From: Exiguobacterium sp. J17977
GTDB lineage: Bacteria; Bacillota; Bacilli; Exiguobacteriales; Exiguobacteriaceae
Direction: 5' to 3'
DNA length: 64,000 bases
Assembly (NCBI RefSeq): GCF_018616375.1
Contig: NZ_JAEQBB010000002.1
Coordinates: forward strand, 310,001-374,000
Below the pieces are notes generated by a model that was given only the letters and a program-made list of their open reading frames with translations, did not search any database and had not been told where the DNA came from. The position numbers and the translations under genes were made by a program. Position 1 is the stretch's first letter; every line of letters begins with the position of its first letter. Shown here piece by piece: positions 1 to 64,000 of this stretch.

Positions 1-434
1 TGATTCTTTCCGAGCGACCCGTCAAACGGGAACTTACCTGCTTTGGCCCGGAACGCGTTAATGTTCGTCTGCAACTGCTGCAAACTTTCAGACACTCGTA
101 AATCAATGAGTTTGACCGTCGGCTCCGTTTCAGCGTCCACGAGGACGTACAAAAATAGGCCGCCTCCTTCAAAGCTGTTCGCCGGCGGGTCAGCCAAATA
201 CCCGGGCACGAGCCGAGCGAACTCGACCGGATAGCGCTCCATGAGCGGCGTCTCGGCCGGTCTTGTCTTTATCGGCAACACGCCGGTCGTCTCCTTGAAC
301 GAGTCGACGGCCGTCTGTACCGACTGCAGTTGGTCTTCATACGGGACGTTGTCGACCCGGTTCGAATCCGGGAACATACATCCACTGAGCACGGTCGCCG
401 CCAATAGACTCACGACCAAAAAAATCCGTTTCAC
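1..434 (-). CDS. yphF: YphF-like lipoprotein (3' end outside window)
   Basis: Partial gene that runs off the left edge; about 144 residues are visible. The chosen start is a GTG preceded by AGGGGG about 8 bases upstream. The N-terminus is a lipoprotein signal peptide: a Lys-Arg pair, a hydrophobic stretch, then the lipobox LSGC with Cys at residue 19, so the mature protein should be anchored to the outer face of the membrane. It starts 3 bases after the yphE stop codon, downstream of der and gpsA, which is the B. subtilis der-gpsA-yphE-yphF order. The name rests mainly on this position. The function of the family is unknown to me. Confidence 0.7.
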   Translation of the reverse strand, partial: MKRIFLVVSLLAATVLSGCMFPDSNRVDNVPYEDQLQSVQTAVDSFKETTGVLPIKTRPAETPLMERYPVEFARLVPGYLADPPANSFEGGGLFLYVLVDAETEPTVKLIDLRVSESLQQLQTNINAFRAKAGKFPFDGSLGKN

Positions 435-437
435 GTC

Positions 438-638
438 TTATCCCCCTGTCGGTCCTGAAGCGACCACATAAATCATGATGATCGTTCCAAATAAAAATAT
501 GACGAATGCGATGACGCGGACGAGCGCCGCAAACCATCCCGTTAGTTTCGTATGGCTGACTGCCACCATGAGCGCGGCGATGGCAAACGCCCCGATGCCC
601 GCAAATGAAATCCACATCTTGATCAGTGACGGTGTCAC
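438..638 (-). CDS. yphE: YphE-like small membrane protein (DUF2768 type)
   Basis: Small protein of 66 residues with two predicted membrane helices and a short basic turn between them. I start it at a GTG preceded by GAGGGG. An in-frame ATG 14 codons upstream (at 680) lacks a ribosome binding site and follows directly on a promoter-like stretch. It lies between gpsA and yphF, the same position as yphE in B. subtilis, and has the usual length for DUF2768. The biochemical role is unknown. The gap to yphF is 3 bases, so the two are probably co-transcribed. Confidence 0.7.
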   Translation of the reverse strand: MTPSLIKMWISFAGIGAFAIAALMVAVSHTKLTGWFAALVRVIAFVIFLFGTIIMIYVVASGPTGG

Positions 639-663
639 GTCTATCCCCTCGACTTTCTCTATA

Positions 664-691
664 ATTCTAGCTCCGTACATTAGTGTAGCAA
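664..691 (-). promoter_or_regulatory. Possible sigma-A promoter for yphE-yphF
   Basis: On the minus strand, TTGCTA (686-691) and TAGAAT (664-669) are separated by 16 bases. Transcription would begin about 20 bases before the yphE ribosome binding site, leaving the GTG at 638 as the first usable start. The -35 hexamer overlaps the T tract of the gpsA terminator, so transcription could stop and restart here. The match is moderate. Confidence 0.4.
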
Positions 692-729
692 AAAAAACAA
701 AGGAACTGAACGAAAACGTCAGTCCCTTT
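690..729 (-). terminator. Intrinsic terminator of gpsA
   Basis: An 11-position stem (699-709 with 719-729, one mismatch) is followed on the minus strand by an almost unbroken T tract. The gpsA stop codon at 719-721 lies inside the stem. Confidence 0.85.
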
Positions 730-1762
730 GCTCTACGTCGCCTTCGAAATGGAACACTTCTTCCATTTCATGCTTCTGTGGGCGTCTCATTAACTTTTGT
801 ACTTCATCGTGCGGACTCTTGCCTTCGAATAACACGTTGTAGAGCGCCTCTGTAATCGGCATCTCGACACCGGCTTCTCGAGCAAGCGTATGCGCCGCTT
901 CACAGGCACGAACACCTTCCACGACCATGCCCATTTGACCGAGCACATCCTCGAGCTTCTCGCCGCGACCGATCGCGTTCCCGGCGCGCCAGTTACGGCT
1001 ATGCTGAGACGTGGCCGTGACAATCAAATCGCCGATTCCCGTCAAGCCAGAAAACGACGCCGGGTTGGCACCGAGTTTGACCCCGAGCCGGGCGATCTCG
1101 ACGATCCCGCGTGTCATGAGGGCCGCTTTGGCGTTATCGCCATAGCCGAGCCCGTCCGTCATTCCTGCGGCGAGCGCAATGATGTTTTTAAGCGCGCCCC
1201 CGTACTCCGCCCCGATGACATCCGAATTCAAATAGACCCGGAACTGATCGTTCGTGAGCAACTCTTGAATCTCATCGGCCACATCCAAGTCCTCGCAAGC
1301 GATGGTGATGGTCGTCAATTTACGGACGGCCACTTCCTCGGCATGCGTCGGTCCCGTCAAGACACCGATGGCCCGACGTTTCGACGGGTCGATCTCTTCG
1401 GCGATAATCTCCGACAGACGCTTATGCGTCTTCGGTTCGATTCCTTTGGCGGCATGCACGATGACCGCCGGTTCCGTAAGGAGCGCGTTCAATTCTCGCG
1501 ATACCGGACGGATTGCCGAACTCGGGACGACAAGGAACACGATGGAGCGGCCTTTGACCGCTTCCGCCAAGTCTGTCGTCGCCCGAATCGAAGTCGGCAA
1601 CGGTGCGTCTTTCAAATAGGTCGCGTTCGTATGGGCCGTGTTGATTTCATGAACGTGATCTTCCTCACGTCCATACAACAGAACATCATGCCCATTGTCA
1701 GCGAGGACGAGCGAAATCGCCGTTCCCCAGCTCCCCGCGCCGATGACAGCTACTTTTGCCAT
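719..1762 (-). CDS. gpsA: Glycerol-3-phosphate dehydrogenase [NAD(P)+]
   Basis: Cytoplasmic enzyme of 347 residues that reduces dihydroxyacetone phosphate to sn-glycerol 3-phosphate, the backbone for phospholipid synthesis. The N-terminus carries the dinucleotide-binding motif GAGSWGTA. The C-terminal helical domain contains the conserved substrate-binding Lys region (GALKNIIALAAG) and the GLTGIGDL segment. An ATG five codons upstream (1777) is in frame, but the ATG at 1762 has GGGGGT at good spacing and matches the usual MxKVAVIGAG start. It follows der closely, as in B. subtilis, and ends in a strong terminator. Confidence 0.95.
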   Translation of the reverse strand: MAKVAVIGAGSWGTAISLVLADNGHDVLLYGREEDHVHEINTAHTNATYLKDAPLPTSIRATTDLAEAVKGRSIVFLVVPSSAIRPVSRELNALLTEPAVIVHAAKGIEPKTHKRLSEIIAEEIDPSKRRAIGVLTGPTHAEEVAVRKLTTITIACEDLDVADEIQELLTNDQFRVYLNSDVIGAEYGGALKNIIALAAGMTDGLGYGDNAKAALMTRGIVEIARLGVKLGANPASFSGLTGIGDLIVTATSQHSRNWRAGNAIGRGEKLEDVLGQMGMVVEGVRACEAAHTLAREAGVEMPITEALYNVLFEGKSPHDEVQKLMRRPQKHEMEEVFHFEGDVEQRD

Positions 1763-1779
1763 AGGAGGCACCCCCATTA

Positions 1780-3090
1780 CTAGTTTTTCTGACGAGCCAC
1801 GATATGAATCGGTGTACCAGTAAAGTCAAATGCGCGGCGAATCTGGTTATCTAGATAACGTTTGTATGAGAAGTGAAGCAACTCTGGATCGTTGACGAAC
1901 AACACGAACGTCGGCGGCTCGATGGCCACTTGCGTCGCGTAGTTAATCTTGAGTCGTTGTCCTTTATCCGTCGGTGTCGGGTTCATCGCGACAGCGTCAA
2001 CGATGACATCGTTCAAGACGCTCGTCGAGATGCGACGGCGATGTGAATCGGCCACTTCTTTGATGACCGGCAGAAGTGTCTGCAACCGTTTCGACGTGAG
2101 CGCCGACAAGAAGACGATCGGTGCGTAGTCAAGGAACAAGAATTCTTTACGAATCTTCTCTTCCATTTTCTTCATCGTCTTATCGTCTTTGTCGACGGCG
2201 TCCCATTTGTTGACGACGAGGACGATTGCTTTCCCCGCTTCGTGGGCGAGTCCGGCAACACGTTTGTCTTGCTCGATGATGCCTTCTTCACCGTCGATGA
2301 CGACGAGAACGACGTTCGAGCGTTCGATTGCTTTTTGGGCCCGCATGACGCTGTAGCGCTCGGTCGATTCATATACTTTCCCGCGCTTGCGCATCCCGGC
2401 CGTATCGATGATGACGTATTCTTGCCCATCCCGTGTGAACGGTGTATCGATGGCATCACGAGTCGTCCCCGCGATGTCCGAGACGATGACGCGTTCTTCA
2501 CCGAGAATCGCGTTCGTCAAGCTCGATTTCCCAACGTTCGGACGTCCGATAAGCGAGAACTGGATGACTTCTTCGTTGTACTCATAGTCGTCTTTGTCTG
2601 GAGCCAAGTCGAGCACTTTGTCGAGCAAGTCCCCGAGACCGAGACCGTGCGTCCCTGAAATCGGGAACGGGTCGCCGAATCCGAGTGAATAGAACTCATA
2701 CATGAGTTCACGCATCTCGAAGTTGTCGACTTTGTTGACGGCGAGGACGACCGGTTTGTTCGAACGGAACAACAAGTTCGCCACTTCTTCGTCTGCTGCT
2801 GTAATGCCTTCGCGTCCGTTCACCATGAAGACGATGACGTCAGCCTCATCGATCGCAAGCTCGGCCTGATGCCGCATTTGCACGAGGAGCGGCTCATCGC
2901 CGACCTCGATTCCGCCTGTGTCGATTAAATGAAACTTACGGTTCAACCACTCACCCGTTCCATAAATGCGGTCGCGGGTTACACCGGGCTTATCATCGAC
3001 GATCGACACGCGATCTCCGATAATCCGGTTAAAAATCGTGGATTTCCCAATATTCGGGCGGCCTACGATGGCCACTGCTGGAATTCCCAT
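1780..3090 (-). CDS. der: Ribosome biogenesis GTPase Der (EngA)
   Basis: GTPase of 436 residues needed for late assembly of the 50S ribosomal subunit. It has the diagnostic tandem G domains: the first P loop is GRPNIGKS near residue 10, the second GRPNVGKS near residue 184. Each is followed by a DTxG motif (DTGG, DTAG) and an NKxD motif (NKVD, NKWD). A C-terminal KH-like domain follows. The length is typical. It begins a der-gpsA unit with its own candidate promoter downstream of the S1-like gene. Confidence 0.97.
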
Positions 3091-3148
3091 ATAAACACCT
3101 CTCTAACTTTCATTCAATAAGTCTATCGTTTCTAATTGCAACTGTACT

Positions 3149-3177
3149 ATCATATCACAGGCTAATTTCTGTGACCA
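3149..3177 (-). promoter_or_regulatory. Candidate sigma-A promoter for der-gpsA
   Basis: Minus-strand TGGTCA (3172-3177) and TATGAT (3149-3154) are 17 bases apart, located between the terminator of the S1-like gene and the der start at 3090. The -10 matches consensus at 5 of 6 positions and the -35 at 4 of 6. Confidence 0.5.
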
Positions 3178-3179
3178 TA

Positions 3180-3209
3180 CAAAAAGAAGCGGGAGTCTGG
3201 CTCCCGCTT
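3180..3209 (-). terminator. Intrinsic terminator of the S1-like gene
   Basis: A 9-bp perfect stem (3187-3195 with 3201-3209, loop of 5) is followed on the minus strand by a T-rich tract. It lies 12 bases after the stop codon. Confidence 0.85.
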
Positions 3210-3220
3210 GAACGATCGTC

Positions 3221-4369
3221 TTATTTAGAATCGTCCGAGGCCTCGTCACCTGTCAATTCAGAGACAGAGAAACCTCCTTGGTCACTATACTCGTCAAGCA
3301 GCGATTGATCCGCGTCGCCACGTGATGAATCGCTCGACTCGAGCGCACGCATCGACAACGAGATTTTCTTCTCGTCAAGATGGACGTCGAGTACTTTGAC
3401 GGTAACTTCTTGGCCTTCTGACAAGACTTCAGACGGTGTCGCGATGTGTCGGTTCGCAATTTGCGAGATATGAAGCAAACCTTCGACTTGCGGCGCCACT
3501 TCGACGAACGCACCGAACGTGACGAGACGTTTGACTTTCCCTTCAATCACGTCGCCCGGCTGAATTTTACCTTCCACCGATTCCCACGGTCCAGGCTGCG
3601 TCTCTTTAATCGACAACTTCACTTTCTCGTTGTCGAGGTCAAGTCCAAGCACTTTCACTTTGACTTTGTCTCCTTCAGTCACAACATCGCTCGGTTTCTC
3701 AACCCGGCTATGCGCCATCTCCGAAATGTGGACGAGGCCATCGACACCGCCGATGTCGACGAACGCACCGAAATCTGTGAGACGTTGAACCGTCCCTTCG
3801 ATGATTTGACCGACTTCGAGCGATTCGAGCGTCTCCGCTTTCTTGGCGCTCATTTCCGCTTCGGCAACCGCTTTATGCGACAAGATGACGCGATTTTTCT
3901 CGCGGTCAATCTCGACGACTTTAACCGTAATCGGTTTATTCAAGTAGGATGAGAAGTCTTCGACGAAATGGTTCTCTACGAGCGAAGCCGGGATAAATCC
4001 ACGGATACCGATGTCAACGACAAGACCACCTTTGACCTTGTCTTTTACCATGACTTCGAACACTTCGCCGGATTCGAATTTCTCGACGATTTGATCCCAA
4101 GCTGCCTCGGCATCTACGTCTTTCTTCGAAACGACCACCTCTTCGTCCGTGACCTTTTTCACTTTGACACGGATTTCGTCGTTAACATGGAGTGATTCGT
4201 TTAAATCGTCTAAATGCATGCTTGATACTTCGCTGATTGGTAAAATTGCCTCGGTTTTATAACCGATATCGATCAACGCTTGCTTGTCCTCGATTTTGAC
4301 GACAGTACCGGTCACAATTTGACCTCGATTGATTTCAAAATCAGGCATATCTTTCATTTCTTCGACCAT
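3221..4369 (-). CDS. ypfD: Ribosomal protein S1-like protein (YpfD/RpsA homologue)
   Basis: Protein of 382 residues made of four S1-type OB-fold RNA-binding repeats. They start near residues 15, 100, 185 and 270, and each contains a variant of the GxVxxxxxFGAFVDI and GLVHISE motifs; the last two repeats are the most canonical. The short acidic tail lacks further domains. The family is the shorter S1 homologue of low-GC Gram-positives, thought to assist translation or RNA binding, and is not always essential. The start has GAGGGGG about 10 bases upstream. The gene follows cmk-plsC, as in B. subtilis where ypfD follows cmk. Confidence 0.92.
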
Positions 4370-4396
4370 TCCAACACTACCCCCTCACGATGAGTA

Positions 4397-4421
4397 CAAA
4401 AAGGAGCGCCCTGAGGCGCTT
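4397..4421 (-). terminator. Intrinsic terminator after plsC
   Basis: A 6-bp GC-rich stem (4405-4410 with 4415-4420, tetraloop) is followed on the minus strand by CCTTTTTG. It separates plsC from the S1-like gene. Confidence 0.75.
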
Positions 4422-4509
4422 ACACCTAGTATAAACTTCTTATAATTCGAAAGATTTGTCAAGGTGTTATCAGGTTAGTTCCTCTCCTGGCGCGAGATTA
4501 AACCTGAAA

Positions 4510-5133
4510 TTAACGAACGTTCCGTGAATGCTGCATGTACAAGTCACCGATCGTCGTCATGATCAAGTCGGCTGCGACTTGGGCGCTCGCCTTGTCCGCT
4601 TTCAAGCCGCTCATGTCGATCGGTGGTCCGATGACGACTTTCAGCTTCGAGCGGAACTTGTACGTTCCGATGATTGCCACCGGGAGTACCGACGCGTCCG
4701 AACGTAGCGCGAAGAACCCGACGCCGGCTTGGGCCTTACCGAGCGTGCCATCTTTCGACCGCGTTCCTTCCGGGAAAATAGAGATAACCTCGTCTTCCTT
4801 CAACTTTTGCAAGACGACCCGGAGTGCCTGTCGGTCCCCTTCCCCGCGCGACACGGGAATCTGTCCGGCCCGATTCAAGATGTGCTTCAACACCGGCACG
4901 TCGAACAACTCTTTTTTCGCGAAAAACCGGAGTTGACGCTGTTTCGGCATTGCCCCGGCCAGCATGACCGGGTCCCAGTTCGATTGATGGTTCGAACAGA
5001 CGATCATCGAACCGTCGAGCGGGACGTTGTCGCGCCCGATATACTCGACACGGAAGCTCAATCTACGGATGACATTGACGACAGCTACGGCCAGTCGATA
5101 CATGCCGAACGGTCCATTGTTGAGCGGTTTCAT
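4510..5133 (-). CDS. plsC: 1-acyl-sn-glycerol-3-phosphate acyltransferase
   Basis: Membrane-associated acyltransferase of 207 residues that converts lysophosphatidic acid to phosphatidic acid. The catalytic HX4D motif is in NHQSNWDPVM near residue 52, and the glycerophosphate-binding motif FPEGTRS lies near residue 120. A short hydrophobic N-terminal segment probably associates with the membrane. The ATG overlaps the cmk stop codon (ATGA), indicating translational coupling. Together with gpsA nearby it supplies early phospholipid synthesis. Confidence 0.93.
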   Translation of the reverse strand: MKPLNNGPFGMYRLAVAVVNVIRRLSFRVEYIGRDNVPLDGSMIVCSNHQSNWDPVMLAGAMPKQRQLRFFAKKELFDVPVLKHILNRAGQIPVSRGEGDRQALRVVLQKLKEDEVISIFPEGTRSKDGTLGKAQAGVGFFALRSDASVLPVAIIGTYKFRSKLKVVIGPPIDMSGLKADKASAQVAADLIMTTIGDLYMQHSRNVR

Positions 5134-5828
5134 CGTTCGATCACCTGCTTCATCAAGTGCTCGATCGCCTCGACGACGCCGTCAATCGACAGCTCGGTCG
5201 TATCGAGATAATGCGCGTCGTCAGCTTGACGGAGCGGGGCGACCTCACGCTCGGAATCGCGTTTGTCGCGCAAGGCGATCTCGAGCTGTAATTGTTCGAG
5301 GTCGCTCGGCAACCCTTTCGATACGTTCTCCTCGTGGCGACGGCGGGCCCGTTCTTCGACCGTCGCCGTCATGAACACTTTCAAATCGGCTGACGGCAAA
5401 ACGTGGGTCCCGATATCGCGGCCGTCCATGACGATGCCACCCTCACTGGCGAGGTCGCGCTGTAAATCCATGAGAGCATCTCGCACTTCCGGTTGGCGCG
5501 CGACGAAACTGACGTTGTTCGTCACTTCGCTCGTCCGGATGACGTCGGTCACTTCGTCGGCGCCGTCGAACACACGTTGTCCGTTCTCGGACGGGACGAG
5601 CCGTAAATCCATGTTGCCGATCATCTCGGCGAGTTTCGGCCCGTCTTCGAGACCGACCCCGTCTCTGAGGGCACGATACGTCACGGCACGATAAATCGCA
5701 CCCGTATCGATATAGACATACCCTAGTTTTTTGGCAAGTGTTTTCGCGATCGTACTCTTCCCGGCTCCGGCCGGTCCATCTAATGCAATCTGTAACGGTT
5801 TATTCATAAAAATTGGGTATCGGCTCAT
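5130..5828 (-). CDS. cmk: Cytidylate kinase
   Basis: Kinase of about 225-232 residues that phosphorylates CMP and dCMP with ATP. The P loop GPAGAGKST lies near the N-terminus, DGRDIGT in the middle, and the LID-type segment RDKRDSEREVAPL near the C-terminus. The start is ambiguous. The ATG at 5828 has AGGAGG 11 bases upstream, whereas the ATG at 5807 matches the family N-terminus better but has no ribosome binding site because a terminator-like hairpin sits in front of it. I report the longer form. It is followed by plsC with a 4-base overlap. Confidence 0.93.
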   Translation of the reverse strand: MSRYPIFMNKPLQIALDGPAGAGKSTIAKTLAKKLGYVYIDTGAIYRAVTYRALRDGVGLEDGPKLAEMIGNMDLRLVPSENGQRVFDGADEVTDVIRTSEVTNNVSFVARQPEVRDALMDLQRDLASEGGIVMDGRDIGTHVLPSADLKVFMTATVEERARRRHEENVSKGLPSDLEQLQLEIALRDKRDSEREVAPLRQADDAHYLDTTELSIDGVVEAIEHLMKQVIER

Positions 5829-5838
5829 CCCGATACCC
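5808..5838 (-). promoter_or_regulatory. Terminator-like hairpin enclosing the cmk start codon
   Basis: A perfect 9-bp stem (5815-5823 with 5830-5838) has a 6-base loop that contains the upstream cmk ATG (5826-5828), and is followed on the minus strand by AATTTTT. The ribosome binding site AGGAGG (5840-5845) touches the base of the stem. It could terminate read-through from the PilZ gene, attenuate cmk, or block initiation. Confidence 0.65.
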
Positions 5839-5881
5839 GCCTCCTCTCGGTCATTTGTTCCGAGAACATCATACCAGTTTT

Positions 5882-6547
5882 TTAACGTGAAGAAAATACA
5901 GAGCCCGTCCGTTTTCTCGCTTCAAGTTGGGCCCGGAAGCAATAACGTAAAATCGTTTCCTGGTCCCGGTGCGATAATTCTTCGAAACGAAGCGACAGCT
6001 CTTGTTTCGCCGCCTGTTCGTGAATCCGTACGAGTCGGCTCTTGACGCGGAACGTTTGCGGATTCCCGCGGTCGTCATTGATATGGAACGAGACGATGAT
6101 GGCCTCGTCGACAGCGACCGGTGCCCGATTGGAGATGATGCGCATGCCTCCGGCCGATAAGTCGAGTGATGTCGACTCGAACGACGGGAACGCCTGCCCA
6201 TCTTCCGCGGATACGGTCACGCGAATCATCTCCGGCACCCGCAAATATTCACGGCGCTGGACCCGTTTGATTTTCTTCTCATCCGGCATCGGGAATGCAT
6301 AACGAAGCGTCAACTGCGCATCGCTCACCCGTCTCGAAATGACGGTGTCGAAGGCATATAGTTGCTCTTCTCCTTTAAAGAAATAGACGCGCATCGGCTC
6401 GTCTTCGTGCAAGAAGAACGTCTTTAACGTATCCGTTTCACTCGGGGACTCGATCCAGACGACTTGATCGTTAATGGCCGCGACCTTCGTCTTTCCTTCT
6501 TTTCTCCCTTCGACTTCCACCCGTAACTCTTGACCTACTTTTAACAT
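5882..6547 (-). CDS. ypfA: PilZ-domain c-di-GMP receptor, flagellar brake type (YpfA/MotI/DgrA)
   Basis: Cytoplasmic protein of 221 residues. An N-terminal YcgR-N-like beta domain (about 1-95) is followed by a PilZ domain (about 96-215) that has both c-di-GMP-binding signatures: RRxxxR (QRREYLR near residue 100) and DxSxxG (DLSAGG near residue 135). In B. subtilis the orthologue binds c-di-GMP and slows the flagellar motor by contacting MotA. The start at 6547 has AAGGGG upstream; a TTG-initiated extension overlapping prsW is unlikely. It sits between prsW and cmk; Bacillus has sleB-ypeB between prsW and this gene, and they are absent here. Confidence 0.9.
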   Translation of the reverse strand: MLKVGQELRVEVEGRKEGKTKVAAINDQVVWIESPSETDTLKTFFLHEDEPMRVYFFKGEEQLYAFDTVISRRVSDAQLTLRYAFPMPDEKKIKRVQRREYLRVPEMIRVTVSAEDGQAFPSFESTSLDLSAGGMRIISNRAPVAVDEAIIVSFHINDDRGNPQTFRVKSRLVRIHEQAAKQELSLRFEELSHRDQETILRYCFRAQLEARKRTGSVFSSR

Positions 6548-6566
6548 GAAACGATTCCCCTTTATT

Positions 6567-7223
6567 CTATTTATATTGACGATGATTGGAGCGATTGGCA
6601 GTGCGGACGAGCAATAAGGCAACCATCCATAAGACGACGATATAGACGACAGCCGGTACTTTGTTCATCGGTTCGACGAGCAAGATATAGTCGAACATGC
6701 CATGCAACAGCGTGGCCGCCATGACAGCGGTGAACAGCCAAAACCGCTCGTGGTTGGAATGTTTGGCACGGCCGAGACAAAACCCCATGACGACGGCGAA
6801 CAGCGCGTGGCCGCTCACCGGCAGCACGGCGCGCCAGATGGCGATCTCGATTGAGTCGTACACCCATAAATATAGAAAATTCTCTAACGTGGCAAAGCCG
6901 AGTGAACAGGCGACCGCATAGAGAATCCCGTCGTAGTAATCATCAAAGACTTTATGTATGTATATTGTATAATAAATCATGAACCATTTAAAAAATTCTT
7001 CTAAAAGCGCGGTGGCCACGAACGCCTTCCAAAACGGGCCCACGAGCACCCCTTCTTCCACGAACGCATACTGGACGAACATGATCGGAAAGACGAGAAT
7101 GGCCCCGGCGACGAACGACCGGATCACATAGCCGAGCGGTTCCGCTTCCAGTTCATGCCGGAGATAGAAGTAGGAAAGAAGGGCGAACCCTGGCGCAACC
7201 GCAGACAAGGCGATTGCAATCAT
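6567..7223 (-). CDS. prsW: PrsW-type intramembrane protease
   Basis: Polytopic membrane protein of 218 residues with about seven or eight hydrophobic segments. It carries the family's glutamate motif EEFFKW (near residue 80) and a later HALFAVVMG plus LLHGMFDY, the conserved intramembrane residues of the PrsW/CAAX-like metalloprotease superfamily. In B. subtilis PrsW makes the first cut in the anti-sigma factor RsiW. The start at 7223 has AAAGGAGAG at good spacing; the longer reading frame upstream does not. It is divergent from ansA. No RsiW homologue is visible in this window, so the substrate is unknown. Confidence 0.88.
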   Translation of the reverse strand: MIAIALSAVAPGFALLSYFYLRHELEAEPLGYVIRSFVAGAILVFPIMFVQYAFVEEGVLVGPFWKAFVATALLEEFFKWFMIYYTIYIHKVFDDYYDGILYAVACSLGFATLENFLYLWVYDSIEIAIWRAVLPVSGHALFAVVMGFCLGRAKHSNHERFWLFTAVMAATLLHGMFDYILLVEPMNKVPAVVYIVVLWMVALLLVRTANRSNHRQYK

Positions 7224-7330
7224 GATGCATCTCTCCTTTCTCACGTTAAGCATACACTGAAATAGAGGAAAGAAAAAGTAGGGCACGCCTAGAAATTGGA
7301 AGAAACGAACAAAAAAGTTGGAGGTCTGTT

Positions 7331-8302
7331 ATGAATCATTTATTACTCATCCACACCGGCGGCACAATCGCCATGTCCCAATCGGGGTCGGGACATGTCA
7401 TGCCGAGCGAGGTCAATCCGATTGATGCGACGTTGCCGAAAGCGACCGATATCGCCAACATCACGACGAAACACTTCTCAAACATCCCATCGCCGCACAT
7501 GACGCCTGAAAAAATGCTCGAGCTCGCCCAGTTCATCAATCAACAACTGACGCAAGACACGTATGACGGGGTCGTCATCACCCACGGAACCGATACGCTC
7601 GAGGAGACGGCTTATTTCTTACAAATCACACTCGGTGCCCCGGTCCCGATCGTCTTGACCGGGGCGATGCGCTCGTCGAACGAAGTCGGCTCCGACGGCG
7701 AATTCAATCTCATCACGGCGCTTCGGGTCGCCCAAAGCGATGTCGCGCGTGGCAAAGGCGTGCTCGTCGTCTTCAACGGCGAGATCCATTCCGCCTTCAA
7801 CGTCACGAAGACGCATACGTCCTCGGTAGACACGTTCAAATCGGTCCACTTCGGGAACGTCGGCATGGTGACGAAAGACCACGTCCTCATCTATAGCCAG
7901 CCGACGACGAAGCAACCGAAGATGATTTCGACAATCACGAAACGGGTCGCGGTGCTGAAAGTCGTTGCCGGGATGGATCCGGACTTGATTGAGGCGGTAC
8001 TCGCGCTCGGCTATGACGGACTCGTCCTCGAAGTGCTCGGTCAAGGCAACGTCCCGCCGTCGATCGTTCCCGCGCTCGAACTGCTCGTCGAACGCATGCC
8101 GGTCGTCATCGTCAGCCGCTGCTTTAATGGAATCGTTCAGGACGTCTACGGCTACGTCGGCGGTGGCCAGCAACTGAAAGAGATGGGCATCATCTTTTCG
8201 AACGGCTTGAACTCACAAAAAGCGAGACTGCGGCTTCTCGTTGAACTCGAGTCCGGTTCGTCGCAAGCGGTCATGGAACACAGCTTCAGTTTCCAACAAT
8301 GA
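7331..8302 (+). CDS. ansA: L-asparaginase, type I cytoplasmic
   Basis: Enzyme of 323 residues hydrolysing asparagine to aspartate and ammonia. It has the first catalytic Thr signature near the N-terminus (HTGGTIAM) and the second catalytic triad segment THGTDTLEET near residue 85. There is no signal peptide, so it is cytoplasmic. GGAGGT precedes the ATG. It is one of the few plus-strand genes and is followed by ypdA; gudB lies beyond on the other strand, placing asparagine and glutamate catabolism together. Confidence 0.95.
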   Translation: MNHLLLIHTGGTIAMSQSGSGHVMPSEVNPIDATLPKATDIANITTKHFSNIPSPHMTPEKMLELAQFINQQLTQDTYDGVVITHGTDTLEETAYFLQITLGAPVPIVLTGAMRSSNEVGSDGEFNLITALRVAQSDVARGKGVLVVFNGEIHSAFNVTKTHTSSVDTFKSVHFGNVGMVTKDHVLIYSQPTTKQPKMISTITKRVAVLKVVAGMDPDLIEAVLALGYDGLVLEVLGQGNVPPSIVPALELLVERMPVVIVSRCFNGIVQDVYGYVGGGQQLKEMGIIFSNGLNSQKARLRLLVELESGSSQAVMEHSFSFQQ

Positions 8303-8340
8303 GTTGGCGACTTGCCAACCGATTCGTCCTTCCATACAAT
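8303..8340 (+). promoter_or_regulatory. Sigma-A promoter for ypdA, overlapping a small dyad
   Basis: TTGCCA (8312-8317) and TACAAT (8335-8340) are 17 bases apart, giving a transcription start about 13 bases before the ypdA start codon. The -35 is embedded in a 6-bp inverted repeat (8303-8308 with 8314-8319) just after the ansA stop. With no T tract, the dyad is a poor terminator and could be an operator. Confidence 0.7.
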
Positions 8341-8359
8341 GAGGGATGAGGTGATTTCA

Positions 8360-9346
8360 TTGAATAAACACGCTATCGTCGTCGGCGCCGGACCGTGCGG
8401 GCTGTCGGCTGCGATCGAATTGGAACGCATCGGCATCTCGTGCACGATTATCGAGCGCGGCAATATCGTCGATGCCATCTATCGGTATCCGACCCATCAG
8501 ACGTTCTTCTCGTCTGCCAATCTGCTTGAAATCGGGAATATCCCGTTCATCTGTAAAGATTTGAAGCCACGCCGGCAAGACGCACTCGTCTACTATCGGG
8601 AAGTCGTCAGCCGGACTGGGCTCGATGTCCATCCGTTCGAGACGGTCGAGGCGGTCGAGCGGACCGAGAACGGTTTCGTCGTGCGGTCCCGACACGACCG
8701 GGACGGTGCCAAAGAGCGCCAAGCCGACTATGTCATCTTGGCGACGGGCTATTACGGACGCCCTCGTCGGCTTGACGTGCCCGGTGAAGAGTTGCCGCAC
8801 GTCGCCCACTATTTCAAAGAGGCGCATCCGTTCTATCGGCAACGCGTCACGGTCATCGGTGGGAAGAACTCCGCCGTCGACGCGGCCATCGAGCTCGAGA
8901 AGGCCGGTGCCCACGTCACGGTACTTTATCGCGGGGACGGCTACAGTCCGTCCGTCAAACCGTGGGTATTGCCGACGTTCGACTCGCTCGTCCGTCATAA
9001 CAAGGTGCGGCTCGAGCTCGAAGCGGAAATCGTTCGCATCGAACCGCATCACGTCGTCTATCGTCAGCATGGTGAAGAACATCGGCTCGAGACCGACCAC
9101 GTCCTCGCCATGACCGGCTACTTGCCCGACCATGGGCTGTTCGCCGATGCCGGGGTCCAAGTCGATGAGGAGACCGGTGTGCCGGCGTTCGATGAAGCGA
9201 CGTACGAGACGAACGTCGACGGCTTGTTCATCGCCGGTGTCGTCGCGGCCGGAAACGATGCCAATAAGATCTTTATCGAGAACGGACGTTTCCATGGTCA
9301 AGCGATCGCCGAGACGCTTCGGGAGCGCAACGGTGTCACATCATAA
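8360..9346 (+). CDS. ypdA: Bacillithiol-disulfide reductase-type flavoprotein YpdA
   Basis: FAD/NADPH oxidoreductase of 328 residues, close in length to B. subtilis YpdA. The FAD-binding GxGPxG motif (VVGAGPCGLSAA) is at the N-terminus, the family-typical YPTHQTFFSS segment follows, a second Rossmann motif (VIGGKNSAVDAA) lies near residue 170, and the C-terminus has a GxxAxGD-like FIAGVVAAGND. YpdA/Bdr reduces oxidised bacillithiol. The start is a TTG with GAGGTGAT 6 bases upstream; an ATG 16 codons earlier lies inside the promoter -35 and is rejected. It faces gudB across a shared terminator. Confidence 0.92.
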   Translation: MNKHAIVVGAGPCGLSAAIELERIGISCTIIERGNIVDAIYRYPTHQTFFSSANLLEIGNIPFICKDLKPRRQDALVYYREVVSRTGLDVHPFETVEAVERTENGFVVRSRHDRDGAKERQADYVILATGYYGRPRRLDVPGEELPHVAHYFKEAHPFYRQRVTVIGGKNSAVDAAIELEKAGAHVTVLYRGDGYSPSVKPWVLPTFDSLVRHNKVRLELEAEIVRIEPHHVVYRQHGEEHRLETDHVLAMTGYLPDHGLFADAGVQVDEETGVPAFDEATYETNVDGLFIAGVVAAGNDANKIFIENGRFHGQAIAETLRERNGVTS

Positions 9347-9348
9347 AC

Positions 9349-9389
9349 AAAGAGAGGGAAGACCTGGTATCAGGCCTTCCCTCTCTTTT
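9349..9389. terminator. Bidirectional terminator between ypdA and gudB
   Basis: A long near-perfect inverted repeat whose 13-base outer arms (9349-9361 with 9375-9387) flank an inner CCTG/CAGG stem. It has A and T tracts on both sides, so it can stop transcription from both strands. The ypdA stop is at 9344-9346 and the gudB stop at 9391-9393, so one hairpin serves both. Confidence 0.93.
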
Positions 9390-9390
9390 C

Positions 9391-10659
9391 TTATACCCAA
9401 CCGCGGAAGCGCGACGCTTCTGCCATCTTACGCACACCGACCATATAGGCGGCGAGACGCATGTCGACCTTACGGGCCGACGAGGTATTGTATACCGTAT
9501 TGAACGAGTGGACGAGCACTTTCTCAAGCTTCTCTTCCACTTCCTCTTCCGTCCAATAGTACCCTTGATTGTTTTGAACCCATTCGAAGTATGAAACCGT
9601 TACCCCACCGCTCGAAGCGAGCACGTCCGGGACAAGCAGGATGCCACGTTCCGTCAAGATGCGGGTCGCTTCGTTCGTCGTCGGCCCGTTCGCGGCCTCG
9701 ACGACGATGGACGCTTTGATGTTGTCGGCGTTGTCCTCGGTGATTTGGTTCTCGATTGCGGCCGGGACCAAAATGTCGCAGTCGAGTTCGAGCATCTCTT
9801 TGTTCGAGATCGTGTTCTTGAATAAGGTCGAGATCGTCCCGAACGAGTCACGACGGTCGAGCAGATACGGGATGTCGAGACCGTTCTCGTCATGGATGGC
9901 TCCGTACGCATCGCTGACAGCGATGACTTTCGCTCCGGCGTCATGCATGAACTTCGACAGGAAGCTACCGGCGTTGCCGAACCCTTGGACGACGACGCGG
10001 GCGCCTTTTAACTCGATGCCGCGACGGAGCGCCGCTTCGCGAATCATGATGGCGACACCTTTTGCCGTCGCCGTCTCGCGACCGTGCGAGCCACCGAGCA
10101 CGAGCGGTTTCCCGGTGATGAAACCTGGTGAGTTGAATTCATCGATTCGGCTATACTCGTCCATCATCCATGCCATGATTTGCGAGTTCGTGAACACGTC
10201 CGGTGCCGGGATGTCTTTCGTCGGCCCGACGATTTGACTGATAGCCCGAACGTAACCACGGCTCAACCGCTCAATTTCACGGAAACTCATCTCACGCGGA
10301 TCACAAACGATTCCACCTTTACCGCCGCCATATGGCAGGTCGACGATGCCGGCTTTCAAGCTCATCCAGACCGACAACGCCTTCACTTCGACCTCGGTCA
10401 CGCTCGGGTGGAATCGGATTCCACCTTTTGTCGGTCCGACCGCATCGTTATGTTGCGCACGATATCCCGTGAAAATCTTTGTCGATCCATCATCCATCCG
10501 AACCGGGATGCGGACGGTCAACATCCGAAGCGGCTCTTTCAAGAGCTCGTACATCTCTTCTGGATACCCGAGTTTATCGAGCGCCTCGTGTATCACTTCT
10601 TGTGTCGATTCAAGGATGTTTTTTCGTTTTTGATGACCTTTTTCTTGATCCGTAATCAT
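9391..10659 (-). CDS. gudB: NAD-dependent glutamate dehydrogenase (GudB/RocG type)
   Basis: Catabolic enzyme of 422 residues oxidising glutamate to 2-oxoglutarate and ammonia. The catalytic Lys lies in the signature LPYGGGKGGI (near residue 105), and an NAD-binding GFGNAG motif is near residue 215. The three-residue in-frame duplication that inactivates GudB in laboratory B. subtilis is not present in the corresponding EVEVKALS region, so the enzyme should be active. GGGGAGG precedes the ATG. A perfect cre site upstream suggests catabolite control by CcpA, as is known for rocG. It is adjacent to ypdA, as in B. subtilis. Confidence 0.95.
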   Translation of the reverse strand: MITDQEKGHQKRKNILESTQEVIHEALDKLGYPEEMYELLKEPLRMLTVRIPVRMDDGSTKIFTGYRAQHNDAVGPTKGGIRFHPSVTEVEVKALSVWMSLKAGIVDLPYGGGKGGIVCDPREMSFREIERLSRGYVRAISQIVGPTKDIPAPDVFTNSQIMAWMMDEYSRIDEFNSPGFITGKPLVLGGSHGRETATAKGVAIMIREAALRRGIELKGARVVVQGFGNAGSFLSKFMHDAGAKVIAVSDAYGAIHDENGLDIPYLLDRRDSFGTISTLFKNTISNKEMLELDCDILVPAAIENQITEDNADNIKASIVVEAANGPTTNEATRILTERGILLVPDVLASSGGVTVSYFEWVQNNQGYYWTEEEVEEKLEKVLVHSFNTVYNTSSARKVDMRLAAYMVGVRKMAEASRFRGWV

Positions 10660-10720
10660 GAAGGTTTCCTCCCCTAAATTGTCGATTCTCCCCCAAGAAT
10701 CAACCTCGTATTCGTTTAAA

Positions 10721-10749
10721 AGTATATCTGATACGCGCCCAATTTGAAA
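10721..10749 (-). promoter_or_regulatory. Possible gudB promoter
   Basis: A good minus-strand -10 TATACT (10721-10726) has a weak -35 (TTTCAA, 10744-10749) 17 bases upstream. The start site would be near 10714. The weak -35 fits an activated or regulated promoter. Confidence 0.45.
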
Positions 10750-10766
10750 GGCTTTTACAAAAATAA

Positions 10767-10780
10767 TGAAAGCGTTTTCT
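10767..10780. promoter_or_regulatory. Catabolite-responsive element (cre) upstream of gudB
   Basis: TGAAAGCGTTTTCT matches the Bacillus cre consensus TGWAAGCGYTWWCW at all 14 positions. It lies about 50-65 bases upstream of the inferred gudB transcription start. A position upstream of the promoter is more typical of CcpA activation than of roadblock repression. Confidence 0.8.
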
Positions 10781-10783
10781 AAA

Positions 10784-10812
10784 ACGAAAAAAGAAGGGAG
10801 TGCCCCTTCTTA
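10784..10812 (-). terminator. Intrinsic terminator of ddl
   Basis: An 8-bp stem (10791-10798 with 10804-10811) with a short loop is followed on the minus strand by TTTTTT-type residues. The ddl stop codon is part of the stem. Confidence 0.8.
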
Positions 10813-11727
10813 CTTTTCAAGTGCGAGTGCGATGAATCGCTCTAACAGTTCACCGTACGAGATACCGACGGCGCGAGCGCTGTCCGGGAACAGGCTGAGC
10901 GGTGTCATGCCAGGCAGTGTGTTCGTCTCTAAAATATAGGCGAGCCCGTCTTCTGAGACGAGGAAGTCTGAACGGGAATATCCGCTGCAGCCGAGGGCAC
11001 GGTGCGCTTGAATCGCAGCCGCCTGAACTTCTTCGGTCAACGAAGCCGGCAACTCGGCCGGACAGACGTGAATCGATCCACCTTCTGAATACTTCGACTC
11101 ATAGTCATAAAACTCGTTTTTCGGGATAATCTCGATAACCGGGAGCGCGGCTTCGGCGCCATGGTTTCCGAGTACAGGTACCGTCAATTCACGACCTTTA
11201 ATATATTGTTCGACCAAGACGGCCGTATCGCAGGCGAACGCTTTGTCGATTCCTTCACGGAGCATCGTTTCGTCCATCGCGATCGTCAATCCGTTCGAAG
11301 ACCCTTCTTGGGCCGGTTTGACGACACATGGGAATTCACCGCCCCACTCGACGATTTTCGCGTCGATATCGTCCCCTGTCTCGATGAGGACGTCACGGGC
11401 GATTCGGATGCCGGCAGCGGCGAAGATGATTTTCGCACGGGCTTTGTCCATCGCGAGCGCGGACGCCAACACACCAGACCCCGTGTACGGCAAGCCCGCC
11501 ATCTCCAAGAGCGACTGCACGCGTCCGTCTTCACCGTACTTGCCATGCAAGGCGCTGACGACGACGTCGGCTTGAAGCGTCAACAGCTCATTGGCCCGGT
11601 CCGGGTGAAAATCAATCGCCACGACGTCGTGACCCCGTTCTTCGAGCGCTTCAATCATTCCTTTACCACTCGTGAGCGACACTTCCCGCTCACCTGATAC
11701 ACCACCATATAATACCGCGACTTTCAT
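10810..11727 (-). CDS. ddl: D-alanine--D-alanine ligase
   Basis: ATP-grasp ligase of 305 residues that makes the D-Ala-D-Ala dipeptide of the peptidoglycan stem. It begins with the conserved AVLYGGVSGEREVSL, has the ATP-grasp segment PCVVKPAQEGSSNG near residue 140, and ends with the Mg/ADP-binding YILETNTLPGMT signature near residue 265. I start at the ATG at 11727, 7 bases after AAGGAGAG; a TTG immediately before it is also possible. The neighbours are a MecA-type adaptor upstream and gudB downstream. Confidence 0.95.
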   Translation of the reverse strand: MKVAVLYGGVSGEREVSLTSGKGMIEALEERGHDVVAIDFHPDRANELLTLQADVVVSALHGKYGEDGRVQSLLEMAGLPYTGSGVLASALAMDKARAKIIFAAAGIRIARDVLIETGDDIDAKIVEWGGEFPCVVKPAQEGSSNGLTIAMDETMLREGIDKAFACDTAVLVEQYIKGRELTVPVLGNHGAEAALPVIEIIPKNEFYDYESKYSEGGSIHVCPAELPASLTEEVQAAAIQAHRALGCSGYSRSDFLVSEDGLAYILETNTLPGMTPLSLFPDSARAVGISYGELLERFIALALEK

Positions 11728-11810
11728 CAAATCTCTCCTTCAGCTAGCTACTCCAAAATTCAAGTTTTATCATACCATGTGTCGGCGGAAAACAATAGAA
11801 ACAGAACAGT

Positions 11811-11845
11811 AAAAAAGCCGTACTTACGCGAACGTATCGTACAGC
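11811..11845 (-). terminator. Probable intrinsic terminator of the MecA-family gene
   Basis: On the minus strand an imperfect stem (11817-11829 with 11833-11845), with a UUCG-type loop, is followed by a run of T. The stem includes the last codons of the gene. Confidence 0.6.
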
Positions 11846-12405
11846 TGTTTCACGGCCTGTTCAGTTTGAATCGTCTTGCCGTACTCCATCATGACGTACG
11901 GACTGACGGTCGTCGTTCGACCGTACTCCGACAAGATGGCGGCCAGTCGTTCTTCCACGTCTGGTTTGAGCACCTCGACAAAGTGCAGATAATATCGTCC
12001 CTCGTAATGATAGAACGCTCCGCCCTGCTCGGTGTCTCGCATATGTGGGAACAAGCGAATCGAGGCGTTGATGACGTCCTCGATATCGTCAAATTGATAA
12101 ATCAAATGATGAATCACGTCGATGGTGAGCCGAATCTCGACTTGCTCTTGATCCGACTCTGCTACGGGCGCATCGACTTTCTGGACGTCGATGACGAGCC
12201 CGTCACGGGGAAACATCGTCACGTTCAAGTCGACGGTCCCTTGCGGCATGAAGCCAAATTCCGCTTCCGCCGTCTCAAGCAATTCCCGCCACAGGTCTTG
12301 ACCGCTCTCCCCCACGATGGTATCGATGGCGATGCCTCGAGTGGATAGGTCGCTCGCGGTCAAATATACCCTTAAATGTTCTTTTGTTTGCTTTTCAAAT
12401 CTCAA
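11824..12405 (-). CDS. ypbH: MecA-family adaptor protein (YpbH/MecB type)
   Basis: Protein of 193 residues in the negative regulator of genetic competence (MecA) family. Known members are adaptors that bring substrates to the ClpCP protease. An N-terminal substrate-binding region begins RFEKQTKEHLRVYLTASDL, an acidic linker follows, and a C-terminal ClpC-binding domain includes YHYEGRYYLHF and ends with a conserved EYG segment. The start is a TTG 8 bases after GGAGG. The position next to gudB and ddl matches B. subtilis ypbH rather than mecA. Which Clp substrates it delivers cannot be read from the sequence. Confidence 0.82.
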   Translation of the reverse strand: MRFEKQTKEHLRVYLTASDLSTRGIAIDTIVGESGQDLWRELLETAEAEFGFMPQGTVDLNVTMFPRDGLVIDVQKVDAPVAESDQEQVEIRLTIDVIHHLIYQFDDIEDVINASIRLFPHMRDTEQGGAFYHYEGRYYLHFVEVLKPDVEERLAAILSEYGRTTTVSPYVMMEYGKTIQTEQAVKQLYDTFA

Positions 12406-12466
12406 ACGAAAACCTCCAAAGAATAATCAATCCTACTTTATAAGCTACTCCCGTTTGTTCGAGCTG

Positions 12467-13324
12467 TCAAATCGTTGACAACCACTCGGTCCACGCCTCG
12501 GGCGTGTCCCCGAGGAAGGCCGATCCGAATTCGGACGCTTGAAGGCTGACCGCGTAACCACCGGCCCCGATGACGAGGTTCGGGTGGTCGGCTTGGATGA
12601 ACTGCATCGCGTCTTTCAGGCCATCGAGATGTTCTGTCAACGTACATGAGAAAATCAGACACTTGGCATCGATATCGTGCAACGCCTCGTTCAAATCCTC
12701 TTTCGGGAATCCCGCACCGAGGAAAATCACGTCATAACCGTATTGGCGTAAGTAAAGCGTCACGAACAAGAGCCCGATTTCATGCATCTCGCCCGGGGCA
12801 CAGACGCAAATGATGCGCGGCAAAAAGGGATTCATCGGCATTTGGAGCGAGAGCGTCGATAGACGGGCACGCAAAAAGGCCGTCGCAAAATGTTCATGCG
12901 CAATCGTGATCGTCCCATTCTCCCAACGTGTCCCGATTTCCATCAATAACGGACCGATGATATCTTTCGTAACCTTTTCAAAACTGAACGTATTAAAGGC
13001 ACGATTAATCAAATCGTGCGCCTTACGTTCATCAAATGAAAGTAACGCCTCGAGCAACCCGTCCATGAGCTCCTCGTCATAAAGGCGGGCAGGCTTCGGC
13101 TTCGGGGCTTCATGTAGCTGTTGAATTGCTTGGGATACGGTCAATCCTTCCCGTTGTTTTTCAACGACCCATTTTATCTTCTCGACGTCTTGGTCGGAAT
13201 ACAATCGATGACCCGAATCTGTCCGGCTCGGAACGATGAATTGATAGCGTCGTTCCCACGCCCGGATCGTGGTCGGGTTGACTCCGGTGAGTGACGCGAC
13301 CGTCTTGATGGAGTACTTCGGCAC
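12467..13324 (-). CDS. litR: MerR-family B12-binding regulator, LitR/CarH photoreceptor type
   Basis: Regulator of 285 residues. An N-terminal MerR winged helix (1-70, with NPTTIRAWERRY) is followed by a four-helix cobalamin-capping domain and a C-terminal B12-binding Rossmann domain. The diagnostic W-x9-EH motif is present (Trp134, Glu144, His145), as is the lower axial ligand signature GEMHEIG (His181). In CarH and LitR proteins adenosylcobalamin makes a dark tetramer that represses DNA, and light breaks the Co-C bond and releases it. The residue after the motif Trp is Glu135, where T. thermophilus CarH has the His that becomes the second cobalt ligand. The GTG start has AAAGGAGGGG 6 bases upstream. 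Confidence 0.9.
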   Translation of the reverse strand: MPKYSIKTVASLTGVNPTTIRAWERRYQFIVPSRTDSGHRLYSDQDVEKIKWVVEKQREGLTVSQAIQQLHEAPKPKPARLYDEELMDGLLEALLSFDERKAHDLINRAFNTFSFEKVTKDIIGPLLMEIGTRWENGTITIAHEHFATAFLRARLSTLSLQMPMNPFLPRIICVCAPGEMHEIGLLFVTLYLRQYGYDVIFLGAGFPKEDLNEALHDIDAKCLIFSCTLTEHLDGLKDAMQFIQADHPNLVIGAGGYAVSLQASEFGSAFLGDTPEAWTEWLSTI

Positions 13325-13359
13325 AGCAGCCCCTCCTTTCCTACTAGTTCTTCTCTTTC

Positions 13360-13365
13360 AGTATA
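13360..13365 (-). promoter_or_regulatory. Candidate -10 element of litR
   Basis: TATACT on the minus strand lies about 35 bases upstream of the litR GTG. No good -35 is found 16-18 bases further up (AGGTAA at 13383-13388 is the nearest), and the direct repeats start just beyond. This would suit a repressible promoter. Confidence 0.45.
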
Positions 13366-13394
13366 GACCCATCTGTACGGCTTTACCTGTTTTA

Positions 13395-13440
13395 TTGTGC
13401 AAATCTTGTGAGAAATTGGTGAGATTGTGCATATTCACAA
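13395..13440. promoter_or_regulatory. Candidate LitR operator: three 11-bp direct repeats plus a dyad
   Basis: GTG triplets recur at 13397, 13408 and 13419 with an exact 11-base period. They sit inside TTGTGCAAATC, TTGTGAGAAAT and TGGTGAGATTG. A dyad follows (TTGTG at 13425-13429, CACAA at 13436-13440). The array begins just upstream of the inferred litR promoter. CarH-type tetramers are known to bind tandem 11-bp repeats, so this is a likely autoregulatory operator. Confidence 0.6.
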
Positions 13441-13456
13441 CCTCGGGCACGAAATC

Positions 13457-13486
13457 ATAAAAAAAATACGACGTTCTCGTCGTATT
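13457..13486 (-). terminator. Intrinsic terminator after the YpbE-like gene
   Basis: A perfect 9-bp stem (13465-13473 with 13478-13486, tetraloop) is followed on the minus strand by a run of T, 2 bases after the stop codon. It insulates litR from recS read-through. Confidence 0.88.
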
Positions 13487-13488
13487 GT

Positions 13489-13692
13489 TTAGAAAAAGAT
13501 GTCATGACGACCTATATATAAAAATACAAGAATAATGGCAAACATCGTCAGTGTAAGCATCATGGCGAGCGGCCGCTTCAGCCAGTTGTCGTTCAATTTC
13601 TCTTTTCGCTCATGCTCTTGCCGTTCAGCGCGAGATGGCAACGTGTCCACCACTTGTTCACGAAGTGAGTCCGCTTGATTCCGATGTCGCAA
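13489..13692 (-). CDS. Small single-pass membrane protein, possible truncated YpbE
   Basis: Protein of 67 residues. A charged N-terminal half contains a TLPSRAERQEHERK segment, one transmembrane helix follows (about residues 43-60), and the tail is very short. It sits between recS and litR, where B. subtilis has ypbD and ypbE. The charged region before the helix recalls the N-terminus of YpbE, a membrane-anchored LysM protein, but no extracellular LysM domain follows and a strong terminator comes right after the stop. GGAGGGC-like bases precede the start. The function is unknown and the YpbE link is only a suggestion. Confidence 0.6.
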   Translation of the reverse strand: MRHRNQADSLREQVVDTLPSRAERQEHERKEKLNDNWLKRPLAMMLTLTMFAIILVFLYIGRHDIFF

Positions 13693-13733
13693 CGTGTGCC
13701 CTCCTTTACCTTTTTTATCATTTTACTATGATA

Positions 13734-15161
13734 TCAATCAAAGGAAAAGATACGAGCCAACCGATGTTTCCAATCTGTCACATTTTTAGACACAAGTTGC
13801 TCCGACGGCGGGAACACGATTTCGCCGCAGATGTCGCAACAATCGCTTTGCTTGACCGGTTGCTCCGAGAAATAATGTAACAAGTAATCACGCCGACACG
13901 TTTTGATGAGGGCATAGTCCATCATCTGCCCGAGTTGACGATACCGGGCCCGCTTTCTATCTTTTACCCAATCCACCGCCTCGGCAAGCGTCCGCTCGGC
14001 AAGCATCTGATTCAACAGTCCCCAAACCGGGTCTTCCTCGTTCAAGCGCAATAAGCGTGGCAACTGGGCCAGGCTCGTGCCATTGTCTCGTTCAAAATAA
14101 GCGAGACGGATATCTTTGTCTTTCGGATATTGCTGGTCAATCAAAAACTGTTGAATCCGCTCATCCCCTTCGGCGTATAGCAAGACCGCGAAAGCCGGCT
14201 CACCGTCACGCCCAGCCCGACCGATCTCTTGCATGTACGCCTCGAGCGTGGCCGGGATTTGATAATGGATGACGGAACGGACGTTATCTTTATTGACACC
14301 CATCCCGAACGCACTCGTACACACCATGATGGCGACTTCGTCACGTAAAAATTGTGACTGCACAAGGCGCCGGTCCTCGGTCGACATGCCACCGTGATAA
14401 AACAAGGCGTCATCGAGATGCAAGGCGAGCGCTTCGGCCTCACGCCGTGTCGCCGTATAGATGACGGCCGGTTTCGGCACGTCGTGGACGAGTTCACTCA
14501 GACGACGCATCTTATCTTCTGACCCGAGACGTTCCACGATGAGGCGAATCTCGGGACGGTTCGCCGAGTGGACGAACTGCGCCGGCGAGAAGAGCGCCAG
14601 TTTCTCGACAATATCTCGTTTCACCGTCTCAGGCGCGGTCGCCGTGACGGCCATACACTGCGGACTGCCGAGCTGTTTGCGCAGTTCACCTAGGCGCGCA
14701 TACTCCGGCCGGAACTCATGGCCCCACTGCGAGATGCAGTGCGCCTCGTCGACGACGAGCATTTGAATTTTCGTCCGCGCCAGCGCCCGAGTCACATGGG
14801 GCACAGCGAGTTGCTCCGGCGATAAATACAAGAAGCGGTACCGTTTCAAATGATTTAAAATCTCTTGCTTCTCTTCGAGCGTCTCCATCGACGTCAATCG
14901 CGCCACCCCGCGTTCGCCGCGTTCGCGGATGTGGAGCATCTGATCCTCAATCAGTGACAAGAGCGGCGAGACGATAATCGTCAACCCGTCGTTTTTGATA
15001 TAGGACGGGAGTTGGAACGTCAATGACTTCCCGGCACCAGTCGGCATGATGGCAAGCACGTCCTGCCCATCGGCGACCGCTTCGATCACCTCGCGCTGTC
15101 CCGGACGGAAACTGTCATAACCGAAAACTCGCTTCAACGTCTTCTCAAACAAATGTCTCAC
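13734..15161 (-). CDS. recS: RecQ-family ATP-dependent DNA helicase (RecS type)
   Basis: Helicase of 475 residues working on DNA repair and recombination intermediates. Superfamily 2 motifs appear in order: Walker A PTGAGKS near residue 40, DEAH near 135, a TATAPE motif III region near 170, and the QEIGRAGRDG motif VI near 305. A zinc-binding-type Cys cluster (TCRRDYLL, SDCCDIC) lies near 420-445, but there is no HRDC domain, as in the shorter RecS proteins. It overlaps the end of ypbB by 17 bases, so the two are translationally coupled. Confidence 0.93.
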   Translation of the reverse strand: MRHLFEKTLKRVFGYDSFRPGQREVIEAVADGQDVLAIMPTGAGKSLTFQLPSYIKNDGLTIIVSPLLSLIEDQMLHIRERGERGVARLTSMETLEEKQEILNHLKRYRFLYLSPEQLAVPHVTRALARTKIQMLVVDEAHCISQWGHEFRPEYARLGELRKQLGSPQCMAVTATAPETVKRDIVEKLALFSPAQFVHSANRPEIRLIVERLGSEDKMRRLSELVHDVPKPAVIYTATRREAEALALHLDDALFYHGGMSTEDRRLVQSQFLRDEVAIMVCTSAFGMGVNKDNVRSVIHYQIPATLEAYMQEIGRAGRDGEPAFAVLLYAEGDERIQQFLIDQQYPKDKDIRLAYFERDNGTSLAQLPRLLRLNEEDPVWGLLNQMLAERTLAEAVDWVKDRKRARYRQLGQMMDYALIKTCRRDYLLHYFSEQPVKQSDCCDICGEIVFPPSEQLVSKNVTDWKHRLARIFSFD

Positions 15162-16167
15162 CTCGTTTCAATCGTGCGAACACCAATCGGATTTGATAGT
15201 AACTGATTCCGTCGATTTGTTCAAAAATCGGCTTGAGCGCCCAACTCGATTCGTCACGTAGCTGCTCGACTTGCTTGATTTGCTCGAGCGGTACGAATTG
15301 ATCGAGCGGAAATTCGTCCAAATACATCGCCATCTCGACGACGTGGTCCTCAATCGTACTGGTGCGTAATCGCCGCTGCGATTGCACTTGCTGGAACGAC
15401 CGGCCGGCCAAGAACTGTTCATACGACCCCCGCGCCGATAAAGTCATCCGTTCACTCGATAAGCCGTGGGCGAATCCTAACAGTTTTGCATCTCGCGGCA
15501 GTTTCCATAGGAGCGCATTCCATCCGGCCAAAAAGTAAAGCCGGGCTGTCCGTGCATCAACGTCGAGGAGGGCCGCGATTTGCTCATACGTATATCCGGT
15601 CTCGAACGCCCCTGTGAACCGGTAGACGACAGCGGTCGCATAAGGATCGCCGATGTCTTCAAGCGCCGTCTCGAGCTCGTGGTGGAAGCTTTGAATCAAC
15701 GGTCGCCATTCACGTTCGGTCCGCACGATTTGTTTGACCCAACGTTCGGCTAAACGGTCGGCCTGGACCGGATAAAACGTGCGCTCATGCTCGAGCGACA
15801 TGAACGTCTGCACGAACAGACTGAGCCGTTTCCATGTCATCGTCGTATAGTCTCGATACTCACCGCCGAGACGGTCGAACAAGTCACTGACGGCCTCGGG
15901 CGAAGCGAGCATGGCCCCGGCTTCGGTCAAGGTAAAACTCGAGCGGTTGAGCCAACCACGCTTTTCGAACGAAGCGAGCAATTTCTCATAGTCGTACTTC
16001 GTGTAGGGGAACAAGCCAAAAATCGGTTCTAAATCATAAAAAAAGGCATCTTGCAGCGTCGTCGCCGATCGTTTTCCGTTCAATACGTGAAACAAACTAC
16101 GCTCGCTGCGTTCACCTTTCAAGCGCTGGATGGATAGCAACAACACCCCGTCCGCCAAATGAACCAT
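15145..16167 (-). CDS. ypbB: YpbB-like protein with C-terminal helix-turn-helix
   Basis: Protein of 340 residues in the family of B. subtilis YpbB, which is always linked to recS. It is mostly helical and has no signal peptide or membrane segment. The C-terminal 90 residues (with LRTSTIEDHVVEMAMYL and SYYQIRLVFARLKRGE) look like the helicase-associated HTH found next to RecQ helicases. AAGGAGGTGG precedes the ATG. The overlap with recS suggests the products act together; the precise function is unknown. Confidence 0.85.
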   Translation of the reverse strand: MVHLADGVLLLSIQRLKGERSERSLFHVLNGKRSATTLQDAFFYDLEPIFGLFPYTKYDYEKLLASFEKRGWLNRSSFTLTEAGAMLASPEAVSDLFDRLGGEYRDYTTMTWKRLSLFVQTFMSLEHERTFYPVQADRLAERWVKQIVRTEREWRPLIQSFHHELETALEDIGDPYATAVVYRFTGAFETGYTYEQIAALLDVDARTARLYFLAGWNALLWKLPRDAKLLGFAHGLSSERMTLSARGSYEQFLAGRSFQQVQSQRRLRTSTIEDHVVEMAMYLDEFPLDQFVPLEQIKQVEQLRDESSWALKPIFEQIDGISYYQIRLVFARLKRGETFV

Positions 16168-16219
16168 CGTTCCACCTCCTTGTTAAAATTATGCTTCCAA
16201 AACGTTATTCGTTTCCTCA

Positions 16220-16248
16220 TTGAAATATTTGGGTATGTAGACTACAAT
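16220..16248 (+). promoter_or_regulatory. Sigma-A promoter of fer
   Basis: TTGAAA (16220-16225) and TACAAT (16243-16248) are separated by exactly 17 bases, about 60 bases upstream of the fer start. It reads away from ypbB on the opposite strand. Confidence 0.8.
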
Positions 16249-16264
16249 TACTCATAGTCAGTAG

Positions 16265-16558
<294 letters not shown>

Positions 16559-16561
16559 GCG

Positions 16562-16598
16562 AGACATGTGTGCCACTTCGGCACGCATGTCTTTTTTT
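16562..16598 (+). terminator. Intrinsic terminator of fer
   Basis: A long stem with arms 16562-16574 and 16580-16592 (one internal mismatch, 5-base loop) is followed by seven T. It ends against the stop codon of the convergent nuclease gene. Confidence 0.92.
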
Positions 16599-17394
16599 AT
16601 CGTGTCGCTTTGCGGAAACCGGCGTCCCGTGCCTCTGCTTCCGTACAGAACATCTCTTCCGGGACTGTGCGCTCATAGCTCGCCCCGCCCGGAACGTGAT
16701 ATATTTTCTCTCCCTCCCGATTGATATTCCCTTTAATGTCACATTCACCCGAATCTTGTCTTGGCTGGGCCGGCTCGGTCGCCTCGTGGTCGAATCCGTT
16801 GCCGGTCACATAATTCTCGAGACTCCAGATGCCGAGCAGTTCCTGACGCGCGGCCTGTTCGACGTCCCGGAAAGCATCGACGTGTTGCGTGTTCGGCGCG
16901 TACACATAGGCGACACGAGCGAGCCCGCGACGCAACAGTTCCTCGTTCAGCATCGCATCGTCGTACCAGACGTAGGCGAGCGTCCGCTGGTAGCGATCGT
17001 AGCGTCCGACGTCATACTCGAGCGTGATCGTATCCCCTTCCGGCAGCCACCGTTCGACGAATGATTTCGCATCCTCTCCGAACGGCTGGACCGGTAGCGT
17101 CGGATGGCTCGTCTCCGGTGTATCGACGAGCAGAAGGCGAATCGATTCGGTCGCTCCGTTCTCAAACTCGACTTTGAGCGTGTCCCCGTCAATGACGCGG
17201 TCGAGCGTGACCGTCTCGGTCTTCCCGAGCGGCCGCGCGACTTGTTGCGTGACCGAGGCCGAGGGAAAGTCGGCCTCGAGTTCGACGAGCGATTCCGGCG
17301 GGTCGACTTGCTCGGCGAACCAGTCATCGACCGAGCAGCCCGCGAGCGAGATGCTCAGCACGACGGCGATCAGCAGTTGCCACGTTTTTTTCAA
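16597..17394 (-). CDS. Secreted thermonuclease-like lipoprotein (SNase fold)
   Basis: Exported nuclease of 265 residues. The TTG start has GAGGTGA 6 bases upstream and gives a clean lipoprotein signal with lipobox LAGC (Cys20). The SNase domain (about 60-200) keeps the key residues: Asp in RVIDGDTLKV, Arg and Glu in IRLLLVDTPE, and Arg in DRYQRTLAYVW. The last 50 residues form a separate two-Cys module (CDIKGN ... YHVPGG ... EEMFCTEAEA), a type often fused to extracellular nucleases. It probably degrades extracellular DNA or RNA at the cell surface. It stands between fer and the nucleoside importer, where it breaks the Bacillus gene order. Confidence 0.88.
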   Translation of the reverse strand: MKKTWQLLIAVVLSISLAGCSVDDWFAEQVDPPESLVELEADFPSASVTQQVARPLGKTETVTLDRVIDGDTLKVEFENGATESIRLLLVDTPETSHPTLPVQPFGEDAKSFVERWLPEGDTITLEYDVGRYDRYQRTLAYVWYDDAMLNEELLRRGLARVAYVYAPNTQHVDAFRDVEQAARQELLGIWSLENYVTGNGFDHEATEPAQPRQDSGECDIKGNINREGEKIYHVPGGASYERTVPEEMFCTEAEARDAGFRKATR

Positions 17395-17419
17395 TTGTCT
17401 CACCTCTACACCAGTATAA

Positions 17420-17455
17420 CAAAAAAGGTTGTTTGACTTAAGCGTCAAACAACCT
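17420..17455 (-). terminator. Intrinsic terminator of the nucleoside importer operon
   Basis: A perfect 12-bp stem (17426-17437 with 17444-17455, 6-base loop) is followed on the minus strand by TTTTTT. Confidence 0.92.
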
Positions 17456-17485
17456 GGGTGAAATGGACATTTGTCCTTTTGATGA

Positions 17486-18445
17486 TTAGCGTTTCCCTTT
17501 AATATATGGGATACCGACCGATTTCGGTGCATCCGCACGTCCGACGACACCAGCGAGGGCGAGAATCGTGAGCGCATACGGCGCAATCAAGAGCAACACT
17601 TGCGGCACGTTGCTGATGACCGGCAAGTTACTGCCGATGATCGACAACGCTTGGGCGAAACCGAAGAAGAGGCCGGCTCCGAGCGCGCCGAGCGGGTTCC
17701 ACTTCCCGAAGATCATGGCGGCGATGGCCAAGAAACCTTGACCGACAATCGTCGTCCCACTGAAGTTCGTCGTGACCGTGACGGCGTAGACCGCACCGGC
17801 GAGACCGCCGAACGCACCTGAGAGCATGACGCCCATGAAGCGCATCTTCGTGACGTTGATTCCCATCGTGTCAGCCGCCATCGGGTGTTCCCCGACCGAG
17901 CGGAGACGAAGGCCGAACGGCGTCTTGAAGATGACGAACCAGACGACGAACGCGAGCGCGATGGCGATGAATGACGTGTACTGGACGTTGATGAAGAACA
18001 TGCGTAGCACCGGGATATCCGATAAAATCGGCACGTTCTCTTTCGCAATCCGATACTCGATGAAATCGGTTTGTCCTTTGTTGTAGAGGACACGGACGAC
18101 GAAGATGGCGAGACCGATCGCGAGCATGTTGATGGCGACCCCGAGCACCGTCTGGTCAGCGCGCCAAAGGATGGCCGGCACTGCCAAGAAGAGCGAGAAG
18201 AGCGCACCGACGACCATGGCGACCAAGAGCGCAATCCAAGGACTGAGACCGCCGAGCCCCATGCTCGTCAACGTGAGCGTCGTGATGATGCCCGTGGCGG
18301 CACCGATGACCATGATGCCTTCCAAGGCGATGTTGACGACACCCGAACGTTCACTGAAGATGCCGCCGAGCGCCGCGATGATGAGTGGAGTCGCATAGGC
18401 CAACGCGACCGGGACGACAATATAGAGGACTTCTAAGAAGCTCAT
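17486..18445 (-). CDS. nupQ: Nucleoside-type ABC transporter permease (NupQ/YufQ)
   Basis: Permease of 319 residues with about eight to ten hydrophobic segments, in the BPD_transp_2 family. The conserved cytoplasmic loop for contacting the ATPase, GLRLRSVGEHPMAADTMGI, lies near residue 185. It is the last of four genes and overlaps nupP by 4 bases. In B. subtilis the NupNOPQ set imports guanosine; that substrate is inferred from family and operon structure, not visible in the sequence itself. Confidence 0.88.
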   Translation of the reverse strand: MSFLEVLYIVVPVALAYATPLIIAALGGIFSERSGVVNIALEGIMVIGAATGIITTLTLTSMGLGGLSPWIALLVAMVVGALFSLFLAVPAILWRADQTVLGVAINMLAIGLAIFVVRVLYNKGQTDFIEYRIAKENVPILSDIPVLRMFFINVQYTSFIAIALAFVVWFVIFKTPFGLRLRSVGEHPMAADTMGINVTKMRFMGVMLSGAFGGLAGAVYAVTVTTNFSGTTIVGQGFLAIAAMIFGKWNPLGALGAGLFFGFAQALSIIGSNLPVISNVPQVLLLIAPYALTILALAGVVGRADAPKSVGIPYIKGKR

Positions 18446-19506
18446 TTTTTCTCCACTCCTTTCTTACGATTTCCTTTGAATTTGTCAATCACGTAGTTGA
18501 ACGCATAACCCGACGCCACGAAGATGACGATGGCCGCGATGATGACTTTGACGAGCTCAGACGGAATGTTGGCACCGAGCTGCATCGCGAGTCCACCGAT
18601 GTTGAGTCCGGCGAACAAGATGGCTGCCAAGACGACACCGATGGCCGTGTTCGCACCGAGAAGGGCGACGGCGATCCCGTCGAATCCGACCCCAGTGAAC
18701 GAGGCGCTGAGCGTCATGCCGTTGAACGTACCAAGGCCTTCCATCGCGCCGGCGAGTCCAGCGAACATACCTGAGATGACGAATGACAGGATGATGTTGC
18801 GATTGACGCTCATCCCCGCGTATTGTGACGCGTGTTTGTTGAATCCGACGGCCCGAAGCTCATAACCGAGCGTCGTCCGTTGCAAGATGTAGTAATAGAC
18901 GATGGCCGCGAGCACGGCGATGATGACACCCCAGTGCAAGCGGGAGAACTGCGTCATTTCTTGAAGCCATGGCGACGCGAGCGACGCGGACTCCTTGATT
19001 GACTCGGTCCGTTCGTTCGTTACCCCGATGACGCTACGCAAAATCGCGTTCGTCGTGTACAAGGCGATATAGTTCATCATGATCGATGTGATAACTTCAT
19101 GGACGTGGAACTTGGCTTTCAAGAAACCAGGGACGAACGCCCAGAGCGCTGCCGCGAACATGGCCGCGAGAAGCGCGAGCGGGAGGTGGATGAACATCGG
19201 TAAATCAAAGTTGATTCCGACATAAACGGCTGCCACCCAACCGATTAACACTTGACCTTCGACCCCGATGTTGAAGAGACCAGTCCGAAACGCGAACGCG
19301 ACCGCTAAACCTGAGAAGATGAGCGGCGCTGCGGCACGAAGTGTTTCTCCGATTGCATATGGGCTTCCGACCATACCTTCGAATAATGAAGAGAACCCTT
19401 GAATCGGGTCATAGCCGCCAATCAGCATGACGATTGCCCCAACGAGAAGTCCCATCAAAATCGACAAGAGCGGGATGAGCAGTCGATTGAATCCTAACTT
19501 ATTCAT
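18442..19506 (-). CDS. nupP: Nucleoside-type ABC transporter permease (NupP/YufP)
   Basis: Permease of 354 residues with about nine to ten membrane segments, partner of the following permease. The EAA-like loop GYELRAVGFNKHASQYAGM near residue 225 should dock to the ATPase. Translational coupling is indicated by 4-base overlaps at both ends, with nupO upstream and nupQ downstream. The two permeases form the membrane channel of the importer. Confidence 0.88.
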   Translation of the reverse strand: MNKLGFNRLLIPLLSILMGLLVGAIVMLIGGYDPIQGFSSLFEGMVGSPYAIGETLRAAAPLIFSGLAVAFAFRTGLFNIGVEGQVLIGWVAAVYVGINFDLPMFIHLPLALLAAMFAAALWAFVPGFLKAKFHVHEVITSIMMNYIALYTTNAILRSVIGVTNERTESIKESASLASPWLQEMTQFSRLHWGVIIAVLAAIVYYYILQRTTLGYELRAVGFNKHASQYAGMSVNRNIILSFVISGMFAGLAGAMEGLGTFNGMTLSASFTGVGFDGIAVALLGANTAIGVVLAAILFAGLNIGGLAMQLGANIPSELVKVIIAAIVIFVASGYAFNYVIDKFKGNRKKGVEKK

Positions 19507-21029
19507 ACTGTTTCTTCTCCTCTCTTACCGCCGGCCATCAAGAAGCCGAGTTCTTGCTCGGTCGTTTCTTTCGGATCACGAATCCCGACAATCTTGCCTT
19601 CATACAAGACGGCGACTCGGTCCGCGACGTGTAAAATCTCTTCGAGTTCGAACGAGATTAAGAGGACGGCACGCCCTTTTTCACGTTCTTTAATGAGCTG
19701 TTCATGAATGAACTCAATCGCTCCGACATCAAGTCCGCGCGTCGGTTGGGCCGCAATCAACAAGTCAGGCGATCGGTCGACCTCACGGGCGATAATCGCT
19801 TTCTGTTGGTTACCACCTGACAAGGCGCGGGCCGGCACATCGACTGATGGAGTTCGGACGTCAAACTTCTCAATCAACGCTTTCGCTTTCTCAGCCACGG
19901 CTTTATAATTCATCAAGCCCCGCTTCGAGAACGGCTCCTTATAATACGTCTGCAGGACCATGTTGTCCCGAATCGAATAATCGAGGACGAGTCCGTGTTT
20001 ATGACGGTCTTGCGGGATGTGCCCGACGCCAGACTCCGTCACTTTACGCGGCGTGAATCCGGTCACATCTTTCCCGTTCAACAATACTTTTCCGGACTCC
20101 GGTTTCTTCAGGCCTGAGATGGCTTCAATCAACTCGGTCTGTCCGTTCCCATCAATCCCGGCGATGCCGAGAATCTCACCTGAACGAATCTGTAAATCCA
20201 AGCCGTCGACGGCTTCAAGTCCGCGACTGTCTTTAACGACGAGTTTTTGGACGTCGAGGACGACTTGCTGTGGATCTGCCTTGGAATATTCCGCATCAAA
20301 GTTAACTTCACGCCCGACCATCATTTCAGCCAAACGATCTTCGTTTACCGTCTCATCGATATCGACGGTACCGATATAACGACCGCGACGGATGACCGTA
20401 CAGCGATCGGCCACTTGCATGATCTCTTTCAGTTTATGCGTGATCAAGATGATCGATTTACCTTCTTCGATCAAACGCTTCATGATTTGAATGAGTTCTT
20501 GAATCTCTTGTGGCGTCAATACAGCGGTCGGCTCGTCAAAAATCAAGATTTCAGCGCCGCGATAGAGCGTCTTCAAAATTTCGACACGTTGTTGCATCCC
20601 GACCGAGATGTCCTCGATTTTGGCATCCGGATCAATGCGGAGACCGTATTGTTCCGAGATCTCCATAACCTTTTTACGCGCCGTGGCCCGGTCGACCGTC
20701 AATCCACTCTTCGGCTCTGAGCCGAGGATGATGTTCTCGGTCACCGTGAACTTCTCGACGAGCATGAAGTGTTGGTGTACCATACCGATTCCAAGGTCGT
20801 TGGCGATGTTCGGATTCTCAATGTCCACTTTCTCCCCGCGCACGCGGATTTCCCCGCCTTCCGGCTGATAAAGGCCGAACAGGACGTTCATGAGCGTCGA
20901 TTTTCCGGCACCGTTCTCGCCGAGCAACGCATGAATCTCCCCTTTGCGCAATTGGAGGGTGATATTGTCGTTGGCAACGAACGTTCCGAACTCTTTGCGA
21001 ATATTGAGCATTTCAATTACATATTCCAA
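19503..21029 (-). CDS. nupO: Nucleoside-type ABC transporter ATPase, two domains (NupO/YufO)
   Basis: Cytoplasmic ATPase of 508 residues with two fused nucleotide-binding domains. The first has Walker A GENGAGKST (near residue 38), signature SVGMQQRVEI and Walker B LIFDEP. The second has a degenerate Walker A (GIDGNGQTE, near 295) but a good signature LSGGNQQK and LLIAAQPTRGLD. One degenerate site is usual for the carbohydrate/nucleoside uptake class. It follows nupN after a hairpin that may reduce its transcription. Confidence 0.93.
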   Translation of the reverse strand: MEYVIEMLNIRKEFGTFVANDNITLQLRKGEIHALLGENGAGKSTLMNVLFGLYQPEGGEIRVRGEKVDIENPNIANDLGIGMVHQHFMLVEKFTVTENIILGSEPKSGLTVDRATARKKVMEISEQYGLRIDPDAKIEDISVGMQQRVEILKTLYRGAEILIFDEPTAVLTPQEIQELIQIMKRLIEEGKSIILITHKLKEIMQVADRCTVIRRGRYIGTVDIDETVNEDRLAEMMVGREVNFDAEYSKADPQQVVLDVQKLVVKDSRGLEAVDGLDLQIRSGEILGIAGIDGNGQTELIEAISGLKKPESGKVLLNGKDVTGFTPRKVTESGVGHIPQDRHKHGLVLDYSIRDNMVLQTYYKEPFSKRGLMNYKAVAEKAKALIEKFDVRTPSVDVPARALSGGNQQKAIIAREVDRSPDLLIAAQPTRGLDVGAIEFIHEQLIKEREKGRAVLLISFELEEILHVADRVAVLYEGKIVGIRDPKETTEQELGFLMAGGKRGEETV

Positions 21030-21054
21030 GAAAGTCCACCCCTAACTTTAAGTA

Positions 21055-21078
21055 AAGGGAGACCGCATGGGTCCCCCC
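21055..21078 (-). terminator. Intercistronic hairpin between nupN and nupO
   Basis: An 8-position stem (21057-21064 with 21070-21077, one mismatch) is followed on the minus strand by TTTACTT. The weak T tract suggests partial termination or a 3' stabiliser, allowing more binding protein than ATPase to be made. Confidence 0.6.
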
Positions 21079-21090
21079 TAACTCAATGAA

Positions 21091-22176
21091 TTATTTTACT
21101 GTTTTCATGAACTCTTCGAACTCAGCGTCAGTCGCTGGAGCCGTGATGTCTCCGTCGATCAACTGCGTGCGGTACTCTTCAACTTTTGCGAGGACGTCAG
21201 CTGCAACGTTCTCATCAGAAGTTTCAGCAATTCCTACACCGTCGTCTTTCAACGAGAACTCAACGATTTCGCCTGCAGGGAACTTATCTTCCATCGCAAG
21301 TTTCGATACTTCATAAGTAGCCGTGTCAACACGTTTAACCATTGAAGTAAGCGTTACGTTCTCTGGAAGACCTTCTTCATATTGGTCACGGTCAACACCG
21401 ATGACCCATACATCTTCGCCGTTCTTCTTACGGTTTTTCGCTTCTGTGAATACCCCTACCCCAGTACCGCCTGCTGCGTGATACACGATATCAGAGCCTG
21501 CTCCGTACATACCTGAAGCGATAGCTGTACCTTTTTCAGCTGAGTTGAAATCTTCAGCGTATTTCACGTCAATTGTCGCATCCGGGTTAACGGCCATGAC
21601 GCCCGCTTTGTAACCGTTCTCGAACTTCTTGATCAAGTCAGACTCAACGCCACCGACGAATCCGACTTTGTCAGTTTTCGTAGTAAGACCAGCGACAACA
21701 CCGACGAGGAACGAACCTTCTTGCTCTTTGAACGTGATCGATGCGACGTTCGGTGCATCAACGACCATGTCAACGATTGCGAAGTTGTTGTCTGGGAACT
21801 GCTCAGCAACCTTTTGGATGTCTTCGCCCATCAAGAAGCCGATTCCGTAAATCAAGTTGAAGTTATCGCGTGCCAATTGCTGCAAGTTAGGCTGGTAGTC
21901 CGCTTGTTTTGAAGATTGAAGATATTTGAAGCCTTCGTTTTCAGTCAAGCTGTTGTCTTCCCCGAACTTCGTAAGACCTTCCCAAGCTGATTGGTTGAAC
22001 GATTTATCGTCAACACCGCCAGTGTCGGTTACCATGGCTACTTTGAAGTCGCTACCTTCGCCGCCGCCGTCGCTGTTTGAAGCACCTTCATTGTCATCCC
22101 CGCCACATGCTGCGAGTACTGTTGAGAGTGTGAGACCTGCTGCTAAAGCTGAGAGAATCGTTTTTTTCATGTTCAT
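21091..22176 (-). CDS. nupN: BMP-family nucleoside-binding lipoprotein (NupN/YufN, TcsA type)
   Basis: Extracytoplasmic solute-binding lipoprotein of 361 residues. The signal peptide ends in lipobox LAAC (Cys24), followed by a Gly/Ser/acidic linker. The BMP (basic membrane protein / PnrA-like) domain starts with FKVAMVTDTGGVDDKSFNQSAW, the family's ligand-binding opening, and includes DIVYHAAGGTGVGVFTEA. Such proteins bind purine nucleosides for the cognate ABC importer. AAGGGG precedes the ATG. A perfect cre site lies about 70 bases upstream, and a GntR regulator is encoded immediately upstream. Confidence 0.93.
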   Translation of the reverse strand: MNMKKTILSALAAGLTLSTVLAACGGDDNEGASNSDGGGEGSDFKVAMVTDTGGVDDKSFNQSAWEGLTKFGEDNSLTENEGFKYLQSSKQADYQPNLQQLARDNFNLIYGIGFLMGEDIQKVAEQFPDNNFAIVDMVVDAPNVASITFKEQEGSFLVGVVAGLTTKTDKVGFVGGVESDLIKKFENGYKAGVMAVNPDATIDVKYAEDFNSAEKGTAIASGMYGAGSDIVYHAAGGTGVGVFTEAKNRKKNGEDVWVIGVDRDQYEEGLPENVTLTSMVKRVDTATYEVSKLAMEDKFPAGEIVEFSLKDDGVGIAETSDENVAADVLAKVEEYRTQLIDGDITAPATDAEFEEFMKTVK

Positions 22177-22196
22177 CGTCGTGTTTCCCCTTTCGG

Positions 22197-22224
22197 ATCA
22201 TAACAATTAAGGTTGTCATGTCAT
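22197..22224 (-). promoter_or_regulatory. Possible nupN promoter (proximal)
   Basis: Minus-strand ATGACA (22219-22224) and TATGAT (22197-22202), spacing 16, each match consensus at 5 of 6. The predicted start site would fall within the ribosome binding site, so a more upstream promoter near the cre may be the real one. Confidence 0.35.
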
Positions 22225-22246
22225 CAGTAGTCTTTACACCGGTATA

Positions 22247-22260
22247 AGAAAGCGCTTTCA
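22247..22260. promoter_or_regulatory. Catabolite-responsive element (cre) upstream of nupN
   Basis: Read on the minus strand, TGAAAGCGCTTTCT matches the TGWAAGCGYTWWCW consensus at all 14 positions. It lies between the GntR gene and nupN, next to a TATACC that could be a -10, so CcpA bound here could control the importer operon. Confidence 0.8.
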
Positions 22261-22304
22261 CGCTGTTCCCCAAAAATAACCGTTTCCGGATAAAACGAAC
22301 GTGC

Positions 22305-23024
22305 TTAGACGCGTTTGCGAACGACGTGGAAGTCGAAGCGGTCCGCTCGGAAAAAGTTCGCCGAATCGAGCAGCGGTAAGTCGCTCTCATCGTAATGCAA
22401 TTGCTTTAATGCCAGTAACGGTTGGTCCGTTTGAAGTTGCGTCGAGATTTCCGCGTTCACACTCGGTTCGATGTGCGTAATCGCATAAGCGACCCGACGT
22501 CCTACCTCTTGTTCGAGCGCATCAAACAACGACTTACCTTCCGTCAACGCTTTAGGATTCGAGACGAGGTGGGCCGGGATCTTATCGACACAGTATACAA
22601 CTGGTGTCTCGTCTGCGTAACGAATCCGGACAATCCGATAAATCGGCGAGTTCGGTTCAATTTTCAGACGCTCGGCTTCTCTCTCGGTCGCTAGAACCTT
22701 TTCGGCCACCAATACTTTCGTTCCTGGTGTCATCTTGGCGCGCATAATCATGTCCGTGACACTGAACAGTTCTTCAATCCCAGAAGTGAACGGGGGTTTT
22801 GAACTGATGAATGTTCCGACGCCATGTTTCCGCACGACAAATTTCTCGTCTTCGAGGATACGAAGGGCTTCCCGGAGTGTCGCTCGACTGACTCCTAATT
22901 GCTTCGACAACTCGAACTCTGAAGGAAGTTTCTCTCCTTCACGATAGACACCATCGTCGATATCTTGCTTGATTTTCTCAATCACGCGAAGATAGAGCAA
23001 GCGATGATCGAGCTTGATCGACAT
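22305..23024 (-). CDS. GntR-family regulator with UTRA domain (YmfC-like)
   Basis: Transcription factor of 239 residues. An N-terminal GntR winged helix (about 10-70, with KLPSEFELSKQLGVSRATLREAL) is followed by a UTRA ligand-binding domain (about 90-235) typical of the HutC subfamily. The ATG at 23024 has AAAGGTGG upstream; a GTG four codons earlier is possible. It lies between spoIIIE and the nucleoside importer, as ymfC lies next to spoIIIE in B. subtilis. The most likely target is the adjacent nupNOPQ operon, with a nucleoside or related metabolite as effector, but this is inferred from position only. Confidence 0.85.
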   Translation of the reverse strand: MSIKLDHRLLYLRVIEKIKQDIDDGVYREGEKLPSEFELSKQLGVSRATLREALRILEDEKFVVRKHGVGTFISSKPPFTSGIEELFSVTDMIMRAKMTPGTKVLVAEKVLATEREAERLKIEPNSPIYRIVRIRYADETPVVYCVDKIPAHLVSNPKALTEGKSLFDALEQEVGRRVAYAITHIEPSVNAEISTQLQTDQPLLALKQLHYDESDLPLLDSANFFRADRFDFHVVRKRV

Positions 23025-23095
23025 GGGCCTCACCACCTTTACCTATTCTAACCAGTGCTCAGACATCTGACGTATGAATGTCCTTGCCAATATTA

Positions 23096-23124
23096 AGTAT
23101 AGGGATTCGAGAATTAGAACGCAA
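23096..23124 (-). promoter_or_regulatory. Candidate sigma-A promoter of the GntR gene
   Basis: Minus-strand TTGCGT (23119-23124) and TATACT (23096-23101) are 17 bases apart. The transcription start would be about 65 bases upstream of the start codon. Confidence 0.6.
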
Positions 23125-23373
23125 TACTTTTTGTTCGGAATCAGGGAAATATTTTAATGTGAAGGGATTATGTATACCTCTTAGTCTATATTACCTGTTG
23201 TTGAGCCGTTTGAAAAGAAAACGTAAAATGTAAACGGTATTAAAAAATGAAAGCGGTTCAACGTTTTTAGTAGTATGTCTTAATGCCTCGAATAGGTCAG
23301 ATGTGCTATATTAGTTCGTCTGAACATGACTTTATCCCGATTCATGCCGTTCGAACCGGACAATCTTAAAATA

Positions 23374-23420
23374 TACAAAAAACGAACGATTAGGAATAAC
23401 AATACCTAATCGTTCGTTTT
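23374..23420 (-). terminator. Intrinsic terminator of spoIIIE/ftsK
   Basis: A perfect stem of about 16 bp (23379-23394 with 23405-23420) with a 10-base loop follows the stop codon on the minus strand. The arms are themselves A- or T-rich at their outer ends. Confidence 0.88.
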
Positions 23421-23425
23421 ATTTT

Positions 23426-25603
23426 TTATACCTCTGGCTGGTTGATGAGCACTTTACGCGGCTTCGAGCCTTCTGACGGCCCGACATATCCAGCCTGTTC
23501 GAGCGAATCAATCAATCGGGCGGCCCGATTATAACCGATGCGGAATCTTCGTTGAATCATCGAAGTCGACGCCGTCTCTTGCGTCAAGATGAATTGCACG
23601 ACTTCTTCGAACAACGAATCGTCCGAGTCGATTGTCGTGACTTCCTCTTCTTTCGGCATCATCGCCTCGACGTATTGGGCCCGTTGTTGGGCGATGACGT
23701 GATTGACGACCGTCTCGACTTCTTGATCTGAGACGAAGGCGCCTTGGACACGGATCGGTTTATTCATCCCGTTGGCGAGCATGAGCATGTCACCCCGTCC
23801 GAGCAACTTCTCCGCCCCGCCGCCGTCAAGAATCGTCCGTGAATCCGTTTGCGACGAGACCGCGAACGCGATCCGTGACGGGATGTTCGCTTTGATGACG
23901 CCGGTGATGACATCGACCGATGGACGCTGCGTGGCGAGCACCATATGAATGCCTGCGGCCCGGGCCATTTGGGCGAGGCGCATAATCGCGTCCTCGACGT
24001 CGTTCGAGGCGACCATCATCAAATCGGCGAGTTCATCGACAATGACGACGATGAACGGCAGGCGCTTCGCATCCTCGTCGTCCGACTTGTCGACGAGTTC
24101 GTTATAGCCTTCGATGTTCCGGACGCCGTAGCGGCTGAACAGCTCATAGCGTCGCTCCATCTCGGCGACGACTTGTTTGAGCGCTTGGGCCGCTTTCTTC
24201 GGATCCGTCACGACCGGCGTCAACAAGTGCGGGACGCCGTTATAGACGTTCAACTCGACCATCTTTGGGTCAATCATCATGAGCCGGACCTCATCAGGAC
24301 GCGTCCGCATCAAGAGTGACACGATCATGCCGTTGATACAGACCGATTTCCCCGAACCGGTCGACCCGGCGACGAGCAAATGCGGCATCTTGTTCAAGGC
24401 AATCGTCACCGTCTCGCCACTGATGCTGCGGCCCAATGCGACGAGAAGCGGCGACTGTTCCCGCTTGACCGGATCGGCCTCGAGCACTTCACGGAGACAG
24501 ACCGGGGCCACTTCCTGGTTCGGCACTTCAATCCCGATGGCCGCTTTACCCGGAATCGGCGCCTCGATCCGGATATCTTTCGCCGCGAGGGCGAGGGCAA
24601 GGTCGTCACTGAGCGAGGTGATGCGGCTCACTTTGACTCCGATATCCGGTTGCAGCTCATACTTCGTCACGGTCGGGCCGAGATGAATCTTCAATACTTT
24701 CACGCCGACGCCGAACGATTTGAGCGTTTGGACGAGTTTCGTCGCATTCGCTTTCAAACGGGCGTTCTCGCCGGATAGATCGGTCACGACCGGTTCACTG
24801 AGAATCGTGAACGTCGGCAGCTCATACGTGTCCGATACATCCTGTGACGCCGTCATCATCATATCCTCGGTCGGCAGGTCGGCCACTTCTTCCGACGGGG
24901 CCGCCGACTCCGCAGTCGGACGCTTCTCGGCGACGACTTTCTCGCTGAACCCGACAATCGGGATATCGTGCATCGTCACCGCATCCGCCTCAGGCTCCGC
25001 TTCGGCAGGTGTCGGTTCGACGACCTTCGCCGGGGTTGGGACGGCCTTCTGACGCTTCACAGGGGCCGGTTTGACCCGTTCCCGGTCGTGCCATTCTTGT
25101 TTGATGGCCGTGCCCGTCTCAAGTAACCGCGAACCTATCGTCCGCCAAATCGTTGGCGACAACAGGGAAATCCCGACAATCATGCAGAGGGCGCCTAAAA
25201 AGACGATCCCGAAGTCGGAGAGCAAGTATTGGTTGAGCCGATAGAGCGCACCGTTGACCGCCCCCCGTTCGGCGCCCCAGACCAAGTCGCCGAACATGAG
25301 GAACGACGTGAACAACAATAACATCCCGGTCCGTTGCATCGGGCGAAACTCATTTAAAAAGACGAGCAACGTGAACGCGATTGCCAAATACGTCAGTGCC
25401 CCCCAGCCCCCGAACAACGTCGTCGCGAGGAGCGACGTCTGATTGCCGACCCATCCGAAATCGAACAGGGAGAAGATGAAGGCCGTAATCGACAGGACGA
25501 AGGCGATCCAGCCATATGTACGCAGTGGGATGGGCTGTTTTTTCGCACGTCTCGTCGTCGGTCGCTTCCGCTTCACCGGAGTTTTTCTCGTTTTTTGTGC
25601 CAC
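23426..25603 (-). CDS. spoIIIE: DNA translocase FtsK/SpoIIIE
   Basis: Membrane-anchored DNA pump of 725 residues that clears chromosomal DNA through the division septum. A basic N-terminus is followed by four membrane helices (about 28-165), a variable linker rich in Pro, Glu and Ala, and the RecA-like motor with Walker A GSTGSGKS near residue 410 and Walker [13 protein letters not shown]. The C-terminal gamma winged helix (last 65 residues) reads KOPS/SRS-type sequences. The GTG start has AGGAGG 8 bases upstream. Exiguobacterium does not sporulate, so a vegetative FtsK-like role is likely. Confidence 0.95.
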
Positions 25604-25616
25604 CTTAGATTCCTCC

Positions 25617-25653
25617 TAAAAAAACAAGGCAAAAGTCTGATGACTTTTGCCTT
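25617..25653 (-). terminator. Intrinsic terminator of rnjB
   Basis: A perfect 12-bp stem (25626-25637 with 25642-25653, tetraloop) is followed on the minus strand by GTTTTTTTA. It runs directly into the ribosome binding site of spoIIIE. Confidence 0.92.
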
Positions 25654-25665
25654 AATCTCAATTCC

Positions 25666-27333
25666 TTAAATCTCCATGATGATCGGCAAGATCATCGGAC
25701 GACGTTTCGTCTGCTCGTACAAATAGACGCTGAGCCGTTCGCGGATATTTGATTTCAACTCGGTCCAATCACTTCCAGCTTGGAGACTCTTCTCAATCTG
25801 TTTCGTGACGATGCGGTTCGCTTCTGAAATCATCTCTTCCGATTCACGCATATAGACGAATCCGCGTGAGATGAGTTCAGGTCCTGAAATCAATTTCTTC
25901 TGTTTCCGGTTCAACGTGGCGACACAGAGAACGACACCGTCTTGTGACAAGAGGCGACGGTCACGCAGCACGATATTCCCGACATCCCCGACGCCGATTC
26001 CATCGATTAATACGTTTCCGGCCGGTACTTTGCGGCTCATCCGGGCTTTGCGGCCCGTGAACTCGACAACATCCCCTTTTTCGACGATGAAGATGTTGTT
26101 CGATTTCACACCGACTTGCTCGGCGAGTTTCGAGTGGGCCATCTGCATCCGGTACTCCCCGTGAATCGGGAGGAAGTACTTCGGTTTGACGAGGTTCAAC
26201 ATGAGCTTGAGCTCTTCGGCCGAACCGTGTCCCGAGACGTGTACTTTGCGTTGGTTATAGATGACATTGGCGCCTGAGCGGAAGAGCAGATCAATCGTCT
26301 TCGAGACCGACTTCTCGTTCCCCGGGATCGGTGTCGCCGCGATGACGACCGTATCGTTCAAGCGGATGTTCACTTGTTTATGGGCGTTGCGCGCCATGCG
26401 CGTCAAGGCCGCCATCGGCTCACCTTGCGAACCAGTCGTCAAGATGACGACTTTGTTGTCAGGCAAGCGATTCACTTGTGAAAGCTCGACGAGCGTCTTC
26501 GGCTTGAAGCGCAAGTAGTTCAGCTTCTGGGCCACTTCGACGATGTTGACCATGCTGCGGCCGACGACGGCCACTTTGCGGTCGTTCGCTTCGGCTGCCG
26601 CGAACACTTGTTGCAGACGGTGCACGTTCGAGGCGAAGGACGCGACGATGACGCGGCCTTCGGCTTGATAGATGACATCGTTCAGCTCGGCGCCGACGAG
26701 CGATTCCGAACCGGTTTGACCTGGACGTTCCGCGTTCGTCGAATCCGACAAGAGGCAAAGGACGCCCCGTTGACCGATTGCCGCCAACTTGTTGAAGTCT
26801 GACTGTTTCCCATCGACCGGTGTGTAGTCAAACTTGAAGTCGCCCGTGTGAACGATGGCGCCTTGTGACGTTTGGATACAGACCCCGACACAATCCGGGA
26901 TCGAGTGGTTGACGCGGAAGAAAGTGATGAAATGATCAGCGATAGTCAATTTCGTTTTGGCGTCAATCAATCGGAGGTCGACTTCTTTCAATAAGCCAGC
27001 CTCTTTCAATTTGAGCTCGATTAAGCCGAGCGTCAATTTCGTCCCGTATACGGGAACATGTTTCAAGTCACGGAGTACGTAGCTGAGTCCACCGATATGG
27101 TCTTCGTGACCGTGTGTGATGAAAATCGCGCGTACCCGATCTTTATTTTCTTTCAAATACGTAATGTCCGGGATGACGATATCAATCCCGAGCATCTCAT
27201 CGCCTGGGAACATAAGGCCGGCATCGATGACGAAGATGTCGTCGTCTAGTTCCACGACGTACATGTTCTTCCCGATTTCGCCTACGCCTCCAAGCGCAAA
27301 GACGCTAACGTTCTCTGTCTTCTTCTTTGACAC
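25666..27333 (-). CDS. rnjB: Ribonuclease J (RnjB/J2-type)
   Basis: Metallo-beta-lactamase/beta-CASP nuclease of 555 residues with endo- and 5'-exoribonuclease activity in mRNA decay and rRNA maturation. The N-terminus (KKKTENVSVFALGGVGEIGKN) and the position next to spoIIIE point to the J2/RnjB branch. The zinc motif HGHEDHIGG (His74, His76, Asp78, His79) is complete, although J2 proteins are often degenerate here. Later motifs include HTGDFKFD and the beta-CASP and C-terminal HVSGHGSAEEL segments. The GTG start has AGGAGG upstream. It has its own promoter and terminator. Confidence 0.92.
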   Translation of the reverse strand: MSKKKTENVSVFALGGVGEIGKNMYVVELDDDIFVIDAGLMFPGDEMLGIDIVIPDITYLKENKDRVRAIFITHGHEDHIGGLSYVLRDLKHVPVYGTKLTLGLIELKLKEAGLLKEVDLRLIDAKTKLTIADHFITFFRVNHSIPDCVGVCIQTSQGAIVHTGDFKFDYTPVDGKQSDFNKLAAIGQRGVLCLLSDSTNAERPGQTGSESLVGAELNDVIYQAEGRVIVASFASNVHRLQQVFAAAEANDRKVAVVGRSMVNIVEVAQKLNYLRFKPKTLVELSQVNRLPDNKVVILTTGSQGEPMAALTRMARNAHKQVNIRLNDTVVIAATPIPGNEKSVSKTIDLLFRSGANVIYNQRKVHVSGHGSAEELKLMLNLVKPKYFLPIHGEYRMQMAHSKLAEQVGVKSNNIFIVEKGDVVEFTGRKARMSRKVPAGNVLIDGIGVGDVGNIVLRDRRLLSQDGVVLCVATLNRKQKKLISGPELISRGFVYMRESEEMISEANRIVTKQIEKSLQAGSDWTELKSNIRERLSVYLYEQTKRRPMILPIIMEI

Positions 27334-27390
27334 TAACAAAAACCTCCTAGATGTTGCATATTCTGTTTCGTCCACTTATCGCTACTGAAT

Positions 27391-27419
27391 ATTGTATCGG
27401 AAAACTGCTGATATGCCAA
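27391..27419 (-). promoter_or_regulatory. Sigma-A promoter of rnjB
   Basis: Minus-strand TTGGCA (27414-27419) and TACAAT (27391-27396) are exactly 17 bases apart, about 60 bases upstream of the rnjB GTG. Confidence 0.78.
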
Positions 27420-27428
27420 CATTTCCGT

Positions 27429-28082
27429 TCAATCGACGAGAGGTTTCATCACATCGGCAAGCGGCATCGTCGCTTTGTCATCCGGGCGTTTCCCGGAAGC
27501 GAGCTGACGAATCGACAAACCGAAGTCCATTTGTAAGTGTGGGTAATCCGGAAAGCTTCTCCAGTCCCCTCCCCATTCGAAGCCGAGTGCCTTGCCGAGC
27601 TCCCCTAATTCTTGCCAATCCGGTTCATCCGACCGGTTATGGTCCGACTCTAAATCATAGTCGGCGCGATTGTTGTGAATGATGACGAAGTCGACGGCAA
27701 GCCCATAGTTATGGTAGCTCTCACCAGCTTTGGCGTTCGTCACGACTTGACCTGGTTTCGAGCGGCCTTGGGCATACAGGGCGTTCTGCTCATCGGCTGA
27801 ACGGTACCCCGACGTCAGGCGCACCTCGAGACCAAGACATGAATAGGCTAGCCGTACGAACGACTCACTCCGCTCCCGCACGTGCGGATGCAGCTTGGCG
27901 AACGCCTTCTCGCTACGCTCGACGATGACCGCTTCCGAGCGCGTATTGCGCTCACACATCCCCGCCTCGAACGTCGGTTCATCGACCCATGGCATCGGCC
28001 CCGGACGTGACAACGTGTACGCTAAAAAGATTCCGACTAAAAAAGCCGTCATCGCGAACGTCAAGACGCCGGTCCACTTCAT
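27429..28082 (-). CDS. M15-family peptidoglycan peptidase (VanY/CwlK-like), membrane-anchored
   Basis: Protein of 217 residues with an N-terminal signal anchor (about 8-26) and an extracytoplasmic M15 peptidase domain. Zinc and active-site motifs are visible: SGYRSADEQNALY, SYHNYGLAVDF with the HxxxxxxxD pattern, and the C-terminal EWGGDW plus DYPHLQMDF with its zinc His. Such enzymes cut D-Ala-D-Ala or L-Ala-D-Glu bonds of the stem peptide; the CwlK-like details favour an endopeptidase, but specificity is uncertain. The ATG overlaps the end of femX (ATGA), so it belongs to the murE-femX unit. Confidence 0.87.
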   Translation of the reverse strand: MKWTGVLTFAMTAFLVGIFLAYTLSRPGPMPWVDEPTFEAGMCERNTRSEAVIVERSEKAFAKLHPHVRERSESFVRLAYSCLGLEVRLTSGYRSADEQNALYAQGRSKPGQVVTNAKAGESYHNYGLAVDFVIIHNNRADYDLESDHNRSDEPDWQELGELGKALGFEWGGDWRSFPDYPHLQMDFGLSIRQLASGKRPDDKATMPLADVMKPLVD

Positions 28083-29332
28083 CGGCGCAACCGTTTACGG
28101 AGTCCTTTGACGAGCGGTAATCCTGTTTCAAGGGCGAAATAGAGCGGACGATTCAAGACGAGATCGAACTCACCGACCTTTTCAATCATATCGCTGCCCC
28201 AACCTGATTTGAACGCATACAGACCTGCATACTCGTCATCGGCGTTGGTGCTGCCCGATACGCCACCGAAATCATAGCGTTCGGCCCCGCTCGCCTTGGC
28301 CGCTTGCATCATCGTCCATTGCATGAGGTGGTTCGGCATGAAGTCACGGAACTCGTTCGAAGACGCGCCGTACAAGTAATATGAGCGTCGACCGGCCAAC
28401 GTCAGCAAACCGCCCGATAAGACGAGCCCATTCGGATACTTGTCATGCAACTCGTTCAGTTCAGGCAACGCGGCTTTAATCTTTTCAATCTGTTCGCCCG
28501 TCTGTTTTTGACGGTTCAACAGGCTCGTCCGTTTCTTCTCGACCGTCTCCGTCTCGAGGGAACGTTCAATCTTGCCGAGGTCACGTTCGGCTTTTTCGAG
28601 CGTGGCCATCTGTTGGTCGAGCGCGAGCTTCGGTTCAAGTTTCGTCAAGAACAGGCGCGCGTCCCCCGGCTGTAGGCAATCGTACAAATTCTCGAAATAG
28701 TCGAGGCCGCGGATGGCAAAGCCGTCCCGCTCGCCCGTCACTTTCATCAAGTCGGCGAACGTCTTGAGACCATCGCGACCGACTTCCGTGCAGACGATTC
28801 CTTTTCGTTCTGCCAAACGCACGTTATAGCGGAACTTATGGTGGAACTTGCCGAAAATCTCTTTCTCGCTCGGACGCAAGTCCGTCTCCATCGTGAATCG
28901 CGGCTGGGCGTAATCGAACCCGCCGCCGTATCCTTTATGGCTAAAACCGAGGCTAGCCATTTCCGTCAACAGGCCAGGCACTTCGTCTCGGTCGATATTT
29001 GGATCGATTTTCACGGTGATCGCTTTATTCGCTTTGGCGACCCGTTTCGCTTCTTCGGTCAACGCGGTCAACGAAGCCACGTCGTCGTAGTCGACGACGA
29101 AACCGCGTGGCGCGTAGCAAAGCGTGAACGGAAGTTTAGGGACGCGTTTGAACAACAGCAACGCGACCCCGCTCGTCACACCATCGGTCGCGACGGCGAT
29201 CCGCTCGGCAAACCAGCCGTTTTGTCGTTTGACATTGGCCCAACTTGAGAGTTGAAGCAAATCCCCACGGTCATGTGTTTTGACGAACTCGTCATGCTCT
29301 TTTTCTGTCAAGGTAATCGGTTGTACTGCCAT
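28079..29332 (-). CDS. femX: FemABX-family peptidoglycan interpeptide bridge aminoacyltransferase
   Basis: Protein of 417 residues in the FemABX family, which attaches amino acids from aminoacyl-tRNA to the Lys side chain of lipid II or its precursors. Two GNAT-like halves are separated by a helical coiled coil (about residues 240-305) that in the family binds tRNA. KFHHKFRYNVRLAERKGI and the C-terminal YDFGGVSGS are characteristic. It starts 3 bases after murE and overlaps the M15 peptidase gene. Exiguobacterium peptidoglycan is of Lys-Gly type, so addition of a glycine is the likely reaction, an inference from genus chemistry. Confidence 0.9.
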   Translation of the reverse strand: MAVQPITLTEKEHDEFVKTHDRGDLLQLSSWANVKRQNGWFAERIAVATDGVTSGVALLLFKRVPKLPFTLCYAPRGFVVDYDDVASLTALTEEAKRVAKANKAITVKIDPNIDRDEVPGLLTEMASLGFSHKGYGGGFDYAQPRFTMETDLRPSEKEIFGKFHHKFRYNVRLAERKGIVCTEVGRDGLKTFADLMKVTGERDGFAIRGLDYFENLYDCLQPGDARLFLTKLEPKLALDQQMATLEKAERDLGKIERSLETETVEKKRTSLLNRQKQTGEQIEKIKAALPELNELHDKYPNGLVLSGGLLTLAGRRSYYLYGASSNEFRDFMPNHLMQWTMMQAAKASGAERYDFGGVSGSTNADDEYAGLYAFKSGWGSDMIEKVGEFDLVLNRPLYFALETGLPLVKGLRKRLRR

Positions 29333-29335
29333 AAA

Positions 29336-30796
29336 TCATGATTCCTCCGTCTTCAAAATTGTCGCTCGGACGATCGCTTCTTCATCTAGCGGAATTTTCT
29401 CATTGCCAATGATTTGATATTTCTCATGTCCTTTGCCGGCCAGGACGACGATGTTATCGGACTCGGCCAATTTGGCCGCGTAGCGGACCGCTTCTTCGCG
29501 ATCCCCGATTTCCACGAAATTGTCGTGGGTCATGCCGGCTGCAATACCACTCGTGATTGAGTCGTAGGCTTCAAAGCGCGGGTCATCCGTCGTGATGACG
29601 ACCGTTCCCGCATATTTTGAGGCCATCTCCCCCATCGTCGGACGCTTCGTGACGTCCCGATTTCCGCCTGTCCCGATTAAGAACACAATCTTCTCTTTCG
29701 GTACACCGACGAGCGACTTCAAGCATTGCTCGATGCCGTCGGGCGTGTGGGCGTAATCCGCGTAGACGTTATAGCCTGGCACATCGAGACGTTGCATCCG
29801 ACCTTTGGCCGGATGGATCGCTTCGAGCGCCTGGACGATTTCAGGCAAACGATAACCTGCCGCGAGCAGGCAGCCTGTCGCGAGCAAGATGTTATACACG
29901 TTGAAGCGGCCGATGAATTGAACCGTCAACGGATGGCGTTCGCCTTGATAGTTGAGGCAAAAGCTCGTCTCTGACAGCGTCTGAACGATATCTGATGCCG
30001 TCACGTCTGCCATCGCGTCAATCGCATAAGTAATCACTCGCGCCCCCGTCATCGTCTCATACAGCTTGCTGTACGGGTCGTCCGCATTCAGTACGGCGAC
30101 TTTGTGACGTGACGCCATCTGTCCGAGCTGTGCGAACAGTAAGCCTTTCGCTCGCGCATAGTTCTCGAACGTGCCGTGGAAATCGAGATGGTCGTGCGTC
30201 AAGTTCGTGAATCCGACGATATCAAAGTCCGTCCCGATGACGCGGCCAAGTTCGAGTCCGTGCGATGACACTTCCATCATCACATCGGTCACGCCTTCTG
30301 CGTGCATCCGGGCGAGCAACTGTTGCAGCTCCGAGCTTTGCGGCGTCGTATTTTTACTCGGGACGACCGTATCGTTGATGCGGACCTCGACCGTGCCGAT
30401 CAAACCGGTGCTATGACCGAGCTCGGTAAGGACGTCGCGCAGAATCGTCGTTGTCGTCGTCTTGCCGTTCGTTCCCGTGATCCCGAACAGACGCATCTGT
30501 TCAGACGGATACTGATAGAACGCCGACGCTAAAAGACCGACCGATCGTGTGCTGTCGCGCACGATCAAGTTCGGTACGCTCAATTCGAGCGGACGCTCAC
30601 TGACGACGGCTACGGCCCCTTTGCTGACCGCCAATTCGGCATAGTCATGGCCGTCGACCGTATAGCCTTTGATGGCGACGAACAGCGTCCCAGGGACGAC
30701 TTCTCGCGAGTCGGTCGTCACATGGGTCACTGGGATGGCTTGTAAGTTTGGTTGATTAATCAATTGAATGTGGTTAGCTAAATCCGTTAAGTTCAA
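29336..30796 (-). CDS. murE: UDP-MurNAc-tripeptide synthetase MurE
   Basis: Mur ligase of 486 residues adding the third amino acid (Lys or DAP) to UDP-MurNAc-L-Ala-D-Glu. The ATP loop GTNGKTTT is near residue 108, the Mur-ligase EVSSHGL and HLDFHGT motifs follow, and the substrate-specificity site near the C-terminal domain is DDPR (residues 404-407). DAP-adding enzymes usually have DNPR, Lys-adding enzymes D(D/N)P(N/A), so the motif is mixed. The TTG start at 30796 has AAGGG 6 bases upstream and fits the family N-terminus; a GTG at 30814 is the alternative. It is the first gene of murE-femX-M15 peptidase. Confidence 0.93.
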   Translation of the reverse strand: MNLTDLANHIQLINQPNLQAIPVTHVTTDSREVVPGTLFVAIKGYTVDGHDYAELAVSKGAVAVVSERPLELSVPNLIVRDSTRSVGLLASAFYQYPSEQMRLFGITGTNGKTTTTTILRDVLTELGHSTGLIGTVEVRINDTVVPSKNTTPQSSELQQLLARMHAEGVTDVMMEVSSHGLELGRVIGTDFDIVGFTNLTHDHLDFHGTFENYARAKGLLFAQLGQMASRHKVAVLNADDPYSKLYETMTGARVITYAIDAMADVTASDIVQTLSETSFCLNYQGERHPLTVQFIGRFNVYNILLATGCLLAAGYRLPEIVQALEAIHPAKGRMQRLDVPGYNVYADYAHTPDGIEQCLKSLVGVPKEKIVFLIGTGGNRDVTKRPTMGEMASKYAGTVVITTDDPRFEAYDSITSGIAAGMTHDNFVEIGDREEAVRYAAKLAESDNIVVLAGKGHEKYQIIGNEKIPLDEEAIVRATILKTEES

Positions 30797-30850
30797 GTCT
30801 TTCCCTTCTTTCACCTGTTCCTGTCCAAAGTAAAGAATACCTCTTAATCA

Positions 30851-30879
30851 GTGTAGAGAACTTACAATTCGGTTTCAAG
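30851..30879 (-). promoter_or_regulatory. Sigma-A promoter of murE-femX-peptidase
   Basis: Minus-strand TTGAAA (30874-30879) and TACACT (30851-30856) are exactly 17 bases apart. The -35 abuts the stop codon of the M16 peptidase gene. Confidence 0.78.
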
Positions 30880-32097
30880 TCAGTCTTCGGACGGAAGGAC
30901 ATAAGATTTGGCAGGGGCGTGGCTGAGCACCTCTCTAATTAAGGCGTTGACACCATGCACATCGATGCGATCGATTTTATCGAGCACCTCGTTCAAGTCC
31001 TCGACGTCGTCGAGCAGGACGAGGTTGCGACCGTTTCGGTTCATGCGGGCACTCGTGCTCTCATTCCCGAGGACGAGTGAGCCTTTCAATTGGCGTTTAC
31101 CTTTCTCGACTTCCTCGTCGGACAATCCGTCCGCAATCAACGTCTCGAATTCGCGCGTCATGATCGTTTCGACTTGGGCGAGCGTATCCGGGGATGTCCC
31201 GATATAGATCGTGAACGTCCCGTGGTCGTCGAACGTCGTGTAGTACGAGTAAATCGAGTACGCCAGCCCTTCTTCTTCTCGAATCGACTGGAACAGACGC
31301 GATGACATCGTCGCCCCGATGGCATTGTTCATCAAGGCCAAATGCGGCAGACGGTCATCTTTGGCGGCAATCGCCTCAAAGTTCCAACAGAGGTGCGCTT
31401 GCTCCGTCTCTTTCTGTTTTTTCATCACGTCACTGTATAATATCGGTGTCGTCGATTCTTTCGGTGATTCCCCTGATGGGAGGTCGGCAAACCTTGTCTT
31501 GACCGCCTCAATCAATTCTTCGGTCACGTGTCCGGCAATCGATACGACGACACGATTGCCCGTGTACGTCGAAGCGACGTAACGGAGCAGTTGGTCCCGC
31601 GAGAGGCCGAGGACGCTCGCTTCCGTCCCGAGAATGGGTTCAGCAAGGATGTCGTCCTTATAGACGGCTTGCGCGAGCAGCTCGTGGACGAGGTCTTCCG
31701 GTGTGTCTTCGTACATTTTAATTTCTTCTAAGACGACCCGCTTCTCTTTCTCGAGCTCCGTCTCATCAAACAACGAATCGAACAGCATGTCGGCGAGTGC
31801 ATCGAATGCGATGACCGCATGCTCGTCAAGCGTCTTCACGTAATAGCACGTGTGATCTTTCGACGTGAACGCGTTGACGCTGCCCCCGAGCTCATCGAAG
31901 AACGAGGCGATTTCTTTCGCCGTTCGCGTCTTTGTTCCTTTAAACAACATATGTTCAATCAAGTGGCTGATCCCGATTTCGGTCATGTCTTCGGTCCGGG
32001 TCCCGGCTTTGATAAAGACACCGGTCGACGTGCTGCGGACATCCGCCATCGGTTCAATCACGATGCGGACGCCGTTGTCTAATGTGATCCATTCCAT
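30880..32097 (-). CDS. mlpA: M16-family zinc peptidase (MlpA/YmxG type)
   Basis: Zinc protease of 405 residues of the insulinase/mitochondrial processing peptidase family. The inverted zinc motif HLIEH is near residue 49, with the third ligand region (EEIKMYEDTPEDL) about 75 residues on. An inactive second M16 half follows (SRLFQSIREEEGLAYSIYSYY). No signal peptide is seen. The start at 32097 has AGGAGTG upstream. It follows pnp, as mlpA does in B. subtilis, except that ylxY does not intervene. The substrate is not known. Confidence 0.9.
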   Translation of the reverse strand: MEWITLDNGVRIVIEPMADVRSTSTGVFIKAGTRTEDMTEIGISHLIEHMLFKGTKTRTAKEIASFFDELGGSVNAFTSKDHTCYYVKTLDEHAVIAFDALADMLFDSLFDETELEKEKRVVLEEIKMYEDTPEDLVHELLAQAVYKDDILAEPILGTEASVLGLSRDQLLRYVASTYTGNRVVVSIAGHVTEELIEAVKTRFADLPSGESPKESTTPILYSDVMKKQKETEQAHLCWNFEAIAAKDDRLPHLALMNNAIGATMSSRLFQSIREEEGLAYSIYSYYTTFDDHGTFTIYIGTSPDTLAQVETIMTREFETLIADGLSDEEVEKGKRQLKGSLVLGNESTSARMNRNGRNLVLLDDVEDLNEVLDKIDRIDVHGVNALIREVLSHAPAKSYVLPSED

Positions 32098-32111
32098 GTT
32101 ATCACTCCTAT

Positions 32112-32141
32112 GAAAAAGGCCATCGCACCAGACGATGGCCA
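32112..32141 (-). terminator. Intrinsic terminator of pnp
   Basis: A perfect 8-bp GC-rich stem (32118-32125 with 32133-32140, 7-base loop) is followed on the minus strand by TTTTT, immediately before the mlpA ribosome binding site. Confidence 0.85.
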
Positions 32142-32147
32142 TCATGA

Positions 32148-34364
32148 TTAGTTTGTCGAGCGTGGCGGACGACGATCTCCGTCACGACGCGGCGGACGGC
32201 TGTCACGTGGTGGACGGCTCTCGCGCTGCGCTTTACGTTTCGCTTCGTATGCTTCGCGTTCTTCCGGTGACAATCCTTCAAGGATGAGCACTTTATGCGA
32301 GGCATTGACTCGGCCTTTGTCGTCAATCTCCGTCACACGGACTTTGATTGTATCGCCAAGTTTCACGACGTCTTCTACGTTCGCGACACGGTCTAAGCTG
32401 AACTCAGAGACGTGGACGAGCGCGTCTTTCCCTTTGAACAATTCGACGAACGCGCCGAATTTCTCGATGCGGCGGACTGTCGCATCAAATTCTTCGCCGA
32501 CGACGACTTCACGCACGATGTCGCCGATAAGGGCCATCGCCATATCGATGCCATCTTGGTCGGTCGACGCGATGAAGACCGTTCCGTCTTGCTCGATATC
32601 GATTTTGACGCCCGTTTGGTCGATGATGCTGTTAATCATCTTCCCGCCCGGCCCAATCACATCGCGGATCTTATCCGGATTGATCGTCATCGTCACGATT
32701 TTCGGTGCATACTTAGACAACTGCGGACGCGGTGCGTCGAGCGTCTCAAGCATATGGTTCAAGATGTGGAGACGACCTGAACGAGCTTGTTCGAGTGCCT
32801 CTTCCAAAATCTCACGCGTGATTCCGGCGATTTTGATATCCATTTGGAGCGCCGTGATCCCGTCTTTCGTTCCAGCGACTTTGAAGTCCATGTCACCGAG
32901 GTGATCTTCGAGACCTTGGATGTCCGTGAGGACCGTGTAATGTTCGCCTTCCATGATGAGACCCATCGCAATCCCGGCAACTGGTGCCTTGATTGGAACG
33001 CCAGCATCCATGAGCGCGAGCGTCGAGCCACAGATTGATGCCTGTGAACTTGAACCGTTCGACTCGAGCACTTCCGAGACGAGACGAATCGTGTACGGGA
33101 AGTCGGCTTCTTTCGGGATAACCGGGAGCAACGCACGTTCTCCGAGGGCACCGTGTCCGATTTCACGACGACCTGGCGCACGCACCGGACGAGCTTCTCC
33201 GACCGAGAACGGCGGGAAGTTGTAATGGTGCATGAAGCGCTTGTTCTCTTCGAGACCGATGCCGTCGATGATTTGCGCATCTCCGATGACGCCGAGTGTC
33301 GCGACCGACATGACTTGTGTTTGTCCACGCGTGAACAAGCCAACGCCGTGGGCGCGTGGCAATAAGCCCGTCTCCGACGCAAGTGGACGGATGACTTCCG
33401 GGCGACGACCGTCTGGACGAACTTTTTCGACCGTGATGAGGCGGCGGACTTCATCTTTGACGAACTTGTTCAAGATGCCAGATACTTCTTTCAACTTGGC
33501 CGGCTCGTCAGCGAGACGCGCTTCGTAGATGGCGACGTACTTGGCAATCACTTCGTTGATGGCTGCGTCACGCGCATGTTTCTCTTCGACTTGAACCGCG
33601 GCAACGATTTCTGGACGAGCTGCTTCGAGCTCAGCAGTCAAAGCGTCATCAAACTTCGATACCGTGTATTCGAACTTCGGTTTCCCGACAGCTTCGACGA
33701 TTTCGGTTTGGAAAGCGACCAATTTCTTGATCTCTTCGTGACCGAACAAGATTGACTCGAGCATGACGTCTTCCGGTACTTCGTTAGCACCTGCTTCAAC
33801 CATGTTGATTGCAGTTGCCGTTCCGGCGACTTGGAGTTCGAGATCTGTCTGTTCGAGCTGAGCCGTCGTCGGGTTGACGACGAACTCACCGTTGACGCGT
33901 CCGACTGTCGCTCCGGCGATTGGGCCATCGAACGGGATGTCTGAAATCGAGAGTGCGATTGACGTTCCGAGCATACCGGCCATCTCAGCTGGGCAGTCCG
34001 GGTCGTTCGACATGACGTAAATCATCACTTGAATATCGTGGCGGAAGCCGTCCGGGAAAAGCGGACGGATCGGACGGTCGATGAGGCGCGATGTCAAAAT
34101 CGCGTTTTCCCCAGGACGACCTTCCCGACGGAGGAAACCTCCTGGAATTTTACCGACCGAGTATAATTTTTCTTCATAGTTGACCGTGAGCGGGAAGAAA
34201 TCTAAATCCTTCGGCGCTTTCGATGCTGTGACCGTGGCGAGCACGACCGTGTCCCCATAACGGACGAGTGCCGAGCCGTTTGCTTGTTTCGCAAGCTGCC
34301 CGACTTCTACAGAGAGCGGACGTCCGCCCCATTCTGTAGAAAATACTTGTTTCGTACCTAACAT
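32148..34364 (-). CDS. pnp: Polynucleotide phosphorylase (PNPase)
   Basis: Phosphorolytic 3'-5' exoribonuclease of 738 residues, a core part of the RNA degradation machinery. It contains two RNase PH domains joined by a helical domain, then a KH domain ([22 protein letters not shown], near 560) and an S1 domain ([23 protein letters not shown], near 630). The C-terminal 35 residues are Arg- and Pro-rich and may bind RNA. The ATG at 34364 is 7 bases after GAGGAG; an ATG two codons upstream is too close to that site. The gene pair rpsO-pnp is widely conserved. Confidence 0.96.
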
Positions 34365-34436
34365 GAACATTCTCCTCTCAAACCTTATCTAGTTTATTAT
34401 GTAACTCATTCCTATGAATGTCTAATGATTTTCCTT

Positions 34437-34492
34437 TTAAAAAAGAAGAAACGGACTAGGAACAAGTGTCCCAGCCCGTCACATGGTCCGTT
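34437..34492 (-). terminator. Intrinsic terminator of rpsO
   Basis: On the minus strand an outer stem (34450-34456 with 34486-34492) encloses an inner hairpin and is followed by TTCTTCTTTTTT. It lies a few bases after the rpsO stop codon. Confidence 0.75.
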
Positions 34493-34496
34493 CGGA

Positions 34497-34766
34497 TTAA
34501 CGACGGAGACCAAGGCGTTGAATCAATTCACGGTAACGTGTAACGTCCTTGTTACGAAGGTACGTAAGCAAGTTACGACGACGTCCAACCATTTTCAAAA
34601 GACCGCGACGTGAGTGGTGGTCTTTCTTGTGTGTACGAAGATGCTCGTTTAAAGTGTTGATTTGTTCAGTCAATACTGCAACTTGAACTTCCGGTGAACC
34701 AGTGTCACCTTGTTTTGTCGCGTATTCCGCGATGATTTCGTTCTTACGTTCTTTTGAGAGTGCCAT
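34497..34766 (-). CDS. rpsO: 30S ribosomal protein S15
   Basis: Primary 16S rRNA-binding protein of 89 residues, the standard length. It begins [27 protein letters not shown] and carries the conserved [22 protein letters not shown] helix-loop that contacts helix 20-22 of 16S rRNA. GGAGGTGGAGAGG precedes the ATG. It lies between ribF and pnp as in most Bacillota. The structured leader upstream probably mediates feedback by S15 itself. Confidence 0.98.
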
Positions 34767-34769
34767 TGC

Positions 34770-34860
34770 CTCTCCACCTCCATTTAATAGAAAATTGCCG
34801 CGTTGCCGAGCCGACGTTGGTGAATCGATCAGCCAAGCGAAGCGGTGTACTTTGCGTACC
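34770..34860 (-). ncRNA. Putative rpsO leader (S15 autoregulatory RNA)
   Basis: The roughly 100-base stretch before rpsO can fold, on the minus strand, into a CCGC/GCGG closing stem with two internal arms (TTGG/CCAA and a GCCGA/TCGGC-type arm), i.e. a three-way junction just upstream of the ribosome binding site. S15 leaders in Bacillota often have this shape. The call is based on hand folding and position. Confidence 0.45.
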
Positions 34861-34890
34861 AAAATAGGATACCGTACCACCCATCCAAAG

Positions 34891-35817
34891 TCAAGACAGG
34901 ATTGCCCGAGCCGCCGTCTCATCTTGCTTGAGTTGGGCGATGAGCGAGTCGAGTCCGTCGAACGCCCGCTCGTCCCGTAAATAGTGCATCCATTCGATTT
35001 CAATCAATTGTCCGTATAAATCTTCTGAGAAATCGAACAAGTGGCTCTCAATCGAGACGTCACCGGTCGCATAAAACGTCGGACGCCGCCCGACGTTCGT
35101 CATTGCGTCGAACGTCCGACCGTCCTGAAGCCGTACGCGCGTCGCATAGACGCCGAGGCGCGGCATGACGTACGACGCGTCCATGACGACGTTCGCCGTC
35201 GGGTAGCCAATCGTCCGGCCCCGGGCGTCGCCGTGGATGACTTCCCCGCAGATGACGTACGGCGTACCGAGCAGCTCGCTCGCCACATCGACGTCTCCGG
35301 CACCGAGCAACTGACGAATCCGCGTCGACGACACTTTTTCGCCGCCGCTCGTCTGTTCAGCAACGACCGAGGTCGTGAAACGACCGCGCGCATGATACGG
35401 CAGTGTCTCCATCGTCCCCTCCCCGAATTTACCGTACGAATAGTCAAAACCTGCCGTCACGTGAACCGCACCGGCACCAATCAAATAGTCATCCACGAAC
35501 TGTTGCGGCGACAGGCTCGCCAACTCTTTTGTGAACGTGATGACGATGCACCGTTCGACACCGAGGGCGGCAATCCGGTTCAATTTCCGCTGGAGCGGTG
35601 TGATATAACGGACCGCATCCGGTTTGTTCGATAACACTTGTTTCGGGTGCGGGTCGAACGTGATGACGGTCACGGGCACGTCAAGTTGTTTCGCCTGCGC
35701 CTGCGCATGCCGAATCACGGCCTGATGTCCGGTGTGGACGCCGTCGAAAAATCCGAGCACCATGACCGAAGGGACCAGGTCTGGTGTCTCAGGATACGTC
35801 AGATGGATCGTTTCCAT
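34891..35817 (-). CDS. ribF: Bifunctional riboflavin kinase / FAD synthetase
   Basis: Enzyme of 308 residues that converts riboflavin to FMN and then to FAD. The N-terminal nucleotidyltransferase half has [14 protein letters not shown] near residue 22 and the [14 protein letters not shown] motif near residue 160. The C-terminal kinase half contains [11 protein letters not shown] and the [18 protein letters not shown] segment. Length is typical. It is part of the truB-ribF pair in the infB cluster; GGGGAG precedes the start. No FMN riboswitch is seen. Confidence 0.96.
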
Positions 35818-35832
35818 ACTTCAATCTCCCCT

Positions 35833-36741
35833 TTAGTCGATGGTCAACATGACCTCGACAGTTGCGTCTGTTGTTCCGTCAAGCCGTCGATAGAGGGCAA
35901 GTGGAATTCCTTCTTCATTATAGACAGTAAACAGTTCAAATTCGAGCGAGACGTCGTTCAAACGACCTCCGTTTCGAATATACCGTTCTCGATTGGCTGG
36001 AATCGTCATGGCCGGCCAACGTTTGATGACCTCTTCGAGCGGGATGAGGTGGTTCATCCGTTCCTCGACCGTCTCGAGGTCGGCCAGTTGCTGCAACGTG
36101 ACGGCGGCCGTCTCCTCGAACGAACCGGACCGGGTCCGACGCAGATCGCTCATATGGGCCGGATAGCCGAGCCTCTCCCCGATTTGAACGGCGAGCGTCC
36201 GGATGAACGTCCCTTTGCCGCACTCGACGTCAATCCGGAAGCGGCAGACGCCGTCTTCGATGACCGGCTCATTCGTCCGGACGAGACGATGAATCTCGAC
36301 GATGCGGCGCGGCCGTTCCACCGTCTGACCTTTTCGGGCGTATTCGTACAATTTTTTTCCGTTCACTTTGACGGCAGAGAAGTAAGGCGGGATTTGCTCG
36401 ATTTTTCCCGTCAACGTCTCGAGGACACGATCGATGTCGGCAGCGGTGAACGCCTCCGGACCGACCTGGCGCGTCTCGACGACCTCGCCATGGGCATCCT
36501 CGGTCATCGTCGCCGTCCCGATGGTGATTTCGGCGGCGTAACGTTTGCCTTCATCGGTCAGAAACCGTGACAGCTTCGTCGCCCGTCCGAGACAAATCGG
36601 TAGGACACCGGTCACTTCCGGGTCGAGCGTGCCGGTATGTCCGACTTTTTTTGTTTGGAACAATTTACGGAGCTTGAACACACAGTCGTGGCTCGTCATG
36701 CCGCTGTCTTTATCTAAAATCAATACACCAGTTGGTTCCAT
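35833..36741 (-). CDS. truB: tRNA pseudouridine-55 synthase
   Basis: Enzyme of 302 residues that converts U55 of the tRNA T-loop to pseudouridine. The catalytic Asp40 is in HTGTLDPEVTGVL; the LDP motif is kept although the usual Ala two residues on is Val-Thr. The C-terminal region carries the PUA-like extension found in bacterial TruB. The ATG at 36741 has GGGAGG upstream; an earlier in-frame ATG overlaps the rbfA terminator. It follows rbfA, as in most bacteria. Confidence 0.96.
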   Translation of the reverse strand: MEPTGVLILDKDSGMTSHDCVFKLRKLFQTKKVGHTGTLDPEVTGVLPICLGRATKLSRFLTDEGKRYAAEITIGTATMTEDAHGEVVETRQVGPEAFTAADIDRVLETLTGKIEQIPPYFSAVKVNGKKLYEYARKGQTVERPRRIVEIHRLVRTNEPVIEDGVCRFRIDVECGKGTFIRTLAVQIGERLGYPAHMSDLRRTRSGSFEETAAVTLQQLADLETVEERMNHLIPLEEVIKRWPAMTIPANRERYIRNGGRLNDVSLEFELFTVYNEEGIPLALYRRLDGTTDATVEVMLTID

Positions 36742-36757
36742 CTGAATTCCTCCCATC

Positions 36758-36786
36758 AAAAAAGGGGAGACGCGAGTCCCCCCTTC
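36758..36786 (-). terminator. Intrinsic terminator between rbfA and truB
   Basis: An 8-position stem with one mismatch (36764-36771 with 36776-36783) and a 4-base loop is followed on the minus strand by TTTTTT. It overlaps the upstream edge of truB, so truB-ribF may depend on partial read-through. Confidence 0.75.
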
Positions 36787-36789
36787 AAT

Positions 36790-37140
36790 TTATTGGTCGT
36801 TCCGATTTAAGTCACGAATCAATGAATCGATATGGCTACCATATGCGACCGATGAATCGTATTCGAACGACAATTCTGGCGTTTTCCGAAGACGGATGCG
36901 GCTTCCGATCTCGCGGCGAATGAATGCGCTCGCCTTATCGAGACCAGCTTGCGTTTCAGCCTTCACCGTGGCGTCGTCACCGAGCACCGTGTAGTAGGCT
37001 GTCGCTTGCTGCAAGTCTCCCGTCACATCAACGCTCGTGATTGTAGCGTTCTTCGTACGTGGGTCGTTGACTTCACGGAGCAAGATATCTGTAATCTCTT
37101 TACGCATCTGCTCTGCGACGCGTTGGGCACGAATGTTCAT
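36790..37140 (-). CDS. rbfA: Ribosome-binding factor A
   Basis: KH-fold protein of 116 residues that binds the immature 30S subunit and is needed for 16S rRNA 5' maturation, notably at low temperature. Family hallmarks are [22 protein letters not shown] and the C-terminal [20 protein letters not shown]. It starts 18 bases after infB and completes the nusA-infB-rbfA set. Confidence 0.96.
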
Positions 37141-37158
37141 ACGTGTTCCCTCCTCGCT

Positions 37159-39378
37159 TTATTTACGTTCGACTTCTTTCATGATGAACGCCTCGATGAC
37201 GTCATCCACTTTAATATCGTCGAACTTCTCTACTTTAATCCCACACTCGTAGCCTGTCGCGACTTCTTTGACGTCGTCTTTGAAGCGGCGGAGCGTATCG
37301 AGTTTTCCTTCGTACACAACAATCCCGTTACGGATGATGCGGACGCCGGCGTCGCGTGAGATTTTACCCTCAGTGACGTAACAGCCGGCAATCGTACCGA
37401 CTTTCGAGACTTTGAAGACGTCACGGACTTCAACTTGTCCTGTGATTTCTTCAACGAACTCAGGGTCGAGCATCCCTTTCATCGCGCTCTCGATTTCATC
37501 GATGGCGTTGTAGATGATGCGGTGCAGACGCATTTCAACATGCTCTTGCTCGGCCATCGACCGGGCGTTACCATCTGGGCGGACGTTGAATCCGATGATG
37601 ATCGCATTGGCCGCCGAAGCGAGAATGACGTCACCTTCTGTGATGGCACCGACACCTTGGTGGACGATGTTGATTTTGACGCCTGCGACGTCGATTTTGC
37701 GGAGTGAACCAGCGAGTGCTTCAGCCGAACCTTGAACGTCTGCTTTGATGATGACGTTCAAATCTTTGACTTCGCCTTCTTGAATACGACTGAACAAGTC
37801 ATCAAGACTAACTTTAGCCGATTCGCGACGCTGTGATTCGAGGTAACGTTGGTAACGTTTTTCTCCGATCGCACGTGCTTTCTTCTCATCTTCGAACACG
37901 ATGAACTGATCACCCGCTTGTGGGACATCGTTCAATCCTGTAATCTCGATCGGCGTCGATGGACCGACTTCTTTCACACGACGACCGATATCGTTGACCA
38001 TCGCCCGGACGCGTCCGAACGTGCTGCCGACGACAATCGAGTCACCGATCCGGAGTGTACCGTGTTGGACGAGAAGCGTTGCGACAGGACCGCGGCCTTT
38101 GTCGAGCTTCGCTTCGATGACCGAACCGCGAGCTGGCATTTCTGGCGTCGACTTGTACTCTTCGACTTCAGAAACGAGTAAGATCATCTCGAGCAACTCA
38201 TCGATTCCTTCGTCTTTCAAAGCTGAGATCGGTACGAAAATCGTTTCGCCGCCCCACTCTTCCGGTACAAGACCGAACTCTGTCAATTCTTGTTTGACGC
38301 GGTCAGGGTTTGCTCCTTCTTTATCCATTTTGTTCACAGCGACGATAATCGGCACGTTTGCCGCTTTCGCGTGTGAGATGGCTTCTTCCGTCTGTGGCAT
38401 GACGCCGTCATCCGCTGCGACAACGATAATCGCGATATCCGTCACTTCGGCTCCACGGGCACGCATCGTCGTAAAGGCGGCGTGACCTGGTGTGTCGAGG
38501 AACGTGATCTTTTTATCGTTGACTTCAACTTGATAAGCCCCGATGTGCTGCGTGATTCCGCCGGCTTCACCAGCAACGACTTTCGTGTTGCGGATCGAGT
38601 CAAGAAGTGTTGTCTTACCGTGGTCGACGTGACCCATGATTGTGACGACAGCTGGACGCTCGACAAGCTCATACTCAGAGAAGTCGATTTCTACTTCTTC
38701 AAAGTCAGTCTCGTCGATGAGAACTTCTTTCTCGACTTCGTAACCGAATTCAGTTGCAAGCAACTCAATCGTCTCGTCATCAAGTGTTTGGTTGATTGTC
38801 GCCATGACACCAAGACCCATCAACTTCATGATGATCTCGTTTGGCTTTTTATCCATCTTCGCAGCGAGGTCCGATACGCTGAGGACATCATCGTACTTGA
38901 TGACGTTGCCCATTTCAGACTCTTGCGCCAAACGAGCTGCTTTACGCTGACTCGTTTTTGAATTCGGATCCGCTTCTAATGGCACTGCTGCTTTCGCAGG
39001 TTTGCCTTTGAATTTACCACCGCGTTTCTTGTTGCGGTTGTCGTTGCGGTTGTTGCCGAAACGGTTGCCACCACGGTTGCCCGCTTGGTTGCTTTGACCG
39101 CCAGACGCTTGTGGACGTGCTTTCGGTGCTTCTTGCTTGGCAGCAGGTTTCGCGTCAGCCGGTTTTGACTCGGCAGACTTCGTTGCAGCTGGCTTTTCTT
39201 GCTTGTCAGCCGAACGGTATTTCTCAGGATTGAAGACACGGTCGAGTTGCTTGACCGACTCCTCATCTAAGACAGCCATGTGGTTTTTCACTGGCTTGTT
39301 CATTTTCTCTAGCTGAGTAATGACTTGTTTACTTGTTACATTCTGTTCTTTTGCAAATTCATAGACGCGTTTTCCCAA
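37159..39378 (-). CDS. infB: Translation initiation factor IF-2
   Basis: GTPase of 739 residues that brings initiator fMet-tRNA to the 30S subunit. A helical N-terminal IF2_N module is followed by a basic Gln/Asn/Gly/Arg-rich linker (about 60-140), a second IF2_N module, then the G domain with [11 protein letters not shown] (near 250), DTPGHAAF and NKMD, and the C1/C2 domains. I start at the TTG at 39378, 7 bases after GGAGGT, giving [12 protein letters not shown] as in the family; the GTG three codons upstream overlaps the binding site. It lies downstream of ylxQ. Confidence 0.96.
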
Positions 39379-39399
39379 AGCATCCACCTCCGTTAATAG

Positions 39400-39696
39400 T
39401 TAAGAGAGAAGTTGCTTAAGCTTGTTCGCAAATCCGGATTCTGTCACAGACACGACGACTCGCATGTCTTTACCTAAAGCAGCCCCGATTGTATATCGGT
39501 CGCTCACTTCAATCAATGGAACACCATACGATGTACACTTGTCGGTAACCCGTTTTCTCGTAGACGCTCCCGCATCTCCGGCAAGGATGACAAGCTTGGC
39601 TCGGCCAGCTCGCACATCCTTCAACACAAACTCTTCTCCCATCGTTACTTTCCTCGCTCGTGCGGCAAGGCCTAACAATGATTCCCACTGACTCAT
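39400..39696 (-). CDS. ylxQ: L7Ae-family ribosome-associated protein YlxQ
   Basis: Protein of 98 residues with the L7Ae/L30e/S12e/Gadd45 fold, an RNA-binding fold that recognises kink turns. The core [23 protein letters not shown] and [18 protein letters not shown] are typical. It sits between ylxR and infB and overlaps ylxR by 4 bases. It is not essential in Bacillus and the RNA target in this organism is unknown. Confidence 0.9.
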
Positions 39697-39965
39697 GATT
39701 CGGCTCCTGTCACAGCTTGCAGCAGCTGCTCATAAAGCGCATCACTCGTCTTGACTTTTAAATGATGATCGAGTGTCCGTTTTTTCTCTGCTAAACGAAT
39801 CACATCCGCATCTTTCGACAAATACGCCCCACGTCCGTTCAATTTACCAGACGTATCGATGACGACGTCGCCTTCCGGCGTCCGAACGACACGAATCAAC
39901 GCTTGTTTCGGTAACATTTCTTGCGTGACCACACATTTGCGCAAAGGAAGTTTCTTTTGCTTCAT
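39693..39965 (-). CDS. ylxR: YlxR/RnpM family RNA-binding protein (DUF448)
   Basis: Basic protein of 90 residues beginning [22 protein letters not shown], the conserved RNA-binding face of the DUF448/YlxR family. The Cys of RKCVVT is the usual family residue. B. subtilis YlxR has been described as a modulator of RNase P (RnpM). The ATG at 39965 has GAGGA about 6 bases upstream; an ATG two codons earlier is too close. It overlaps the end of nusA and the start of ylxQ. Confidence 0.93.
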
Positions 39966-39967
39966 GG

Positions 39968-41134
39968 TCATTCCTCTTCTTTCACCGTTGTCGGCTCGAG
40001 GGCGACGTCAACCGAGTCAGTCTGTTCCATTTCATTGTGAACAATTTCTGGCTCCGGTTCAACTTTTTCGGCGTACGTATCATACAAGTCCATGCTTTCT
40101 GCATCCGTCTCGCTCTTGATATCAATTTTCCATCCCGTCAATTTCGCGGCAAGACGGGCGTTTTGACCGCGCTTCCCGATGGCGAGTGACAATTGATAAT
40201 CCGGCACGACGACCGTCGTCGATTTATTCGGTTCATTGACGTACACGTCCACGACTTGAGCCGGACTGAGTGCGTTTTTCACGAACTCTTTCGGGTCGTT
40301 CGACCAACGGACGATATCGATTTTCTCACCATTGAGCTCATCGACGATCGTTTGGACACGTTGCCCTTTCGGACCGACACAAGCGCCGACTGGATCGACG
40401 ATGTCTGAATGGACGGCAATCTTCGAACGGTCACCCGCTTCGCGTGAGACCGACATGACGTCGACCGTTCCGCTCGCGATTTCTGGCACTTCGAGCTCGA
40501 ACAGACGACGCAACAGACCTGGATGCGTCCGCGAGACTTGGATGGCTGCGCCAGACCCTTTCGTCGTCGAATCGACTTTCGTCACATACACTTTGATGCG
40601 GTCATGAATCTGATACGATTCATTTGGCATCTGCTCGTTCGGTGTGAGTACCGCTTCGATATTGTTTTCAAGACCGATATACAAGTTGCGTGGGTCGAAC
40701 CGTTCCACAATCCCCGTCATGATCTCGTCTTCTTTATCGACGAAATGGTTGTAGATGCGCTCGCGCTCGGCTTCCCGCATCTTTTGCGTGACGACTTGTT
40801 TGGCCGTCATCGCCGCGACGCGACCGAAGTCGCTCGGTGTGACTTCTTCTTTATGGAAGTCCCCTAACTCGTAGTTCGGGTCAATCTCATGCGCTTCTTC
40901 GAGCGACAATTGTTGCTCGGGATGCGAGAGACGTTCAACGACTTCGAGAAGTGCGAAGACACGAATATCACCGGTCACTTGGTCGAATTCAACTTTTACG
41001 TTTTCATTCGGATTGGCGACGTTTCGGCGATATGCCGAAATGAGCGCCTGTTCAAGTGCATCGATGATAATCTCCTTCTCGATTCCTTTTTCGTTAGCAA
41101 TCTGTTCGATTGTTGTGAGTAATTGTGGCCCCAT
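39968..41134 (-). CDS. nusA: Transcription termination/antitermination protein NusA
   Basis: RNA polymerase-associated factor of 388 residues. An N-terminal polymerase-binding domain (1-130) is followed by an S1 domain (about 135-200), and two KH domains containing VGACVGPKGQRVQTIVDEL and SLAIGKRGQNARLAAKLTG. The C-terminus is a short acidic tail without the extra repeats of E. coli NusA, as is usual in Bacillota. AAGGAGAGG precedes the ATG. It is in the rimP-nusA-ylxR-ylxQ-infB operon. Confidence 0.97.
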   Translation of the reverse strand: MGPQLLTTIEQIANEKGIEKEIIIDALEQALISAYRRNVANPNENVKVEFDQVTGDIRVFALLEVVERLSHPEQQLSLEEAHEIDPNYELGDFHKEEVTPSDFGRVAAMTAKQVVTQKMREAERERIYNHFVDKEDEIMTGIVERFDPRNLYIGLENNIEAVLTPNEQMPNESYQIHDRIKVYVTKVDSTTKGSGAAIQVSRTHPGLLRRLFELEVPEIASGTVDVMSVSREAGDRSKIAVHSDIVDPVGACVGPKGQRVQTIVDELNGEKIDIVRWSNDPKEFVKNALSPAQVVDVYVNEPNKSTTVVVPDYQLSLAIGKRGQNARLAAKLTGWKIDIKSETDAESMDLYDTYAEKVEPEPEIVHNEMEQTDSVDVALEPTTVKEEE

Positions 41135-41146
41135 CTTTACCTCTCC

Positions 41147-41617
41147 TTAACTAAACGTGACCGCTAGGCGGGCTTGTGCAATTTTGTCTACCGGTAGCGA
41201 TATCGCTTTTTTTCTTGTCTTGATGCGTGTCTCGACGACGGCGGTCTCGCCGTCATATTCTGTCAAAATCCCTTCGAACTCTTTAGCACCTTCAATCGGG
41301 GCAAACGTCTTGATATAGACGTTCTTTCCAATCGCGCGTTCAAAGTCGGTCGGCTTCTTCAGCGGTCGCTCGGCACCGGGACTCGAGACGTCAAGATAAT
41401 AGGCTTGCTCGATCGGATCGCTATCGTTTAGTTTTTCCGAGAGTTGTTCGTTGATGTTGACGCAATCATCTAAATCGACGCCCCCCGGCTTGTCGATATA
41501 GACGCGCAAGAACCAATCCGGCCCTTCTTTCACGAATTCGACATCGACCAATTCCATGTTCTCACGCTCCACGATCGGCAACGCAATCGCTTCGACAACT
41601 TCTGTTATTTTGGACAC
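41147..41617 (-). CDS. rimP: Ribosome maturation factor RimP
   Basis: Protein of 156 residues needed for 30S subunit assembly. The N-terminal alpha/beta domain contains ELVDVEFVKEGPDWFLRVYID and the conserved YLDVSSPGAERPL, followed by a C-terminal SH3-like domain. I choose the GTG at 41617 (giving MSKITEVVEAI) because GGAGGG lies 7 bases upstream; the ATG two codons earlier touches that site. It opens the nusA-infB operon behind its own promoter and a large hairpin. Confidence 0.95.
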   Translation of the reverse strand: MSKITEVVEAIALPIVERENMELVDVEFVKEGPDWFLRVYIDKPGGVDLDDCVNINEQLSEKLNDSDPIEQAYYLDVSSPGAERPLKKPTDFERAIGKNVYIKTFAPIEGAKEFEGILTEYDGETAVVETRIKTRKKAISLPVDKIAQARLAVTFS

Positions 41618-41644
41618 TCTCATCCCTCCTTCTGGCTTTTACAT

Positions 41645-41676
41645 ACAAGAAAGGAGTAGGGTTCCCTACTCCTTTC
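41645..41676 (-). terminator. Long hairpin between polC and rimP
   Basis: A perfect 13-bp stem (41649-41661 with 41664-41676) with a minimal loop is followed on the minus strand by a poor T tract (TTGT). It lies downstream of the rimP promoter, so it may be both the polC terminator and a leader structure of the nusA operon. Confidence 0.7.
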
Positions 41677-41705
41677 CGTCGTAGTATCCAACATTGTTCG
41701 ATACC

Positions 41706-41735
41706 AATATATCATATTTTCCCGGTTTTTCGCAA
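41706..41735 (-). promoter_or_regulatory. Candidate sigma-A promoter of the rimP-nusA-infB operon
   Basis: Minus-strand TTGCGA (41730-41735) and TATATT (41706-41711) have an 18-base spacer, immediately after the polC stop codon. Transcripts would include the hairpin at 41649-41676 in their leader. Confidence 0.6.
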
Positions 41736-41736
41736 C

Positions 41737-44700
41737 TTACACCCCAAAATCAAAGAACGAGAGTTGGTTCTCATCCGGGAGGCCTTCGAGACATTTCATC
41801 GTATCGAGCGTCTCGACGATCGTCTTCGACAACTTGGCCCGTTTGCGCAAGTCTTCTTTCGATAGGAACTGCCCTTCGGCACGTGCATCGACGATCGCTT
41901 TCGCCGCGTTCGTCCCGAGACCGTCGACCGCATTGAACGGCGGGATGAGCGTGTTCCCTTCAATCAAGAACTCGGTCGCGCTCGAACGATACAAATCGAT
42001 GTTTTGGAACTTCATGCCGCGCTCTAACATCTCGAGTGCGAGCTCGAGCACGGTGTGGAGACCCTTATCTTTCGCCGTGGCTTCAAATCCTTTTTCGCGG
42101 ATATCCGACATCGCTTTCCGTACGGCCTGCGATCCTTTAATCATCGCCGACAAATCAAAGTCGCCGGCTCGGACCGTAAAGTACGTCGCGTAATATAGAA
42201 TCGGATGATGCACTTTGAAGTAGGCGATGCGGACGGCCATGAGCACGTACGCCGTGGCGTGTGCTTTCGGGAACATATACTTGATCTTTTTACAAGACGA
42301 GATGTACCATTCCGGGACATCGTTGGCCCGCATCTCCGTCTCCATGTCCTCCGACAAGCCTTTCCCTTTCCGTACCGACTCCATGATTTTGAAGGCGAAT
42401 GACGGTTCGAGGCCCGCATAAATCAAATAGACCATGATGTCATCACGACACCCGATGACGTCTTTGAGTTCACACGTCCCGTTATAGATGAGCTCGTTGG
42501 CGTTGCCGATCCAAACGTCTGTCCCGTGAGACAGTCCCGAGATTTGAACGAGTTCGGAGAACGTCGACGGTTTCGTCTCTTCGAGCATCTGCCGGACGAA
42601 CTTCGTCCCGAACTCTGGAATCCCGAGCGTTCCCGTCTTCGATTCGATTTGCTCCGGCGTCACACCGAGCACTTCCGGCGACGAAAAGATTTTCATGACC
42701 GTCGGGTCGTCCGTCGGAATCGTCTTCGGATCGATACCGGACAAATCTTGGAGCATCCGGATGGCGGTCGGATCATCGTGACCGAGAATATCGAGTTTGA
42801 GCAAGTTGTCGTGAATCGAGTGGAAGTCGAAGTGGGTCGTCTTCCATTCGGACGACTTATCATCGGCCGGATATTGGATCGGCGAGATTTCGGCGATGTC
42901 CATATAGTCTGGGACGACGATAATCCCCCCCGGGTGTTGCCCGGACGTCCGTTTGACGCCGGTGACACCCGAGACGAGCCGGTCGACCTCGGCGTTCCGA
43001 TAAATCTTATCGTTCTCGGTCGCATAGCCTTTCACGTACCCGTACGCCGTCTTATCGGCAATCGTCCCGATTGTGCCGGCACGATACACATACTCTTCAC
43101 CGAACAACACTTTCGTGTAGGCGTGGGCGTGCGGTTGATATTCACCCGAGAAGTTCAAATCGATATCCGGTACTTTGTCCCCTTTGAAACCAAGGAACGT
43201 CTCGAACGGGATATCGTGCCCGTCTTTCGTATACCAAGTCCCACACTCCGGGCATTGCTTATCGGGAAGGTCATACCCGGACCCGACCGATCCGTCGTCG
43301 AAGAAGTGGGAATGTTGACACTTCGGACAGACGTAATGCGGTGGCAGCGGATTGACCTCAGTGATTTCGGTCATCGTCGCAACGAAACTCGATCCAACCG
43401 AACCACGCGATCCGACGAGATAGCCGTCATCGAGCGATTTTTTCACGAGTTTATGCGAGATCAAATAAATGACGGCAAACCCGTGACCGATAATCGACTT
43501 CAACTCTTTCTCAAGCCGAGCCTCGACGATTTCCGGCAGTTGTTCACCATATATCGAGCGGGCCATGTCATAACTCATATTCCGGACTTCGTCGTCGGCG
43601 CCTTCAATCTTCGGCGTATACAAGTCGTCCGGGATGATTTGAATCGACTCGATTTGATCGGCGATCGCGTTCGGGTTCGTGATGACAATCTCACGGGCGA
43701 GCTCGTCCCCGAGGAATTTGAAGTCTTCCATCATCTCTTTCGTCGTGCGGAAATGGGCGTGTGGGAGTTCTTTCCGCGTGTTGATAAAGTTGGCGCCACC
43801 TTGCGTCCGAATCAAAATCTCTCGATACGAGCGGTCCGTCCGATCGAGATAGTGGACGTTGCCGGTCGCACAGACAGGCAGTCCGGCTTGACCGGCGACG
43901 CGAATGATCCGTTTGATGATTTCACGCAATTCGAGTTCGTTGGCGACGATTTCTTTATCGATGAGGTGCATATAGAGCGCCGGCGGATGAATCTCGATAA
44001 AATCGTAAAACGCCATCATCTTCTCTAACTCTTCGTCAGACTTGTTCAGGGCGGCGTCGAAAATCTCGCCGTTGTCACACGCCGAACCGATTAAGAGGCC
44101 CTCGCGTCGTTTGATAATCTCCGAGCGCGGCATGCGTGCCATGCGGAACAAGTAATCGATGTGCGACAAGGAAATCAATTCGTATAAATTCCGAAGTCCC
44201 GGTTTTTTTGTTTTCGCATAAATCGTCGCATGGAACGGACGAATCTTCGAGACATCGCTTCCGACTTTGGCATTGAGCGAGCGATGCGTCTGCATCTCAA
44301 ACATCTGTTTGGCGAGTTCGAGCAGCTTCATGAGCAAATACGCCGTCGCCTCAGCATCATAGATGGCGCGGTGATGTTGCGTCAACTCGATATCGAATCG
44401 CTTCGCGAGCGTGTTGAGACGGTGGTTCTTGAGCGTCGGTAAAATCGTCCGGGCGAGCTCGAGCGTATCGATGACCGGATAATCGTCCGGCTCGTGCCCG
44501 CCGCTCCGGAGCGTCGCTTCGAGAAAGCCCATATCGAACGCGGCGTTATGCGCAACAAGGATACTGTCCCCGGACCAATCGACGAACTGTTTGGCGATGA
44601 CTTCTGGATCAGGCTGGCCATGGACCATATCGTCCGTGATACCCGTCAGTTCAATCGTCGTGGCCGAGAGCGGATGCTTCGGATCGGCGAACGCCTCGAA

Positions 44701-46029
44701 GCGGTCGATAATCTCGCCGTCTTTGATTTTGACGCCAGCAAGCTCAATGATTTTATTGTAGACGGCCGAAAGCCCGGTCGTCTCGACGTCGAAGACGACG
44801 TACGTCGCATCGTCGAGCGGGACGTCGGTCGGATGATAGGCGACCGGTACGCCGTCATTGACGACGTTCGCCTCGACCCCGAACAACACTTTGATGTCGT
44901 TCTTTTTCCCGGCGTAATACGCTTCCGGAAACGACTGGACACCGGCATGGTCGGTGATGGCGATGGCGCGGTGGCCCCATTTCGCCGCTCTTGCGACGAG
45001 CGCCGATACGTTCGTGACCGCGTCCATCTGACTCATCTGCGTATGCGCATGCAGTTCGACGCGTTTCTCACCGGCCCATTCGTCCCGGACCGGCTCGACT
45101 TTCACTTCTTGCAGTTGCGACGCCATCATGCACAGTTCGCGCATGAAGCTGTCATCTTCGACCCGACCGGCCGCTTGAATCCACATGCCTTTTTTGACGG
45201 CACTGAGCATCCGGTCATCGTCGTCATCGCGCGCGAACACTTTGACGATGAGCGAGTCGGTATAGTCCGTCATCTTGAACGTGAACAGTTTCTTCCCGCT
45301 CTTCAGTTCTTTCCGTTCGGCCGAGAAGACGAGGCCACGGATGGCGACGCGCCGTTCTTCTTCGATAATCGTCTTGATCGGGACGATCTCATCTTTAATC
45401 AAGGCACCCATCCGCACTTCCGTGACCGGTTCATCGTTCGTCTCGGTCGACTTGGCGAACTGCGCCGCGAGGGCGAGCTTCGCCTGTTCCAAATCTTCTT
45501 GGACGACTTGTTCGCGCAACGCCTGGTTCGCATCGGCATCTTCTGAGAAGAACGCTTGGCACGGTTTTTTCATGAAGCCGTAGGCGCTGTAGAGCGCCTG
45601 GACTTCTTGACATAACTCTTTATCGACATAGTTCGCCTCAGGGGCCGAGCGCACCGGGATGAGCAATTTGTTCTGCTCGAAGCGCGGTGAGACCGATGCG
45701 AAATAACTGCGCATCGCGCCTGACACTTGGCTCAGCTCACTGACGATCCGGGGCCAATAGTCGATATAGTCCTGTTCGCCCCCACCTGATGTCGTCGTGA
45801 ACCGAGCGTAAACCTCGTCCGCGAACGTCGCATAACGACTCTCGAGCCGGCTCATGAACAGTTGGTACACCTCATACGGCAACACTTGTTGTAATTGGAA
45901 ATAGAACGTCCACGTCCGACGTTGCTTGTTGACGACGAGTCGTGACAATTCTGCTCCGTCGAACTGATCCGTTTCCGTCGTGATGCCGAGGTCACCCAAG
46001 AGCAATTGCATTTTTTGATTAGCTTCCAC
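41737..46029 (-). CDS. polC: DNA polymerase III alpha subunit, PolC type
   Basis: Main replicative polymerase of low-GC Gram-positives, 1430 residues. In order: an OB-fold region near 220-330, a split PHP domain starting VELHAHTQMSQMDAV, an inserted 3'-5' proofreading exonuclease (VVFDVETTGLSAVYNKIIELAG with the DxE motif, plus HNAAFDMGFL), the zinc-binding segment (CPKC ... CPEC), and the C-family palm with PDIDLNFSGEYQ. The GTG start is preceded by AAAGGGGG. It lies between proS and rimP as in B. subtilis. Length is as expected, with no frameshift. Confidence 0.98.
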   Translation of the reverse strand: MEANQKMQLLLGDLGITTETDQFDGAELSRLVVNKQRRTWTFYFQLQQVLPYEVYQLFMSRLESRYATFADEVYARFTTTSGGGEQDYIDYWPRIVSELSQVSGAMRSYFASVSPRFEQNKLLIPVRSAPEANYVDKELCQEVQALYSAYGFMKKPCQAFFSEDADANQALREQVVQEDLEQAKLALAAQFAKSTETNDEPVTEVRMGALIKDEIVPIKTIIEEERRVAIRGLVFSAERKELKSGKKLFTFKMTDYTDSLIVKVFARDDDDDRMLSAVKKGMWIQAAGRVEDDSFMRELCMMASQLQEVKVEPVRDEWAGEKRVELHAHTQMSQMDAVTNVSALVARAAKWGHRAIAITDHAGVQSFPEAYYAGKKNDIKVLFGVEANVVNDGVPVAYHPTDVPLDDATYVVFDVETTGLSAVYNKIIELAGVKIKDGEIIDRFEAFADPKHPLSATTIELTGITDDMVHGQPDPEVIAKQFVDWSGDSILVAHNAAFDMGFLEATLRSGGHEPDDYPVIDTLELARTILPTLKNHRLNTLAKRFDIELTQHHRAIYDAEATAYLLMKLLELAKQMFEMQTHRSLNAKVGSDVSKIRPFHATIYAKTKKPGLRNLYELISLSHIDYLFRMARMPRSEIIKRREGLLIGSACDNGEIFDAALNKSDEELEKMMAFYDFIEIHPPALYMHLIDKEIVANELELREIIKRIIRVAGQAGLPVCATGNVHYLDRTDRSYREILIRTQGGANFINTRKELPHAHFRTTKEMMEDFKFLGDELAREIVITNPNAIADQIESIQIIPDDLYTPKIEGADDEVRNMSYDMARSIYGEQLPEIVEARLEKELKSIIGHGFAVIYLISHKLVKKSLDDGYLVGSRGSVGSSFVATMTEITEVNPLPPHYVCPKCQHSHFFDDGSVGSGYDLPDKQCPECGTWYTKDGHDIPFETFLGFKGDKVPDIDLNFSGEYQPHAHAYTKVLFGEEYVYRAGTIGTIADKTAYGYVKGYATENDKIYRNAEVDRLVSGVTGVKRTSGQHPGGIIVVPDYMDIAEISPIQYPADDKSSEWKTTHFDFHSIHDNLLKLDILGHDDPTAIRMLQDLSGIDPKTIPTDDPTVMKIFSSPEVLGVTPEQIESKTGTLGIPEFGTKFVRQMLEETKPSTFSELVQISGLSHGTDVWIGNANELIYNGTCELKDVIGCRDDIMVYLIYAGLEPSFAFKIMESVRKGKGLSEDMETEMRANDVPEWYISSCKKIKYMFPKAHATAYVLMAVRIAYFKVHHPILYYATYFTVRAGDFDLSAMIKGSQAVRKAMSDIREKGFEATAKDKGLHTVLELALEMLERGMKFQNIDLYRSSATEFLIEGNTLIPPFNAVDGLGTNAAKAIVDARAEGQFLSKEDLRKRAKLSKTIVETLDTMKCLEGLPDENQLSFFDFGV

Positions 46030-46063
46030 GGGTAAGAAGTCCCCCTTTTATCATTCAATGTCG

Positions 46064-46101
46064 AAAAATGAAGGTGACGGCAAGAAACCGTCACCTTCAT
46101 C
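46064..46101 (-). terminator. Intrinsic terminator of proS
   Basis: A perfect 13-bp stem (46068-46080 with 46088-46100, 7-base loop) is followed on the minus strand by TTTTT-type bases, just after the proS stop. Confidence 0.88.
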
Positions 46102-46103
46102 GA

Positions 46104-47813
46104 TCATTTGGCTTCGTTCAGTTGCGCCGTGATGACACGTGGCAACTCATCGACTGTCGTCTCGAGGACTTCGCCAGTGGCACGTACTTTCACTTCGACG
46201 ATTCCTTCGCTTGCTTTTTTCCCGACGTTGATCCGAATCGGAAGACCGATTAAATCAGCGTCGGCGAACTTGACGCCAGCCCGTTCCTTACGGTCATCAT
46301 ACAATACATCGTACGTCGATGACAGCTCATCGTACAAACGGTTCGCGAGTTCGAGTTGCGCCTCGTCCTTCGTGTTGATGGCAATCAAGTGCAAATCGAA
46401 CGGAGCGACGCTCTTCGGCCAGACGATGCCGCGGTCGTCATGATGTTGCTCGATGACGGCCGACAACGTGCGCGAGACGCCGATGCCGTAGCAGCCCATG
46501 ATGAGCGGTTCGGCCCGCCCTTCTTCGTTCAAGAACGTCGCGCCCATCGCTTCTGAATAGCGCGTGCCGAGCTTGAACACTTGTCCGACTTCAATCCCGC
46601 GGGCGAAGCGGACCGGACCCGACTCGTCAGGTGCCATGTCGCCTTCGACGACGAAACGGAGGTCGTGATACGTCAAATGCGACAAGTCGCGTTCGGCGTT
46701 GACGTGCGTATAATGGGTGTTCGCCTCGTTGGCGCCACATACCGCGTCGACCAAATATTTGACGGCGTAATCAGCCACGACTTTGACCGGTGAATGAATC
46801 GGTCCGAGCGTGCCCGGCTCACAGCCGAACAAGTCGATAATCGTCGCTTCTTCTTCCATTTGGATGTCGAGTCCACCGAGGGCGTTCTTCACTTTGACGT
46901 CGTTCGCCTCGTGATCGCCGCGAACGATGGCCATGACCGTCTCGCCGTCGACGTTGAAGAGAACCGACTTGATTGTCGTCTTCGGATCGACGTTCAAGAA
47001 ACGCGCCACGTCTTCAATCGTCTTATTGTCTTTTGTATCGACTTTGTCGAGGGCGAGCACGTCGGCCGCTTGCATGTCGTAACGGTCGAGCGTTTCCGCC
47101 ATCTCGATGTTCGCAGCATACGTTGATGAATCCGTATAAACGATCGTATCCTCACCGATTTCGGCGAGCGCTTGGAACTCGTGTGTATCTTTCCCGCCGA
47201 TGGCACCAGAATCGGCTACGACCGGACGATATTTCAAGCCGATGCGATCAAAGATGTTCGAGTAGGCTTGATACATATTTTTGTACTCTTCGTCCAAGTC
47301 GTCTTGTGTAGCGTGGAACGAGTACGAGTCTTTCATCAAGAACTCACGGCCACGGAGCAATCCGAAACGCGGACGACGTTCGTCGCGATACTTCGTTTGA
47401 ATCTGGTACAAGTTGACCGGTAGTTTTTTATACGAGTTGAGTTCATCGCGCACGATTGACGTAATGAGTTCCTCATGGGTCGCACCGAGTGCGAAACGAC
47501 GGTCGTGACGGTCCGTCAATCGCATCAATTCTGGACCGTAAATGCCCCAGCGTCCCGTCTCTTCCCATAGTTCAGCCGGTTGAATCGCAGGCATGAGCAA
47601 CTCTTGCGCTCCGGCCCGATTCATCTCTTCACGGATAATCGTTTGGATATTGTGCAATACGCGATGGCCGAGTGGGAGATATGAATAAATCCCAGCGGCG
47701 TTTTGGCGCATGAAGCCCCCACGGACGAGAAGCTGATGGCTGACGGCTTCTGCATCGGCCGGTACTTCTCTTAATGTAGGCATGAACAGTCTCGATTGTT
47801 TCATAGGTATCAA
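46104..47813 (-). CDS. proS: Prolyl-tRNA synthetase
   Basis: Class II aminoacyl-tRNA synthetase of 569 residues charging tRNA-Pro. The bacterial architecture is present: motif 1 and 2 ([39 protein letters not shown]), an inserted editing domain (about 220-400, with YbaK-like [21 protein letters not shown]), motif 3 ([12 protein letters not shown]) and the anticodon-binding domain. The ATG three codons in (47804) matches the family start but is far from the AAGGGA site; a TTG at 47813 is better placed, so I keep it. It follows rseP as in B. subtilis. Confidence 0.97.
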
Positions 47814-47844
47814 CGTTTCCCTTCTGTAACTCGATTGGATCTAA

Positions 47845-49095
47845 TTATTTAAAGAATGATTGGATATCATTCCAGGTGACAATCAACATGAGCAGCATGA
47901 GTAAGGCGAATCCGATAAAGTGGACGAAGCCCTCCTTTTTCGGATCAATCGGCCGTCCGCGCACCGCCTCGAACAAGAGGAAGATGAGTCGTCCCCCATC
48001 GAGCGCCGGAAGCGGCAACAAGTTGAAGATGGCCAAGTTGACGGATAGAAGTGCCGTCCAGTTGAGGAGCATGATGAATCCGCTCGCTGCCACTTCGTCG
48101 GTCATGCGGACGATCCCGACCGGACCGGCCAACTGATCGACGCCGACCTGACCTGTCACCAAGTCACCGACCGCGGAGAAGATGAGCGTCGACATCGTCC
48201 ACGTCGTCTCGGCCCCTGTCGTGAAGGCTTTGGCAGGTGAACGTTCGAGCGCGTTCGTCACGCCTAAAATCCCGACTGTCTCCCCATTTTGCTCGACCGC
48301 TTGCGGTGTAATCGTCACCGTTTGCTCGACGTCGTCACGAACATACGTTACTTCGGTCGGTGTGTCGGCACGATCAGCCAATACCGTCCGCAAATCGAGC
48401 CAGTTGTCGATCGGTTGACCTTCGATTGAGACGATCTCGTCGCCTGCGACGAGTCCGGCTTGATCGGCGGCCGAGTCCGGTTGGACCGTACCGATTTGAC
48501 CGTCGTCCGTCGGTGTCCCTTGGACGAGACCGACGATGACGAGAAGAAGGAAGGCAAGGACGAAGTTCATCGCCGGACCGGCTGCAATCGCCAGCACCCG
48601 TTTCCAAACGGATTGGGCTCCGAACGTGCGGTCGTAAGGCGCGATTTGAATCTCCATACCTTGGTCGACGAGAAGCGTGTCCCGCTCGAGTGAGTAAACA
48701 CGGACTTCATCATCGACGAGCAGTTGGACTTTCAATTCGCGGACCGAGTCAAACTTGTCGACCGTCCCGACGACATGAACGTCTTGGGCCTGGTCCGGTT
48801 GGAAATAGAGGCGATCGACCGTCCCGGCACTCGTCAGACGCAATCCGACGTGTTGCCCGGCCTTCACTTCGATTGGTTCAAAATCTTCCCCGGCCATTTT
48901 GACATAACCGCCGATTGGCAATAGTCGAATCGTATACAGCGTCTCATTTTTTCGGAATGAGAGGATTTTCGGTCCAAACCCGATTGCAAATTCATGACAG
49001 AGAATCCCTGCCCGTTTCGCCATGACGAGGTGTCCCCATTCATGAACCGAAATGAGTACCCCAAACATCAAAACGATGGCGATAAAAGTCGTCAT
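47845..49095 (-). CDS. rseP: Site-2 metalloprotease RseP/RasP
   Basis: Intramembrane zinc protease of 416 residues. HEWGH is in the first membrane helix near residue 18, a PDZ domain (about 195-275, with AGLVAGDEIVSIEGQPI) sits on the outside, and the second catalytic motif NLLPLPALDGGRL is near residue 360. B. subtilis RasP trims anti-sigma factors such as RsiW after PrsW cleavage, and clears signal peptides. prsW is also in this window, about 40 kb away, so both proteases of that cascade are present. It lies between dxr and proS. Confidence 0.95.
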   Translation of the reverse strand: MTTFIAIVLMFGVLISVHEWGHLVMAKRAGILCHEFAIGFGPKILSFRKNETLYTIRLLPIGGYVKMAGEDFEPIEVKAGQHVGLRLTSAGTVDRLYFQPDQAQDVHVVGTVDKFDSVRELKVQLLVDDEVRVYSLERDTLLVDQGMEIQIAPYDRTFGAQSVWKRVLAIAAGPAMNFVLAFLLLVIVGLVQGTPTDDGQIGTVQPDSAADQAGLVAGDEIVSIEGQPIDNWLDLRTVLADRADTPTEVTYVRDDVEQTVTITPQAVEQNGETVGILGVTNALERSPAKAFTTGAETTWTMSTLIFSAVGDLVTGQVGVDQLAGPVGIVRMTDEVAASGFIMLLNWTALLSVNLAIFNLLPLPALDGGRLIFLLFEAVRGRPIDPKKEGFVHFIGFALLMLLMLIVTWNDIQSFFK

Positions 49096-49111
49096 TGTCT
49101 ATTCCCCACCT

Positions 49112-50257
49112 TCACTTTCCTTGCTGAATTTGTTCTCGAACCGCTCGGTCGATTTGAAGAATCTCCTCGAGCGTCGGTTCTGCAATTACCGTATGTGTCT
49201 CCATCGCTTGTTCGACGATGCGTTCGATATCGAGGAAAGCGATCTTCCCGTTCAAGAACAGCTCGACGGCCGCCTCGTTGGCCGCATTGAGCACGGTCGG
49301 CATCGAACCACCGGCGCGACCGGCCTCATAGGCGAGGCGTAACGCCGGATAACGTGTCAAATCGGCTTCCGCGAAGTGCAACGTTCCGATTTCTCTCAAG
49401 TTTAACCGCTTGTTCCCGTCGATTTCAAGACGTTTCGGGCCCGATAGCGCATAGAGGATCGGGCCTCGCATATCGGGGTTGCCGAGCTGAGCCATGACAG
49501 CGGCATCTTTGAACTCGACCATCGAGTGGATGATCGACTCGCGATGGAGCACTACTTCAATATCATTATAATCGATATCGAACAGCCAGTGCGCTTCGAT
49601 GACTTCGAGTCCTTTGTTGAACATCGTCGCTGAATCGATTGTGATTTTGGCACCCATCGACCAGTTCGGGTGCGCGAGCGCCTCCGCGACGGTCACGCCT
49701 TCGAGCTCTTCCCGCGACTTGTCACGAAAACTTCCGCCCGAAGCCGTCAAGATGATTTTCGAGACGTCCTCGCGACGCTCCCCGTTCAAGCATTGATAGA
49801 CGGCCGAATGTTCACTGTCGACCGGGAGCAGGCTGACGCCATGCTTTTTAACGGCCGCGGTGACGAGATGCCCTGCCGTGACGAGCGTCTCTTTGTTCGC
49901 GAGCGCGATGTCTTTCCCCGCTTCGATGGCGGCAAGGGTCGGTTCAAGCCCGACGGCACCGACGACTGCCGTCACGACGACATCGGCCCGTTCAGCCGTC
50001 GCACATGCAATCAATCCTTCCAGTCCGATGAAAAAGAGTGGTTCATATGTAAGGCGTGGCTTGAGCTGTTCGAGTACCTCGATATTTTTAGCGGATACGT
50101 ATTTCGGCCGCAGGCGATTGATCCATTCTTCCGCCACGTCTACGTTCGTTCCGAACGCATATGCCTCAAGTTCAAACAAGTCGGGGTGCTGCTCGATGAC
50201 GTCACATGTCTGTACGCCAATCGATCCAGTCGCCCCGATTAAGCTGATTCGCTTCAT
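49112..50257 (-). CDS. dxr: 1-deoxy-D-xylulose 5-phosphate reductoisomerase
   Basis: NADPH-dependent enzyme of 381 residues making 2-C-methyl-D-erythritol 4-phosphate, the committed step of the non-mevalonate isoprenoid pathway. The cofactor loop [10 protein letters not shown] is at the N-terminus, the metal-binding region [15 protein letters not shown] near residue 145, and the flexible loop segment [26 protein letters not shown] near residue 200. With uppS and cdsA next to it, it links isoprenoid supply to the undecaprenyl carrier and phospholipids. Confidence 0.97.
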
Positions 50258-50272
50258 CTTGACACTCCTCTT

Positions 50273-51070
50273 TTATAACAAATTAAATACCCAAATGACG
50301 GTGAATACCGCGATCATACTATCAAACCGGTCTAAAATTCCACCGTGCCCCGGTAACAGATGACCCGAATCTTTCACATTATATTGACGCTTGTACGCTG
50401 ATTGTACCAAATCACCGAGCTGACCGACGACTGATACGACGACCGCGAGCACCAACACCTCGAGAATCGGCAATACCGGCTCGATGAGCACGTAGACGAT
50501 GCCAAGGACAATCGCCGATATGATCCCGCCGATGGCACCTTCAATCGTCTTATTCGGGCTGATGGATGGCCATAGCTTCGTCTTTCCGATCGCTTTCCCG
50601 GTAAAGTAGGCACCAGAATCGGTCGCCCAAATCATGAACAAGACGAGCAACACTTTGACAAGTCCGTCTTCTGACAGACGGACGAGTGCAAAACTCGAGA
50701 ATCCGACGACGAGATAGACGGCCGAGACGAAATAAAAGCTCGCATCCTCATACGTGAAACGGTTTTTCGTGACGACCGTCCAAAACAAGAGGAGCATCAA
50801 ACCGAGCACCATCCACTGGTTCGTCGACATCGGCAAATCGTCAAGGACGAGTCGGCGTTCGAGCAACAACAAGATGAATGGGAACGCCACGAGAAGTGAC
50901 GTCACGAGAAACGGGAACGCCATCAATTTATGATTGCGCATCAACGTGAACTCGCTCAATCCGATTAAGGCGAGCACGCCCATCAAGATGACGAACGGGC
51001 TGCCGCCTAGGGCGATCAACGTGACAAAGATAGCCCCGGCCCAAAGACCGGTAATGATTCGTGTTTTCAT
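50273..51070 (-). CDS. cdsA: Phosphatidate cytidylyltransferase
   Basis: Integral membrane enzyme of 265 residues forming CDP-diacylglycerol. It has about eight membrane helices and the family signature near the C-terminus (DSGAYFTGKAIGKTKLWPSISPNKT ... G). I start at the ATG at 51070, one base after the uppS stop codon and preceded by GGTGGGG; the in-frame extension into uppS is a shadow. It lies in the frr-uppS-cdsA-dxr run conserved in Bacillota. Confidence 0.95.
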   Translation of the reverse strand: MKTRIITGLWAGAIFVTLIALGGSPFVILMGVLALIGLSEFTLMRNHKLMAFPFLVTSLLVAFPFILLLLERRLVLDDLPMSTNQWMVLGLMLLLFWTVVTKNRFTYEDASFYFVSAVYLVVGFSSFALVRLSEDGLVKVLLVLFMIWATDSGAYFTGKAIGKTKLWPSISPNKTIEGAIGGIISAIVLGIVYVLIEPVLPILEVLVLAVVVSVVGQLGDLVQSAYKRQYNVKDSGHLLPGHGGILDRFDSMIAVFTVIWVFNLL

Positions 51071-51071
51071 G

Positions 51072-51809
51072 TCACACCCCACCAAACCGACGTGTCCGCG
51101 CGTTATATGCCTCAATCGCCTCGACGAAGTGGTCCCGTTTAAACTCAGGCCATAATACGTCCGTGAAATGTAATTCAGCATACGCACCTTGCCAGAGCAA
51201 GAAGTTCGAGAGTCGTTGTTCTCCGCTTGTGCGGATAATCAAATCGACGTCTTGCATGTTCGTCATGAGACGCTCGCCAATCATGACGTCATCAATCTCG
51301 TCCGGTTGGATGGTGCCGTGAGCCACGTCACTCGCGATTTGTTTCATCGCTTGTACGAGTTCGTCACGTCCACCATAGTTGAGGGCGAAGACGAGATCGA
51401 GCCCCGTGTTCATCGCCGTACGGGTCCGGGCCTCATCGACCGCTTCCCGCGTCCCGCGCGGCAGTTTCGTCTCATCGCCTGCGACGAGCACACGTACGTT
51501 TTGTTCATCCAATTCCTTTAAATCCGTCTCTAAAAATTGCTTCGGCAACTTCATCAAGAAGTTGACTTCTTCTTCAGGACGCGTCCAGTTCTCCGTCGAG
51601 AACGCATAAAGCGTCAAGGAACGGATGCCGAGTTCTTGGGCGGTGCGTACCGCTTCCCGGACCGACTTCATCCCTTCCCGGTGACCCATGATGCGAGGGA
51701 GCCCACGCTTCTTCGCCCAACGGCCGTTGCCGTCCATGATGATGGCGACGTGTTCGGGAATGCTCAGTTCCGCCTCGGTCTTTGTTTTAGGATTCACCCA
51801 TTTAAACAT
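51072..51809 (-). CDS. uppS: Undecaprenyl diphosphate synthase
   Basis: Cis-prenyltransferase of 245 residues making the C55 lipid carrier for cell wall synthesis. The catalytic Asp26 is in IIMDGNGRWAKKRG, and the C-terminal signature DLIIRTSGEQRLSNFLLWQ is present. AGGAGG precedes the ATG. It follows the frr terminator and is coupled to cdsA. Confidence 0.97.
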   Translation of the reverse strand: MFKWVNPKTKTEAELSIPEHVAIIMDGNGRWAKKRGLPRIMGHREGMKSVREAVRTAQELGIRSLTLYAFSTENWTRPEEEVNFLMKLPKQFLETDLKELDEQNVRVLVAGDETKLPRGTREAVDEARTRTAMNTGLDLVFALNYGGRDELVQAMKQIASDVAHGTIQPDEIDDVMIGERLMTNMQDVDLIIRTSGEQRLSNFLLWQGAYAELHFTDVLWPEFKRDHFVEAIEAYNARTRRFGGV

Positions 51810-51828
51810 ACTCTATCCTCCTGATTGT

Positions 51829-51862
51829 ATGAAAGAGGGACCCTCTCAGTAAAAGGGTCCCC
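51829..51862 (-). terminator. Intrinsic terminator of frr
   Basis: A 7-bp perfect stem (51837-51843 with 51855-51861, 11-base loop) is followed on the minus strand by a short T-containing tract (TCTTTC). Termination may be partial. Confidence 0.65.
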
Positions 51863-51892
51863 ACACAGCTTTTTGGTATACCACTTCCGTGA

Positions 51893-52453
51893 TTACACTT
51901 CCATGATTTCTTTTTCTTTCGTCGCTGCAGATTCATCAATCTTTTTGATGTATGAATCCGTTAACGATTGAACGTCATCCGCGTAACCGCGAAGGTCGTC
52001 TTCAGTCAAATCCCCATCTTTTTCAAGCTTCTTCAAGTTTTCGTTCGCGTCACGACGTACGTTACGGACAGCCACTTTCGCTTCTTCCGCATACTTTTTC
52101 GTCACTTTCACGAGCTCTTTACGGCGCTCTTCTGTCAAAGCTGGGATGGCGAGACGAATGACCGTCCCGTCAGAAGACGGTGAGAGGCCGAGATCGGCTT
52201 TTTGAATCGCTTTCTCGACATCTGACACCATCGACTTGTCCCACGGTTGAATCAAGAGTAGACGCGCTTCCGGAGTGTTGATGTTCGCCACTTGGTTGAG
52301 CGGAGTCGGTACGCCGTAGTAGTCGACTTGGACCGGGTCCAAGATTGACGCGCTCGCGCGTCCCGTACGAAGTGTCCCGAAATCACGTTTCAAGGCAGCA
52401 TGGGCTTTCTCCATCTTTTCTTCAGCAGTTTTCAATACGTCATTTACACTCAT
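51893..52453 (-). CDS. frr: Ribosome recycling factor
   Basis: Protein of 186 residues, the usual length, that splits post-termination ribosomes with [22 protein letters not shown] and the C-terminal [15 protein letters not shown] helix are diagnostic. The start codon overlaps the pyrH stop by 4 bases. Confidence 0.97.
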
Positions 52454-53175
52454 GAATTGATTCCTCCTACTACCGTCCCGATATGTTCCCCGAGTACGAC
52501 ACGTTTGATGTTTCCTTCTTCAAGCAATGAGAATACAATCAGTGGGATATGGTTGTCCATACATAGTGATGTGGCTGTCGAATCCATCACTTGGAGTCCG
52601 TCTTTTAAGACGTCCAAGTACGTGAGTGTGTCGTATTTGACCGCATCCGGAACGAGTTTCGGATCCGCCGAATAGACACCATCGACGTTGTTTTTCCCCA
52701 TCAAGATGACGTCAGCTTCAATTTCCGCTGCGCGGAGTGCCGCTGTCGTGTCTGTTGAGAAGTATGGGTTCCCCGTCCCAGCCGCGAAGATGACGACTCG
52801 ACCTTTTTCAAGGTGACGCATCGCCCGACGACGGATGTACGGTTCAGCCACTTGGCGCATTTCGATTGAGGTTTGGACGCGCGTCTGGACACCGTTCGAT
52901 TCAAGGCTGTCTTGAAGTGCGAGCGAGTTCAACACTGTGGCGAGCATGCCCATATAGTCGGCATTCGCCCGGTCCATGCCGAGTTCGCTGCCCGTTTTTC
53001 CGCGCCAGATGTTTCCGGCACCGACGACGACGGCGACTTCGACGCCCAAGGCGACCAACTCTTTGATTTGTCCAGAGATCGAGTTGACGATGGCCGGGTC
53101 AATCCCGTACCCTTGATCTCCTGCGAGCGCTTCTCCACTCAATTTTAACACAATTCGCTTATATTTCGGTTCCAT
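52450..53175 (-). CDS. pyrH: Uridylate kinase (UMP kinase)
   Basis: Enzyme of 241 residues of the amino acid kinase fold, phosphorylating UMP to UDP. The N-terminal [22 protein letters not shown] and the [19 protein letters not shown] segments match the bacterial PyrH family, distinct from eukaryotic CMP/UMP kinases. It follows tsf after a terminator and is translationally coupled to frr. Confidence 0.97.
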
Positions 53176-53194
53176 ACTTTGCCTCCTCTTGCTT

Positions 53195-53252
53195 GAAAAA
53201 AGGGAACACGCTCCCTTAACGAACTAACTCAAGGTTATACAGACGTGTTCCC
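53195..53252 (-). terminator. Intrinsic terminator between tsf and pyrH
   Basis: A perfect 9-bp outer stem (53202-53210 with 53244-53252) encloses about 33 bases with a smaller inner hairpin, followed on the minus strand by TTTTTT. Confidence 0.78.
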
Positions 53253-53281
53253 AATTTTGATTGCATCACGGGTGATGCAGA

Positions 53282-54163
53282 TTATTTTTTAAGTTGGTTC
53301 ATTACTTCTTCAGCAAAGTTTTCTTCGCGTTTTTCCATACCTTCTCCAACTTCGAAACGTACGAATGAGTTGACACGGCCGCCTTTAGACTCTACGTATT
53401 TCCCAACTTTGAAGTCAGCGTCTTTAACGAATGTTTGGTCAACGAGGCAGATTTCCTCGAAGTACTTGTTCATACGTCCCGCGATCATCTTCTCGACGAT
53501 GTTAGCAGGCTTACCTTCGTTGAGGGCTTGCTCAGTCAAGACTTTCTTCTCACGGTCTGCTTCTTCAGCCGATACTTCGTCGCGTGTCGCGTAAAGTGGG
53601 CGTGCTGCTGCGACGTGCATCGCAACGTCTTTCGCAACTGTCTCGTCTGTTGTACCGTCGATGATGACGATCGAACCGATACGTCCACCCATGTGAAGGT
53701 ACGTGCCGAAGACTGCATCGTCAGCTTTTTCAAGAACTGCGATACGACGGAGTGAGATTTTCTCTCCGATTGTCGAAGCTTCTTCTTGGATGTGCGTCTC
53801 AAGTGTTTTACCTGCTACGAACTCAGAAGCAAGTGCTGCTTCAACCGTTGTCGCGCCTGAAGTGAGAACTGCGTTCGCCACGTCTGAAACGAGTGTTTGG
53901 AACTTCTCGTTTTTCGCAACGAAGTCTGTTTCTGAGTTGACTTCGACGAGTGTAGCTTTGTTGCCGTCAACCGCTACTGCCGTCAAACCTTCTGCTGCGA
54001 TACGGTCGCCTTTAGCTGCTGCTTTAGCGATCCCTTTTTCACGAAGGAAGTCGATTGCCGCTTGCATGTCACCGTTTGTTTCAGTGAGTGCTTTTTTGCA
54101 ATCGAGCATACCTGCGCCTGTTTTTTCACGAAGTTCTTTTACCATTGCTGCTGTAACTGCCAT
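53282..54163 (-). CDS. tsf: Elongation factor Ts
   Basis: Nucleotide exchange factor for EF-Tu, 293 residues. The N-terminal UBA-like domain ([22 protein letters not shown]) is followed by the core with the TDFVAKN motif near residue 80 that contacts EF-Tu. GGAGG precedes the ATG. It follows rpsB, the near-universal bacterial arrangement. Confidence 0.98.
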
Positions 54164-54231
54164 CGGAAATTCCTCCTTGTAAAACTTACGAATTTTTAAG
54201 AAAAAGCACTAAGGCTTTTATATACATGTCC

Positions 54232-54268
54232 TAAAAAAAGGTGATAAAAGGCTTTCCCTTTATCACCT
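54232..54268 (-). terminator. Intrinsic terminator after rpsB
   Basis: A 12-bp stem (54239-54251 with 54257-54268, one bulge) is followed on the minus strand by a run of seven T. It allows rpsB to be made in excess of tsf. Confidence 0.85.
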
Positions 54269-54281
54269 GTTGTCTGACCGA

Positions 54282-55022
54282 TTACTCAGCTTCTGTCGCT
54301 TCAGCTTCTGGAGCTACTGCTTCTTCAGCTACTTCTTCTTCGCCTTGCTTCGCTTCGATGATCGCGTCTGCCATCTTAGAAGTGAGCAATTTAACCGCAC
54401 GAATCGCATCGTCGTTCGCTGGGATGACGTAGTCGATTTCGTCTGGGTCACAGTTTGTGTCGACAATCGCAACGATTGGGATGTTCAATTTGTGAGCTTC
54501 TGCAATCGCAATACGCTCTTTACGTGGGTCAACGATGAAGAGGGCATCAGGAACACCTGGCATGTCCTTGATTCCGCCGAGGAACTTCTCAAGACGTGTC
54601 ATTTCTTTTTTCAAGATGATGACTTCTTTCTTAGGAAGTACTTCGAACGTACCGTCAGCTTCCATTTTCTCAAGCTGCTTCAAGCGGTTGATACGCTTTT
54701 TGATTGTTGAGAAGTTAGTAAGTGTTCCACCCAACCAACGCTCATTGATGAAGTACATACCTGAACGGAGTGCTTCTTCTTTGATCGTGTCTTGAGCTTG
54801 TTTTTTCGTACCTACGAAGAGGACGTTTCCGCCTTCTGCCGCGAGTTCACGAACGAAGTTGTAAGCTTCGTCTACTTTTTTGACCGTTTTTTGAAGGTCG
54901 ATGATGTAGATTCCGTTACGCTCCGTGAAGATGTATTTCGCCATTTTTGGGTTCCAACGGCGTGTCTGGTGACCGAAGTGTACACCAGCTTCGAGCAATT
55001 GCTTCATTGAGATTACTGCCAT
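54282..55022 (-). CDS. rpsB: 30S ribosomal protein S2
   Basis: Ribosomal protein of 246 residues. The S2 signatures are clear: [19 protein letters not shown] at the N-terminus and [33 protein letters not shown] near residue 155. The C-terminal 20 residues form an Ala/Glu-rich acidic tail. GGAGG precedes the ATG. It has its own promoter downstream of swrB and a long structured leader. Confidence 0.98.
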
Positions 55023-55039
55023 GATAAATTTCCTCCTTG

Positions 55040-55136
55040 TGGTTTAAAAAAGTCCTCCGCCTCGTTCATCGTTGTATTCCGACCTTTCGGCACCGAGGAA
55101 TACCATCCCGAGACGTGTGTGATGTGTTTAACACCG
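55040..55136 (-). ncRNA. Structured leader of rpsB (candidate regulatory RNA)
   Basis: The transcript leader of about 113 bases contains a strong minus-strand stem GGTATTCC/GGAATAC (around 55077-55103) with an inner CGGTGCCG-type hairpin, followed by a short AGGACTTTTTT tract before the ribosome binding site. This could be an S2 feedback leader or an attenuator. I cannot assign it to a known RNA family by eye. Confidence 0.45.
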
Positions 55137-55142
55137 AAAATT

Positions 55143-55171
55143 ACTATAGCATATGTCAGCCAATCCGGCAA
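55143..55171 (-). promoter_or_regulatory. Sigma-A promoter of rpsB-tsf
   Basis: Minus-strand TTGCCG (55166-55171) and TATAGT (55143-55148) with a 17-base spacer, plus a TG one base before the -10 (extended -10). The predicted start is near 55136. Confidence 0.78.
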
Positions 55172-55174
55172 CTC

Positions 55175-55543
55175 TCACTTTTTGCGAAGTTTGGCATAAA
55201 GGGCGACTTCGCCCTCACCTTTTCCGAGCAGTCGGGCCGTCTCTCGGACCGAATGGTTCAGCAAAACGTCTTCGACGTGCGGTGCCTGTTGGCGCTCACG
55301 GGACGACGGTGCCTCCAGCAGCGAATCCTCAAGTGCAGGTTCCATAGCCGACTCCTCGCTCGAAGGCGCAGGGTGTTTCACGACATCGTTTATCGATTCC
55401 ATGAACGACAACAGGAGGGCCTCGGTCTCACGCTTCTCTTGTTCGAGTCGCGTGACACGAGCCGTCAGCGCCTGGACTTGACGAAACAAAATCAACAGTC
55501 CGTACGCGACGATACAGGCGATCCCGATATAGACGACGGTCAT
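55175..55543 (-). CDS. swrB: SwrB-like membrane protein
   Basis: Protein of 122 residues with one N-terminal membrane helix (about 2-22), a coiled coil (about 25-50), a variable acidic linker and a C-terminal helix-turn-helix-like motif (LNHSVRETARLLGKGEGEVALYAKL). It lies between sigD and rpsB, the place of swrB at the end of the B. subtilis fla/che operon. SwrB there promotes assembly of the flagellar export apparatus. I start at the ATG 6 bases after AAGGAGGG; an ATG two codons earlier is too close. Identification rests on architecture and position. Confidence 0.8.
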   Translation of the reverse strand: MTVVYIGIACIVAYGLLILFRQVQALTARVTRLEQEKRETEALLLSFMESINDVVKHPAPSSEESAMEPALEDSLLEAPSSRERQQAPHVEDVLLNHSVRETARLLGKGEGEVALYAKLRKK

Positions 55544-55556
55544 CTCCATCCCTCCT

Positions 55557-56327
55557 TCACGATGTCTTTTCTTCTAAATAGGAACGTCCGAGCGCCAGCT
55601 TCAACGTCTTCAGCGCCTTGGAATGAATTTGGGAGATGCGGGACGTCGATAGTTCCAACACTTCACCGATTTCCGTCAACGTCAACTCGTCGAAATAGAA
55701 TAACGACACGACGAGCCGCTCTTTCTCAGATAAATGCTCAATCTCGTTCGTCAACACATCGAGCAGCTCGCGCTGCAGAAGTGTATCTTCCGGTTTTTCG
55801 GAATCGGGGTCGAAATACGTGACGGACATGACCTTGCCTTCCTCTTGAAGCGTTACCGCCTCATCGATGGACAACATGTTCGCAAAGTAGCCTTCCGCCA
55901 TTGCCTTCTCGATTTCAGAGACCGGCAATTCGCACGCGTGCGCCAGCTCTTCTTTCGTCGGGGCCCGGTGCAGCTTCTGTTCGAGCTGTTCGGCGACGTG
56001 GTCAATCTTTTTCACCCGTTCACGCACCGATCGTGGCAACCAATCGATTTTCCGTAGTCCGTCGATGATCGCGCCCCGAATCCGAAACGCCGCGTACGTG
56101 TCAAACTTGTTGTTGTGTTCTGGATCATATTTCATGAGGGCATCGTACAATCCCATGTAACCCAAACTTTTCAATTCGTCGCGTTCGACGCTCTTCGGGA
56201 GCGTCACGATCATTCGTTGCACGTGATAATGGATCAGGAACTCATAGTGCGTCAAAAGTTCATTCGCCGTATCCATATCGCGGTCAGTATTCCAACGATC
56301 CCACAACTCGGTAAGTTGAGTCGTCAT
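55557..56327 (-). CDS. sigD: RNA polymerase sigma factor SigD/FliA (sigma-28)
   Basis: Sigma-70 family factor of 256 residues directing flagellin, motility and autolysin genes. Region 2 includes ERDELKSLGYMGLYDALMKYD and the FRIRGAIIDGLRKIDWLPRSVR promoter-melting segment; region 4 ends with LTLTEIGEVLELSTSRISQIHSKALKTLK. The ATG at 56327 has GGGGGG upstream; a longer reading frame overlapping cheD is a shadow. It is near the end of the che operon, as in B. subtilis. Confidence 0.96.
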   Translation of the reverse strand: MTTQLTELWDRWNTDRDMDTANELLTHYEFLIHYHVQRMIVTLPKSVERDELKSLGYMGLYDALMKYDPEHNNKFDTYAAFRIRGAIIDGLRKIDWLPRSVRERVKKIDHVAEQLEQKLHRAPTKEELAHACELPVSEIEKAMAEGYFANMLSIDEAVTLQEEGKVMSVTYFDPDSEKPEDTLLQRELLDVLTNEIEHLSEKERLVVSLFYFDELTLTEIGEVLELSTSRISQIHSKALKTLKLALGRSYLEEKTS

Positions 56328-56338
56328 GTCGATCCCCC

Positions 56339-56824
56339 CTAAATTTCCTTTGTTCCCACGCTGACCGTTCGAATCGACAGGACGCAAGTCGCCACATCAA
56401 ATTCAATCGTTCGCCCATTGTGTCCACCACAGTCCTCGGCGATGAGCGGGATCCGGTGCGCTTTTAAAGCATTGCGGACGGCCTCGGCATTTCGTTCACC
56501 GATACGCATCGCCTCGTTCTCATACTTGAATTGAAACATTTGGGCGCCCCCGGCCATCTTCGCTTGCAGCCGACCGGCCCCGGCCTGTTTCAATGAGGCG
56601 ACGAGTGCATCGATGGCCGTATCCGCATATTTTCCTACTTCAATCGTTTGATGTTTCCGGGCAATCGCCGAATCCGGCAACATGACGTGGGCCATCGCCG
56701 CGACTTGGAGCCGGACGTCGTACAGGATGACCCCGACACACGAACCGAGCCCGGCCGTTCGCAACTTGTTCGGCGCCGTCGTCTGCTTCCATTCCGCAAT
56801 CCCGATTTTGAGTACTTCAGCCAT
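56339..56824 (-). CDS. cheD: Chemoreceptor glutamine deamidase CheD
   Basis: Enzyme of 161 residues that deamidates Gln on chemoreceptors and binds CheC. The catalytic Cys29 and His46 lie in LGSCVGVILYD and MAHVMLPDS. The start overlaps cheC by 8 bases. With CheC it forms a feedback loop adapting receptors to CheY-P levels. Confidence 0.96.
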   Translation of the reverse strand: MAEVLKIGIAEWKQTTAPNKLRTAGLGSCVGVILYDVRLQVAAMAHVMLPDSAIARKHQTIEVGKYADTAIDALVASLKQAGAGRLQAKMAGGAQMFQFKYENEAMRIGERNAEAVRNALKAHRIPLIAEDCGGHNGRTIEFDVATCVLSIRTVSVGTKEI

Positions 56825-57416
56825 GGCCCATCAACCGCTGCTTAATCCGTTCGAGCGAGCCATGCGTCGGTAGGAACAACACATGTCCGGCACTTACTTT
56901 TCCGTCGATGCGGAACGTCGTATCGATATAGAGCGCCGCATCTTCTTCGGGCTGGACCGATGTGACGACGAATTCGACGATTGAACCGGCCATGTCGACC
57001 GCTGTCGCCGGGACGTGAATCGGGATCGGTGTATTCAACCAATCGCCGAGCGCCCGGGCGTAGGCCCCGCTCATGATATTTCCGATCTCTTCCCATGCCG
57101 ACTGACCGAGTTCATCGGCCGCTTGGAACGTGAACCCGCTCCCGATGAGTGATGAGACCATCATCTCGGCGTCATCGACCGGGAATAGGATGAGGATCAT
57201 GCCGCTGATGTCGCCTCCGAGCTCTAACAGCACGGACGCCACGTGACGCTCAGGACCGCCGACCCGTTCCGGCAAATACGTGATTGGTTCCATCTCGGCC
57301 GAGGAGACGGTAATGTTGACCGGCTTGGCCAACAGCGTCGACAATGCCGTCGCTGCATGGCCCGATCCGATATTACCAAGTTCTTTCAATAAATCTTGCT
57401 CGAACTCACTCAGCAT
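56817..57416 (-). CDS. cheC: CheY-P phosphatase CheC
   Basis: Protein of 199 residues with both active-site motifs of the CheC/FliY family: ELGNIGSGHAATAL near residue 12 and EEIGNIMSGAYARAL near residue 110, each with the catalytic Glu and Asn. Two intact sites indicate an active phosphatase. It overlaps cheW upstream and cheD downstream, implying coupled translation. Confidence 0.96.
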   Translation of the reverse strand: MLSEFEQDLLKELGNIGSGHAATALSTLLAKPVNITVSSAEMEPITYLPERVGGPERHVASVLLELGGDISGMILILFPVDDAEMMVSSLIGSGFTFQAADELGQSAWEEIGNIMSGAYARALGDWLNTPIPIHVPATAVDMAGSIVEFVVTSVQPEEDAALYIDTTFRIDGKVSAGHVLFLPTHGSLERIKQRLMGHG

Positions 57417-57837
57417 GTTGTTCCTCGAACAACGCGTTGGCGTCTAGAAGCGAGAACAGTTTGTCCTCCCCTTTCGCGATCGCCGTCAAATGAGCCGACA
57501 ACATGTCTCGACTCGATTCAGGAATCGGCTCGAGGCGAACGTCTTCGCTTTCGACGACCTCGTTGGCGCGGTCGACGATAAAGCCGGCATCGCCTTGATT
57601 GAGCGAGGCGATCAAAATCCGGGTCTCGTCGGTCGGTTCAATCGCTTCATAACCGAGGCGGAGGCGAAGGTCGATGACCGGTGTGACGACACCGCGCAGA
57701 TTGATGACACCTTTGACGTGAGCCGGTGCGTTCGGGACGCGTGTGACCGGTTGTACCCGTTCAATCGAGCGGACCGATTGGACATCGATCCCGTACGTGT
57801 TCGTTCCCAGTGAAAAGACTACCCATTTTTGTTCCAT
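57406..57837 (-). CDS. cheW: Chemotaxis coupling protein CheW
   Basis: SH3-like scaffold of 143 residues that links chemoreceptors to CheA. NTYGIDVQSVRSIERV and VKGVINLRGVVTPVIDLR are the standard motifs. It lies 12 bases after cheA and overlaps cheC. Confidence 0.96.
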   Translation of the reverse strand: MEQKWVVFSLGTNTYGIDVQSVRSIERVQPVTRVPNAPAHVKGVINLRGVVTPVIDLRLRLGYEAIEPTDETRILIASLNQGDAGFIVDRANEVVESEDVRLEPIPESSRDMLSAHLTAIAKGEDKLFSLLDANALFEEQHAE

Positions 57838-57849
57838 GCTTCTTCCTCC

Positions 57850-59817
57850 TTAGAACAGATCGTTGCTGTCGACAATCAAGGCGACACGCCCGTCTCCGAG
57901 TATCGTCGCACCCGAGATGGCCGGAATGCCCTCGAGATACGTACCGAGCGGCTTCATGACAATCTCTTGTTGGCCAATCAAATCGTTGACGACCACACCG
58001 ACGAGTTTATTTCCTTTGCGGACGACGACGACCGGGAATTGCGTCTTCGTTTCCGTCTCAATCGCAAACATTTCTTTTAAATAGACGAGCGGGACGAGCT
58101 GACCTCGGAAATCGAAGACACGTTCGCGATGGGCCGTCAAAATGTCGGCCTCGTCGAGAAGCGTCGTCTCGAGAATCGATGACAGCGGGATGGCGTACGT
58201 CTCCTCACCCGCTTGAACGAGCATCGCTGAGATGATGGACAGCGTGAGCGGAAGGCTGACTTGGAATTTCGTCCCTTGTCCGACGACCGTCTCGAGCGTG
58301 ACGACCCCACCGAGTGACTCGATTTTGTTTTTGACGACGTCAAGACCGACACCACGACCAGACAAATCGGTGACGACGTCTGCCGTCGAGAAACCTGGGG
58401 CGAAGATGAGCATGGCCACTTCGTTATCGGTCATCGTTGTTGCTTCTTCCGGCGTGATGACACCGCGCTCGAGCGCTTTCGACCGGACTTTATCGACGTG
58501 GATTCCTGCCCCGTCGTCCTCGATTTCAATGAAGACACGGTTGCCGCCATGATAGGCCCGGAGCGCAAGACTTCCTTGCTCCGGCTTCCCGGCTGCAACA
58601 CGGACTTCCGGCAGTTCGATGCCGTGGTCGATGGCGTTGCGAATCAAGTGAACGAGCGGGTCGCCGATCTCATCGATGACCGTCCGATCAAGTTCCGTCT
58701 CCGCGCCCGTGATATCAAGCTGGACTTTCTTATGGATGTCTTTCGCGACCGAACGCACCATGCGTGGGAAGCGGTTGAACACTTGCTCGATCGGCATCAT
58801 CCGGAGCGTCAGGACGAGTGATTGGAGTTCGTTCGTCCCGCGTTTGATTTTCTCGACCGTCTCGTTCAATTCTGGCTGTCCGACTTCATCGGCGAGCCGC
58901 TCGAGACGACCGCGGTCGATAATGAATTCTTCGAATAAGTTCATTAAGCGATCAATCCGTTCCAAGTTGACGCGAATCGTCTTCGCCTGGGCGACAGCCT
59001 GTTCTTTCGGCTCGTCCGCCTCGACTTTCGGTTTCGGTTCCGCGACGGCGCCCGTCTCAACACTGACGGCGACTTCCGGTTCGCTTGATGCACTCGTATA
59101 CACCGTCACGTGGACGCACTCGACTTCTGATACTTGCGACACGGCGTGTTCAATCACGTCGGCCGTCTCTTGTGACACAAACAAGACGTCAAATGAGAGG
59201 TCGAACTGCTCTTGTTCGATGGCCTCGGTTTCCGGTAACGTCCGGACGACTTCGCCGAGCTCTTGCAGGCGATCGAATACCATATAGGCACGCGCCGCTT
59301 TCAAGACGACGGCATCGGATAGTTTCACGTGCAATTGGAACGCCTCGAAGCCCGTCTCCTTCGCTTGCGTGATGACCGAATCCGTATAAAGGTCGGCCGT
59401 GAAGACGTTGGTCTCGACCGTCGGAGCCGCCTTTGGCGTGCTGCCGATGAACGACTGGAACGCAGACACCGTCGCAGCGACATCGACGTTCGCGCCGCGG
59501 CCGCCGGTCTCGATATTGGCGATCATCTCTTCGATTTGTTCCATCGCAGAGAACATCGTGTCGAGCAACAGCTGGTTGCTCTCTTTCTTGCCGGCCCGAA
59601 CCAAGTCGAGCGCGCTCTCCATCTCATGCGTCAAGTTGGCCACACTCTCGTAACCCATCGTCGCCGACATGCCTTTGAGCGTATGCGCGGAGCGGAAAAT
59701 CTCTTGAATCGCATCTTGGCTGCCCGTCTGTTCAAGTTTTAACAGTTGGGTGTTCACCGATTGAATATGTTCTTGCGACTCATCTAAAAACAATCCTAAG
59801 TATTCGTTCACGTCCAT
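57850..59817 (-). CDS. cheA: Chemotaxis histidine kinase CheA
   Basis: Kinase of 655 residues with the five CheA domains: P1 with the phosphorylated His in FRSAHTLKGMSATMG (near residue 46), a short P2 that binds CheY, P3 dimerisation helices (about 275-345), the ATP-binding P4 domain with N box HLIRNAIDHGIE, DDGAGIHVDK and GRGVGLDVVKN, and the CheW-like P5. AGGGAGG precedes the ATG. Upstream is flhG, with only 19 bases between, so cheB, which is usually here, is missing. Confidence 0.97.
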   Translation of the reverse strand: MDVNEYLGLFLDESQEHIQSVNTQLLKLEQTGSQDAIQEIFRSAHTLKGMSATMGYESVANLTHEMESALDLVRAGKKESNQLLLDTMFSAMEQIEEMIANIETGGRGANVDVAATVSAFQSFIGSTPKAAPTVETNVFTADLYTDSVITQAKETGFEAFQLHVKLSDAVVLKAARAYMVFDRLQELGEVVRTLPETEAIEQEQFDLSFDVLFVSQETADVIEHAVSQVSEVECVHVTVYTSASSEPEVAVSVETGAVAEPKPKVEADEPKEQAVAQAKTIRVNLERIDRLMNLFEEFIIDRGRLERLADEVGQPELNETVEKIKRGTNELQSLVLTLRMMPIEQVFNRFPRMVRSVAKDIHKKVQLDITGAETELDRTVIDEIGDPLVHLIRNAIDHGIELPEVRVAAGKPEQGSLALRAYHGGNRVFIEIEDDGAGIHVDKVRSKALERGVITPEEATTMTDNEVAMLIFAPGFSTADVVTDLSGRGVGLDVVKNKIESLGGVVTLETVVGQGTKFQVSLPLTLSIISAMLVQAGEETYAIPLSSILETTLLDEADILTAHRERVFDFRGQLVPLVYLKEMFAIETETKTQFPVVVVRKGNKLVGVVVNDLIGQQEIVMKPLGTYLEGIPAISGATILGDGRVALIVDSNDLF

Positions 59818-59836
59818 CTATAATGCCTCCCTGTCG

Positions 59837-60676
59837 TTAAACTCGGTTCCACTGACGTTTCAAGTTCCCCATCAAACGATCCATGAAATGACGTGGTTTC
59901 GGCGGTGTCCCGGTCAAGGTCGTTAAAATCCGCTCTAACCGCCAACTGATATCACTTTTCCGGTCCAGATGGTAAAACGGGACTTGGGCGATGACCGCTC
60001 GTCTGACCGTGGCGTCATCTGGTAAATACCCGAGGAATCGAATCGATTTCTTTAAAAACTGCTCACACGCAACTTCCATTCGTTCAAAACATTGCAGCGC
60101 TTCCTCACCCGATTGGGCCCGATTGACGATGACGCCGAGCGGCAAGTCTGGGCTCTGACGATGCACCAGCTTCGTATAGGCGTACCCGTCCATGAGCGAG
60201 GTCGGTTCCGGCGTCAAGATGAGAAACATCTCATCGCATCCTTCAATGAATTGAAGGGATGTGTCGGTCGCCCCAGCCCCCATGTCGAACAGGACATAAT
60301 CGTATTCAGTGAGCACTTCGAGTTCACGCATAAAAAATTGCATATCGGCATGTGAGAATTGGACTAGTTCGTCGAGTCCACTCCCCCCATGTAATATATC
60401 GACACCATGCACGCCTTTCTGAACCGAGGCGGCCAGCGGAATTCGGGCTTTGACCGAATCCATCATCGTCCGCGACCGCGAGGCGTTCAACAAGATATGC
60501 ACGTTCGCCATCCCGATGTCGAGATCGACGATTAACACGCGCTTGCCGAGCTCGACGAGGCCGATGGCCGTGTTGACACAGACGTTCGTCTTGCCGACCC
60601 CGCCTTTCCCGCTCGCGAAAGCGATTGTCGTCGGTGGGGCCTCTGTTTTCGCCCTTAGACGTCTTGCTTGGTCCAT
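59837..60676 (-). CDS. flhG: MinD-like ATPase FlhG (YlxH)
   Basis: ParA/MinD-family ATPase of 279 residues that sets flagellar number and position together with FlhF. The deviant Walker A is GKGGVGKTNVCVN near residue 27; LIVDLDIGMANVHILL and a Walker B-type DYVLFDMGAG follow. The start at 60676 is 5 bases after AAGGGTGG; a GTG three codons upstream is an alternative. It overlaps the end of flhF by 22 bases. The N-terminal DQAxxLR motif is the FlhF-activating segment. Confidence 0.93.
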   Translation of the reverse strand: MDQARRLRAKTEAPPTTIAFASGKGGVGKTNVCVNTAIGLVELGKRVLIVDLDIGMANVHILLNASRSRTMMDSVKARIPLAASVQKGVHGVDILHGGSGLDELVQFSHADMQFFMRELEVLTEYDYVLFDMGAGATDTSLQFIEGCDEMFLILTPEPTSLMDGYAYTKLVHRQSPDLPLGVIVNRAQSGEEALQCFERMEVACEQFLKKSIRFLGYLPDDATVRRAVIAQVPFYHLDRKSDISWRLERILTTLTGTPPKPRHFMDRLMGNLKRQWNRV

Positions 60677-61734
60677 TGGGTCCACCCTTCTTTCTCAAGC
60701 AACCGATCGGTCAGCCGGGCCGGGTCCCCGTTGACGAGGTCGTCCGGCACTTCTTGTCCGTCCGTCAGCCAAGCGACCGGCAATCCGCTCTCGCGAACCA
60801 TCCGGTACATCGCGTGGATGTCGCTCGTCTCATCGGCTTTCGTGAAGATGAGCGACCCGAGCGGCAACGGCTCGAACTGACGATAAATCATGTCCATATC
60901 TCGCATCTTCGACGTCAGGCTGAGGACGAGCGAGAGACTCGTCTCCGAAAAGTCGTGATGTCGCTCGAACTGCTCGACATACGCCTCGTCGCGGAAGTTA
61001 CGGCCGGCCGTATCAATCAAAATGATGTCTTTGCGAGCGAACAACTGTTTCGCCCGCTTGAAGTCATCAAAATCGTAGGCGACCTCGACCGGGATGTCTA
61101 AAATCTCGGCGTACGTCTTCAATTGTTCAATCGCCGCAATCCGATACGTATCCGTCGTGATCAAGCCGACCGAGAGCCCATGCTCGAGCTTGTAGTGCGC
61201 GGCAAGTTTCGCGAGCGTCGTCGTCTTGCCGACGCCGGTCGGACCGACGAGCATCATGTACCGCTTCGGTTCGGGTACGGGCAAGAAGGAACTTCGGATT
61301 TGATCGCGGACGTAACGCTCGACGGCATCGACCGATTTTGTCGTGTAATACAGCTCCTGAATCGCTTCGTCCCACGACTCGCCGTGAAACGATTCGGACG
61401 CGAGCAGTGCTTCGACGTGTGCCAGTGGTGCCGGCAACCGTCTCGCTGCCGACATGTCAGGCGCAGCGCCCACCACGTTTAGGGGCTGCGATTGACGTCT
61501 TGGCGCCGGCTCAGGTTTCGGTGCTGTGACCGGCTTCGTGACCGTACGCGGTTTGACGGCGAGCGGTGCTTTCTCGAGCGCGGCGATGACCTCGACATGT
61601 TGTGAGGCGAACAAGCCGAGCCACCCTTTCTTCACTTGGCGCGAATTCAAGATGACGGCGTCATCGCCAAATTCTTGTTTGACTTTCGCCATCGCTTCCG
61701 CCATCGTCTTGCCTGTATATTTTTTGATTTGCAT
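60655..61734 (-). CDS. flhF: Flagellar biosynthesis GTPase FlhF
   Basis: SRP-type GTPase of 359 residues that marks where flagella are built. A variable N-terminal B domain, a helical N domain, and the G domain with GPTGVGKTTTLAKLA (near 170), DTYRIAAIEQL, DTAGR and TKAD motifs. It begins immediately after the flhA stop codon and overlaps flhG. GGGGTGA precedes the ATG. Confidence 0.96.
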   Translation of the reverse strand: MQIKKYTGKTMAEAMAKVKQEFGDDAVILNSRQVKKGWLGLFASQHVEVIAALEKAPLAVKPRTVTKPVTAPKPEPAPRRQSQPLNVVGAAPDMSAARRLPAPLAHVEALLASESFHGESWDEAIQELYYTTKSVDAVERYVRDQIRSSFLPVPEPKRYMMLVGPTGVGKTTTLAKLAAHYKLEHGLSVGLITTDTYRIAAIEQLKTYAEILDIPVEVAYDFDDFKRAKQLFARKDIILIDTAGRNFRDEAYVEQFERHHDFSETSLSLVLSLTSKMRDMDMIYRQFEPLPLGSLIFTKADETSDIHAMYRMVRESGLPVAWLTDGQEVPDDLVNGDPARLTDRLLEKEGWTQWTKQDV

Positions 61735-63753
61735 TTAAATCACCCCAATACTTTTCACTTCAACCGAGCTGAGCAGTTCGTTGTAGGCGAGGACCGGCAC
61801 GTCCGGATAATACCGTTCGAGCAATTGTCTCACGAACAGACGGATCGTCGGCGAACAGAGAATGACGGCCGAAGCACCATAACGTTCGAACATGGATAGT
61901 TGCTCGCCCGAGCGTTCGATTATCTCGCGCGCTTGTTCCGGGTCGAGCGCCAAATAGTTGCCGAACTCCGTTTTTTGAACGGCGTCTTGTATCAACTGTT
62001 CGGTCTGACCGCCGAGCGTGACCACATAGAGCGGTCCGTCGGGCGGACTGACTTGGTCCGTCAATTGGCGGGACAGACCTTGCCGGCAATATTCGCCGAG
62101 GATGTCTGCGTCTTTCGTCACTTTGCCGTAATCGGCCATCGTCTCGAATAAGAGCGGTAAGTTGCGAATCGAGACATGTTCTTTCAACAGATGACGGAGC
62201 ACCTTTTGAATGTCGCCAATCGACAAGACGGACGGTGTCACGTCTTCGACGAGCACCGGGTGTGTCTCTTTCAAATGTTCGACGAGTTGTTTCGTCTCTT
62301 CGCGGCCGAGAAGGTCGGCGGCATGTTTCTTGAGCGTCTCGGTCAAATGTGTCGCCACGACGGATGGCGGATCGACGACGGTATACCCGCTCATTTCGGC
62401 ACGGGTGCGCGTCTCTTCATCAATCCATAGCGCCGGGAGACCGAACGCCGGCTCCGTCGTTTCAATTCCATACACTTCCGGATCTTCAATGCCGGGGCTC
62501 ATCGCCAAGTAATGATCGAGCAAGAGTTCGCCTTCCGCGACGACGTTCCCTTTCACTTTGATCCGATACGCATTCGGTGACAGTTGCAGATGGTCGCGAA
62601 TCCGAACCGTCGGCAAGATGAACCCGAGTTCGAGTGCGAGCTGACGTCGGATCATGACGACCCGGTCGAGCAAATCGCCGCCTTGCGATTCATCGGCGAG
62701 CGGAATGAGTCCGTAGCCGAACTCGAACTCGATGGCATCAATCTGTAACAGCGAGACGACCGTCTCAGTCGGTGCCGCCGGTTCTTCTTCCGGTAACGGC
62801 GTGTCGATGGTCCGTTTCAAATTGCGACGCATCGTATAAGCGCCGTAGAACGTGGCGCCGGCAATGATCAGTGTCACCGGGAGCAGACTCGGTGAGATGA
62901 TTCCAAGCATGATGACGATGGAGCCGGCGATATAGAGCAGCGTCGGGTTTTGCCCGAGCTGGTCGACGACGTCTTCGCCGAGGTTCCCGTCCGAGACAGC
63001 ACGTGTGACGATAATCCCGGTTGCTGTCGAGATGAGGAGCGCCGGGATTTGACCGACGAGCCCGTCCCCAATCGTCATGAGCGAGAACTTTTGGAACGCT
63101 TCGCCGACCGGTAGACCCATGTCGACGACACCGATGATGATTCCGAAAATCAAGTTGATGGCGACGATGATAATCCCGGCGATGGCGTCCCCTTTGACGA
63201 ACTTCGAGGCCCCATCCATCGACCCATAAAAGTCGGCTTCGCTTTGAATCTTTTTCCGGCGGATTTGCGCGTCTTTGTCATCAATCAATCCCGAGTTCAA
63301 ATCGGCATCGATGGCCATCTGTTTCCCTGGCATCGCATCGAGGGTGAAACGTGCCGACACTTCGGATACGCGTTCGGCCCCTTTCGTGATGACGACGAAC
63401 TGGATGATGACGAGGATGAGAAAGACGACGAATCCGACGAGCACTTTCCCGCCGACGACAAAGTCTCCAAATGTTGCGATGACTTCCCCACCGTATCCGG
63501 TCGAGAGAATCGAACGTGTCGTCGACACGTTCAATCCGAGCCGGAATAACGTCACAATCAGCAACAGCGAAGGAAAAACCGAGAAGTCGAGTGCTTCCCG
63601 GGCGTTCATCGCGACGAGCAAAATGAGCAACGCAATGAGTATATTGACAATGATTAAGAAATCTAACATGAACCCCGGTAACGGGATGACGAGCATGACG
63701 ACGATCATGAGAACGCCGATCAATACCGCAAAATCTTTAGCTTTTACAGCCAA
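61735..63753 (-). CDS. flhA: Flagellar type III export protein FlhA
   Basis: Export gate protein of 672 residues. About eight membrane helices (1-310) contain the FHIPEP-type loop (SARFTLDAMPGKQMAIDADLNSG near 145), and a large cytoplasmic domain (about 340-672) binds chaperone-substrate complexes. The start is a TTG 8 bases after GGAGG, 13 bases after the flhB stop. It forms the export gate with FlhB, FliP, FliQ and FliR. Confidence 0.97.
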   Translation of the reverse strand: MAVKAKDFAVLIGVLMIVVMLVIPLPGFMLDFLIIVNILIALLILLVAMNAREALDFSVFPSLLLIVTLFRLGLNVSTTRSILSTGYGGEVIATFGDFVVGGKVLVGFVVFLILVIIQFVVITKGAERVSEVSARFTLDAMPGKQMAIDADLNSGLIDDKDAQIRRKKIQSEADFYGSMDGASKFVKGDAIAGIIIVAINLIFGIIIGVVDMGLPVGEAFQKFSLMTIGDGLVGQIPALLISTATGIIVTRAVSDGNLGEDVVDQLGQNPTLLYIAGSIVIMLGIISPSLLPVTLIIAGATFYGAYTMRRNLKRTIDTPLPEEEPAAPTETVVSLLQIDAIEFEFGYGLIPLADESQGGDLLDRVVMIRRQLALELGFILPTVRIRDHLQLSPNAYRIKVKGNVVAEGELLLDHYLAMSPGIEDPEVYGIETTEPAFGLPALWIDEETRTRAEMSGYTVVDPPSVVATHLTETLKKHAADLLGREETKQLVEHLKETHPVLVEDVTPSVLSIGDIQKVLRHLLKEHVSIRNLPLLFETMADYGKVTKDADILGEYCRQGLSRQLTDQVSPPDGPLYVVTLGGQTEQLIQDAVQKTEFGNYLALDPEQAREIIERSGEQLSMFERYGASAVILCSPTIRLFVRQLLERYYPDVPVLAYNELLSSVEVKSIGVI

Positions 63754-63766
63754 TACATACTCCTCC

Positions 63767-64000
63767 TCAAGACGGTTGTTTCAATTGATAGACGAATGCG
63801 AGCACTTCGGCGATCGCCTGATAAAACGACTCGTCAACGACTTCCCCGATATCCATTTGGGCGTACAACGCACGGGCCAACGGTTTGTTTTCGACAATCG
63901 GGATATCATGTTCTTTGGCCACGTCACGGATATTGAAGGCGACGCGATCGACCCCTTTGGCGACGACGAGCGGCGCGAAGTCTTTCGTGTCGTCGTACCG
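63767..64000 (-). CDS. flhB: Flagellar export switch protein FlhB (C-terminal end only)
   Basis: Last 77 residues of a gene continuing past the right edge. The sequence after the autocleavage site is recognisable: RYDD, APLVVAKGVD, then AFNIRDVAKEHDIPIVENKPLARALY, ending in QLKQPS. FlhB controls the switch in export substrate from hook to filament proteins. The NPTH cleavage motif itself lies just outside the window. It is followed closely by flhA. Confidence 0.93.
   Translation of the reverse strand, partial: RYDDTKDFAPLVVAKGVDRVAFNIRDVAKEHDIPIVENKPLARALYAQMDIGEVVDESFYQAIAEVLAFVYQLKQPS

Follow-up and report, generated by a model that had tools for sequence, protein, structure and literature searches.

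A class I LitR of Exiguobacterium and its putative target, the promoter of an Spx/MgsR-family gene

We infer that the LitR protein encoded in a 64,000-nucleotide stretch of the Exiguobacterium sp. J17977 genome (the window hereafter), loaded with adenosylcobalamin (AdoCbl), binds tandem 11-bp repeats before an Spx/MgsR-family gene, represses it in the dark and releases it in the light, a reading to which we give a probability of roughly two in three. In the dark, LitR with AdoCbl would assemble through its B12 domains and bind repeats of the form nAnnTnnACAn; in the light, the Co-C bond would break, the assembly would fall apart and the DNA would be freed. The target in Exiguobacterium would be the Spx/MgsR-family promoter, where the last repeat, TGTACA, is the -35 element itself, so that LitR binding would shut out RNA polymerase; under light, the level of an Spx-type redox/stress regulator would therefore go up. 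The proposal draws on the family and residues of the protein, its fold model, conservation of the repeats, the geometry of the promoters and synteny.

The protein had been called a light sensor of the LitR/CarH type in a first-pass annotation, with a MerR domain and with Trp134, Glu144, His145 and His181 as key residues. The domain and all four residues are present, and the call itself is borne out by the Pfam domains, a match to Thermus thermophilus CarH (TtCarH), the residues and a fold model. The features concerned are the following.

12467..13324, minus strand: litR, class I LitR/CarH-type MerR-cobalamin regulator of 285 aa, with a GTG start at 13324 and the stop at 12467.
13121..13315, minus strand: MerR-type winged-helix DNA-binding domain (aa 4-68; Pfam MerR_1, 58.8 bits).
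12851..13063, minus strand: B12-binding cap, a four-helix bundle (aa 88-158; Pfam B12-binding_2, 61.2 bits), with Trp134, Glu144 and His145.
12527..12817, minus strand: Rossmann-type B12-binding domain (aa 170-266; Pfam B12-binding, 58.4 bits), with the lower axial ligand His181.

All three Pfam domains lie above cut-off on one chain, and a single full-length copy of litR was found in the genome. With phmmer, LitR matches T. thermophilus CarH/LitR over its full length (E 3e-41), and the TtCarH residue opposite His181 in the alignment is likewise a His, numbered 177 in the literature. The light-response signature, described as GxxW, EH, GxxH and GxxxP (PMC11796333), is complete in the window protein: G131-x2-W134, E144-H145, G178-x2-H181 and G203-x3-P207. 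The GxxW-x9-EH motif and the lower His recur in 30/30 orthologues of the same and the sister genus, 29 of them read with one pattern and L015 separately; W, EH and lower His are invariant in an author-chosen alignment (A2) of 39 of the 80 listed loci (best 80 of 581), from which six ligand-less Bacilli were left out. The AlphaFold model (mean pLDDT 91.6, pTM 0.69) has 5c8d as its top Foldseek match (E 1.7e-19), and its B12 part superposes on TtCarH structures with Z about 22 and 2.1-2.5 A, the photocobilin 8j2w tying with them for this part; over the full chain the rmsd rises to a large 6-14 A, owing to a different placement of the DNA-binding part. The NCBIfam CarH equivalog NF052513 yields 175.7 bits against a cut-off of 400, and the protein is therefore filed as a class I LitR rather than a CarH equivalog, the class names (class I, class II) being those of PMC9758184. 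Judged by sequence, residues and predicted fold, its assignment as an ordinary class I LitR, of the CarH-type AdoCbl photoreceptor-repressor family, is well supported; it presumably binds AdoCbl and responds to light, and the same genome carries a gene for a cob(I)alamin adenosyltransferase.

Full-length orthologues occur in 19/19 same-genus (own included) and 18/18 sister-genus genomes of the 61 compared; identities of 81-100%, like the named relatives among the best 80 of 581 homologue loci, point to Exiguobacterium. For wider comparison we used the best 80 of 581 LitR homologue loci, 32 of which are Bacilli. In a midpoint-rooted tree of 47 rows (the window protein, TtCarH and 45 of these 80 loci, best 80 of 581), all 33 Bacilli rows fall into a single clade (100/98), in which six Exiguobacterium rows (100/96) stand beside 27 other Bacilli (99/99); to judge from this topology, inheritance of litR looks vertical.

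No crt or photolyase gene adjoins litR, as the first-pass annotation had remarked, and its supposition that other targets lie elsewhere proved a good guess. The genome does hold a crt cluster (the other crt names assigned by eye) and two photolyase-family genes outside this neighbourhood; no array was found in the crt upstream regions, inspected by eye and by scan, or at the two photolyase genes, one match at L050 sitting between two convergent genes. Control of carotenoid genes is usual for class I LitR, though it does not define the class. The best candidate target lies outside the window, on another contig: the promoter belonging to an Spx/MgsR-family gene (G000:C21:188082-188465, G000 being the own genome), whose product reaches 115.7 bits against NCBIfam TIGR01617 (cut-off 75). 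Three TnnACA units with at most one mismatch occur at 22 places in the genome, against 10 for the reversed control, and one of them lies before this gene. The sole exact one of the 22 stands before an ORF that by eye looks like dnaA, therefore probably represents DnaA boxes, and was rejected. The exact pair TGTACA-N5-TGTACA has a single place in the genome, before the spx gene, and its control has 0 in this genome. Across 37 genomes it occurs in 24 (15/19 of the same genus, 4/4 of the sister genus and 5/14 further ones), and the control gives one match each in 6/37. In all 19 matching Exiguobacterium genomes the pair is found at the spx promoter, with a second place elsewhere in G007, G014 and G022; the same-genus genomes without it (G003, G004, G012 and G013) have one unit changed. 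Allowing one mismatch removes any excess over the control (3 vs 4 in G000, 9 vs 7 in G010, 4 vs 5 in G020); G000's other two places, the five G010 places that were read and L220 lie inside ORFs, and one coding place (L222, L229) is common to G000 and G010.

A search for the Spx/MgsR protein in the 37 genomes gave 30 loci, 23 of them from Exiguobacterium (19 same genus, 4 sister genus). With their promoters lined up by the -10 (TATAAT/TATAGT), 23/23 have TnnACA at the -35 position and once more 11 bp above it, the -35 unit lying 17 bp from the -10 in 21/23 and 18 bp in 2/23. Only four departures from TGTACA are seen (upper unit TGCACA twice and TATACA once, -35 unit TATACA once), all falling in the free nn of TnnACA. 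Same-genus promoters have the layout TTGTACA, gap unit, second unit, -35 unit, the last two 11 bp apart; the first two full units (DR1-DR3) are 22 bp apart in 14/19 and 21 bp in 5/19, own genome included. The units of this layout were located by the T..ACA pattern, which is circular as to conservation, whereas the 23/23 count is anchored on the -10. Sister-genus promoters carry three TGTACA units in succession at 11 bp. Four-unit scores against dinucleotide shuffles reach p<=0.05 in 20/23 and p<=0.02 in 18/23 of the spx promoters, that of the own genome having p = 0.065; the three other Spx/ArsC-like genes of this genome have no significant array (best p 0.07). Outside Exiguobacterium, 6/7 spx homologues among the 30 loci have no significant array, including those of G047 (the best homologue, in a genome with LitR ligands intact) and of G043 and G048 (LitR ligands lost); these homologues may not be the same paralogue. 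Three full TnnACA units at 11-bp spacing precede the spx homologue of G050 (L190), a genome in which no LitR was found.

We connect LitR with these repeats because the published CarH repeat and operator layout fit them. The CarH repeat consensus is nAnnTnnACAn (PMC8156234); the Myxococcus xanthus CarH operator runs DR1-dr2-DR3-DR4-dr5 with the -35 inside DR4, and Bacillus megaterium operators overlap the -35 or the -10 (PMC9304148); in class II LitR sites, footprinting gives T(G/A)TACA as the core (PMC9758184). Among the open-access papers searched, none combines CarH, Spx and light, and, judged by title among the matches listed, none deals with LitR targets in Exiguobacterium. A B. megaterium CarH paper reportedly describes, in its abstract, a six-repeat operator before an spx gene.

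Several further sites deserve mention in their own right. Before a DUF2487 gene (L067, G000:C2:300131-300158) stand TACACA, TTCACA, TTCATA and TGCAAA, two full and two degenerate 11-bp units. At L196, in G038, TTGTACAAAAGGTGTACAAAC, near the sister-genus spx operator core, precedes the gene of a secreted-looking protein; the LitR-like protein of that genome lacks EH. A terminator-like sequence separates the spx gene from a T2SSE-family (comGA-like) gene downstream (L166), and the candidate target therefore adjoins a possible competence-pilus gene. Upstream of a second Spx gene (L231, before G000:C12:315109) we noted ATTATTATAATTAA, which resembles a PerR box; given this likeness, Spx paralogues may be under different control.

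The TGTACA repeats might instead be owned by another regulator, either a repressor that binds palindromes or a response regulator of the OmpR type that likewise uses 11-bp repeats; we regard this as possible, if unlikely. TTGTACAA is a palindrome and, TGTACA being palindromic, another dimeric regulator could use the site; 11-bp direct repeats are also used by regulators of the PhoP/WalR (OmpR) type. Moreover, G050 has an array with no LitR found, so that TnnACA arrays are no proof by themselves. Yet the four departures from TGTACA, a small number, are all in the nn positions, breaking the palindrome but not the CarH consensus, and the layout of the promoter matches that described for CarH operators.

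The first-pass annotation had placed the operator elsewhere, before litR itself, where it noted GTG at 13397, 13408 and 13419 with an exact 11-bp period, followed by TATACT with a poor -35. These elements are all there: the spacing is exact, the TATACT occupies 13365..13360 and no good -35 accompanies it. What it overlooked is an invariant element within the same promoter, and the features of this region are thus as follows.

13360..13365, minus strand: TATACT, the -10 of the litR promoter, with no recognisable -35; TATACT/TATAAT in 30/30 relatives at fixed distance from GCACA.
13390..13402, minus strand: invariant element TTGCACAATAAAA, whose GCACA is separated from the downstream -10 by 30 bases; in 19/19 same-genus promoters.
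13395..13421, no strand assigned: 11-bp array, reading TTGTG, TTGTG, TGGTG on the plus strand and TGCACA, CTCACA, CTCACC on the minus strand.
13467..13488, minus strand: terminator-like hairpin followed by a T run, seen by eye, which separates the litR promoter from a small gene upstream.

The small gene (window 13492-13722, minus strand), placed between recQ and litR, is a membrane-protein-like ORF; its 3' end shows conservation within the genus, and the hairpin comes after it. As to the array, GTG-N8-GTG-N8-GTG occurs once in the 64-kb window, both strands counted, with 0-2 occurrences for each of the periods 7-15; TTGTG-N6-TTGTG with at most one mismatch has 6 matches against 2.9 expected (10/100 shuffles reach 6), and the three-unit pattern with at most three mismatches has 2 against 1.3 expected (43/100 shuffles reach 2), the match at litR having only one mismatch. 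By these shuffle and period counts the array is mildly unusual, not strong. Of its sense-strand units, CTCACC, CTCACA and TGCACA, only the last fits nAnnTnnACAn, and scored against mononucleotide shuffles the promoter has p = 0.12 with three units and p = 0.32 with four. A genome-wide search for TTGTG-N6-TTGTG gave 10 places against 7 for the reversed pattern, in incoherent contexts; and among 19 same-genus and 11 sister-genus litR promoters (the latter from loci in 11 of the 18 sister-genus genomes), the three-CAC spacing is kept in 5/19 and 0/11, that is, in only 5/30, lack of conservation in relatives having been named in advance as a refutation. Thus, of the CarH-type operator before litR, the array and one fitting unit stand; the array is weak and most relatives have not kept it.

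The element GCACA-N30-TATA(A/C)T, by comparison, is present in 30/30 of these promoters (19 same-genus, 11 sister-genus), and in L087, from a deeper species of the sister genus, GCGCA is found at the identical distance of 30. The TGCACA unit of TTGCACAATAAAA matches the CarH repeat consensus, and from its sequence the site is a candidate for either a residual LitR half-operator or an activator site. Across both strands of the own genome, TTGCACAATAAAA with at most one mismatch was found 7 times against 4 for the reversed-pattern control, and TGCACA-N28-31-TATAMT 4 times against 3, the other three being unconvincing as promoters.

If TTGCACA-N30-TATACT were an activator site, for instance one where Spx works together with the C-terminal domain of the RNA polymerase alpha subunit, a loop would result in which LitR represses spx and Spx activates litR. 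The promoter has no -35, the distance is fixed in 30/30, and same-genus litR promoters have GCA followed by CAATAAAA, comparable to the B. subtilis Spx element; in B. subtilis, Spx works at an AGCA (-45 to -42) that precedes an A-run, and no contact was detected at -35 (PMC2801614). However, by our estimate the GCA lies about 3 bp too far upstream, and the A-run is missing in the sister genus; we consider such a site rather improbable.

We hold no higher opinion of the original proposal that LitR represses its own gene through the array at 13395-13421 and is released by light. The exact 11-bp spacing and the promoter-proximal unit, which fits the CarH repeat, speak for it, as do the litR promoters of other Bacilli. 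There, we scored four 11-bp units in the 160 bp before litR against dinucleotide shuffles at the 32 Bacilli loci (best 80 of 581), bearing in mind that rows within a genus are not independent. Four-unit arrays at p<=0.02 were found at 13/21 intact-ligand non-Exiguobacterium loci, 0/6 ligand-less loci and 0/5 Exiguobacterium loci (best 80 of 581), and in 13/13 cases the array runs into TTT(A/G)CA, the -35, 17-18 bp before the -10; the other 8/21 (best 80 of 581), including Priestia megaterium L109, have no array by score. With 13/21 intact-ligand promoters (best 80 of 581) carrying arrays, a self-operator appears common in the Bacilli group; this predicted operator accompanies intact B12 ligands, and in Exiguobacterium it has decayed or is absent. 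Against the proposal, the Exiguobacterium array lies upstream of the -35 position without covering it, its spacing is lost in most relatives, and in score the promoters of this genus are indistinguishable from shuffles (p 0.11-0.99). To judge by these comparisons, one repeat unit survives in the litR promoter, and self-regulation there is probably weak at best.

The residue following the motif Trp bears on the photochemistry. At the position of TtCarH His132 the window protein has Glu135, correctly noted before as a possible sign of different photochemistry; the last photocycle step is plausibly different, but this is not new, Glu being usual in Bacilli. Ligands are intact at 26 of the 32 Bacilli loci (from the best 80 of 581), with Glu after the Trp at 24 of them, Lys at one and Arg at one, which makes Glu ordinary for a Bacilli LitR. 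Light-responsive relatives with Arg, Gln or Tyr at this position have already been described (PMC11796333). For TtCarH H132A, one study found a mostly tetrameric protein in light, and the same paper cites an earlier report that the variant disassembles (PMC10442372). Glu135 bars bis-His photochemistry of the TtCarH type, not membership in class I LitR. The remaining 6/32 Bacilli loci (L110, L112, L118, L121, L138 and L149; best 80 of 581), orthologues at the same locus, each lack at least one ligand; all six are without the Trp, 5/6 also without EH or His ligands, and they are scattered over three places of the tree. B12-independent LitR thus seems to have emerged more than once, and no significant array precedes the gene at any of the six loci. 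That the Exiguobacterium protein binds cobalamin but has lost light control, serving as a B12-status reader or a constitutive regulator, we consider very doubtful, for although His132 is replaced, H132A stayed mostly tetrameric in light in one study (PMC10442372) and ligands have gone in three places of the Bacilli tree (6/32 loci, best 80 of 581), W, EH and lower His are kept in 30/30 orthologues of two genera, and relatives without His132 still respond to light (PMC11796333).

The favoured reading, light control of spx by LitR, gains a wider context from the neighbourhood of litR, for which one more feature is needed.

11824..12405, minus strand: mecB/ypbH-like ClpC adaptor gene, directly downstream of litR (Pfam MecA, 88 bits).

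The NCBIfam model "genetic competence negative regulator" gives this gene 132 bits, below its cut-off of 224; by place and by this sub-threshold match, the MecA-family gene is best described as mecB/ypbH-like. It adjoins litR at 30/32 Bacilli loci (best 80 of 581), 29 on the same strand by tblastn and L123 by blastp; no such neighbour was found at L095 and L102 among the 32. Upstream recQ and downstream gudB likewise recur in Bacilli loci. B. subtilis presumably has the same neighbourhood without litR. Its Spx activates mecA and ypbH (PMC5506225), which makes a link between light, Spx and Clp attractive; the neighbourhood alone does not show such a link. We advance only tentatively a broader hypothesis: that the core job of Bacilli class I LitR would be light control of the Spx-Clp quality/redox axis, not of carotenoids, with LitR repressing spx/mgsR in the dark, litR standing beside a ClpC adaptor gene of a kind activated by Spx in B. 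subtilis, and Exiguobacterium litR joined through an activator-type site, in place of a self-operator, that would close a light-redox circuit. If the favoured reading is right, B12 light sensing in Gram-positives would extend from pigment genes to a general redox/stress regulator, and the prediction is sharp and cheap: at one promoter with a few repeat units, LitR would bind in the dark and come off under green light. That litR and mecB/ypbH keep recurring side by side in Bacilli also suggests that light sensing and Clp proteolysis have long been linked. The first reading is thereby corrected, the operator worth testing being on another contig and not before litR.

Among known systems, T. thermophilus CarH/LitR (5c8d, 5c8e, 3whp) resembles the Exiguobacterium protein in its three-domain order, W-x9-EH and lower His, and in sequence and fold; the Exiguobacterium protein differs in having Glu for His132, with about 33% identity over the structural alignment, and its gene has no multi-unit operator over its own -35. 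The class II LitR proteins PplR1/PmlR2 of Pseudomonas (PMC9758184) share the LitR-type MerR DNA-binding part and the T(G/A)TACA core, but lack a full B12 domain, work with a LOV protein and have half-sites spaced by N12 rather than 11-bp tandem repeats. The M. xanthus CarH/CarA operators (PMC9304148), with DR1-dr2-DR3-DR4 and the -35 inside DR4, are laid out like the same-genus Exiguobacterium spx promoters, the DR1-DR3 spacing in the own genome being 21 bp instead of 22; they serve carotenoid genes, whereas no such array was found before crt here. The Bacillus/Priestia megaterium CarH-LitR, represented by P. aryabhattai L101 and P. megaterium L109, belongs to the same clade and has the same order of recQ, litR, mecB/ypbH and gudB. 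Identity to the window LitR is 41% for L101 and 38% for L109; L101 has four perfect units before litR and Glu after the Trp, L109 two good units, no significant array and Arg. The B. megaterium CarH-LitR is said to control an spx gene.
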